A stretch of DNA of 33,143 bases. Source: Bacteroidales bacterium. Lineage in GTDB: Bacteria; Bacteroidota; Bacteroidia; Bacteroidales; UBA932. Below the pieces are notes generated by a model. It saw only the letters and a program-made list of their open reading frames with translations, searched no databases and was not told where the DNA came from. This document shows, in pieces, positions 1-33,143 of the stretch. Position numbers and translations under genes: made by a program. Within the stretch, counting starts at the first letter, position 1. The number at the start of each line of letters is the position of its first letter. Location: contig JAFUDV010000035.1 of assembly GCA_017464245.1 (NCBI GenBank), forward strand, positions 1 through 33,143, written 5' to 3'.

Positions 1-122
1 AACTCAAAACTACAAAAAAATCCCCTGCTGGGATTATTCCGGCAGGGGTCATTTTATTTTCAGGACAAAGGGTCAAGTCAATTTCAGCAAACGGGGTCAA
101 GCTCCGGCGGCGCAGGGGGTCA
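1..122. mobile_element. Terminal repeats of an insertion sequence (IS21-like), partial
   Basis: The core GGGTC occurs at 46-50, 70-74, 94-98 and 117-121, spaced 24, 24 and 23 bases, and the last copy reads GGGGGTCA. Regularly spaced repeats near a terminus are typical of IS21-family ends, where they bind the transposition proteins. Directly after 122 the sequence becomes phage tail coding sequence, so the boundary is probably at about 122 and the element lies to the left, outside the window. No transposase is visible, so the family call is inference. The reading frame of the tail fragment happens to stay open through this end. Confidence 0.5.
22..60 (+). terminator. Hairpin with T-rich tail inside the IS end
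   Basis: Bases 22-31 pair with 39-48 (10 pairs, one G-T wobble, 7-base loop), followed by a T-rich stretch at 49-60. It would stop plus-strand transcription leaving the insertion sequence. It could instead be part of the transposase binding structure. Confidence 0.4.
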
Positions 123-701
123 CGCGCGCGCGGCTTTTCCACAGTCATCGGAATCATTGACTTCCTGACTGCTGCGACTTCCGCCCACTCCGCAGCAAAG
201 GGGGCTGAGGCTGCTGCAGTGACTGCTGAGGCTCAGGCCGAAGTTGCAGCCGGGTCCCAGAAGATTGCTACCAACACCGCCCTCATTGCCTCTCAGATGG
301 GCCTCGCCACCGCCAACACCGCAGCAGCAGGGTCCGGAGCAGCTTCCGCAGTTGCTTCTATCCCGTTTGTCGGGCCTATTATGGCCGTTGCAGCCCTGGC
401 CTCCGTTATTGCTGCAATCATGGCCATTCCTAAGTTTGCGGAGGGTGGTATTGCCTACGGTCCGACATTAGGCCTCTTTGGTGAGTATGCCGGAGCGTCA
501 AACAACCCGGAAGTTGTAGCTCCTCTTGACAAGTTGAAGGGACTGATCTCGCCCGGGGAAGGTTTCTCGGGTCATGTGGACTTCAAGATAAAAGGAAGAG
601 ACCTCGTTGGCGTAGTGAGAAGAGTCTTGTATGAAGAGCTCAGAAATGGAGGGTCGGGATCTATCACAAGAAAAGGCGGAGTCAAAAGGTTTGATGATTA
701 A
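123..701 (+). pseudogene. C-terminal fragment of a phage tail tape-measure protein
   Basis: The frame ending at the TAA at 699-701 encodes an Ala-rich helical stretch, a hydrophobic segment (VASIPFVGPIMAVAALASVI) and then the module AEGGIAYGPTLGLFGEYAG...NPEVVAPLDKLK. That module is typical of the C-terminus of tape-measure proteins of tailed phages, which set tail length and sit inside the tail tube. Only about 190 residues remain of a protein normally several hundred to over a thousand residues long. No tail, baseplate or lysis gene follows. The 5' end abuts an insertion-sequence end at about 122, so the gene was probably cut by insertion or deletion. The GTG at 219 is in frame but need not be a real start. 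It is a prophage remnant. Confidence 0.7.
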
Positions 702-719
702 GCAATTCGATTGCTTTGC

Positions 720-790
720 CATGTTCAAACTACTCTTTTTATTTGAGCCGGGCAGCATGGGATGTGATTTCTTCCTGTGTTGCCTTTATT
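720..790. repeat. Hairpin-forming direct repeat, copy 1
   Basis: This copy matches 817-887 at a constant offset of 97 bases without gaps. Both share TTTATTTGAGC, GGGCAGCATGG, CTTCCTGTG and TGCCTTTATT. Within the copy, GGCAGCA near the start can pair with TGTTGCC near the end, using one G-T wobble. No open reading frame explains it. Confidence 0.6.
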
Positions 791-816
791 ACCGGGGCCC
801 ACCACCCTTAGAGGGT

Positions 817-887
817 CATGTGCAAAGTGTTTGCTTTATTTGAGCAGGGCAGCATGGGAGGGACTTCCTTCCTGTGCTGCCTTTATT
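817..887. repeat. Hairpin-forming direct repeat, copy 2
   Basis: Second copy of the 71-base repeat at 720-790. Here the stem is perfect (GGCAGCA with TGCTGCC), and an inner GGGA/TCCT pairing extends it. The pairing is kept although the base differs from copy 1, which suggests the hairpin matters or has spread as a unit. Confidence 0.6.
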
Positions 888-920
888 GCAGAGGCCTCTC
901 TCTTCACCCTTCCAACATAG

Positions 921-1030
921 CCCGGCCATGGAGCTCCGGACTGCTGCCAACGGAGCCCTGTACGCCTTCCTCTCCGGAGATCCGGATCCGCCCCTCCACC
1001 TCGCTCCTTCGGACTTCCCTGAGGGGCTCT
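921..1030. repeat. 110-base direct repeat, copy A
   Basis: Starts CCCGGCCATGGAGCTCCGG and ends CCCTGAGGGGCTCT. It is closely similar to 1174-1285, 253 bases further on. The differences include a 3-base insertion (an extra CTG) and a 1-base deletion in copy B, so the copies do not preserve one reading frame and are unlikely to be coding. Confidence 0.65.
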
Positions 1031-1173
1031 GAGGCCCTCCCGGAAGGGGCCCGGAGTGCCGGCTCCACAGGCCACATTTCAAGTCCTTCAGAGGCCGTTT
1101 TTCTTTTGGATCTGAACAGTCCCCGGCAACTCTTTGCCTTGTTCCTTTGAGCTCTCCTGTGGGCCTTTGATGG

Positions 1174-1285
1174 CCCGGCCATGGAACTCCGGACTGCTGC
1201 TGCCAACGGAGCCCTGTGCGCCTTCCTCTCCGGAGATCTGGGCTCTCCCTCCACCTTGCTCCTCCGGGCTCCCCTGAGGGGCTCT
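1174..1285. repeat. 110-base direct repeat, copy B
   Basis: Second copy of 921-1030. It has the extra CTG within GGACTGCTGCTGCCAACGG and diverges most in the middle (GATCTGGGCTCTCCC against GATCCGGATCCGCCC). The stretch between the copies (1031-1173) holds no gene that I recognise. Confidence 0.65.
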
Positions 1286-1361
1286 AATGACAAGGAAGAC
1301 GGGGCTTGATTCTTCGGGAGGAATTCACTACCTTTGCAAGAGCAATCCGACACTGTGGGGC

Positions 1362-1516
1362 TTGTTGTTATTTGTTTCCACCCTTCAACGGTCTTGTTGT
1401 GTTGGATTGCTTTTCTCCCAAGACCCTTCCCCCGATTTGTTGTTATTTTGTTGCTCGCTCTCCGAGCCCTGCAGAATTATTGCAGTTTTTGTTGCTATTT
1501 TGTTGCTCGGGAGCAA
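1362..1516. repeat. TTGTTG-type short repeats and palindrome
   Basis: A 22-base motif built on TTTGTTG, one variable base, TATTTTGTTGCTCG occurs at 1436-1457 and 1488-1509 with a single mismatch. A shorter related copy is at 1362-1374. The second full copy runs into a palindrome: TTGCTC (1503-1508), GG, GAGCAA (1511-1516). The region is gene-free and more T-rich on this strand than its surroundings. It could be a recombination or attachment site left by the phage, but nothing proves this. Confidence 0.45.
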
Positions 1517-1582
1517 AAACAACAAAGGCCCCAGGACTGTCCCGGAGCCTCTTTTACTCTCATAACTCATTGATAATGAGCA

Positions 1583-1700
1583 TAAAAAAAGAGAGTCGGC
1601 CTGTCACAGGCGGACGCTCTTACTAACCACATAATTAATAACACTAAAACTAATAACCAATAGAATGATTCCGTCAAGAGAACCTTGCTTCCTCATTCCG
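1583..1700 (-). ncRNA. Small intergenic RNA of about 117 nt with own promoter and terminator
   Basis: On the minus strand a strong Bacteroidota promoter (1705-1735) is followed about 80 bases later by a hairpin and T-run terminator (1620 down to 1584), with no convincing ORF between. The predicted transcript begins near 1700, has an AT-rich middle (TTATTAGTTTTAGTG, TTAATTATGTGG) and ends in the terminator stem. The only frame from an ATG is about 21 codons and reads through the terminator, so a peptide is unlikely. The arrangement fits the description of the Bacteroidales-1 RNA family (alternative promoter at one end, terminator at the other), but I cannot confirm that identity by eye. It could instead be a remnant phage transcript. 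Confidence 0.5.
1584..1620 (-). terminator. Intrinsic terminator of the small RNA
   Basis: The stem is built from AGAG/CTCT, GTC/GAC and GCCTGT/ACAGGC, interrupted only by single opposed mismatches, between 1590 and 1620. Read on the minus strand it is followed by a run of T (1590-1584). A further small palindrome, CTCATT-GAT-AATGAG, lies just beyond at 1566-1580. Confidence 0.65.
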
Positions 1701-1704
1701 GTTA

Positions 1705-1735
1705 CAAAGGTACGGCAAATTTTTGGATTTGCAAA
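1705..1735 (-). promoter_or_regulatory. Bacteroidota promoter for the small RNA
   Basis: Read on the minus strand, TTTG (1735-1732), a 19-base spacer and TACCTTTG (1712-1705) match the primary sigma consensus of this phylum (TTTG, 19-21 bases, TAnnTTTG). Transcription would start near 1700 and run left. The flanks at 1715-1770 are strongly AT-rich. Confidence 0.65.
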
Positions 1736-1844
1736 TTTTTTCAAAACTTTTTTTGAAAAATTTTTACGAATGTGGTAACACGCTGATAATCAATCAATAT
1801 TTCCAAGCATGTTTCCCGAGTTCCAAAATGGATTCCCCTAAATA

Positions 1845-1879
1845 ACACGGGGAGAAACGTTTGCCGTTCCTCCCCGTGT
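1845..1879 (-). terminator. Hairpin downstream of tdh
   Basis: ACACGGGGAG (1845-1854) pairs perfectly with CTCCCCGTGT (1870-1879) around a 15-base loop. It begins 37 bases beyond the tdh stop codon and so probably ends or protects that transcript. There is no clear T-run on either strand, so it is a weak intrinsic terminator at best. Confidence 0.45.
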
Positions 1880-1915
1880 CCGGTCACGGAATAATCAAGT
1901 TACAATTTGCAACAC

Positions 1916-2869
1916 CTAAAGGAGCTTTTTGCGCAGGCACTCGATCATGTCCACGGTCATGGTGTCCAGGTCGAAGGTGGGTTTCCAGTCCCACTCGGCA
2001 CGTGCGCAACTGTCGTCCATGCTGTCGGGCCAGGAATTCGCGATGGCCTGTCGGACGGGATCCACTTCGTAGCGCACCTTCAGGTCCGGGATGTACTCGC
2101 GGATCTTGGCGAAGAGCTGCTCCGGCTCGAAGCTCATGGAAGCGATGTTGAAAGAGTTGCGGTGCACGAGGCGGGACGGGTCGGCTTCCATCAGGTGGAT
2201 GGCGGCCCCCAGGGCGTCCGGCATGTACATCATATCCATATAGGTACCGGGTGCGATGGGGCAGACGAACTCCTCCCCCTTCACGGCGGAGTAATACACT
2301 TCCACGGCGTAGTCGGTGGTGCCGCCGCCGGGCAGGGTCACGTTCGAAATCAGACCCGGGAAACGGACGGAACGGGTGTCCACGCCGTATTTATGGAAAT
2401 AATAGTCGCTCAGCAGTTCGGTGGCGACCTTGGTGACACCGTACATGGAGCGGGGACGCTGGATCGTATCCTGCGGCGTGCCCACATGCGGAGTCTCCGG
2501 GCCGAAGGAACCGATGGAGCTCGGGGTGAACACGGCGCAGTGCTTCTCCCGCGCCACCTCCAGGATGTTCAGGAGGCCGTTCATCTGGATGTCCCAGGCC
2601 AGGAGGGGCTTCTTCTCCGCCACGGCAGACAGGAGCGCGGCCAGGTTGTAGATGGTGTCGATCTTATATCGGTCCACGATGTCGGCCAGCTGGGCCGCAT
2701 TCCGGACATCGGCCAGTTCGGCCGGGCCGCTCTCCAGCAGGATACCTTTGGGTTCGGCGCCCGGGATGTACCCGGCGACAACGGTGCTGCCGGGAATCTC
2801 GCGGCGGATCTTCATGGTAAGTTCAGAGCCGATCTGGCCCGTGGAACCTATGACAAGGACGTTTTTCAT
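1916..2869 (-). CDS. tdh: L-threonine 3-dehydrogenase, SDR/epimerase type
   Basis: The 317-residue product would oxidise L-threonine with NAD to 2-amino-3-ketobutyrate in the cytoplasm. The Rossmann motif GSTGQIG is at residues 8-14, the catalytic YGVTK at 143-147, and the segment PGGGTTDYAVE at 180-190 is characteristic of the epimerase-like threonine dehydrogenases of Bacteroidota and animals, as opposed to the zinc-dependent E. coli enzyme. The length is normal. The gene is divergent from kbl, whose product takes the unstable ketone, and the 109-base gap holds promoter-like elements for both directions. The ATG at 2867-2869 puts the nucleotide-binding strand at the very N-terminus, as expected. 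A generic nucleotide-sugar epimerase is the alternative, but the threonine dehydrogenase signature and the neighbour argue against it. Confidence 0.9.
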   Translation of the reverse strand: MKNVLVIGSTGQIGSELTMKIRREIPGSTVVAGYIPGAEPKGILLESGPAELADVRNAAQLADIVDRYKIDTIYNLAALLSAVAEKKPLLAWDIQMNGLLNILEVAREKHCAVFTPSSIGSFGPETPHVGTPQDTIQRPRSMYGVTKVATELLSDYYFHKYGVDTRSVRFPGLISNVTLPGGGTTDYAVEVYYSAVKGEEFVCPIAPGTYMDMMYMPDALGAAIHLMEADPSRLVHRNSFNIASMSFEPEQLFAKIREYIPDLKVRYEVDPVRQAIANSWPDSMDDSCARAEWDWKPTFDLDTMTVDMIECLRKKLL

Positions 2870-2888
2870 TACATTGGTTTTAGCAATA

Positions 2889-2923
2889 CAAATTTAGGAG
2901 ATTTTCCGAAAATATGATACAAA
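2889..2923 (-). promoter_or_regulatory. Candidate promoter for tdh
   Basis: On the minus strand TAAATTTG (2896-2889) matches TAnnTTTG exactly. A TTTG lies upstream at 2923-2920 with a 23-base spacer, slightly longer than usual. It would give a leader of roughly 14 bases before the ATG at 2869. Confidence 0.5.
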
Positions 2924-2939
2924 TTACAGGGAAAATCCA

Positions 2940-2947
2940 TAAATTTG
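2940..2947 (+). promoter_or_regulatory. Candidate -7 element for kbl
   Basis: TAAATTTG fits the phylum -7 consensus and lies 31 bases before the kbl ATG. No TTTG is visible at the right distance upstream. The element mirrors the tdh -7 element on the other strand, so the two genes are probably expressed from facing promoters. Confidence 0.4.
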
Positions 2948-2978
2948 AAATCGGAAACACCAAATAGCATTAATAACC

Positions 2979-4169
2979 ATGTACGGAACATTCCAGAAGC
3001 ACCTCCAGGACGAGCTCAAGGCCATCGAGGAGGCCGGTCTTTACAAGAAAGAACGCAACATCGCATCGGCCCAGAGCGCCGAAATCACCCTCCAGGACGG
3101 CAGCAAGGCGCTGAACTTCTGCGCCAACAACTACCTCGGTCTTGCGGACAGCCCGCGTCTCGCGGAGGCCGCCAAGAAAGCGATCGACGCGCGCGGCTAC
3201 GGCATGTCCTCCGTCCGCTTCATCTGCGGCACCCAGGACATCCACAAGGAGCTGGAGAAAGCCATCGCCGACTACTTCCATACCGATGACGCCATCCTCT
3301 ACGCCGCCTGCTTCGATGCCAACGGCGGTGTCTTCGAACCGCTTCTCACCGCGGAGGACGCCATCATCTCCGACTCCCTGAACCACGCCTCCATCATCGA
3401 CGGCGTGCGCCTGTGCAAGGCCCAGCGCTTCCGCTACGCCAACGCCGACATGGCGGACCTCGAAGAGAAGCTGAAGGAGGCCCAGGCCTGCCGCTTCCGC
3501 ATCATCGTCACCGACGGCGTGTTCTCCATGGACGGCAACGTCGCCCCGATGGACAAGATCTGTGACCTCGCGGAGAAATATGACGCCCTTGTCATGGTGG
3601 ACGAAAGCCATTCCGCCGGCGTCGTGGGCCCGACCGGGCACGGCGTGGCGGAGCAGTTCGGCTGCTACGGACGCATCGACATCTTCACAGGCACCCTCGG
3701 AAAGGCCTTCGGCGGCGCCGTGGGCGGCTTCACCACCGGCCGGCAGGAGATCATCGACATGCTCCGCCAGCGTTCCCGCCCGTACCTGTTCTCCAACTCC
3801 ATCCCGCCGATGATCGCCGGCGCCGGCCTGGAGACCTTCAGGATCCTGAAGGAATCCAACGAACTGCACGACCGTCTTGTGGAGAACGTGAACTACTTCC
3901 GCGACAAGATGATGGCCGCCGGCTTTGACATCAAGCCCACCCAGAGCGCCATCTGCGCCGTCATGCTGTACGACGCGAAGCTTTCCCAGGAATTCGCCGC
4001 CAAGATGGCGGAAGAAGGCATCTTCGTCACCGGCTTCTACTATCCGGTTGTCCCGAAGGGGCAGGCCCGCATCCGCGTGCAGCTCTCCGCGGCCCATCGG
4101 AAAGAGCACCTGGACAAGGCCATCGCAGCCTTCATCAAGGTCGGCAAGGAACTGGGCGTCCTGAAATAG
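2979..4169 (+). CDS. kbl: Glycine C-acetyltransferase (2-amino-3-ketobutyrate CoA ligase)
   Basis: This 396-residue PLP enzyme of the alpha-oxoamine synthase family would split 2-amino-3-ketobutyrate with CoA into glycine and acetyl-CoA. Visible motifs are the substrate-side NFCANNYLGL (46-55), SVRFICGTQ (78-86), the ring-stacking histidine in LNHASIIDG (H136), VDESHSAG (208-214) and the PLP lysine in TGTLGKAFGG (K242). The sequence is very close to the E. coli Kbl pattern throughout, including YPVVPKGQARIR near the C-terminus. This separates it from serine palmitoyltransferase, a family member that Bacteroidales also carry. It pairs with the divergent tdh to form the threonine-to-glycine pathway, and a GC-rich hairpin follows the stop codon. 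Confidence 0.95.
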   Translation: MYGTFQKHLQDELKAIEEAGLYKKERNIASAQSAEITLQDGSKALNFCANNYLGLADSPRLAEAAKKAIDARGYGMSSVRFICGTQDIHKELEKAIADYFHTDDAILYAACFDANGGVFEPLLTAEDAIISDSLNHASIIDGVRLCKAQRFRYANADMADLEEKLKEAQACRFRIIVTDGVFSMDGNVAPMDKICDLAEKYDALVMVDESHSAGVVGPTGHGVAEQFGCYGRIDIFTGTLGKAFGGAVGGFTTGRQEIIDMLRQRSRPYLFSNSIPPMIAGAGLETFRILKESNELHDRLVENVNYFRDKMMAAGFDIKPTQSAICAVMLYDAKLSQEFAAKMAEEGIFVTGFYYPVVPKGQARIRVQLSAAHRKEHLDKAIAAFIKVGKELGVLK

Positions 4170-4186
4170 GAATCCTGACCAGACAG

Positions 4187-4218
4187 GCGGCGGACCGGGG
4201 ACGGCCCGCCGCTGTTTT
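4187..4218 (+). terminator. Intrinsic terminator after kbl
   Basis: GCGGCGG (4187-4193) pairs with CCGCCGC (4206-4212) and is followed by TGTTTT. It lies between the convergent kbl and gtrA-like genes and acts in the kbl direction. The opposite strand has no T-run. Confidence 0.65.
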
Positions 4219-4691
4219 CATTTCTTCACCTTCCGGAAGATCACGAACTCGTTCACGAAGAAGTTGATCGTGCCGGACACGCACAGCGCGAGAAGGTTGC
4301 ACAGGACCGGCTCGAAAGAAGCGTCCTGGAACCAGCCCAGGTACACGAAGATGAAATGAAGCCCCTGCATGACGGCCAGCTTGACGAAGAACACGCCGGT
4401 GTTGGTCGCATTGTAGGCAGCGTAATGACGCCAGAAAGAACGTTTTCCGCGCTTCGAGATCCGCTCCCGCCACACATAGTTGTAGGCGATCATGAAATTG
4501 ACGAGGACTGCCACTTCGAAAGAGAGGAACGGCGAGATCCAGAGCCCCCACCAATAGCTGTCCGGGAAGAACCGGGCGGAGAGGAGCCAATGCAGCCCGA
4601 GGTCCACGACCGTGCCCGCTCCGCTGGTGACGGAGAACACGGCGAAACGGACGAGAATCGCGAAAAAACGGTTCCTGGGTTGCAGTCTCAT
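4218..4691 (-). CDS. GtrA-like polytopic membrane protein
   Basis: The 157-residue product has four membrane segments (about residues 10-32, 45-70, 88-112 and 118-146) and the features of the GtrA family: GAGTVVDLGLHWLL early on, an FMIAYNYVW segment in the second hairpin, and a C-terminal NFFVNEFVIF. GtrA-like proteins are thought to help move lipid-linked sugars across the inner membrane or to accompany glycosyltransferases. The substrate here is unknown. The frame stays open much further upstream, but that extension is antisense to the acyltransferase gene. The ATG at 4689-4691 is chosen because it lies directly behind a good promoter and starts the first membrane segment correctly. No glycosyltransferase is next to it. 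Confidence 0.8.
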   Translation of the reverse strand: MRLQPRNRFFAILVRFAVFSVTSGAGTVVDLGLHWLLSARFFPDSYWWGLWISPFLSFEVAVLVNFMIAYNYVWRERISKRGKRSFWRHYAAYNATNTGVFFVKLAVMQGLHFIFVYLGWFQDASFEPVLCNLLALCVSGTINFFVNEFVIFRKVKK

Positions 4692-4698
4692 GGTCTGG

Positions 4699-4729
4699 CA
4701 AAGATACAAACAATTGCCCCCCAAGGCAA
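4699..4729 (-). promoter_or_regulatory. Promoter for gtrA-like gene, nearly leaderless
   Basis: On the minus strand, TTG (4729-4727), a 20-base spacer and TATCTTTG (4706-4699). Only 7 bases separate the -7 element from the ATG at 4691, so the mRNA should have almost no leader. Confidence 0.6.
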
Positions 4730-4745
4730 GTTTTCGCCGAAAAAA

Positions 4746-4776
4746 TTGCGAAAGTCGCCGGAATGGATTAACTTTA
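4746..4776 (+). promoter_or_regulatory. Promoter for the glycine-lipid gene pair
   Basis: TTG (4746-4748), a 20-base spacer and TAACTTTA (4769-4776), one base off the TAnnTTTG consensus. It lies 14 bases before the ATG at 4791 and is divergent from the gtrA-like promoter. Confidence 0.45.
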
Positions 4777-4790
4777 TAAGTTGAACGCGT

Positions 4791-5603
4791 ATGGAACAAC
4801 CTCAGTCTTACACCATTGACATCGCCCAGGTTCTCAGGAAGAAGTTCGGAGACAAGACTCCGCGCTGGCTCATACGCCTGGCCCGCAAGCTGCTCCACGA
4901 GGATTTCCTCAACGATTTCTTCCGCCGGGGCTATACCGGCGTGGAGTTCTGCGAGAAGGCTCTGGAATACATGCACATCACCCTCCAGGTGGAAGGGATG
5001 GAGAAAGTCCCCGGCGACCGTCTCATTACCGTGGCTTCCAACCATCCGCTGGGCGGGCATGACGCCCTGGCTATCGTCGCCCTGTTCGGCCGGAAGTTCG
5101 ACGGCAACGTACGGATCCTCGTGAACGACTTCCTGATGGTTCTCAAGCAGCTCAACGGCATCTTCGTTCCGGTGAACAAAGTGGGGGCCGGACAGTCCCG
5201 CGGTCTGTCCGCCCAGACGGACGGCATCTTCCACTCCGACGCCCAGATCCTCTTCTTCCCCGCCGGCAAATGCGCGCGCCGCATCCATGGGAAGATCCAG
5301 GACCCCGACTGGAAGAAGACCTTCATCAACAAGAGCGTCGAAACGCATCGGGATGTCGTGCCCATGCATTTCATCGGCCGGAACTCCTGGCGGTTCTATT
5401 TCATGGACTGGATCGGCAAGGTGACCGGGGTCAACAAGAAGTTCCCGCTCGCCATGATCCTCCTCGTGGACGAAATGTACCGGGCGCAGGGCCGCACCTA
5501 CCGGATCGTCATCGGAGACCCCGTCCCCTGGGAAACCTTCGACCATTCGAAGCGCCCCCTGGAATGGGCCGCATGGATGAAGGAGAAAGTCGAGAACCTG
5601 TAA
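4791..5603 (+). CDS. glsA: Hemolysin-type O-acyltransferase, likely GlsA of glycine lipid synthesis
   Basis: The 270-residue protein has the lysophospholipid-acyltransferase block SNHPLGGHDAL (residues 83-93, H85 and D91), the common variant in the putative-hemolysin acyltransferase family, and the second block FFPAGKCAR (155-163). It would transfer an acyl group to the hydroxyl of an N-(3-hydroxyacyl)amino acid at the inner face of the cytoplasmic membrane. The next gene, 32 bases downstream, encodes the matching N-acyltransferase, and this pairing is that of GlsB/GlsA, which make glycine lipids in Bacteroides. The other possibility is an ordinary 1-acylglycerol-3-phosphate acyltransferase; the neighbour favours GlsA. 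The ATG at 4791 sits just behind a promoter-like sequence. Confidence 0.75.
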   Translation: MEQPQSYTIDIAQVLRKKFGDKTPRWLIRLARKLLHEDFLNDFFRRGYTGVEFCEKALEYMHITLQVEGMEKVPGDRLITVASNHPLGGHDALAIVALFGRKFDGNVRILVNDFLMVLKQLNGIFVPVNKVGAGQSRGLSAQTDGIFHSDAQILFFPAGKCARRIHGKIQDPDWKKTFINKSVETHRDVVPMHFIGRNSWRFYFMDWIGKVTGVNKKFPLAMILLVDEMYRAQGRTYRIVIGDPVPWETFDHSKRPLEWAAWMKEKVENL

Positions 5604-5635
5604 CCCCGTCAACCTGTACTAAAACCCAACCTGAT

Positions 5636-6613
5636 ATGAAAAAGATCATCGACCCCGTCGACAAGGAACTCCTGAAGGCGGAACTCAATCCGGACCGCCA
5701 CCTGCGGACAACCAACCGCGCCGGCAACGAACTGTACGTCGTCGGTCCCGAATGCACGAACGTCATCCGGGAAATCGGACGTCTGCGGGAAATCGCTTTC
5801 CGGAACGACGGCGGCGGCACCGGGGAACCCCTGGACATCGACAAGTTCGACACGGACCCGGCCTACGGCTACCGCCAGCTCGTCCTGTGGGACCCTCAAG
5901 CGGAGGAAATCATCGGCGGATACCGCTTCTGCCTGTGCGACGAGGCGGTTTTCGACCGGTTCGGGCAGCCCATCCTGACCTCCTCCCACATGTTCGAGTT
6001 CACCAAGAAGTTCCTGAACGACTATCTCCCCTATACCGTGGAGCTCGGCCGCTCCTTCGTCTCCGTCGAATACCAGAGTTCCAAGGCCGGTTCCAAGAGC
6101 CTCTACGCCCTGGACAACCTTTTCGACGGCATCGCCGCCCTCGGCGTACTGTACAAGGACCGCATCAAGTTCTTCTTCGGGAAGATGACCATCTACCCCA
6201 GCTACAACAAGGACGCCCGGGAACTGGTGATGTATTTCCTGAAGAAGTATTTCGGGGAGAAGGCCGACCTCATCAAGATCCGCAAGCAGGTGAAGATCGA
6301 GAACCAGCGCCGTTTCCACAAGGTCTTCACCGGACTTGACTACAAGGAAAACTACAAGATCCTCAAGGCCGAGGTTTCCAAACTGGGCGTGAGCATCCCG
6401 CCGCTCGTGAACACGTACATGAACCTCTCCCCTTCCATGATCTATTTCGGGACGGGCGTGAACGACGAGTTTGCCGACGTCCTGGACTCCGGCATCCTCA
6501 TCACTTTCGACGAGATGTATCCCGATAAGATCGAACGGCACTCCAAGACCTTCTCCAAGATCGGCTGGCGTGCCATCAAATCCATCTTAAAGCGCTTCCA
6601 GCGCCGAGGCTAG
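5636..6613 (+). CDS. glsB: GNAT-fold N-acyltransferase, likely GlsB (N-acylglycine synthase)
   Basis: The 325-residue protein resembles OlsB/hemolysin-type N-acyltransferases: a VIREIGRLREIAFR segment (about 42-55), the LDIDKFDTDP region (about 64-73), the core strand EEIIGGYRFCL, and LGRSFVSVEYQ followed by a C-terminal extension of about 150 residues. In Bacteroides the homologue attaches a 3-hydroxy fatty acid to glycine, giving commendamide-type N-acylglycine, and GlsA then adds a second chain. The frame is open far upstream within glsA, but the ATG at 5636 lies after the glsA stop and gives the normal N-terminus. The last 27 bases overlap the convergent thioredoxin gene. Ornithine or glycine as substrate cannot be told apart from sequence alone; the phylum makes glycine likelier. 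Confidence 0.78.
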   Translation: MKKIIDPVDKELLKAELNPDRHLRTTNRAGNELYVVGPECTNVIREIGRLREIAFRNDGGGTGEPLDIDKFDTDPAYGYRQLVLWDPQAEEIIGGYRFCLCDEAVFDRFGQPILTSSHMFEFTKKFLNDYLPYTVELGRSFVSVEYQSSKAGSKSLYALDNLFDGIAALGVLYKDRIKFFFGKMTIYPSYNKDARELVMYFLKKYFGEKADLIKIRKQVKIENQRRFHKVFTGLDYKENYKILKAEVSKLGVSIPPLVNTYMNLSPSMIYFGTGVNDEFADVLDSGILITFDEMYPDKIERHSKTFSKIGWRAIKSILKRFQRRG

Positions 6614-7093
6614 CTTGCTCACCATCACGGTTCCGAGCAGCACCTTGCCGTCGGGGCCGACCAGGTACATCGAGGGAATCCACTTGACGCGGAAGCTGTC
6701 CGCCACGGTGGATTCCTTTTTGGTGACGAAATCACTGAGCTGGAGCCACCCGATGCCGTTTTCGGCCACATAGGCATCCAGTTTCTCCGGATCCGTGTCA
6801 AAGGAGATTCCGACGAATACGGCCTTGTCGCCATACTTCGCATAGAGGTCCTTCATCGCCGGGACGTCCGCCCGGCAGTCCGGACACCAGGTAGCCCAGA
6901 AATCATAGACGACATACTTCCCGGCAAATTCGTCCGGGCCGTGGAGGACGTCAGCGCGGTCCTTCAGGGAAAAGGCGGGGATGGGCTCCCCTTTCCGGAT
7001 CATGTCCACAGCGTATTCGCTGTCGGCGTCCTTGGGGCCCTTGCAGGCCAAGACGGCCGCGACGGCGGCGCAAATAAAGAAAAACTTTCTCAT
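6587..7093 (-). CDS. TlpA-like thioredoxin lipoprotein
   Basis: The 168-residue product has a short signal peptide ending in a lipobox (VLAC, Cys17), then a thioredoxin fold with the redox pair in FWATWCPDCRADVP (C70, C73) and the cis-proline region KWIPSMYLVGPDG. It belongs to the TlpA/ResA/AhpC-TSA group that reduces disulfides or peroxides outside the cytoplasm. With no transmembrane partner nearby, its target is unknown. Its ATG overlaps the stop of the upstream M15-like gene (ATGA at 7093-7090), so the two are probably translated together. Its 3' end overlaps glsB by 27 bases tail to tail, which is tight even for this compact region. Confidence 0.85.
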   Translation of the reverse strand: MRKFFFICAAVAAVLACKGPKDADSEYAVDMIRKGEPIPAFSLKDRADVLHGPDEFAGKYVVYDFWATWCPDCRADVPAMKDLYAKYGDKAVFVGISFDTDPEKLDAYVAENGIGWLQLSDFVTKKESTVADSFRVKWIPSMYLVGPDGKVLLGTVMVSKLASALEAL

Positions 7094-7797
7094 TTTCTGA
7101 CGGTTACATGGAAACAGGTCTGTAATTTCTCGTATTTGACATAACAGGCGCCTTCGTCATGGAGGTCCTTGAGGACCTGCGAAAGCGTTGCACGCAGATA
7201 TTCGGGAGGGACATCCTCGTACGGACGACCGCGAAGATCCGGGACCTTGACATAATGCCAATAGGACAAGTCGAAAGTGGTTCCGTAACGGTGCGTGGAA
7301 TTCTCGGAAGCGTTGATGTTTCCCGTACGGAGTCTGCGGACATCCTCTTCCGTACGGAGGACGGAGGTGACCACAAGCCTGTTGGGATTGAGCCCTTTCG
7401 AAGAGAGGGAATCCTGGAAATTCCGGCCGATCCGGTCCAGCAGGTCCGCGGCGGAAGGGATCAGGAACGGGATCGAGTGGGTCAGCTCATCCACGTCGTA
7501 CAGGTCGTTGTCCTTGATTTCAACCAGCCGGCCCTTCAGGTGCTCCGCCGCATCCCGGTCCTTGACGGGAGGGACGCCCACTGCCTGCGCGACGGCGAGC
7601 TGGACCTCGTTCAAGTCGTTGAACTCCCGGGCGAACTGGACGTCATAAACCCGGACAGGATGGTTCTCGATAGGGCCTGCATGATGCCACAGCCAATTCC
7701 TCACGGACCGGACGATCCAGGAGACAAGCAGCACCAGGATCAGCGTCGCGATGGCCGACACGATCATCCAGAATTTGGTCTTCTTCCTCAGTTTCAT
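7090..7797 (-). CDS. Membrane-anchored DUF5715/M15-like putative peptidoglycan peptidase
   Basis: The 235-residue product has one N-terminal membrane segment (about residues 9-30) and a periplasmic domain. The domain contains NSTHRYGTTFDLSYWHY (H169, D176) and ends with CFHVTV (H230). The pattern SxHxxGxxxD plus a late histidine is the zinc site of M15 D-Ala-D-Ala carboxypeptidase-type enzymes, so it probably cuts or binds cell-wall peptides. The Bacteroidota family with this layout is DUF5715. The frame is open upstream into the neighbour's antisense; the ATG at 7795-7797 is chosen because it starts just before the basic residues and the membrane segment. It is coupled by a 4-base overlap to the downstream thioredoxin gene. 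Confidence 0.7.
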   Translation of the reverse strand: MKLRKKTKFWMIVSAIATLILVLLVSWIVRSVRNWLWHHAGPIENHPVRVYDVQFAREFNDLNEVQLAVAQAVGVPPVKDRDAAEHLKGRLVEIKDNDLYDVDELTHSIPFLIPSAADLLDRIGRNFQDSLSSKGLNPNRLVVTSVLRTEEDVRRLRTGNINASENSTHRYGTTFDLSYWHYVKVPDLRGRPYEDVPPEYLRATLSQVLKDLHDEGACYVKYEKLQTCFHVTVRK

Positions 7798-7856
7798 CGC
7801 ATAAATATAGGAATAAATGTCCGGAACGGCCACTTTTCCGTTCAAAAAATCGCTTC

Positions 7857-7889
7857 TTTGCGGAATCCGGATTTTTATTGCTATTTTTG
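7857..7889 (+). promoter_or_regulatory. Promoter for the phospholipid operon
   Basis: TTTG (7857-7860), a 21-base spacer and TATTTTTG (7882-7889) match the Bacteroidota consensus exactly. The ATG of the next gene is at 7910, which gives a short A/T-rich leader of about 14 bases and settles that start against an upstream in-frame ATG at 7817. Confidence 0.75.
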
Positions 7890-7909
7890 CCCAAGCAATT
7901 TTTTTAAAA

Positions 7910-8623
7910 ATGGAAGAAAAAAAGCAAGCCAACCGGATACAGACCTCCATCCTGAATCCCATCGAGAAGAAACTGCTCGTCTCGATGGCGGAGAAGATGC
8001 CCGCCTGGGTCACTTCTGACATGCTCACTTTCGTCGGCTTCCTCGGCGCCTGCGTCGTTGCAGCCGGATATGCCCTCTCCAACCTGAACCTGAACTGGTT
8101 ATGGCTGTCCTGCCTGGGATTCGTCATCAACTGGTTCGGCGATTCGCTGGACGGCAGCCTCGCCCGCGTGCGCGGAACCCAGCGGAAAACATACGGCTTT
8201 TTCATCGACCACAACGTGGATGTCATCAACGAGACCATCATGTTCGTGGGCGTCGGCACCTCTCCCCTGGTGAACATGACTTTCATGATGGGCGTGCTCG
8301 TCGCCTACCTGATGCTCAGCGTTTACGTGTACATCGACTGCCATCTCAAGGGCGAGATGCGCCTGACATACGGAGGGCTCGGTCCCACCGAGTTCCGCAT
8401 CCTGGCGATCATCGTGAACCTCCTGTTCATCTACATCCCTCAACTTTCCCAATGGAAGAGGCATATCGTCCTGTTCCACAATGAATTCGAATTCGGAATC
8501 CTGGACGGGATCGCCATCGCCGTCGCCGCCGTGCTGTTCTGTTTCTACCTGGTCAGTTTCTTCAAGGACATCCGATATTTCTCCCGCATCGACCCGATCA
8601 AGAAGAGAGAGGAGGAACGGTAG
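7910..8623 (+). CDS. CDP-alcohol phosphatidyltransferase
   Basis: The 237-residue membrane enzyme has the family signature at residues 78-104: D78, D81-G82, A85-R86, G96, D100 and D104, which bind the divalent metal and CDP-lipid. Between AR and G there are nine residues rather than the usual eight (ARVRGTQRKTYGFFIDHNVD), a variant I also associate with some bacterial subfamilies. About six membrane segments follow, and GLGPTEFRI appears before the fourth or fifth. It would exchange CMP of a CDP-alcohol or CDP-diacylglycerol for an alcohol in phospholipid synthesis. Which alcohol (ethanolamine, glycerol phosphate or inositol phosphate) is not readable. It heads an operon with an acyltransferase and a reductase. 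Confidence 0.85.
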   Translation: MEEKKQANRIQTSILNPIEKKLLVSMAEKMPAWVTSDMLTFVGFLGACVVAAGYALSNLNLNWLWLSCLGFVINWFGDSLDGSLARVRGTQRKTYGFFIDHNVDVINETIMFVGVGTSPLVNMTFMMGVLVAYLMLSVYVYIDCHLKGEMRLTYGGLGPTEFRILAIIVNLLFIYIPQLSQWKRHIVLFHNEFEFGILDGIAIAVAAVLFCFYLVSFFKDIRYFSRIDPIKKREEER

Positions 8624-9493
8624 ATGGCCGTCATTACAGCGAAGGAAGCCGCCAAGGACCTCTCTCCCATTTTTGCCGGGAAGGGAGGCCGTCTCCTTTT
8701 CCGGATCATGGAGAAGGCAACCGGCATCGACAAGGTCAATGCCACCCATGACCGGGTAGATGCGGCCGGCATCCCCTTCGGACCGGATTTCGCCAAGGCC
8801 ATCCTGGACGATGTGGGGGTGGACTTCCGGATCGGCCATGCAGAGCGGCTGGAAGCCCTTCCGGACGGACCGTTCATCACCGTCTCCAATCACATCTACG
8901 GCCATCTGGACGGGATCTGCCTGGTGGACCTTGTCGGCCACAGGCGTCCCGACTTCAAAGTCATGGTGAACGAGATGCTGATGTGGATCAAGGGACTGGC
9001 CCCAAGCTTCATCGCCGTGAATCCCAAGACCGACGACAGCGGCATGGCCTCCCCCACCAGCATCAACGGAATCAAACAGTCCATCCAGCTGCTTCAGGAA
9101 GGGCATCCGCTGGGACTGTTTCCTTCCGGAGCCGTCGCCGACCTCAAGCCCCGGGAGCATTGGGCCATCCGGGAACGGGCGTGGCAGAACGTAGCGGTCC
9201 GGCTCATCCGGAAGGCTCGGGTCCCGGTCGTTCCCATCCGCTTCTTCGACCGGAACTCCTTGTTTTATTACGGGCTGGAACTGATTGATTACAAAGTCCG
9301 TTTCATCCGGCTATTCCACGAAATGTACAACAAGCGCGGCACCTGTCCACGTGTCGGAATCGGTCCGGTCATCTCCCTGGAGGAGCAGGACCGGCACGAC
9401 AGTCTGGAAGCCTTCGGGGACTTTCTCCGCTCCCGGGTGGACGGGATGCCGGAACCTGAAACCTATATCAAACGCTCCGAACTATGGAAGTGA
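8624..9493 (+). CDS. Hemolysin-type lysophospholipid acyltransferase
   Basis: The 289-residue protein has SNHIYGHLDG (88-97; H90, D96) and GLFPSGAV (164-171), the two acyltransferase blocks, in the same variant form as the GlsA-like protein at 4791. It should acylate a lipid precursor at the cytoplasmic membrane. The ATG at 8624 follows the TAG of the CDP-alcohol transferase with no gap, so the two are translationally linked. Together they suggest a dedicated polar-lipid pathway. It may be a paralogue of GlsA with another acceptor; substrate unknown. Confidence 0.78.
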   Translation: MAVITAKEAAKDLSPIFAGKGGRLLFRIMEKATGIDKVNATHDRVDAAGIPFGPDFAKAILDDVGVDFRIGHAERLEALPDGPFITVSNHIYGHLDGICLVDLVGHRRPDFKVMVNEMLMWIKGLAPSFIAVNPKTDDSGMASPTSINGIKQSIQLLQEGHPLGLFPSGAVADLKPREHWAIRERAWQNVAVRLIRKARVPVVPIRFFDRNSLFYYGLELIDYKVRFIRLFHEMYNKRGTCPRVGIGPVISLEEQDRHDSLEAFGDFLRSRVDGMPEPETYIKRSELWK

Positions 9494-10293
9494 AAGTCGT
9501 CCTCCTGACGGGCGGAAGCAGCGGCATCGGCGCCGCAACGGCCCGTCTTCTCGCTGAATCCGGTATCACCGTCTATGCCGGCTCCCGGCGGGGTACCGTC
9601 GAGAAACCCGCCTCCCGGATCATTCCCGTCCAGCTGGATGTCAACCGTGAAGGCTCCGCCGAGTCGGTCGTGGAAAGGATCGTGTCCGAACAGGGCCACC
9701 TGGATGCGGTCATCTGCAACGCCGGCAACGGCATCTATGGTCCTGTGGAAGGTTCCACCGACGCCGAGGCGCGCTACCAGTTCGAAACCTGCTATTTCGG
9801 ATCCCTCCGGACAATCCAGGCATGCCTGCCCGTATTCCGCCGCCAGGGCTTCGGCCGCATCGTGACCGTCACTTCCGTAATGGCCATCCTCCAGCTTCCC
9901 TTCCAGGGGTTCTATTCCGCCGCCAAGGCGGCCCTCCTGTCCATCAGCGAGTCCCTGTCCATGGAGCTGAAAGGCACCGGCATCGAATGCTGCAGCGTCC
10001 TCCCGGGAGACGTGGCAACCGGCTTTACGGCCGCCCGCACTTTCACGGCCGCCGCGAAGGATCCCGGCTCGCCCTACCGGGTCCGGATGGACCGCAACCT
10101 GAGGAAGATCGAGAAGGACGAACTGGGCGGCATGCAGCCGGAAGTCATCGGCAGGGCCATCCTGAAACAGCTCCGGAAAAAGCACATGTCCGTGCGGGTG
10201 ATTCCCAGGATCGATTACGGCGCCGTGGGCGTATTGGTCCGGATCCTGCCGGAGAAAGCCAAACTGGCACTCTTGGACCTTCTGTACAGCTGA
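9484..10293 (+). CDS. Classical short-chain dehydrogenase/reductase
   Basis: The 269-residue product has the NAD(P) loop TGGSSGIG (9-16), NAG (79-81) and the catalytic S131, Y144 and K148 (YSAAK). The basic residues in AGSRRG after the second strand favour NADP(H). The C-terminal hydrophobic tail (VLVRILPEKAKLALLDLLYS) is like that of membrane-associated members acting on fatty ketones or sterol-like lipids. It overlaps the upstream acyltransferase gene by 10 bases and ends the operon. A role as a lipid ketoreductase, for example on 3-ketosphinganine or 3-ketoacyl lipids, is a reasonable inference but not shown. Confidence 0.8.
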   Translation: MEVKVVLLTGGSSGIGAATARLLAESGITVYAGSRRGTVEKPASRIIPVQLDVNREGSAESVVERIVSEQGHLDAVICNAGNGIYGPVEGSTDAEARYQFETCYFGSLRTIQACLPVFRRQGFGRIVTVTSVMAILQLPFQGFYSAAKAALLSISESLSMELKGTGIECCSVLPGDVATGFTAARTFTAAAKDPGSPYRVRMDRNLRKIEKDELGGMQPEVIGRAILKQLRKKHMSVRVIPRIDYGAVGVLVRILPEKAKLALLDLLYS

Positions 10294-10298
10294 TACTG

Positions 10299-10329
10299 TT
10301 GCTGATTTGAAGAAAAAACCGTACATTTG
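10299..10329 (+). promoter_or_regulatory. Promoter for the DUF5686/DUF3857 operon, nearly leaderless
   Basis: TTG (10299-10301), a 20-base spacer and TACATTTG (10322-10329). As at the gtrA-like gene, exactly 7 bases separate the -7 element from the ATG (10337). That ATG is needed for the signal peptide, so the transcript should be practically leaderless. Confidence 0.6.
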
Positions 10330-10336
10330 ACGGATT

Positions 10337-12826
10337 ATGCGTCGAGTCCGTCATATCTGCCTGCATGCCCTCCTCCTGCTGCTGCCAGCCCTGGCATCGG
10401 CCCAGGTGACACGGGTGCATGGCAAAGTGACGGATGCCGCAACCGGCTCTGCCATTCCCTATGTTCCCGTCTATTTCTCGGGGACCTACATCGGCACGAC
10501 CACCAACGACGCCGGCGAATACGCCCTGGAAGCGGCGGAGCAGGAAGTGCGTTCCATTACGGCGGAGGTCGGCGGCTATGTGCCCCGCACCCTTCCTGTC
10601 GCCGGGGGCAAGGAGCAGGTCATCGACTTCCAGCTCGTCCCGGACGGAACGGTCGATCCGGCGACCCTGCTGCAGGACAGCCGCTATGTCCGGTCCATCC
10701 TCTATAACCTGAACCGGAACAAATTCCGGCACGATCCGGAAAGCGTCCCCGCCTGGGAAGCCCGGCTGTACAGCAAAGTGGAACTGGCGGTGGCCAATGT
10801 GGAGAACTTCGTGGGAAGGGCCCTCTTCCGTAAGCGGAACGACTTGATTCCCGAAATGCGCGACACCACTTTCACCGGCTATATCCCGGTCTTGTTTTCC
10901 GAGGCGGTCCTGCGGCGTTACTTCGCCGTGGAGCCGGCCGTGGACCGGGAGGTTTTCGAGGCCAGCCGCATCTCCGGACTGGACCAGCAGAACGTCCTGC
11001 GCCAGTTCACGGGCTCGTCCACCCTCCGGATGAACTTCTACCGGGACATCATCCCGGTCTTCAACCTGAGCGTGCCCTCCCCTGCCAGCGCCGTCGGGCA
11101 CCTGTTCTACCACTACACGCTGGTGGACAGCCTGACCGTGGGCGGCCGGAAAACCTATTCCATCAGCTTCGTCCCCAAGAAGATGATCACCTCCCCGACC
11201 ATGGAGGGACGGATGGAGGTCGATGCGGAGGACTATGCCATCAGCAGCGTCCATGCCCGCCTGTCTCCCTCCGCCAACATCAACTGGATCCGGCAGCTGA
11301 ACGTGGACAGCGAGAGCATCCGCCGAGATGACGGCACCTGGTTCTTCGACCGGGAGAACCTGTTCCTGGACGCCTCCGTGCACCTGAATGACCGCGTGAC
11401 GGTCGTCTCCCTCCAGATGAAGCGGGATATCGACTATACCGACGTCGTCTTCGGGCCTTTCGCCGGCATGGAGGAGCTCGCCGGCGGCGACAAGGTGGGG
11501 GTGGACGAGCACCCGGACAAGGATGCCGCATGGTGGGAAGAAGCCCGGCCGAAGCCCCTCAGCGTCCGGGAACAGTCCATTTTCACCACGGCGGAACGCT
11601 TCAAGGAGACCAGCCTCTTCAAATGGGGGTCCGCCCTGGGAAACATGTTCGCCACCGGTTACCTGGAAAGTATGGAACTGGGCATCGGTTACGGCCCATG
11701 GGAAAAGACCGTCACCTTCAACGGGACCGAAGGGGTCCGCCTGCAGGCAGGCGGTCACACGACGAAGGAGTTCAGCCGGAAAGTCCGGCTCTCCGGCTAT
11801 GCCGGGTATGGATTCCGCGACCGGGAGTGGAAATGGGGTGCCTTCACCGAGTTCATGCTCGGAGACAACCAGAAACGGACGAACAAGCTCTCCGTCTCGT
11901 TCAGCAAGGACTACGAGAGCCTGGGCCGGGGATCCGGCGTGTTCACCGAACGCAACATCGTCAACTCCCTCCTGGCGCCGGGCGGCTTCGACAAGCAAGG
12001 ACTGGTCTTTGGAGCGCAGGTGGAGCACCGGTATGAATTCAGTCCCAACTTCAATTCCATCCTGAGCCTCCAGCATCTGCGCATCTATGCCAATCCGGAC
12101 ATTCCCCTGATCCGTCCGGACGGCACGCCGGCGGGCAGCTTCTCCACGAACCAGATCCATTGGACCGGCCGTTTCTCCTGGAACGAACGGGTGAACCGCG
12201 GCGTCTTCGACAAATCCTACATCTTCACGCGGTACCCCATCGTGTCGGTGGACCTGCTGGGAGGTGTGAAGGGCATCACGTCCGACGACTGCTCCTTCCT
12301 CCGCGGCGAGCTCACCGTGGACTGGCGGATTCCCGCCGGCATCCTGGGATTCGGGCGCTTCCACCTGAACGGCGGCGCCATCCTGGGCAGCGTCCCCTAC
12401 CCGCTCCTGAAACTCCACGAAGGCAACCAGAGCCAGCTGTTCGGCAACCCCACGATCTCCCTGCTGGACAAGTCGGCCTTCTCCCTGATGAATTTCTACG
12501 AGTTCGGTTCCGACCGCTGGGTCACCTCTTTCTATGAACACAACTTCAACGGCCTTCTCTTCGGAATCCTCCCCCTCATCAAGCACCTGGACCTTCGCGA
12601 GGTGGTTACCGTGCGTGGAGCCTGGGGGACCATTACGGAGCAGAACCGCAGCCAGGCTCCTTTCCTCCTGATGGAGGGCCTCCAGTCGCTGGAAAAGCCC
12701 TATGTGGAGGCCGGCGTCGGCATCGCGAACATCTTCCATCTCCTCCGGGTGGACTGCTTCTGGAAGCTAACGCACCGGAACGGGCGCGACTTCGCCGTGA
12801 ACATCGGCCTGGACATCGACTTCTGA
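10337..12826 (+). CDS. DUF5686 family outer-membrane protein with CarboxypepD_reg-like domain (copy 1)
   Basis: The 829-residue product has a signal peptide ending at SAQ (about residue 23), then an Ig-like carboxypeptidase regulatory-like domain (VHGKVTDAATGSAIPYVPVYFSGT, TTNDAGEY; about 25-105). After that comes the DUF5686 region with conserved stretches RYVRSILYNLNRNKFRHDPE, ARLYSKVEL and ASRISGLDQQNVLRQF. The last 350 residues alternate polar and aromatic residues and end in NIGLDIDF, with a terminal Phe, as in outer-membrane beta barrels. The function of the family is unknown; the N-terminal domain is shared with SusC-type transporters. It has a tandem paralogue 2 bases downstream, and the order of the blocks is the same in both. 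Confidence 0.85.
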   Translation: MRRVRHICLHALLLLLPALASAQVTRVHGKVTDAATGSAIPYVPVYFSGTYIGTTTNDAGEYALEAAEQEVRSITAEVGGYVPRTLPVAGGKEQVIDFQLVPDGTVDPATLLQDSRYVRSILYNLNRNKFRHDPESVPAWEARLYSKVELAVANVENFVGRALFRKRNDLIPEMRDTTFTGYIPVLFSEAVLRRYFAVEPAVDREVFEASRISGLDQQNVLRQFTGSSTLRMNFYRDIIPVFNLSVPSPASAVGHLFYHYTLVDSLTVGGRKTYSISFVPKKMITSPTMEGRMEVDAEDYAISSVHARLSPSANINWIRQLNVDSESIRRDDGTWFFDRENLFLDASVHLNDRVTVVSLQMKRDIDYTDVVFGPFAGMEELAGGDKVGVDEHPDKDAAWWEEARPKPLSVREQSIFTTAERFKETSLFKWGSALGNMFATGYLESMELGIGYGPWEKTVTFNGTEGVRLQAGGHTTKEFSRKVRLSGYAGYGFRDREWKWGAFTEFMLGDNQKRTNKLSVSFSKDYESLGRGSGVFTERNIVNSLLAPGGFDKQGLVFGAQVEHRYEFSPNFNSILSLQHLRIYANPDIPLIRPDGTPAGSFSTNQIHWTGRFSWNERVNRGVFDKSYIFTRYPIVSVDLLGGVKGITSDDCSFLRGELTVDWRIPAGILGFGRFHLNGGAILGSVPYPLLKLHEGNQSQLFGNPTISLLDKSAFSLMNFYEFGSDRWVTSFYEHNFNGLLFGILPLIKHLDLREVVTVRGAWGTITEQNRSQAPFLLMEGLQSLEKPYVEAGVGIANIFHLLRVDCFWKLTHRNGRDFAVNIGLDIDF

Positions 12827-12828
12827 CC

Positions 12829-15294
12829 GTGAAAAGAGCCCTCTTCTTCCTCACCCTTTTCCTCACGCTCACCGCATCGGCACAGACCACCAAAGTCAAA
12901 GGCGCTGTCCTGGATGCCGAGACGGGAGAGCCCGTGCCCTTTGCCAGCGTCTATTTCGACGGCACCGTCATCGGCATCTCCTCCGACCTGGAGGGCCGGT
13001 TCAGCATCGAGACCCGTTCGAAGGACATCACGACCTTGACGGCGCACCTCATCGGATACGAACCGGAAACGGTCCCGGTGGCCAAGGGATCCTTCTCGGA
13101 AGTGGAGTTCCGGCTCCGCAAGGACCTCCGGCAACTGGAAGCCGCCCTGGTCCGCCCCGACGACCGCTACATCCGCTCCATCCTGGGGCGGATCGACCAG
13201 GCCCGGAAGCGCCATGACCCGGAACGCGCCGATGCCTGGCAGACCCGCCTGTACAGCAAGATTGAGCTGGATGCCACCCATGCCGAGGACTTGATTGACA
13301 AGACGTTCCTCAAGGGCCCCCTGGGGTTCGTGCTGGATTACCGGGACACGTCGGCCGTCACCGGTACGCCATATATCCCCATCATGATCTCGGAGACCGT
13401 TTCCCGGAAATACCATGCCCTGGAGCCGTCCGTGGACAAGGAAATCATCGAGGCCAGCCGTATCTCCGGGCTGGAGCAGGACAACATCCTGCGGCAGTTC
13501 GCCGGCTCCTACCTGCTCAAGACGAACTTCTACCACAGCCAGGTCAGCGTTTTCAACCTGGACATCCCGTCCCCCGCCAGCGCGGCCGGGCACCCCTTCT
13601 ACAACTACTATCTGGTGGACAGTCTACAGGTGGAAGGACGGAAGACCTATACCCTCCGGTTCCATCCCAAGCGCCTGGTCACCTCGCCGGCTCTGGACGG
13701 TGAGATGAACGTGGACGCCGAGGATTTCGCCATCCGGTCGGTCCATGCCAGCCTGGCTTCCAAGTCCAACGTGAACTGGATCCGGCACATCAACGTGGAC
13801 ATCGAAAACCAGCGTCTGCCGGACGGAAAATGGTTCAGCAGGGAGGAGCGTCTGTTCATCGACTTTTCCATCTCCGTCAGTGACAAGTCCAAAGTGGTCT
13901 CCTTCCTCGGTAACCGCACCATCGTTTATTCCGACACCTCCTTCGGAGCATTTCCGGAGATGGAAGGCCTCTCCGGCGGAGACAGGGTCCAGGTAGGACC
14001 GGAACCCGATAAGGACCTTGCCTATTGGGACGGAACCCGTCCCTATGACCTGACGGAACGCGAGCAGGGCATCTTCCGCATGACGGACCGGCTCAAGGGG
14101 ACATCGGCCTACAAGTGGACCTACGGGATCGCCAATATGTTCATCACCGGGTTCGCCGAAAGCAGGAAACTCGGCATCGGCTATGGTCCCTGGGCCCGGA
14201 CCTTGACCTTCAACGACGTAGAAGGCGTCCGGGTGCAGGCGGGCTTCCGGACGACCAAGGAGTTCAGCAAGACCGTCCGTTTCCGCGGGGCACTGGGCTA
14301 CGGCTTCAAGGACAGGGAGTTCAAGGGAAACGCCTCCACGGAATTCATCTTCAACCGGGAACGGACGCGGAAGCTCACCCTGTACGCTTCGCGGGAGTAT
14401 GAACAGTTGGGCCGCGGATCCGGCGTCCTGACCGAGCAGAACATCTTCAACTCCCTGCTGGCCCAGGGCGGCTTCAACAAGCAGAGCATGCTGTTCAAGG
14501 CCGGGGCGGATTACCGGCACGAGTTCTCTCCGGGTTTCAACGCCGGCCTTGAAATACAGCATCTCCGGCTGTACGGGAATGACGTCGTCCCCCTCATCCG
14601 TCCTGACGGGGAAGCGGACGCTAGTTTTTCCGTCAACCAGGTCCACTGGAGCGGCCGCTTCTCCTGGAACGAGCGCGTGAACCGCGGGTTCTTCGACAAG
14701 GAGTACATCTTCACCCGCTATCCGGTCATCACGGTGGACCTGCTCTCCGGCATCAAGGGCCTCACGTCCGGTGACTGCTCCTTCTACCGGGGCGAACTGA
14801 CCGTGGACTGGCGCGTACCCGCGGGCGCCGTCGGCTTCGGCCGCCTCCATGTCAACGGCGGTGCCATCCTGGGATCCGTTCCCTATCCCCTCCTCAAACT
14901 GCACGAAGGCAACCAGACCTATTTCATGGACCGGAGCGCCTTCTCCTGCATGGACTACTACGAGTTCGCCTCCGACCGCTGGATCACGGCCTCCTACGAG
15001 CACAACCTGAACGGATTCATCCTCGGGAAAATCCCCCTTGTAAACCGCCTGGACCTCCGGGAAGTCTTTACGGTCCGGACTGCCTGGGGAACGATTTCGG
15101 AACAGAACCGGGGCGAAAGGGCCCGCTACGACTACGGCATACTGGGGATGGGAGCCCTGGAGAAGCCTTATGTGGAGGCAGGTATTGGAATATCAAATAT
15201 ATTCCGTATCTTTCGGGTGGACGGATTCTGGCGCCTGACGCACTGGAAAAACCGGAACTTCGTCATCAACATTGCCTTGGACGTAGATTTTTAG
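12829..15294 (+). CDS. DUF5686 family outer-membrane protein with CarboxypepD_reg-like domain (copy 2)
   Basis: The 821-residue paralogue of the preceding gene starts at GTG (12829), 2 bases after its stop. The signal peptide MKRALFFLTLFLTLTASAQ leads into the same regulatory-like domain (VKGAVLDAETGEPVPFASVYFDGT), the same blocks (RYIRSILGRIDQARKRHDPE, RLYSKIEL, ASRISGLEQDNILRQF) and a C-terminal barrel ending NIALDVDF. Compared with copy 1 it lacks roughly a dozen residues after KLHEGNQ. The shared blocks and order point to an old tandem duplication. Retention of both copies suggests different ligands or a hetero-complex, but no function is known. The next gene starts 4 bases on. Confidence 0.85.
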   Translation: MKRALFFLTLFLTLTASAQTTKVKGAVLDAETGEPVPFASVYFDGTVIGISSDLEGRFSIETRSKDITTLTAHLIGYEPETVPVAKGSFSEVEFRLRKDLRQLEAALVRPDDRYIRSILGRIDQARKRHDPERADAWQTRLYSKIELDATHAEDLIDKTFLKGPLGFVLDYRDTSAVTGTPYIPIMISETVSRKYHALEPSVDKEIIEASRISGLEQDNILRQFAGSYLLKTNFYHSQVSVFNLDIPSPASAAGHPFYNYYLVDSLQVEGRKTYTLRFHPKRLVTSPALDGEMNVDAEDFAIRSVHASLASKSNVNWIRHINVDIENQRLPDGKWFSREERLFIDFSISVSDKSKVVSFLGNRTIVYSDTSFGAFPEMEGLSGGDRVQVGPEPDKDLAYWDGTRPYDLTEREQGIFRMTDRLKGTSAYKWTYGIANMFITGFAESRKLGIGYGPWARTLTFNDVEGVRVQAGFRTTKEFSKTVRFRGALGYGFKDREFKGNASTEFIFNRERTRKLTLYASREYEQLGRGSGVLTEQNIFNSLLAQGGFNKQSMLFKAGADYRHEFSPGFNAGLEIQHLRLYGNDVVPLIRPDGEADASFSVNQVHWSGRFSWNERVNRGFFDKEYIFTRYPVITVDLLSGIKGLTSGDCSFYRGELTVDWRVPAGAVGFGRLHVNGGAILGSVPYPLLKLHEGNQTYFMDRSAFSCMDYYEFASDRWITASYEHNLNGFILGKIPLVNRLDLREVFTVRTAWGTISEQNRGERARYDYGILGMGALEKPYVEAGIGISNIFRIFRVDGFWRLTHWKNRNFVINIALDVDF

Positions 15295-15298
15295 GACC

Positions 15299-17266
15299 AT
15301 GAGAACACTCCTGCCTTTCTTCCTTGCCGCCGTGTGCACCCTCTCGGCAGCGGCCCAGACCATTCCTGTCAACCCCAAGTTCGGGGCCGTTTCCGACCAT
15401 GAGGTGGACATGGCCGTCTATGAACCGGACACATCCGCCGTGGCGGTCGTCCTGTACCGGAAGTACTCGCTGGACATCGTCTTCAATTTCAAGCTGGAAA
15501 TCGTACAGGAAGTCACGGTCCATGAGCGGATCAAGATTCTCAAGGAAGCGGGGAAGGACTATGCCGACTACAGTTTCGTCTATTCGAACACCAACAGTTT
15601 CAAGGAGTACTATTCCGGCGTCAAGGTGGAGACCTATAACCGCGAGGACGGGAAGGTCGTCAAGACGAAGATGAGCAAGAAATACCAGTTCGACGAAAAG
15701 TATTCCGACACGGCCCGTCGCCTCTCCTTCACGGCCGAGAACGTGAAAGTGGGCTCCGTCATCGAGGTCGCCTACAAATTCACCTCGCCGCAATTCTGGA
15801 GCATCGACAACATCGAGTTCCAGCAGGAGATCCCCATCAACGAGATGGACATCGACGTGGGCTATGCCGAGTACTTCCAGATGAACCGCAACCAGAAAGG
15901 CGCCGTCCGAACGGAATTCCGGCAGGACTCTTCGCAGCAATCCCTGAATGTCGAGGGAGGACACTCCGTCTCCTACCAGATGTACCGGGATGTTTTCAAA
16001 GCCGTCGATGTCCCCGCCCTCCGGGAAGACTCTTATAGTTTCTGCCCGGAGCAGTACCGGAGCCAGATCCTGTACGACCTCTCCGGGGTTGCAATTCCCG
16101 GTGCCGTTTACAGGAACTACAACAGGACCTGGAAAGACGTGGACAAAGCCATCGCGGAGTCGGACATCGTCTCCGGCTGCAAAGCGCTATTCCGCGAGGC
16201 AAAGGAACTGGAGGCATCCCTGGAGGGCGTGGAAGGAGACGAAGCCCGGATCGCCGCCATCCGCAACTACGTCCTGGGGAAGGTGGAATGGGACAGGAAC
16301 AGCCGTCTCGTTCCCGAGTCCGCCAAAGAGGTCCTCAAGAAGGGATCCGGCTCCGATGCCGACATCAATGCACTGACAGCCAGCGCATTGAATACGGCCG
16401 GATACCTTGTTGAACCGGTGATGGTCCGGCGGCGGGGCAATGGCATCCTGATGAACTACCACATCACGATGAATGCTTTCAACACGTTCATCCTCCGCAT
16501 CACAACCCAGGACGGAAGCCAGTCCTGGTTCCTGGATGCCGCCCGGGAAGAAGGCTGCCTGAACGTCCTGCATCCGCAGTTCCTCGTGGACCAGGCCCGT
16601 GTCATCCGGAAGGACGGTTCCGGCGAATGGGTGGACCTGACCCGGCTGACCCGCACCCGGATCCTCCAGGCCGTGAAGGCCAGCCTGGCGGAGGACGGAT
16701 CCCTGGAAGGCACCTCCAGGATCCAGGCCAGCGGCGAGGAGGCCTTCGCCCTGAAGTCGCAGTACAACAAGTTCGATTCGGAAGACGCCTTCATCGAGGA
16801 TATCGAGAACGATGAGAACCTCCAGGTGGAGAGTTTCACCTTCGACAAGCCCTACGGGCCGGTTGCCGGACTGAACTACACCTTTACGAAAGAACAGTCC
16901 GGAGAGAGTATGCTCTACATCCATCCTTTCCTGAGCAAGTTCCACAGCAGCACGGCCTTCCGGAAGGAGAGCCGGGACATTCCGGTGGAATTCCCGTATC
17001 CGGTCGACATTTCCTATACATATCTGCTGACGGTCCCGGACGGCTATGCCGTCGAAGAGCTGCCGGAAGGGACCTCCCTGGTCTGTCCGCCCGTGGACGG
17101 CCGCATCCTCTTCCAGTGCAAGGAGATCGGAGGGCAGGTTTCCCTGACTTACAAGTTCAGCCTGGACAGATACATGGTCCTCCCTTCCGAGTATCCGGAC
17201 CTCCGCGCCTTCTGGGAAGCCGCCGCCGGCATCGAAAACTGCACCATCGTCCTGAAGAAGCAATGA
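15299..17266 (+). CDS. DUF3857 protein with catalytically dead transglutaminase fold
   Basis: The 655-residue secreted protein has a signal peptide ending at AAAQ (about residue 20), a DUF3857 beta-rich domain (about 45-250, with VHERIKIL and VGSVIEVAYKF), a transglutaminase-like core (about 280-415) and a C-terminal DUF2569/DUF3858-like beta region. At the active site, where the next gene has GDCKG, this one reads GSDAD, so the cysteine is lost (D353 at that position). The histidine of MNHVML is a threonine here (FNTFIL, T396). An aspartate (D413, FLDAA) remains. It therefore should not form thioester intermediates and is more likely a binding or scaffold protein for its active neighbour. 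Its stop overlaps the next ATG (ATGA). Confidence 0.8.
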   Translation: MRTLLPFFLAAVCTLSAAAQTIPVNPKFGAVSDHEVDMAVYEPDTSAVAVVLYRKYSLDIVFNFKLEIVQEVTVHERIKILKEAGKDYADYSFVYSNTNSFKEYYSGVKVETYNREDGKVVKTKMSKKYQFDEKYSDTARRLSFTAENVKVGSVIEVAYKFTSPQFWSIDNIEFQQEIPINEMDIDVGYAEYFQMNRNQKGAVRTEFRQDSSQQSLNVEGGHSVSYQMYRDVFKAVDVPALREDSYSFCPEQYRSQILYDLSGVAIPGAVYRNYNRTWKDVDKAIAESDIVSGCKALFREAKELEASLEGVEGDEARIAAIRNYVLGKVEWDRNSRLVPESAKEVLKKGSGSDADINALTASALNTAGYLVEPVMVRRRGNGILMNYHITMNAFNTFILRITTQDGSQSWFLDAAREEGCLNVLHPQFLVDQARVIRKDGSGEWVDLTRLTRTRILQAVKASLAEDGSLEGTSRIQASGEEAFALKSQYNKFDSEDAFIEDIENDENLQVESFTFDKPYGPVAGLNYTFTKEQSGESMLYIHPFLSKFHSSTAFRKESRDIPVEFPYPVDISYTYLLTVPDGYAVEELPEGTSLVCPPVDGRILFQCKEIGGQVSLTYKFSLDRYMVLPSEYPDLRAFWEAAAGIENCTIVLKKQ

Positions 17267-19122
17267 GATACCGCCTGATCCTGCCTCTGATGTTCATCGG
17301 GGCCGCGCTCTCCGCCCAGGAGAAATGCAACGCCGTCGTGCTGGAAGATGCTGAGACCTTCGTGATGGACTCCCCCACCTCCGGGACCTACTCCGTACGC
17401 CGGATCGTGCAGGTGAACGGGAAAGCGGGCGAACAGGAGGCTGTCTTCCACGAATATACGGACCAGTTCCGAAGCCTGACCGCTTTCAAGGGGACGGTGG
17501 AACGCGCCGGCGCCAAGCCGGTCAAATTGAAGAAAGATGACCTGATGACAGTCTCCATGGCTTCCGGCCTGGCCGAGGACGGATTCCTCGTGGGCTACGT
17601 CCCGGCCGGCACTTATCCATATACCGTCACCTACGAATACACGATGAACTATCGGAAGGGCATCGCCGCCTTTCCGGCTTACGTCCCCGTCACCAGCGAA
17701 AAAGTCAGGCTGGAGAAGGGGTATTACCGGCTGACCGTCCCGGCAGGGACTGCCATCAGCCACTTCGGAGAAAGAGTCGGCGAAGTCCGTAAGGAGGAGG
17801 GAAAATCCGACTCCTATCTCTGGGAAGTCCCTGTCTTCGAGGGGTTCACGGAAGAGTCCATGATGCCGTCGTGGCGTTCGGTCGTCCCCAATCTGTCGGT
17901 CGCTCCGGTTGATTTCACCTACGCCGGCGTCAAAGGCAGCCAAGGCAGCTGGGAGGATGTCGGCCGTTGGTGCTACGGCCTAAAGGAAGGGGCCGGCTTG
18001 CTTCCGGACGATGTCGTCGCACAGGTCCGGCAGATGACGGCATCGGCCGGATCGGACCTGGAGAGAGTCCGCATCCTGTACGATTACCTTCGCGACCATA
18101 CCCGCTATGTGAGCATCCAGCTGGGCATCGGCGGCTACAAGCCATTTCCCGCCGCCCAGGTCCACAAGAGTGGATTCGGTGACTGCAAGGGCCTGTCCAA
18201 CTACCTTCAGGCCATGCTGGAAGCCGTCGGCATCCCGTCCACCTACACGCTGGTGAATACGGACCGGGCCCGTTTCCTGAACGGTTACTCCGGCATCGGG
18301 CAGATGAACCACGTCATGCTTTGCGTTCCCCTTGCCGAACAGAAGGATACGCTCTGGGTGGAATGCACCAACGCCGCCGTTCCGCTGGGTTACCGGCATG
18401 AGGACGTAGCCGGTCACGATGTCGTCCTCGTCACGCAGGAGGGAGGCATCCCCGTCCGGGTCCCGGCCTACCCCGATTCGCTGAGCCGCCGCGTCAACCG
18501 GGTGGAAATCGACCTTCGGGAGGACGGCTCCGCCCATCTCACCGTGCAGAAGGAACTCTACCTGGATTATACCGAAAGCTGGTTCGGGATCCACGACTGG
18601 ACCCCGGACGAGCGCCTGTCCAGACTGACCCGCGGGTTGAAGACCCAGCCGCAGGACGTCATGCTCACCGGCGTCCGGGACAACTTCCGCGACTATGACG
18701 GTCCCCTTTTCTGCCCCCGGATGGAAGTCGGATACACCTTTGAGACCCGCCAGTACGCAACGGTCGGAAAGGACCGCCTCTTCCTGCCGGCGACCCCTTA
18801 CAACAACACCATTTCCCTGCAGCGCGGGAAACGTCAGAATGATATCGTCAGTGAATCGGCCTACACGCTCCGGGATGAGATCCGCATCCACCTTCCGGCC
18901 GGTTTCCGGTTGGAAAGCCTGCCCTCTCCGGTCGATATCGACTCGGAATGGGGGGCGTTCAGGGCCGAGGTCGCCAAAGACCAGGATGCCGTCACCATCA
19001 AACAGGTCTTTCACGGCAAGCGTTTCCACGAACCCGCTGCACGATACGACGAGTACCGCACTTTCGTCCGGGCCGTCAACAAAGCGTATGGAGCGGGCCT
19101 GGTGCTGGTCCGGGACTACTGA
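17263..19122 (+). CDS. DUF3857 and transglutaminase-like secreted protein with intact active site
   Basis: The 619-residue product has a signal peptide ending at LSAQ (residue 19), a DUF3857 domain (about 25-225), a transglutaminase-like core with FGDCKGLSNYLQAML (C308), QMNHVML (H350) and WVECT (E367 in the third position, common in this family), and a C-terminal DUF3858-like region. It would act in the periplasm or on the surface, as a protease-like or crosslinking cysteine enzyme. The start ATG overlaps the TGA of the preceding gene; longer in-frame starts upstream are inside that gene and lack the signal peptide. It is the last gene of the four-gene operon and overlaps the convergent prsW by 7 bases. 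Confidence 0.85.
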   Translation: MRYRLILPLMFIGAALSAQEKCNAVVLEDAETFVMDSPTSGTYSVRRIVQVNGKAGEQEAVFHEYTDQFRSLTAFKGTVERAGAKPVKLKKDDLMTVSMASGLAEDGFLVGYVPAGTYPYTVTYEYTMNYRKGIAAFPAYVPVTSEKVRLEKGYYRLTVPAGTAISHFGERVGEVRKEEGKSDSYLWEVPVFEGFTEESMMPSWRSVVPNLSVAPVDFTYAGVKGSQGSWEDVGRWCYGLKEGAGLLPDDVVAQVRQMTASAGSDLERVRILYDYLRDHTRYVSIQLGIGGYKPFPAAQVHKSGFGDCKGLSNYLQAMLEAVGIPSTYTLVNTDRARFLNGYSGIGQMNHVMLCVPLAEQKDTLWVECTNAAVPLGYRHEDVAGHDVVLVTQEGGIPVRVPAYPDSLSRRVNRVEIDLREDGSAHLTVQKELYLDYTESWFGIHDWTPDERLSRLTRGLKTQPQDVMLTGVRDNFRDYDGPLFCPRMEVGYTFETRQYATVGKDRLFLPATPYNNTISLQRGKRQNDIVSESAYTLRDEIRIHLPAGFRLESLPSPVDIDSEWGAFRAEVAKDQDAVTIKQVFHGKRFHEPAARYDEYRTFVRAVNKAYGAGLVLVRDY

Positions 19123-19847
19123 TCGTCCACGCCGCCCCCGGTGGAATAGTCGGAAGAATCGGCAATCAGGTGCCTCCGCATGCCCTGACGGGCCCACTTG
19201 ACCATCTGGAAGCAGAACAGGAGGATGGCGATGGTGATGGCGCCGCTCAGCTGCGGAGTGACGGCGGACATCATGGCGACGGTGTCATAGATGCCGTGCG
19301 CAAGGACCGGATACAGCCACATCTTGATGCCTGCGCCCTGGGCCCGATAGCGGTCAAAGTGGTTCAGGGAGAAGAAATACCCCATCAGGACGGCGAAGCC
19401 GAAATGACCCGGGATGGCCGTGAGGGAGCGGCCGATGCCCGTCGTCACCCAATCCGTTCCGGCGGCGAACAGGTATTCGACGTTCTCGAAAGCCGCGAAG
19501 CCCATGCCCACGCTCACGGCATAGACAATGCCGTCCATCCGCTCGTCGAAATACGGATTCTTCCGAAGGAAGAGCCACAGGCACAGGAGCTTGGCCGTCT
19601 CTTCCGGGATCGCAGCCCCAAAGAAGGCCTGACGGACAGCATCCCAGAAGGAATGGATTTCCTGCGGGAAGAGGCCCAGGTTCATGGACGGAACAGAAAT
19701 GAAGAACGAGCAGAATACCGAAAGGCAGCCGTACAGGAAGCCTTTCGCGATCATCTTGACGGGTTCCCGCTGCAATTTGTCCTGTTGATACGTGTAGAAA
19801 AGCAGGATCAGGGCCGGCAGTACGGCGAGGGCGATGACGTTAAGCAT
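19116..19847 (-). CDS. PrsW-family intramembrane metalloprotease
   Basis: The 243-residue polytopic protein carries the four PrsW/CPBP signatures: PEETAK (81-86), FENVEYL (120-126), a histidine in IPGHFGF (H148) and AHGIYD (H184). Together these bind the catalytic metal within the membrane. About seven membrane segments are visible. In Bacillus, PrsW makes the first cut in an anti-sigma factor. Here the family is broader and the substrate unknown, although an anti-sigma factor is encoded about 4 kb away (23867-25102). The ATG overlaps the trmO stop by 8 bases, so translation is probably coupled. Confidence 0.85.
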   Translation of the reverse strand: MLNVIALAVLPALILLFYTYQQDKLQREPVKMIAKGFLYGCLSVFCSFFISVPSMNLGLFPQEIHSFWDAVRQAFFGAAIPEETAKLLCLWLFLRKNPYFDERMDGIVYAVSVGMGFAAFENVEYLFAAGTDWVTTGIGRSLTAIPGHFGFAVLMGYFFSLNHFDRYRAQGAGIKMWLYPVLAHGIYDTVAMMSAVTPQLSGAITIAILLFCFQMVKWARQGMRRHLIADSSDYSTGGGVDDQ

Positions 19848-20496
19848 AGTCGATGACGGTCAGGATATGGTCTTCCACCCGGAAGTGCACGTCCTTGCCC
19901 CCGAAGGGCATTCCATACACCCTTCCGGGTACTCGTTGATAAGCAGGACGGGGATCCAGGGAGAGAATCTCCTCCAGGGCCCTGCGCTCCGCAGGAGCGA
20001 TATCCAGGGACTCGGGGATCCGGACTTCGAGGACGCTCTCCGGGGCCGACGACGCAAACCCGGAACGGGCTCCCGGAAAACTGTCCGCATACGGGACATA
20101 GGGTTTGATGTCATAGACGGGGGTCCCGTCCATCAGGTCGGCTCCCCGGACCAGCAGGTCCATTCCGTCAATTCCTTCCAGTTCCACGCAGGAGAGTCCC
20201 AGCGGATTGGGCCGGAATGGGGAACGGGTCGCCCAGACACCCATGGCGACGTTTCCGCCCAGACGCGGCGGACGTACCGTCGGCTGCCACTCCCCTTTGG
20301 CCGGCCGGTTGGCGGAGAAGCCCCAGATGAGCCAGATCCGGTCAAAGCCTTCCAGCCCCCGGAGCGCCTCCCGGTTCCGGTAATCCGGTTCGAAGACGAT
20401 CCGGCCCTGCAGGGACGGAGCCAGTCCGCTCTGGCGCGGAATGCCGAATTTGGAGCCGAGGGATCCCCGGTACAGGGCGACAGGCCGGATTTCCAT
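19840..20496 (-). CDS. trmO: tRNA (adenine-37 N6)-methyltransferase, TsaA/TrmO family
   Basis: The 218-residue protein has the family signature RSPFRPNPLGLS (91-102) and DIKPYVPY (129-136), with the N-terminal strand order of the TsaA beta-barrel domain that binds S-adenosylmethionine. In E. coli TrmO methylates the threonylcarbamoyl-adenosine at position 37 of threonine tRNA. The C-terminal domain (LEEILSLDPRPAYQRVPGRVYGMPF) is also typical. The ATG at 20496 is chosen because the longer in-frame extension is antisense-free but overlaps the upstream gene and precedes the natural start MEIRPVALYR. It follows the GH106-like gene by 2 bases and overlaps prsW. Confidence 0.9.
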   Translation of the reverse strand: MEIRPVALYRGSLGSKFGIPRQSGLAPSLQGRIVFEPDYRNREALRGLEGFDRIWLIWGFSANRPAKGEWQPTVRPPRLGGNVAMGVWATRSPFRPNPLGLSCVELEGIDGMDLLVRGADLMDGTPVYDIKPYVPYADSFPGARSGFASSAPESVLEVRIPESLDIAPAERRALEEILSLDPRPAYQRVPGRVYGMPFGGKDVHFRVEDHILTVIDYA

Positions 20497-20498
20497 GA

Positions 20499-21362
20499 TT
20501 ACTTCACTTTGAACTTGCGCTTGGCGGCAAAGGAAGCGAAGACGATGAACGTATCGTCGCCGGGGACCGTCTCGAAGGTCACCCGCGTCCAGCGCTTCTT
20601 GATCCGGTACGAGACCGGACGGATTTCGCCCGTGTCGGGATTCCACTGGAGGGGCTCCCGCCCGCCGACGCGGAAACGGACTTTCACACGACCGGAACGC
20701 GACCCCATGTTGCAGATATGGTAGATTTCAACATCGGGCAGATGACGGTGTTCAAAGGTCAGGCTGTCGACCTTCGTCCGGACGTCGCGTTTCACGCCGG
20801 CGGCCTTGAGGATGGACCTCAGCGTCTTCCCCGACATGACATTGCCGGAGAGCCAGACCTTCTCCACCGTCCGCTGGAACACCGCGTCATCCGCCGGATT
20901 CAGGCACTCGGCAGGTTTCACCCCGCCGATGAAAGCGCCGCCGTCCGCCAGTTCCGAGATCCGGTTCAGGACCTGGAGTGACATACGACGGTCCTGCAGA
21001 TACAGGACCCGTCCGTTCAGCCCTCCGTCGGAGTAGAGCCGGCCCCTTTTCACATGAAGGCTGTCCATGAGCAGTTCCCTGCCGATCCCCTCGCAGGCAT
21101 ACCCGTATGGAATGACCGGAAGGTCGAACAGGGAATCCCCCGTCTCGCCGGAAAAAAGGAGGATGTCGGCCACCGGAACACCCTGGGACAGAAGATATTT
21201 CGTCCTTCCGTCCGGGATGGAATCGGGAATGGCTTCGAAACCGGCCCGGAGCTCGGTAAAGGCTTTCTCGGAAGCGGCGATGTCGATATAGTTGTACCGC
21301 CCGCGCCCGCAGCCGGCAGCGGCGAACACGACGATAATCATGTACAGGATCCTTTTCATCAT
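20499..21362 (-). CDS. Lipoprotein corresponding to the C-terminal half of GH106-type glycosidases
   Basis: The 287-residue product has a lipoprotein signal (VVFAAAGC, Cys18). Its body matches only the later part of GH106 rhamnosidase-like proteins: a GATase-like region (GVPVADILLFSGE, RGRLYSDGGLNGRVLYLQD, ELADGGAFIGGVKP), then a jelly-roll-like end (HRHLPDVEIYHICNM, FRVGGREPLQWNPDTGEI, DTFIVF). The TIM-barrel half that these proteins normally have is absent, and the signal peptide is joined directly to the remainder. It is either a deletion product that is still expressed or a small binding protein. Two ATGs in tandem (21362, 21359) follow a purine-rich GGAGAAAGG; the first is taken. An upstream ATG (21377) would lengthen the signal peptide by five residues. 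Confidence 0.6.
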   Translation of the reverse strand: MMKRILYMIIVVFAAAGCGRGRYNYIDIAASEKAFTELRAGFEAIPDSIPDGRTKYLLSQGVPVADILLFSGETGDSLFDLPVIPYGYACEGIGRELLMDSLHVKRGRLYSDGGLNGRVLYLQDRRMSLQVLNRISELADGGAFIGGVKPAECLNPADDAVFQRTVEKVWLSGNVMSGKTLRSILKAAGVKRDVRTKVDSLTFEHRHLPDVEIYHICNMGSRSGRVKVRFRVGGREPLQWNPDTGEIRPVSYRIKKRWTRVTFETVPGDDTFIVFASFAAKRKFKVK

Positions 21363-21382
21363 CCTTTCTCCGTTCATTCCTA

Positions 21383-21390
21383 CAAATTTA
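21383..21390 (-). promoter_or_regulatory. Candidate -7 element for the GH106-like/trmO/prsW operon
   Basis: TAAATTTG on the minus strand fits TAnnTTTG. It lies about 20 bases before the start at 21362. No clear TTTG at the right distance upstream. Confidence 0.4.
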
Positions 21391-21423
21391 AGGATTATTC
21401 CCCGTTTTCTCCGAGAATTTGTG

Positions 21424-21431
21424 TAATTTTG
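21424..21431 (+). promoter_or_regulatory. Candidate -7 element for gpmA
   Basis: TAATTTTG fits the phylum -7 consensus and stands 29 bases before the gpmA ATG. The -33 region is unclear. The two divergent elements for gpmA and the minus-strand operon lie within 50 bases. Confidence 0.45.
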
Positions 21432-21460
21432 CACATCAAATCGATTAAAAAACGCTATCA

Positions 21461-22210
21461 ATGAAAAGAATCGTATTAGTTCGCCACGGCGAAAGCGTCT
21501 GGAACATGGAGAACCGTTTCACCGGATGGACCGACGTGGACCTGAGCCCCAAGGGCGTGAATGAGGCCATCGAGGCCGGCAAGCTCCTCAAGGCCGAGGG
21601 CTTCACCTTCGGAAAGGCCTATACCTCCTACCTGAAGCGGGCCGTCAAGACCCTCAACAACATCCTCGACAACATGGACCTGGACTGGATTCCCGTCGAG
21701 AAGAGCTGGAGGCTGAACGAGAAGCACTACGGCAACCTCCAGGGCCTGAACAAGGCCGAGACCGCCGAGAAGTACGGTGACGCCCAAGTGAAGGTCTGGC
21801 GCCGCAGTTTCGACGTCGCCCCGCTCCCCCTCGCCGAGGATGACGAGCGCAATCCGAAATACGATCCGCGCTACGCCGCCGTCGCCGACAGCGACCTCCC
21901 GCGCACCGAGTCCCTGAAGGACGCCATCGCCCGCGCCGTCCCTTACTGGAAGGAAGTCATCTTCCCGAACCTCCAGACCGAGGACAGCCTCATCGTCGTC
22001 GCCCACGGCAACTCCCTCCGCGGCATCATCAAGTACCTCAAGAACATTTCCGACGAGGACATCGTGAGCCTGAACCTCCCGACCGCCGTTCCCTACGTGT
22101 TCGAGTTCGACGAGGACGGCAAGCTCGTGAAGGACTACTTCCTGGGTGACCAGGAGGCCATCGCCGCGAAGATGAACGCCGTCGCCAACCAGGGCAAGGC
22201 GCAGAAGTAA
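21461..22210 (+). CDS. gpmA: 2,3-bisphosphoglycerate-dependent phosphoglycerate mutase
   Basis: The 249-residue cytoplasmic enzyme interconverts 3- and 2-phosphoglycerate in glycolysis. It has the phosphohistidine motif [10 protein letters not shown] (H9), [28 protein letters not shown] with its catalytic glutamate, and the second histidine in [10 protein letters not shown]. The length is normal. The codons are strongly restricted to C-ending forms (AAG, GAC, CTC), more than in neighbouring genes, consistent with high expression. An alpha/beta-hydrolase-like gene follows after 6 bases. Confidence 0.97.
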
Positions 22211-22216
22211 CTCCTT

Positions 22217-22867
22217 GTGAACAAGTTTCTTGAAAAGGTAGGCGTTTCCATCGCCTCCCGCATCGGAATAACGGCCGCAATCGCCCTGATTGCGGCCGCC
22301 GTTCTCGGTGGAGGTTACTGGTACGTCACGTCCAGGGCACCCCGCGAGACGGTCAAGTCCGCGGAGAGCGGCACCAAGGTGGACGTGGAGGAAATGGCGT
22401 TCTACGGCACCGGCAGCCTCCGCGTGAGCGGAAAGGTCTATCGCCCGGCGAACACGCTGGACGAAAAGCGTCCGGCCGTCATCTACTGCCAGGACACCTC
22501 CTACGGAGAGTCCTGGTGCCGGGAACTGGCCGGAGCCGGCATCATCGCCTACTGCTTCGACTTCCAGGGAGACGGTGAGAAAGCCCGTACCCGGGAACTG
22601 GAGACGGTCCTCAAAGGAATCCGCAACCTCCGCCATGCCGACAAGGACCGGGTGTTTCTCCTGGGAGAAGCCAACGGCTGCCTGACAGCGGCGACCGTCG
22701 CCTTCGCGAATCCGAAGCAGGTTCAGGGGCTCATCCTCGTCTCTCCCGGTTTCAACCCGCTGGAAATCAGCCGGAAAGCAAAGCGCTACAAGGGCACCGT
22801 CCTCATCGTGGACGACGCCTTGGGCCGGAAGGCCAACCTGGAAGAAATCCGGGGATTCGTCTATTGA
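22217..22867 (+). CDS. Membrane-anchored alpha/beta-hydrolase-like protein lacking the nucleophile
   Basis: The 216-residue product has one N-terminal membrane segment (about 17-37) and then a short alpha/beta hydrolase fold: AVIYCQDTSYG (oxyanion-loop position), AYCFDFQGDG, and the nucleophile elbow LLGEANGC. In active members that elbow reads GxSxG; here it is G150-E-A152-N-G154, so the serine is alanine. A late strand TVLIVDDA would carry the acid. The gene starts at GTG 22217, only 6 bases after gpmA, so it is probably co-transcribed. It is likely a non-catalytic relative, unless C155 next to the elbow takes over. The C-terminus is short and overlaps the convergent gene by 7 bases. Confidence 0.65.
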   Translation: MNKFLEKVGVSIASRIGITAAIALIAAAVLGGGYWYVTSRAPRETVKSAESGTKVDVEEMAFYGTGSLRVSGKVYRPANTLDEKRPAVIYCQDTSYGESWCRELAGAGIIAYCFDFQGDGEKARTRELETVLKGIRNLRHADKDRVFLLGEANGCLTAATVAFANPKQVQGLILVSPGFNPLEISRKAKRYKGTVLIVDDALGRKANLEEIRGFVY

Positions 22868-23850
22868 CCTCCCAGACGGGAGAAGAACGTCAGCACGTCC
22901 GCCCAGGTACGCAGCGGCTCTTCGCCGAACTTGAGTTCCGTACCCAGGAATCCCTCGCAGCCGGTCCGGGTCAGGAGATAGTCCCCCATCAGCAGTTCCG
23001 GATGATTGCCCACGATGACGCGGTTCCAAGCCGGCACACCCAGATGGTTCTCCGCCCATCGGACATTCTCGCCCCAGAGAGCGGGCTGGTTGGGATCCTC
23101 CCGGCAGACGACATAGGTATCATACCACTGCGAAAGCTGATGATACACCTTGAAGGCCTCCCCAATGGGGAGGTCGTTCCGTGTATCCCGGAGGACATCG
23201 TCCAGTTCGACGAGCAGCGTCCTTTTTTCGCGGCCTTCCTGCGCGTCATCGATCCACTGGATGACCGGAAGGAGCGTCCACAGGAACGTATGGTCGTTGA
23301 GCTGATGCTCCCCATCGAAACGGATCGTCCGGGGATAGTGCGCGGCAAACTCGTCGAAACAGTTCACCATCGTGTCACGCGTGCCGAAAAGGCCGTACAC
23401 GCGGTCCGGCTCCACGACGGAGAAGCGGCCGTCGGAGACCGCCCGGTAGTCCTCCAGTAGGGCTTTCGTGACCATGAAGGAAGTCTGTCCGTCCTGCCGC
23501 TTGTTATGGAATTCCTGCTTCCCCAAGCCGTTGTTCTTCAGGATGGTATCCGCCAGATGGAGAGCCGGGTTCACGCAGATCCGGTCAAAACCGGCCAGTT
23601 GTTCCGTGTACATGGCCCCCATGGATGTACCCACGATGAGGTCAGGCTGTTCTTTCGCGCACAGATCCTTCAGCAGCGCAAGCGCCTCGTGCGGGTCCAC
23701 CGGAAGGTCCGGGGCGATGACCGTCGCGTGCGGAATGAGGAGACGGAGCCTGCCCACCGTACCGCTGGAGCCGGAGGAGGCAAAACCATGGACATACAGG
23801 ATTTTCTTGCCGGAGAAAAGATCCGGCCGCGCGTATTCATACAGTTCCAT
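22861..23850 (-). CDS. YqiA-like esterase fused to a degenerate 5'-nucleotidase (HAD) domain
   Basis: The 329-residue protein has two parts. Residues 1-205 form a YqiA/UPF0227-type serine esterase: HGFASSG (21-27), GTSMGAMY with S76, FGTRDT and the histidine in EHQLNDHTF. Residues 210-329 resemble the end of NT5C-type 5'(3')-deoxyribonucleotidases: LLVELDDVLRD (213-222), VPAWNRVIVGNHPELLMGDYLL and FGEEPLRTWADVL. The nucleotidase motif normally starts DxD; here it is E215-L-D217, so the nucleophile is changed and the middle of the domain is much shortened. The esterase half looks active, the other half not. It follows the anti-sigma gene by 16 bases and is probably in the same operon. The ATG at 23850 starts the esterase strand properly. 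Confidence 0.65.
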   Translation of the reverse strand: MELYEYARPDLFSGKKILYVHGFASSGSSGTVGRLRLLIPHATVIAPDLPVDPHEALALLKDLCAKEQPDLIVGTSMGAMYTEQLAGFDRICVNPALHLADTILKNNGLGKQEFHNKRQDGQTSFMVTKALLEDYRAVSDGRFSVVEPDRVYGLFGTRDTMVNCFDEFAAHYPRTIRFDGEHQLNDHTFLWTLLPVIQWIDDAQEGREKRTLLVELDDVLRDTRNDLPIGEAFKVYHQLSQWYDTYVVCREDPNQPALWGENVRWAENHLGVPAWNRVIVGNHPELLMGDYLLTRTGCEGFLGTELKFGEEPLRTWADVLTFFSRLGGQ

Positions 23851-23866
23851 GGTACGAAGATACGGA

Positions 23867-25102
23867 TTATTCTCCGAAATGGAAACGGAGTCCGAGGGAA
23901 AGATTCCAGTGCAGGGGCTTTTCCGTATAGGCCGACCGGACCGTCGATCCGTTGTCGAAATGATATTCGATGCCGGGAGCCATGTACAGGCCAACAAGGG
24001 AGCCGATCCGGTATTCGACGCCGGCGTTCGCTCCCACGGACCAGAGCATCCCACCCATATCCGGATGCGTCCTCACCGTCCCTTCCAGATGTCCGCCGAT
24101 ATACGTATCCGTCTCCGCCGTGCCCAGCAGGCCGATTTCGCCCATGCCGCCTGCACCCGCCCAGAGCCGGAGCCAGGACCAGGGCTGCCAATGAGCCTCC
24201 AGGCGGAGCGGAACCCCCAGGTATCCGAGATTCTGACTGGTAGCCGTCCGTACCCCCGAAGCGTCCTCGTTCCAGGTGCTCGTCAGGGAGGTCCAATGAA
24301 GGCCGCTGGAGAGGCTCAGATGGGGCGCAAACTGCCATCCGACGGTCACACCCATCCGGACCGGAGCCTGGTGATTCGCCTGGAAAGAGGATGGCTGGTT
24401 CGACGAGAGCATCCGAGGCAGGCTTGAGGATGAGGTGTTGTTCCCTGTATCCATGGACCGGGTTATCCAATCGCCCGTATTCACCAGCCCATAGCCGGTG
24501 GACGATTCCGTGGCCGCCTGCCCTCCTTCCCGGTACAGGCCGATGGCAACACCGCCGCTGCGCTCCGGGACCGCATCCGGGATGGTATCCGGAACGGTAT
24601 CCTCCCCATTCGGTACCACAGACGGGTCCTGTTCCTGTTCCTGTTCCGGTTGCATCCGTCCTGGAACGACCTCGACGGTTTCTTCCGGTCTCCGCATGTC
24701 CGGGATCGCCTCATTGACAGGATTCTCGCCCGACGGTTCAGTCACCGGTTCCGCTTCCGCCAACAGGGTCCGACGGGAACGGACAGCCGCCGGGAGGGCA
24801 CGGCCTTGGTTTTCCGGCAGGACAGAATCATCGGTCACAACGGGATCGGCCACCGCCGATTCCACGTAGCGGACCGGCTCTTCCAGGTTCACCGGGCTTT
24901 CCGGCACCTTTTCCGGGAAAAGGACGACGGCGAGCACCACCGCGGCAGCGGCAGCGAGACCGGAGGCGATCCAGACGGGGAGCATCTTCCTGCGCGGCTT
25001 CCCGGCCATGCCCTGTTCGATCCCTTCCCAGAGGCCTACCGGCTCCGGGACGGAATACTCCGAGAAGCGTTCCCGCAGCGAGTCTTTCCAATCGTTATCC
25101 AT
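23867..25102 (-). CDS. Dual-membrane-spanning anti-sigma factor with outer-membrane beta barrel (Dma-like)
   Basis: This 411-residue protein has an N-terminal cytoplasmic stretch of about 40 residues (DNDWKDSLRERFSEY, resembling short anti-sigma segments), one inner-membrane helix (WIASGLAAAAAVVLAVVLF, about 44-62), a long Pro/Glu-rich periplasmic linker and a C-terminal eight-stranded-type barrel ending LGLRFHFGE. This design matches the dual membrane-spanning anti-sigma factors described in Bacteroides thetaiotaomicron (Dma, linked with vesicle formation). The cognate sigma gene is immediately upstream, overlapping by 8 to 14 bases. It would sense the outer membrane and hold the sigma factor. 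ATG 25102 and 25108 are both possible. The linker is rich in acidic repeats (QEQEQD). Confidence 0.8.
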   Translation of the reverse strand: MDNDWKDSLRERFSEYSVPEPVGLWEGIEQGMAGKPRRKMLPVWIASGLAAAAAVVLAVVLFPEKVPESPVNLEEPVRYVESAVADPVVTDDSVLPENQGRALPAAVRSRRTLLAEAEPVTEPSGENPVNEAIPDMRRPEETVEVVPGRMQPEQEQEQDPSVVPNGEDTVPDTIPDAVPERSGGVAIGLYREGGQAATESSTGYGLVNTGDWITRSMDTGNNTSSSSLPRMLSSNQPSSFQANHQAPVRMGVTVGWQFAPHLSLSSGLHWTSLTSTWNEDASGVRTATSQNLGYLGVPLRLEAHWQPWSWLRLWAGAGGMGEIGLLGTAETDTYIGGHLEGTVRTHPDMGGMLWSVGANAGVEYRIGSLVGLYMAPGIEYHFDNGSTVRSAYTEKPLHWNLSLGLRFHFGE

Positions 25103-25661
25103 TGTCATGCGTTTTCATGTATTCCTTGATCCACCGGGCCAGCAGGGCCTTCGCATGGAAGAGCTGGCTGGCGGAACTGTTTTCCTTGATGCCCAGGAGA
25201 GATGCGATCTCCTTATGGGACTTGTCCTCGAACACGAAAAGGTTGAACACCGTCCGGTAGCCGTCGGGGAGTTTCCGGATCATCTCCTGCAGGACCGGAA
25301 GCGGCACGGTCGCGAACGGTGTTTCTTCCTCGTCCACAGGTTCCTGCAGGACTTGCGGAAGCGGGACCGTCTTTTTGCGCCGCAGCGCTTTCAGGGAGCC
25401 GTTGACCACGATCCGCGTCATCCAGGCCTTCAGCGACCCCTCTCCCCTGTACGTGAACCGGTCCATGGACTGGAAGATCTTGATGAAAGCCTCCTGGAGG
25501 ACATCCTTGACCTCGTCGTCGTCGGGAAGATAACGCGCGCATACGGCCGTCAGATAACCTGCATAACGGCCGTACAGCGTCTTCATCGCCTCGGAATCCT
25601 TCTGGACGACCCGGCGTACCAGGTCCTCCTCCGAGGCGCTATTTCGGGTTCCGATAATCAA
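25095..25661 (-). CDS. ECF-type RNA polymerase sigma factor
   Basis: The 188-residue product has region 2 (about residues 27-95: YGRYAGYLTAVCARYLPDDDEVKDVLQEAFIKIFQSMDRF) and region 4 (about 122-180: IRKLPDGYRTVFNLFVFEDKSHKEIASLLGI). Region 4 ends in a typical helix-turn-helix with SHKEIA. No ATG is available: the frame upstream of the conserved part has only TTG (25661) and ATT (25658) before a stop, and the first ATG is residue 27, inside region 2. TTG is used here. The gene starts within the last 23 bases of the NigD-like gene, so it is probably translated by coupling. It is followed directly by its anti-sigma factor. Confidence 0.88.
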   Translation of the reverse strand: MIIGTRNSASEEDLVRRVVQKDSEAMKTLYGRYAGYLTAVCARYLPDDDEVKDVLQEAFIKIFQSMDRFTYRGEGSLKAWMTRIVVNGSLKALRRKKTVPLPQVLQEPVDEEETPFATVPLPVLQEMIRKLPDGYRTVFNLFVFEDKSHKEIASLLGIKENSSASQLFHAKALLARWIKEYMKTHDNG

Positions 25662-26361
25662 TCGTCAGACTGGTCAGTTTATGCTGGGTGTCCGTAAAGT
25701 ACAGGGAAAGCGTGACCGTCTCCCCCTCCGTGTCCGGAAGGAGGTCCGTAACGGGGAAACAGACCAGTCCTTCGGTTACCGAAGTACCGGCGTCCCCATG
25801 CGCATCATGCAACAGGAAAAAGTCAAGGGGCGATACGCCTCGGGCCAGTGTAAAGGAGTGCTGAACCTTTCCGGATGCCGGGATGCTGTAGTGAACCGTC
25901 AGGAAGCCGTCCTCCAGCGAAGTCATCCAGTCCGTCAGGACATCCAGCGGGTCGCCGTATCCGGGGGAAGAGTCGTAGTAGCCACTCCCTACGTCCGAGA
26001 CACTCCCCACTTCAATGGGGGTAGCCCACAACACCTCCAACGACTCCGTACAGAAATCGGGGAAAACCGACAAGGAAGAACGGTATTCAAGGAACACCCG
26101 TGTTCCGTCCGGAATCTCCCTCACCATTTCGGGATCGGTAACGTAACCGGCGGAGCGGTCGTCCAACTGGATGAAGCGGACGCCGTCCCTGGAGCGGAGG
26201 GTGCCGATGGCGAGCCCGCCGCCCGACACGCCCGGATCCTGCTGGGGGGCCGATACGTCCGTCCCGTAATCCGCCTTTGCACAGGAAACCTGAAACAGGA
26301 GGCAGGTCACCGACGCCAGAAGGGCGACCGGACGGAGAAAACGTGTGAAATATCGTGTCAT
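25639..26361 (-). CDS. NigD-like lipoprotein
   Basis: The 240-residue product has a lipoprotein signal ending QVSC (Cys27) and two beta-rich domains. The C-terminal part (LEDGFLTVHYSIPASGKVQHSFTL, FFLLHDAHGD, VTLSLYFTDTQ) fits the NigD C-terminal beta-sandwich, and the start DGVRFIQLDDRSAGYV the N-terminal OB-like domain. NigD-like proteins are widespread in Bacteroides, with no settled function. Here it is first in the operon with a sigma factor and dual-membrane anti-sigma factor, so it may be a surface sensor or a target of that system. The ATG at 26361 is chosen because the longer frame upstream runs into the gcv terminator. Confidence 0.7.
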   Translation of the reverse strand: MTRYFTRFLRPVALLASVTCLLFQVSCAKADYGTDVSAPQQDPGVSGGGLAIGTLRSRDGVRFIQLDDRSAGYVTDPEMVREIPDGTRVFLEYRSSLSVFPDFCTESLEVLWATPIEVGSVSDVGSGYYDSSPGYGDPLDVLTDWMTSLEDGFLTVHYSIPASGKVQHSFTLARGVSPLDFFLLHDAHGDAGTSVTEGLVCFPVTDLLPDTEGETVTLSLYFTDTQHKLTSLTIDYRNPK

Positions 26362-26403
26362 ACACCCCTTAAATCCATGGTTTCCGAAATCTTGCATGCC
26401 CAT

Positions 26404-26448
26404 AAAAAAAGATTCCTTCGCTGCCTCGGCGGCCACGAAGGAATCTTT
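26404..26448 (-). terminator. Strong intrinsic terminator of the gcv operon
   Basis: A perfect 13-base stem (26408-26420 with 26436-26448, AAAGATTCCTTCG and its complement) around a 15-base loop is followed, on the minus strand, by seven T. It begins 8 bases beyond the gcvPB stop codon. It separates gcv from the NigD/sigma operon, which runs in the same direction from 26361. Confidence 0.9.
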
Positions 26449-26455
26449 CCCTTTG

Positions 26456-27862
26456 TTACTGCGCGTCCTTGAACTTGAGGATCGGATTGCGCGCCGCAGC
26501 CGTCTCGTCAGGCCGCTTGATCGGTGCGCTGTGCGGGGCTTCCTGCAGGATCCGGGGATCCTCGGCCGCCTCGCGGGCGATCTCGTGCATGACGTCGATG
26601 AAGGCGTCGATGGTTTCCTTGGACTCGGTTTCCGTCGGCTCGATCATCAGCGCCTGGTGGAACAGGAGCGGGAAATAGATGGTCGGGGCATGGAAGCCGA
26701 AGTCCAGCAGGCGCTTCGCCACATCCAGGGTCGTCGCACCGTGCACGTCATCGTGGGCGCCGTCGTTGATGAGGCCGTCGAAGACGAACTCATGCTTGCA
26801 CACGCCCTCGATCGGGAGCTTGTAGGCGTCCTTCAGACACTCCTTGATGTAATTGGCGCTCAGGACGGAATACTGGCCCACCTTCTTCAGGTTCTGCTTG
26901 CCCAGCATGAGAATATAGGCATAAGCCCGGAGGATGACGCCGAAGTTGCCGTGGAAACCGGAGACCCGGATGTCGGGCAGGCAGTCCACCAGATGCGCGG
27001 CGACACCGACGGGACCGGAACCGGGACCGCCTCCGCCATGCGGCGTGGAGAAAGTCTTGTGCAGATTCAGGTGCATGATGTCGAAGCCCATGTCACCCGG
27101 CCGGACCACGCCCATGAGCGGGTTCATGTTGGCCCCGTCGTAGTACATCAGGCCGCCGATTCCATGGACCAGTTCAGTAATCTCCTTGATCTGCGTCTCG
27201 AAGAGGCCCAGGGTGTTCGGGTTCGTCATCATCATGCCGGCGACAGTTTCGTCGAGCAGGGGCTTCAGCGCCTCCACATCCACGCGACCGTTCTCCAGCG
27301 ACTTCACTTCCACGATTTCCAGGCCGCAGACGGCCGCGGAAGCCGGATTCGTGCCATGGGCGCTGTCCGGGACGATGACCTTCGTCCGCTTGAGATCGTT
27401 CCGCATCATGTGGTACTGGCGCATGATCATCAGGCCGGTGAGTTCACCATGCGCGCCGGCGCAAGGGTCGAAGGTGAAGGCCTCCATGCCGGTGATGGCG
27501 GCAAGGGCCTTGTTCATCTCCTGATACACCTTCAGGGCACCCTTGGTGAGGCCGGCATGCATCAGGGGATGCAGGCCGGTGAAACCGGGCAGGGCGGCAA
27601 TTTCCTCGTTGACCTTGGGATTGTACTTCATCGTGCAGGAACCGAGCGGATAAAAGCCCGTGTCCACGCCGAAGTTCATCTGGGAGAGATTCGTGTAGTG
27701 GCGGACCACATCCACCTCGCTCACCTCGGGAAGGTCCGGGGACGCTTCGCGGCGAAGCTGCACCGGAAGTTCCGGTGCCGCCGGGAAACGGTTGGCAGGC
27801 AGGGAGTAACCAGTACGTCCCTTACGGGAAAGTTCGAAAATGAGTTTGTCGTAGTACTTCAT
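26456..27862 (-). CDS. gcvPB: Glycine dehydrogenase (decarboxylating) subunit 2
   Basis: The 468-residue product is the C-terminal half of the P protein in its split form. It contains the PLP lysine in HLNLHKTFSTPHGGGGPG (K269), FYPLGSCTMKYNP (70-82), DPCAGAHGEL and PDSAHGTNPASAA. With GcvPA it decarboxylates glycine and passes the aminomethyl group to lipoyl-GcvH. It follows gcvPA after 2 bases and precedes the terminator. The N-terminus MKYYDKLIFELS is typical of the split subunit. Confidence 0.97.
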   Translation of the reverse strand: MKYYDKLIFELSRKGRTGYSLPANRFPAAPELPVQLRREASPDLPEVSEVDVVRHYTNLSQMNFGVDTGFYPLGSCTMKYNPKVNEEIAALPGFTGLHPLMHAGLTKGALKVYQEMNKALAAITGMEAFTFDPCAGAHGELTGLMIMRQYHMMRNDLKRTKVIVPDSAHGTNPASAAVCGLEIVEVKSLENGRVDVEALKPLLDETVAGMMMTNPNTLGLFETQIKEITELVHGIGGLMYYDGANMNPLMGVVRPGDMGFDIMHLNLHKTFSTPHGGGGPGSGPVGVAAHLVDCLPDIRVSGFHGNFGVILRAYAYILMLGKQNLKKVGQYSVLSANYIKECLKDAYKLPIEGVCKHEFVFDGLINDGAHDDVHGATTLDVAKRLLDFGFHAPTIYFPLLFHQALMIEPTETESKETIDAFIDVMHEIAREAAEDPRILQEAPHSAPIKRPDETAAARNPILKFKDAQ

Positions 27863-27864
27863 GG

Positions 27865-29193
27865 CTAGCCCTCCTTCACGATATTGACGAGTTCGTCGAT
27901 CTCTTCCTTGGTGCGCTGCTCGGTCACGCAGAAGGACACATAGCCTTCCTCCGTGTCCAGGGCGGCGAAATAGCCGGCCTTCTCCAGGCGCTGCTGCATC
28001 ATGCCCGGGAACGCCTTGGGCTTCAGGACGAATTCCTTCAGGAAAGGCTTGCCCGGGAACGGATCCTCGAACAGGCCGGTCTTCAGGAGTTCGGCCTGCA
28101 GGTAGTGGGCGCCGTCACAACTCAGCCGGTTCACCTCCCGGAGCCCTTCCGGGCCCATCAGGGACAGGTACACGGTGACCCAGAGAGCCATCAGGGACTC
28201 GTTGGAGCAGATGTTGGAAGTCGCCTTCTCGCGCTTGATGTGCTGCTCGCGGGCCTGGAGGGTGAGCACGAACGCGCGCTTGCCGTCCTTGTCCGTGGTC
28301 TGGCCCACGATACGGCCGGGCATCTTGCGCATATGCTCCTTCTTCACGCCCATGAAGCCCACGTAGGGACCACCGAAGCAGAGCGGAATACCCAGCGACT
28401 GCCCGTCGCCCACGGCGATGTCCGCACCCCACTCCGCCGGGCTCTTGATCACGGCAAGGGTGGACGGGTCACAGTACTCGACGAGGAGGGCCTTGGCGCC
28501 GTGGAGCGCATCGGCGAAGCCGGCATGGTCCTCCACGATGCCGTACCGGTTGATCTCCGGCGCGATAAGGCCGGCGACATCCCCCTTCTCCAGTTCGGCC
28601 TTCAGGGCTTCGAAGCTCGTCTGGCCATCGGCGGCCGGCACATAGCCGAGTGCGACGCCATGGAACTTGGCATACGTCTCCACCACCTTGACCACGTGCG
28701 GAAGCAGCGTGCAGGACAGCAGGACGCGGGTCTTCTTCTTCGTGCAGGCGATCGCCATCTTCATCGCCTCGGCAGCAGCCGTCGGGCCGTCATACAGGGA
28801 AGCGTTGGAGATGTCCATGCCCGTGAGCTCGCAGACCATGCTCTGGTACTCGAAGATATAACGGAGCGTGCCTTGGGAAATCTCGCACTGATACGGCGTG
28901 TAGGCCGTCAGGAACTCGGAACGGGAGGTGATGTAGGGAATCACCGACGGAGTGTAGTGGTCATAGGCACCCGCACCGACGAACACCTTCATCCTGGCGT
29001 TCATTCCGGCGAGGCCGTTCAGCCATGCGCGGACCTCCGGCTCGGACATCGCATCGGGAAGGGCGTAGGCACCCTTCTTGATGAATTCCTTGGGAACGTC
29101 CGCATACAGGTCTTCCACTTTCTTGACGCCGACGCGGTCCAGCATGGACTGCACGTCGGCCTCGGTATGCGGGAAATAAGGGAATCCGGCCAT
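27865..29193 (-). CDS. gcvPA: Glycine dehydrogenase (decarboxylating) subunit 1
   Basis: The 442-residue product is the N-terminal half of the split P protein, with FPYFPHTEADVQSML at its start, IPYITSRSEFLTAYTPYQCEISQG, QSMVCELTGMDISNASLYDG, and GVKKEHMRKMPGRIVG. It has no PLP lysine, as expected of this subunit. A GTG (29196) directly precedes the ATG (29193); ATG is preferred. It is 3 bases after gcvH. The length is normal. Confidence 0.97.
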   Translation of the reverse strand: MAGFPYFPHTEADVQSMLDRVGVKKVEDLYADVPKEFIKKGAYALPDAMSEPEVRAWLNGLAGMNARMKVFVGAGAYDHYTPSVIPYITSRSEFLTAYTPYQCEISQGTLRYIFEYQSMVCELTGMDISNASLYDGPTAAAEAMKMAIACTKKKTRVLLSCTLLPHVVKVVETYAKFHGVALGYVPAADGQTSFEALKAELEKGDVAGLIAPEINRYGIVEDHAGFADALHGAKALLVEYCDPSTLAVIKSPAEWGADIAVGDGQSLGIPLCFGGPYVGFMGVKKEHMRKMPGRIVGQTTDKDGKRAFVLTLQAREQHIKREKATSNICSNESLMALWVTVYLSLMGPEGLREVNRLSCDGAHYLQAELLKTGLFEDPFPGKPFLKEFVLKPKAFPGMMQQRLEKAGYFAALDTEEGYVSFCVTEQRTKEEIDELVNIVKEG

Positions 29194-29196
29194 CAC

Positions 29197-29577
29197 CTAC
29201 TCTCCGATCTGGGCCTTGTATGCGGCGGCATCCAGCAGGTTGTCCAGTTCGGACGGGTCGGACATCTCCACCTTGATGATCCAGTTCTCGAACGCGTCCT
29301 CGTTGACCTTCTCGGGCTCGTCCTCGAGCGCCTCGTTCACCGCGACCACCTTTCCGGAAACCGGAGAGATCAGGTCGCTGGCGGCCTTCACGCTCTCCAG
29401 GGCGCCGAACTCCTCGCCGGCGGTGACCTCATCGTCCACCTCGGGCATGTCAACATAGGTGATGTCGCCCATTTCGGCCTGGGCGAAATCGGTGACGCCG
29501 ACGACGGCGATGCCGTCCTCGACCTTGACCCACTCGTGGGATTCGGAATACTTGAGTCCTTCGATAATCTTGCTCAT
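29197..29577 (-). CDS. gcvH: Glycine cleavage system H protein
   Basis: This 126-residue carrier has the lipoylation motif GALESVKAASDLISPVSG with the modified lysine K64, and the typical beginning YSESHEWVKVEDGIAVVGVTDFAQ. It carries the aminomethyl group from the P protein to GcvT. The gene is 24 bases after gcvT, with an A/T-rich stretch before its ATG. Confidence 0.97.
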   Translation of the reverse strand: MSKIIEGLKYSESHEWVKVEDGIAVVGVTDFAQAEMGDITYVDMPEVDDEVTAGEEFGALESVKAASDLISPVSGKVVAVNEALEDEPEKVNEDAFENWIIKVEMSDPSELDNLLDAAAYKAQIGE

Positions 29578-29601
29578 GATGTTTTGTGTTTTGAAAGGAT
29601 A

Positions 29602-30717
29602 TTATTTCTTGTAATTGGTCTGGTAGAAACGTTTCTTGACCACCTTGCCGGCGAACACCTTCTTGCGGATGCGGACGCACAGCGGGGTGTCCAGGGCGGC
29701 ATAGGCCTTGTCCACGAGGGCGAAGCAGATGCTTTTGTCCAGGGAAATGGAGTGATAGCCCGTGGTGACAATGCCCACTTCCTCCCCTTCCGGGGTCTCC
29801 ACCGGATAACCGGCGCGCGGGATGGCCTTGTCCCCGATCTCGATGCCCACGAGTTTCCGGACAATTTCGCCGCCCTTCTGGGCGAGGAGCGCCTCCTTGC
29901 CGATGAAATCCTTGTCGTACTTGCAGAACATGCCCAGACCGGCCATGACCGGGGAGATTTCCGGGCTCAGTTCATCACCGTACAGCGGCAGGCCGGCCTC
30001 GAAGCGGAGGGTGTCTCGGCAACCCAGTCCGCAAGGCTGTACCCCGGCCTCAATGAGGCGGTCCCACAGTTCCACGGTCCCTTCCGTGGAGGTATAGAGT
30101 TCGAATCCGTCCTCTCCAGTGTAACCCGTGCGGCTGAGGATCAGGCGTTTGCCCTTGTACTCGACGTCGCAGAACGTGTAGAAGCCCAGCTCGGCGGCTT
30201 CCTTGTAGCCGAGGATTTCGGTAACGACTTTCTCCGCCGCCGGACCCTGGACAGCGATCTGCCCCCACACCGGGGACTCGTTGCGGACCACGCAGTCGAA
30301 GCCCTCGGCATGCTCCTGGATCCAGGCGAAGTCCTTGTCAATGTTGGCGGCGTTCACCACCAGCAGGAAATGCTCCGGGGTGAACTCCCGATACACCAGC
30401 AGGTCATCAACGACGCCGCCGTCCGGATAGCACATCATGCCGTAGAGGACCTTTCCGGGCTCGAAGCCACGGATTTCGTTGGTGAAGATCCAGTTCACGA
30501 ACTTCTCCGCCCCGGGGCCCTCGACGAAGATCTCGCCCATGTGGGAGACGTCGAACATGCCGACCTTTTCCCGGACGGCGAGATGCTCCACGGTGATGGA
30601 ATTGTACTGGATAGGCATCATGAATCCCGCGAAGGGGCTCATCTTGGCCTGGAGCGCCACATGCCTGTCATAGAGGCAGGTCAGCTGGAGTTCCGCGTTG
30701 TTGATGGTTTCAGACAT
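29602..30717 (-). CDS. gcvT: Aminomethyltransferase (glycine cleavage T protein)
   Basis: The 371-residue enzyme releases ammonia and forms 5,10-methylenetetrahydrofolate from the H-protein intermediate. It shows FAGFMMPIQY, VGMFDVSHMGEI, the catalytic Asp in the VVDDLLVYR region, SRTGYTGEDGFEL and RDTLRFEAGLPLYG. Length and motifs are normal. The order gcvT-gcvH-gcvPA-gcvPB with gaps of 24, 3 and 2 bases makes one operon. The 30-base gap to the upstream lipoprotein gene holds no recognisable promoter, terminator or glycine riboswitch, so transcription could come from further upstream. Confidence 0.97.
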   Translation of the reverse strand: MSETINNAELQLTCLYDRHVALQAKMSPFAGFMMPIQYNSITVEHLAVREKVGMFDVSHMGEIFVEGPGAEKFVNWIFTNEIRGFEPGKVLYGMMCYPDGGVVDDLLVYREFTPEHFLLVVNAANIDKDFAWIQEHAEGFDCVVRNESPVWGQIAVQGPAAEKVVTEILGYKEAAELGFYTFCDVEYKGKRLILSRTGYTGEDGFELYTSTEGTVELWDRLIEAGVQPCGLGCRDTLRFEAGLPLYGDELSPEISPVMAGLGMFCKYDKDFIGKEALLAQKGGEIVRKLVGIEIGDKAIPRAGYPVETPEGEEVGIVTTGYHSISLDKSICFALVDKAYAALDTPLCVRIRKKVFAGKVVKKRFYQTNYKK

Positions 30718-30747
30718 AACTTATTCGTGTTATCAATAGGTTGCTTG

Positions 30748-32196
30748 CTAAAGGGCCAGCCGGAAACCGATGGTGCTCCGGAACAGGCTGGCGTGGAATT
30801 CGTTGCGGTTGCTTACCCGGCACTTGTCCCAGGTGGTGGCGGCGCTCCCGCCACGCATGACCCGGTAATCTCCGAGCGCTGAGGTGACCGGACCCTGCGG
30901 GTCCCGCTGATCCGTCGAATCGTACGGTCCCGGACGGTCCTGGACCCATTCCCAGGCGTTGCCGCTCATGTCATAAAGTCCCAGTTCGTTGGGCCGATGG
31001 AGAGCCACTTTGCGCGTACGCATGTCATCATAGCCATACTGGGCCACATCCTGCGGGAAAGAGGAGCCGGCAAAGGCATACCCGCGGCTCTTCTGTCCGC
31101 CCCGGGCGGCATATTCCCACTCCGCCTCCGTCGGAAGCCGGAACTTCCTTCCGGTCAGTGCATTGAGTTCACGGATAAAGGCCTGGACATCATACCAGGA
31201 GACATTGCCCACAGGATAGTCCGGCCCCTGGCTCCCATACGGGAGCGATCCCATGACCGCCTCCCAGAGCGCCTCCGTCACTTCCAGCCTGCCGATCTTG
31301 AAAGGATCCAGAGTCACCTGATGGAGCGGAAGTTCGTCTTCGCGGACCGTCCCTTTCTGCTCCGTACCGCCCATCGTGAAAGTGCCGCCTTCCACGGCGA
31401 CCATGTCAAACCGGACGCCTTTCACCTCGAGGGTCTCGGGCTTCACTTCGGTGGATTTGTACCGGGCGCGGTCCACCTGGTTCTCCACGAGGACGCCATA
31501 GACATCCTGCGGATACGGGGCATCCATGGAAACGGCGACGCGGAGGCCGACGTCGCCGGCCTTCGTAAAGGGCGCCATCGCCTTGCGGGTGATGGGTTTG
31601 TTATTCTTCTCGAGAGCGCTCCCGCCCCGGAGGGCACGGTCCTCCCCCGCTTCCGGACCCTGCGGGTTCACGGTGAGATGGATGCCCAAGTCGTCGGTCC
31701 AGCGGTCGGAGCACCATTCCCACACGCCCCCGGGCATGCCTTCCTGCAGGCGGGCAGCCCGCTCCCATTCCGCTTCGGTGGGAAGCCGGAACGGAACACC
31801 CGTCGCCTTGGAGAGCTTTTTCAGGAACTTCTGCGCATCATCGAAAGAAACCCCGCTCACAGGTGCCTGCGGAACGTCCTTGGGGCTGGGATTGCTGCCC
31901 ATGACGGCCTTCCAGAGCGCCTGTGTAACCTCCGCCGTGCCGATGGCAAACCCGTCCAGGATCACCTGATGGACCGCCGGCGTTCGATAGTGTCCCTGGT
32001 CCAGGGTCTCGCCCATCGCAAAAGTACCGGCAGGGATCGGGGAGAGGCGAAACGTCTCCCCGTTTACGGTGAAGGCAAAGAGCCCGTCGGCATCCTGCCA
32101 GGGCGTCAGGTCCGCCGGAGCGGATACTACAGCCCCGTTCCCGCCGCAGGAAACCACGGCGAAAAGGAGAAGGGCCCATGTAACGATCTTTTTCAT
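30748..32196 (-). CDS. Lipoprotein with two tandem SUMF1/FGE-like domains
   Basis: The 482-residue product has a lipobox (VVSC, Cys17) and two formylglycine-generating-enzyme-like (SUMF1) domains, at about 50-265 and 290-482. Both have the PAGTFAMG/EGGTFTMG beginning, EVTQALWKAVMGS/EVTEALWEAVMGS, FRLPTEAEWE and RALRGGS/RVMRGGS. The first domain is shortened around its middle. Neither carries the paired catalytic cysteines of true FGE near the end (the second has WDKCRVSNRNEF), so a binding role is likelier, as in the GldJ/GldK lipoproteins of Bacteroidota. The ATG at 32196 overlaps the stop of the arginase-fold gene (ATGA); the frame extends upstream but only as antisense-free read-through. 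Gcv genes follow. Confidence 0.8.
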   Translation of the reverse strand: MKKIVTWALLLFAVVSCGGNGAVVSAPADLTPWQDADGLFAFTVNGETFRLSPIPAGTFAMGETLDQGHYRTPAVHQVILDGFAIGTAEVTQALWKAVMGSNPSPKDVPQAPVSGVSFDDAQKFLKKLSKATGVPFRLPTEAEWERAARLQEGMPGGVWEWCSDRWTDDLGIHLTVNPQGPEAGEDRALRGGSALEKNNKPITRKAMAPFTKAGDVGLRVAVSMDAPYPQDVYGVLVENQVDRARYKSTEVKPETLEVKGVRFDMVAVEGGTFTMGGTEQKGTVREDELPLHQVTLDPFKIGRLEVTEALWEAVMGSLPYGSQGPDYPVGNVSWYDVQAFIRELNALTGRKFRLPTEAEWEYAARGGQKSRGYAFAGSSFPQDVAQYGYDDMRTRKVALHRPNELGLYDMSGNAWEWVQDRPGPYDSTDQRDPQGPVTSALGDYRVMRGGSAATTWDKCRVSNRNEFHASLFRSTIGFRLAL

Positions 32197-32924
32197 TTCT
32201 GCTTCCAATGGTCCAGGATCCGCTCCTGGAGCGTCCGGTTGGTTTGTCCGTTGATCCGGAGGTCCTCCGGCGTCGCTCCCTTGGCCGGGGACAGTTCCCC
32301 GCAAAGGTCCAGGGCGACGATATCCGTCTCTTCCAGGAGCCGGTCCAGCCAGCCTTCCAGCGTGGCGAGGGAATAGCTCCCCTGACTCCAGTCCGTCCGG
32401 GAATCCTCCCGTCGGAGGACATCCTTGTCCACCGACAGATACACCCGCTTTCCCTGAAGGGCGCCGACAAGGTCGTCGATTCCCTCCTTCAGTTCCGGGT
32501 CCACGCTTCCGGAGGTGTTCCGGATCCCGTGGTCCGGGCCCAGCGTCCATACGTCCTCCAGCAGCGGATTCTCCGCCCGCATCGCCCGCACCCAGCTGCC
32601 GCAGCTCAGGACACCTCCGAAGGCCGGTTCCTGATCGTCCGGGTGGTTGTCCACGAGGACGAGGGTGAAAGGCTCCCGCTCGAATCCGGCGAGGATCTTG
32701 GATACATAGTGGTAATCCCCGCTGTCGATCCAGCGCACGCCGCATCCGCTCCAGGGAGCAAGGCGGCGGCGGATTTCCACCTCCGCTTCCGGATCGCAGT
32801 AGCACGAGGTTCCCTCGATGTCGTCCATCCGGACCACATGGGCCGGTACCTTCCGTTCCTCCAGGAAAGGAAGGAGACCTTCCTCCGCGTACACCTGCGT
32901 AAAGTCTGCGACAAGTATCTCCGG
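32193..32924 (-). CDS. Arginase/ureohydrolase-fold protein, 3' exon (gene interrupted by a group II intron)
   Basis: The 243 codons from 32924 encode an arginase-type fold: GDYHYVS (in the place of motif 1), DNHPDDQE with the DxHxD metal ligands, YLSVDKDVL with the DxD pair, and LDLCGE. The metal ligands look complete, so it may hydrolyse a guanidino or similar compound; the substrate is not readable. The sequence begins PEILVADFTQVYAEE, the usual beginning of this subfamily. The start codon and first few residues are missing because the intron ends directly before 32924; the 5' exon lies outside the window. An ATG at 33032 gives an open frame through the intron, but those residues are intron RNA, not protein. 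Stop overlaps the next gene. Confidence 0.75.
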   Translation of the reverse strand, partial: PEILVADFTQVYAEEGLLPFLEERKVPAHVVRMDDIEGTSCYCDPEAEVEIRRRLAPWSGCGVRWIDSGDYHYVSKILAGFEREPFTLVLVDNHPDDQEPAFGGVLSCGSWVRAMRAENPLLEDVWTLGPDHGIRNTSGSVDPELKEGIDDLVGALQGKRVYLSVDKDVLRREDSRTDWSQGSYSLATLEGWLDRLLEETDIVALDLCGELSPAKGATPEDLRINGQTNRTLQERILDHWKQK

Positions 32925-32965
32925 GTTGAGTAAGTGGCGGGGAGTTTCACCCCGCCCTTCTCTCG

Positions 32966-32999
32966 GAACCGTGCTTGACAGTCTCCCATCACACGGCTC
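32966..32999 (-). ncRNA. Group II intron domain V
   Basis: 34 bases long, as is normal. GAGCCGTG pairs with CACGGTTC, and an inner stem GATGG/CTGTC (with wobble pairs) is closed by GAGA. This is the catalytic hairpin that defines the element. Confidence 0.85.
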
Positions 33000-33047
33000 T
33001 TCATACTTAACTTTGTTAAGGTTGTTGTTCATTTCTTTCTTCTATCT

Positions 33048-33143
33048 TTACCTACGGACTTGATACGGGATATACCCCAATTCCCAGTGGGAGAATAATG
33101 CTCTGTTATTATAGGCTATGTCCGCAAGTTTCGCATCCGAACG
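33048..33143 (-). CDS. Group II intron reverse transcriptase/maturase, C-terminal end (partial)
   Basis: The last 31 codons before the TAA at 33050-33048 read RSDAKLADIAYNNRALFSHWELGYIP and end YQVRR. This kind of tail follows the maturase domain in bacterial intron-encoded proteins. The rest lies outside the window. The stop codon is 48 bases upstream of the domain V start on the RNA, a normal position for an ORF in domain IV. Confidence 0.6.
   Translation of the reverse strand, partial: RSDAKLADIAYNNRALFSHWELGYIPYQVRR

Follow-up and report, generated by a model that had tools for sequence, protein, structure and literature searches.

A group II intron lineage that probably homes to sigma-A promoters of Bacteroidota, recognized at the edge of a Bacteroidales contig

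What is the end of a group II intron doing directly before an arginase-like gene, at the very edge of a bacterial contig? The window, that is, the whole stretch of 33,143 nucleotides analysed here, is one entire contig (C16) of a draft genome in 97 contigs (G000, the source genome). The sequence-only reading of this DNA had placed a group II intron inside the 5' end of the gene, and our analysis supports that reading with a correction: the intron is one of at least six copies, and its position follows a promoter-box rule. The interpretation that we favor, with a probability of roughly 0.78, is that the window ends in one copy of an endonuclease-less, RmInt1-like mobile intron, the lineage of which homes to Bacteroidota sigma-A promoters.

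All features at the right end of the window lie on the minus strand. The 3' part of the intron, identified by an Rfam match and by its repeats in the genome, occupies 32925..33143 and is cut by the contig edge at 33143. It opens with the last 31 codons and the stop codon of the intron-encoded protein (IEP), a reverse transcriptase-maturase (33048..33143; the translation ends in NNRALFSHWELGYIPYQVRR), assigned by its similarity to the end of the IEP of another intron, that of G653 (63% identity over 24 residues). The full RF00029 model, which covers domains V-VI, matches at 33001-32925 with 57 bits vs a gathering score of 40 (E 7.7e-9; the short stretch alone gives E 2.4e-10), and this is the sole Rfam match in the window above the gathering score. 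In the cmscan alignment, domain V is the 34-base hairpin that had been called from the letters (32966..32999), and domain VI, which agrees with the model, extends together with the intron end ..CTTACTCAAC over 32925..32965. The boundary at 32925 is fixed to within one base because six copies in the source genome have ..CTTACTCAAC followed by C in common and differ right afterwards; the match and this point of divergence bear out the claim that domains V-VI and the intron end lie directly before the arginase-like gene.

After 32925, a phase-0 frame of 243 codons opens (PEILVADFTQ..), which, with its stop codon, fills 32193..32924; we read it as the 3' exon, namely, the gene from codon 3 onward, based on this frame, the homologues, the empty site and Pfam searches with the homologues. 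The putative arginase fold, which had been proposed for the product from sequence, is based on sequence matches of homologues: PF00491 (Arginase) is the best match in ten of ten scanned homologues, none of which reaches the curated cut-off (best E 0.0012), and the window protein itself has no Pfam match and no NCBIfam match. The predicted spurious reading frame, in contrast, exists, a mechanical ORF of 279 codons that starts at an intron-internal ATG at 33032 and continues into the gene (32193..33032), and is probably a false gene model with an intron-encoded N-terminus. Read-through translation finds no support as a conserved function, though it may occur in the source genome: in seven of the nine other introns inspected, stops interrupt phase 0 within domains V-VI, and the two introns in which it is open (in G693 and in G231, the latter another genome of the same genus as the source) have no ATG after the last stop within the stretch read. 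Because the frame is closed in those seven, the open frame through domains V-VI in the window looks like an annotation trap and not like a conserved function; gene callers give wrong N-termini beside such introns, the window gene included. Elsewhere in the window (904-1353), where there is no obvious gene, the minus-strand translations contain the repeated peptides EPLRGARRSKVEG and EPLREVRRSEVEG, hinting at a short DNA repeat.

The place at which the intron splits the gene can be read from relatives that lack it. A homologue of the window protein is encoded in 81 of the 151 genomes of the genus sample, the source genome included, and the five closest homologues (67-70% identity) are intron-free. 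These five read TATCTTTG or TATATTTG, containing a TAnnTTTG box, then four bases, then ATGAAA (M-K), with CCG, CCG, CTG, CCG and GCG as the next codon; the window exon starts with CCG. Among the 29 homologues examined, the box stands exactly four bases before a start codon in 19 and is absent there in ten. Homologues starting at residues unique to the window had been named as the sign that the intron is merely next to the gene; the homologues do not start there, and the five closest begin with ATGAAA. Given that these five begin with ATGAAA and that all six intron 5' ends in the source genome follow ATGAAA, the most likely position of the intron is between codons 2 and 3, which leaves the start codon to the 5' exon (MK/PEILVADF), so that the placement within the first codons of the gene holds up. 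The 5' flank of the window copy itself, beyond the contig edge, is expected to carry the ATGAAA codons. Sequence matches do not single out any of the six 5'-end contigs as the partner of the window: genes of the five intron-free relatives match the downstream genes of the window but, at E 1e-8, no gene on the 5' contigs or on the remaining 3' contigs compared, and the sole match of a 5'-contig ORF to the flanks in the relatives links C91 to L103 at 30% identity.

The source genome contains six intron 3' ends and six 5' ends, the latter found with the 5' part of a related Segatella copri plasmid intron (L031) as the query, and all twelve lie at contig edges; contig C29 has an intron 3' end at its left and an intron 5' end at its right. 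The five other 3' ends are 99% identical to that of the window over 138-142 bases, and the copy number of the intron in this genome is at least six. RVT_1 had no match anywhere in the bin, where no full-length copy was found either; both the edge positions and the missing RVT_1 are to be expected of a multi-copy repeat that collapsed in assembly. Four of the six 3' exons stay open in phase 0 from the junction, those of the window gene and of genes for a PD-(D/E)XK nuclease, a dihydropteroate synthase-type pterin-binding enzyme and a protein of the GlcNAc 2-epimerase family. Two copies count against our explanation: in C95, only 24 codons are open after the junction, and in C29, a frame of 160 codons that matches DUF4279 starts at an ATG five bases in, out of frame with the junction. 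On the 5' side, all six flanks consist of TAnnTTTG, two to five bases (four in four of the six) and ATGAAA, followed by the intron start GTGTGTCACGAGAAGAACTC, and all six 5' ends begin with GTGTG, in agreement with the group II pattern GUGYG. In 138.7 kb of this genome (the window plus the contigs that surround the introns), there are 102 instances of ATGAAA, and the six instances with the box two to five bases before them are the six intron sites; the box with any ATG two to five bases on occurs 13 times. The first base of the 3' exon is C in all six of these copies and in all five G691 copies and varies in G231, which might reflect an EBS3-IBS3 contact of genome-specific strength.

The association with the box extends across the lineage. 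TAnnTTTG ends 8-11 nt upstream of the intron in 23 of 23 5' junctions from nine genomes or records (six in G000, six in G231, four in G695, two in G694, and one each in G691, G692, G693, a plasmid and MT836638.1), at a spacing of 8 nt in four junctions, 9 in seven, 10 in eight and 11 in four, whereas in the upstream DNA from 20 nt on, the motif occurs at 1 in 3031 positions, so that 0.03 junctions would be expected to have it. These junctions were gathered with intron queries, from 20 of the 30 matches in the main search (the ten unused ones, with E 0.13-0.88 over 16-32 bases, were taken as chance) and from a follow-up 5' search in which two of seven matches were new; the main query included four exon bases before the intron and the queries that yielded the other three junctions included none. 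Two of the G695 junctions have 21 bases before the intron in common and may not be independent. The last exon bases vary by genome, being ATGAAA six times in G000, A-rich in G231 and with TC in G695. Among distant introns with placed 5' ends, none of six has TAnnTTTG at 8-11 nt, and two have it at 38 and 44 nt; these comparators come from six genomes besides the source genome, and with the 5' end in G337 unplaceable, the set of six is made up of five plus G653.

Published descriptions of the Bacteroidota sigma-A promoter, in passages of PMC7366714 and PMC9723704, give TAnnTTTG at -7 (-12 to -5) and TTTG near -33. Judged by the motif match in 23 of 23 junctions, the box before the introns is probably the sigma-A -7 box, and the rule of position relative to it is very strong. 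With the box at -12 to -5, as placed in PMC9723704, the A of ATG behind a four-base gap would be at +1, and the mRNA would be leaderless. According to passages of the same two papers, leaderless mRNAs are rare in the mapped Bacteroidota, amounting to 5.5% in F. psychrophilum (PMC9723704), and 5' UTRs under 10 nt make up 3.7% in B. thetaiotaomicron (PMC7366714).

When the species genomes were scanned for an exact pattern of the domain V-VI signature, six of them proved to contain it, in 17 stretches altogether, namely, six in a reindeer MAG, five in Prevotella RGIG4792, two each in Xylanibacter SIG140 and Alistipes equi, and one each in Segatella copri Indica and a Muribaculaceae MAG. With later finds included, 27 3' junctions were collected, 21 of them outside the source genome. 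At 16 of these 21, an ATG ORF of at least 80 codons starts 7-25 nt downstream (within a 30-nt span), compared to 2761 of 20,800 positions picked at random from these stretches (13.3%); at two others, the ORFs are shorter, with 70 and 72 codons, and start 22 and 18 nt downstream, and three flanks, which count against our explanation, have no nearby start codon. Judging from these ORFs, the intron type in related genomes mostly sits in 5' leaders, not in codons. Shrunken copies also stand at promoters: L072 (Segatella copri Indica) and L031 (the Segatella plasmid) have large internal deletions and keep domains V-VI, and L063 (Segatella copri Indica) is reduced to about 70 bases from the box side to ..CTTACTCAAC and lacks the domain V pattern. 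Viral contigs yielded no pattern matches and no confirmed relative of the intron. A 16-base Segatella 5'-end pattern was discarded as chance, with four matches in G000 and seven in G231, all at three mismatches, vs seven and 11 for the reversed control.

The complete member of the lineage is found in MT836638.1, a human faecal contig, where the intron spans 1941 nt from GTGTGTCC to CTCGAC, behind the 5' flank TACCTTTGCAGCGGTAT, and encodes an intact protein of 420 aa. This IEP matches TIGR04416 with 425 bits as well as RVT_1 and GIIM in Pfam, where no endonuclease domain was detected at E <= 0.1. Aligned over 409 residues with a 419-aa ltrA protein of S. meliloti, which we regard as RmInt1-type, it shows 54% identity. 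The ORF that starts 14 nt after the 3' end of the intron seems to encode an AMP-forming ligase. The record is labelled bacteriophage, yet it holds a bacterial-type intron and this ligase-like gene; it is probably a chromosomal contig, and a survey of group II introns in phages does not mention it in its main text (PMC12350094).

The element that would guide the intron to the box, EBS2, can be read in just two members of the promoter lineage, the two with domain I, MT836638.1 and G692, both of which match RF01999 (the D1-D4 core). Both have a putative EBS2, GCAAA, after CATCGTTA near nt 240, complementary to TTTGC at exon -13..-9, which in both is part of the promoter box. At the same aligned place, the G653 intron has GGGTT, complementary to its own AACCC at exon -13..-9, and the S. 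meliloti intron, in our reading of its sequence, has GCGTA vs TATGC, with one G-T pair. The candidate words occur once more each near nt 103-113 (GCAAA near nt 112, in a conserved motif), and folding of the short EBS2 region gave no hairpin common to MT836638.1, G692 and G653, so that the putative assignment rests on position and complementarity. EBS1 fits at six of seven positions, with G-U pairs, in MT836638.1 and G692, and worse in G653. For RmInt1, IBS2 has been described as the bases -13 to -9, required for homing and not for excision (a passage of PMC3123198). In the promoter lineage, IBS2 should be the box itself and should be absent from the RNA because the box lies before the start site.

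The scheme that we propose builds on what can be seen in the sequences, that is, the box, its spacing, the boundaries, the empty site and the EBS2 complementarity in two relatives. In the DNA target, EBS2 (GCAAA) would recognize exon positions -13 to -9, which are TTTGC within the -7 box, and EBS1 would pair with the next seven bases, whereupon the ribonucleoprotein would reverse-splice into the sense strand about 4-7 nt behind the transcription start; a 5' exon of 4-7 nt follows from a box at -12 to -5 and a spacing of 8-11. In the source genome, genes with the box directly before ATGAAA would be the targets, and the intron would come to lie between the start codon and the rest of the gene. 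Transcripts made from the host gene's own promoter would begin just ahead of the intron, and the mRNA would have to be restored by splicing in which the 5' exon measures about six nt (AUGAAA). The box would thus direct insertion, yet would not be part of the RNA. The homing route, the start sites, the splicing and the EBS elements of the source genome's own copies are our deductions. Endonuclease-less introns of this kind favor single strands, which makes the open complex of RNA polymerase a plausible entry point. Tentatively, and at odds clearly below even, we suggest that the melted non-template strand of this complex is the single-stranded target and its -7 box is read by EBS2; active promoters whose start region fits would then serve as homing sites, and the guide element would be left out of the RNA to be spliced.

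Could the copies in the source genome instead be dead relics that do not splice, the split genes being silent or using another start, such as the intron-internal ATG (33032)? That ATG shares the reading frame of the window gene, the bin yielded no reverse transcriptase, and the Segatella copies have lost large internal parts. We nevertheless consider this unlikely, although it is the most credible of the alternatives: the six 3' ends show 99% identity, which fits a recent spread, the genes behind the intron, including the dihydropteroate synthase-type enzyme and others, have long intact frames, the read-through frame is closed in most relatives, and the missing interior is what a collapsed repeat in a draft assembly would produce. 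Survivorship, that is, wide insertion with only the copies at the 5' edge of transcription units tolerated, ranks below the relic explanation and appears improbable to us. Leaders are tolerant, and the intron is in 5' leaders in most genomes of the lineage, but tolerance would not fix the 8-11 nt distance to the -7 box at every junction; moreover, the sites in the source genome, right behind the start codon, are the least tolerant place, and EBS2 matches the box in both readable members.

Far less probable still is that the box belongs to the mobile unit or arises at insertion, in which case the intron would bring its own promoter. A box before every 5' end collected is what this explanation predicts, but the intron-free homologues of the window gene have the box as well, and both the bases before it and those between box and intron vary by site, as does the spacing. 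Least probable of all is a chimeric assembly, in which an intron end was wrongly joined to the gene: all twelve intron ends in the source genome are at contig edges, but short reads yield edges at repeats, the same arrangement is present in the plasmid NZ_CP085933.1, described as complete, and in the unbroken contig MT836638.1, and the exon starts exactly where the homologues continue after ATGAAA.

The reading that we prefer, homing to the -7 box, would carry several implications. Specialist papers have dealt with introns located at start or stop codons. Among the open PMC papers searched, no report of promoter-directed group II introns was found. The text of a 2015 review distinguishes three target specificities of bacterial group II introns, namely, homing sites, terminators and attC sites (PMC4424553); a lineage keyed to a promoter box would, if real, be a fourth. 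It would also show how spread to many genes is possible for an intron with hardly any 5' exon, and how a DNA guide sequence can be missing from the RNA that must be spliced, and it would make several genes of the source genome, including that of the dihydropteroate synthase-type enzyme, dependent on splicing for their start codon. A cloned member might serve as a tool for insertion behind Bacteroidota promoters.

Among known introns, that of G653, from the same order, is the nearest of intact length that we read outside the lineage. It resembles the lineage in its 5' end (GTGTGTCACGAG), in the place of EBS2 and in its IEP, 57% identical to the partial IEP of G692, and differs in the EBS2 word GGGTT, in the site AACCC with no promoter box at 8-11 nt, and in its location within what we read as a transposase-like gene. 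RmInt1 of Sinorhizobium meliloti (class D/IIB3) appears similar in its IEP, given the 54% identity of the 420-aa protein to the 419-aa one that we regard as RmInt1-type and the lack of an endonuclease match, and in the position of IBS2, -13 to -9 in both (PMC3123198). Unlike the promoter lineage, which sits behind promoters, RmInt1 is described in passages of PMC8914252 as having the insertion sequence ISRm2011-2 for its natural target, with bound DNA regions that lean to the 3' ends of genes. On the S. meliloti plasmid pMl3 (L159), tandem 419-aa ltrA genes with identical protein sequences occur at 1121 and 2982; the second intron starts right behind the end of the first, which is itself inserted in another reverse-transcriptase gene. 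With class C introns, as portrayed in the text of PMC4424553, the lineage shares the lack of an endonuclease and insertion that follows a transcription signal and not one gene. However, the class C signal is an intrinsic terminator or attC, whereas that of the lineage appears to be the promoter -7 box, and its IEP and EBS2 layout resemble those of RmInt1.
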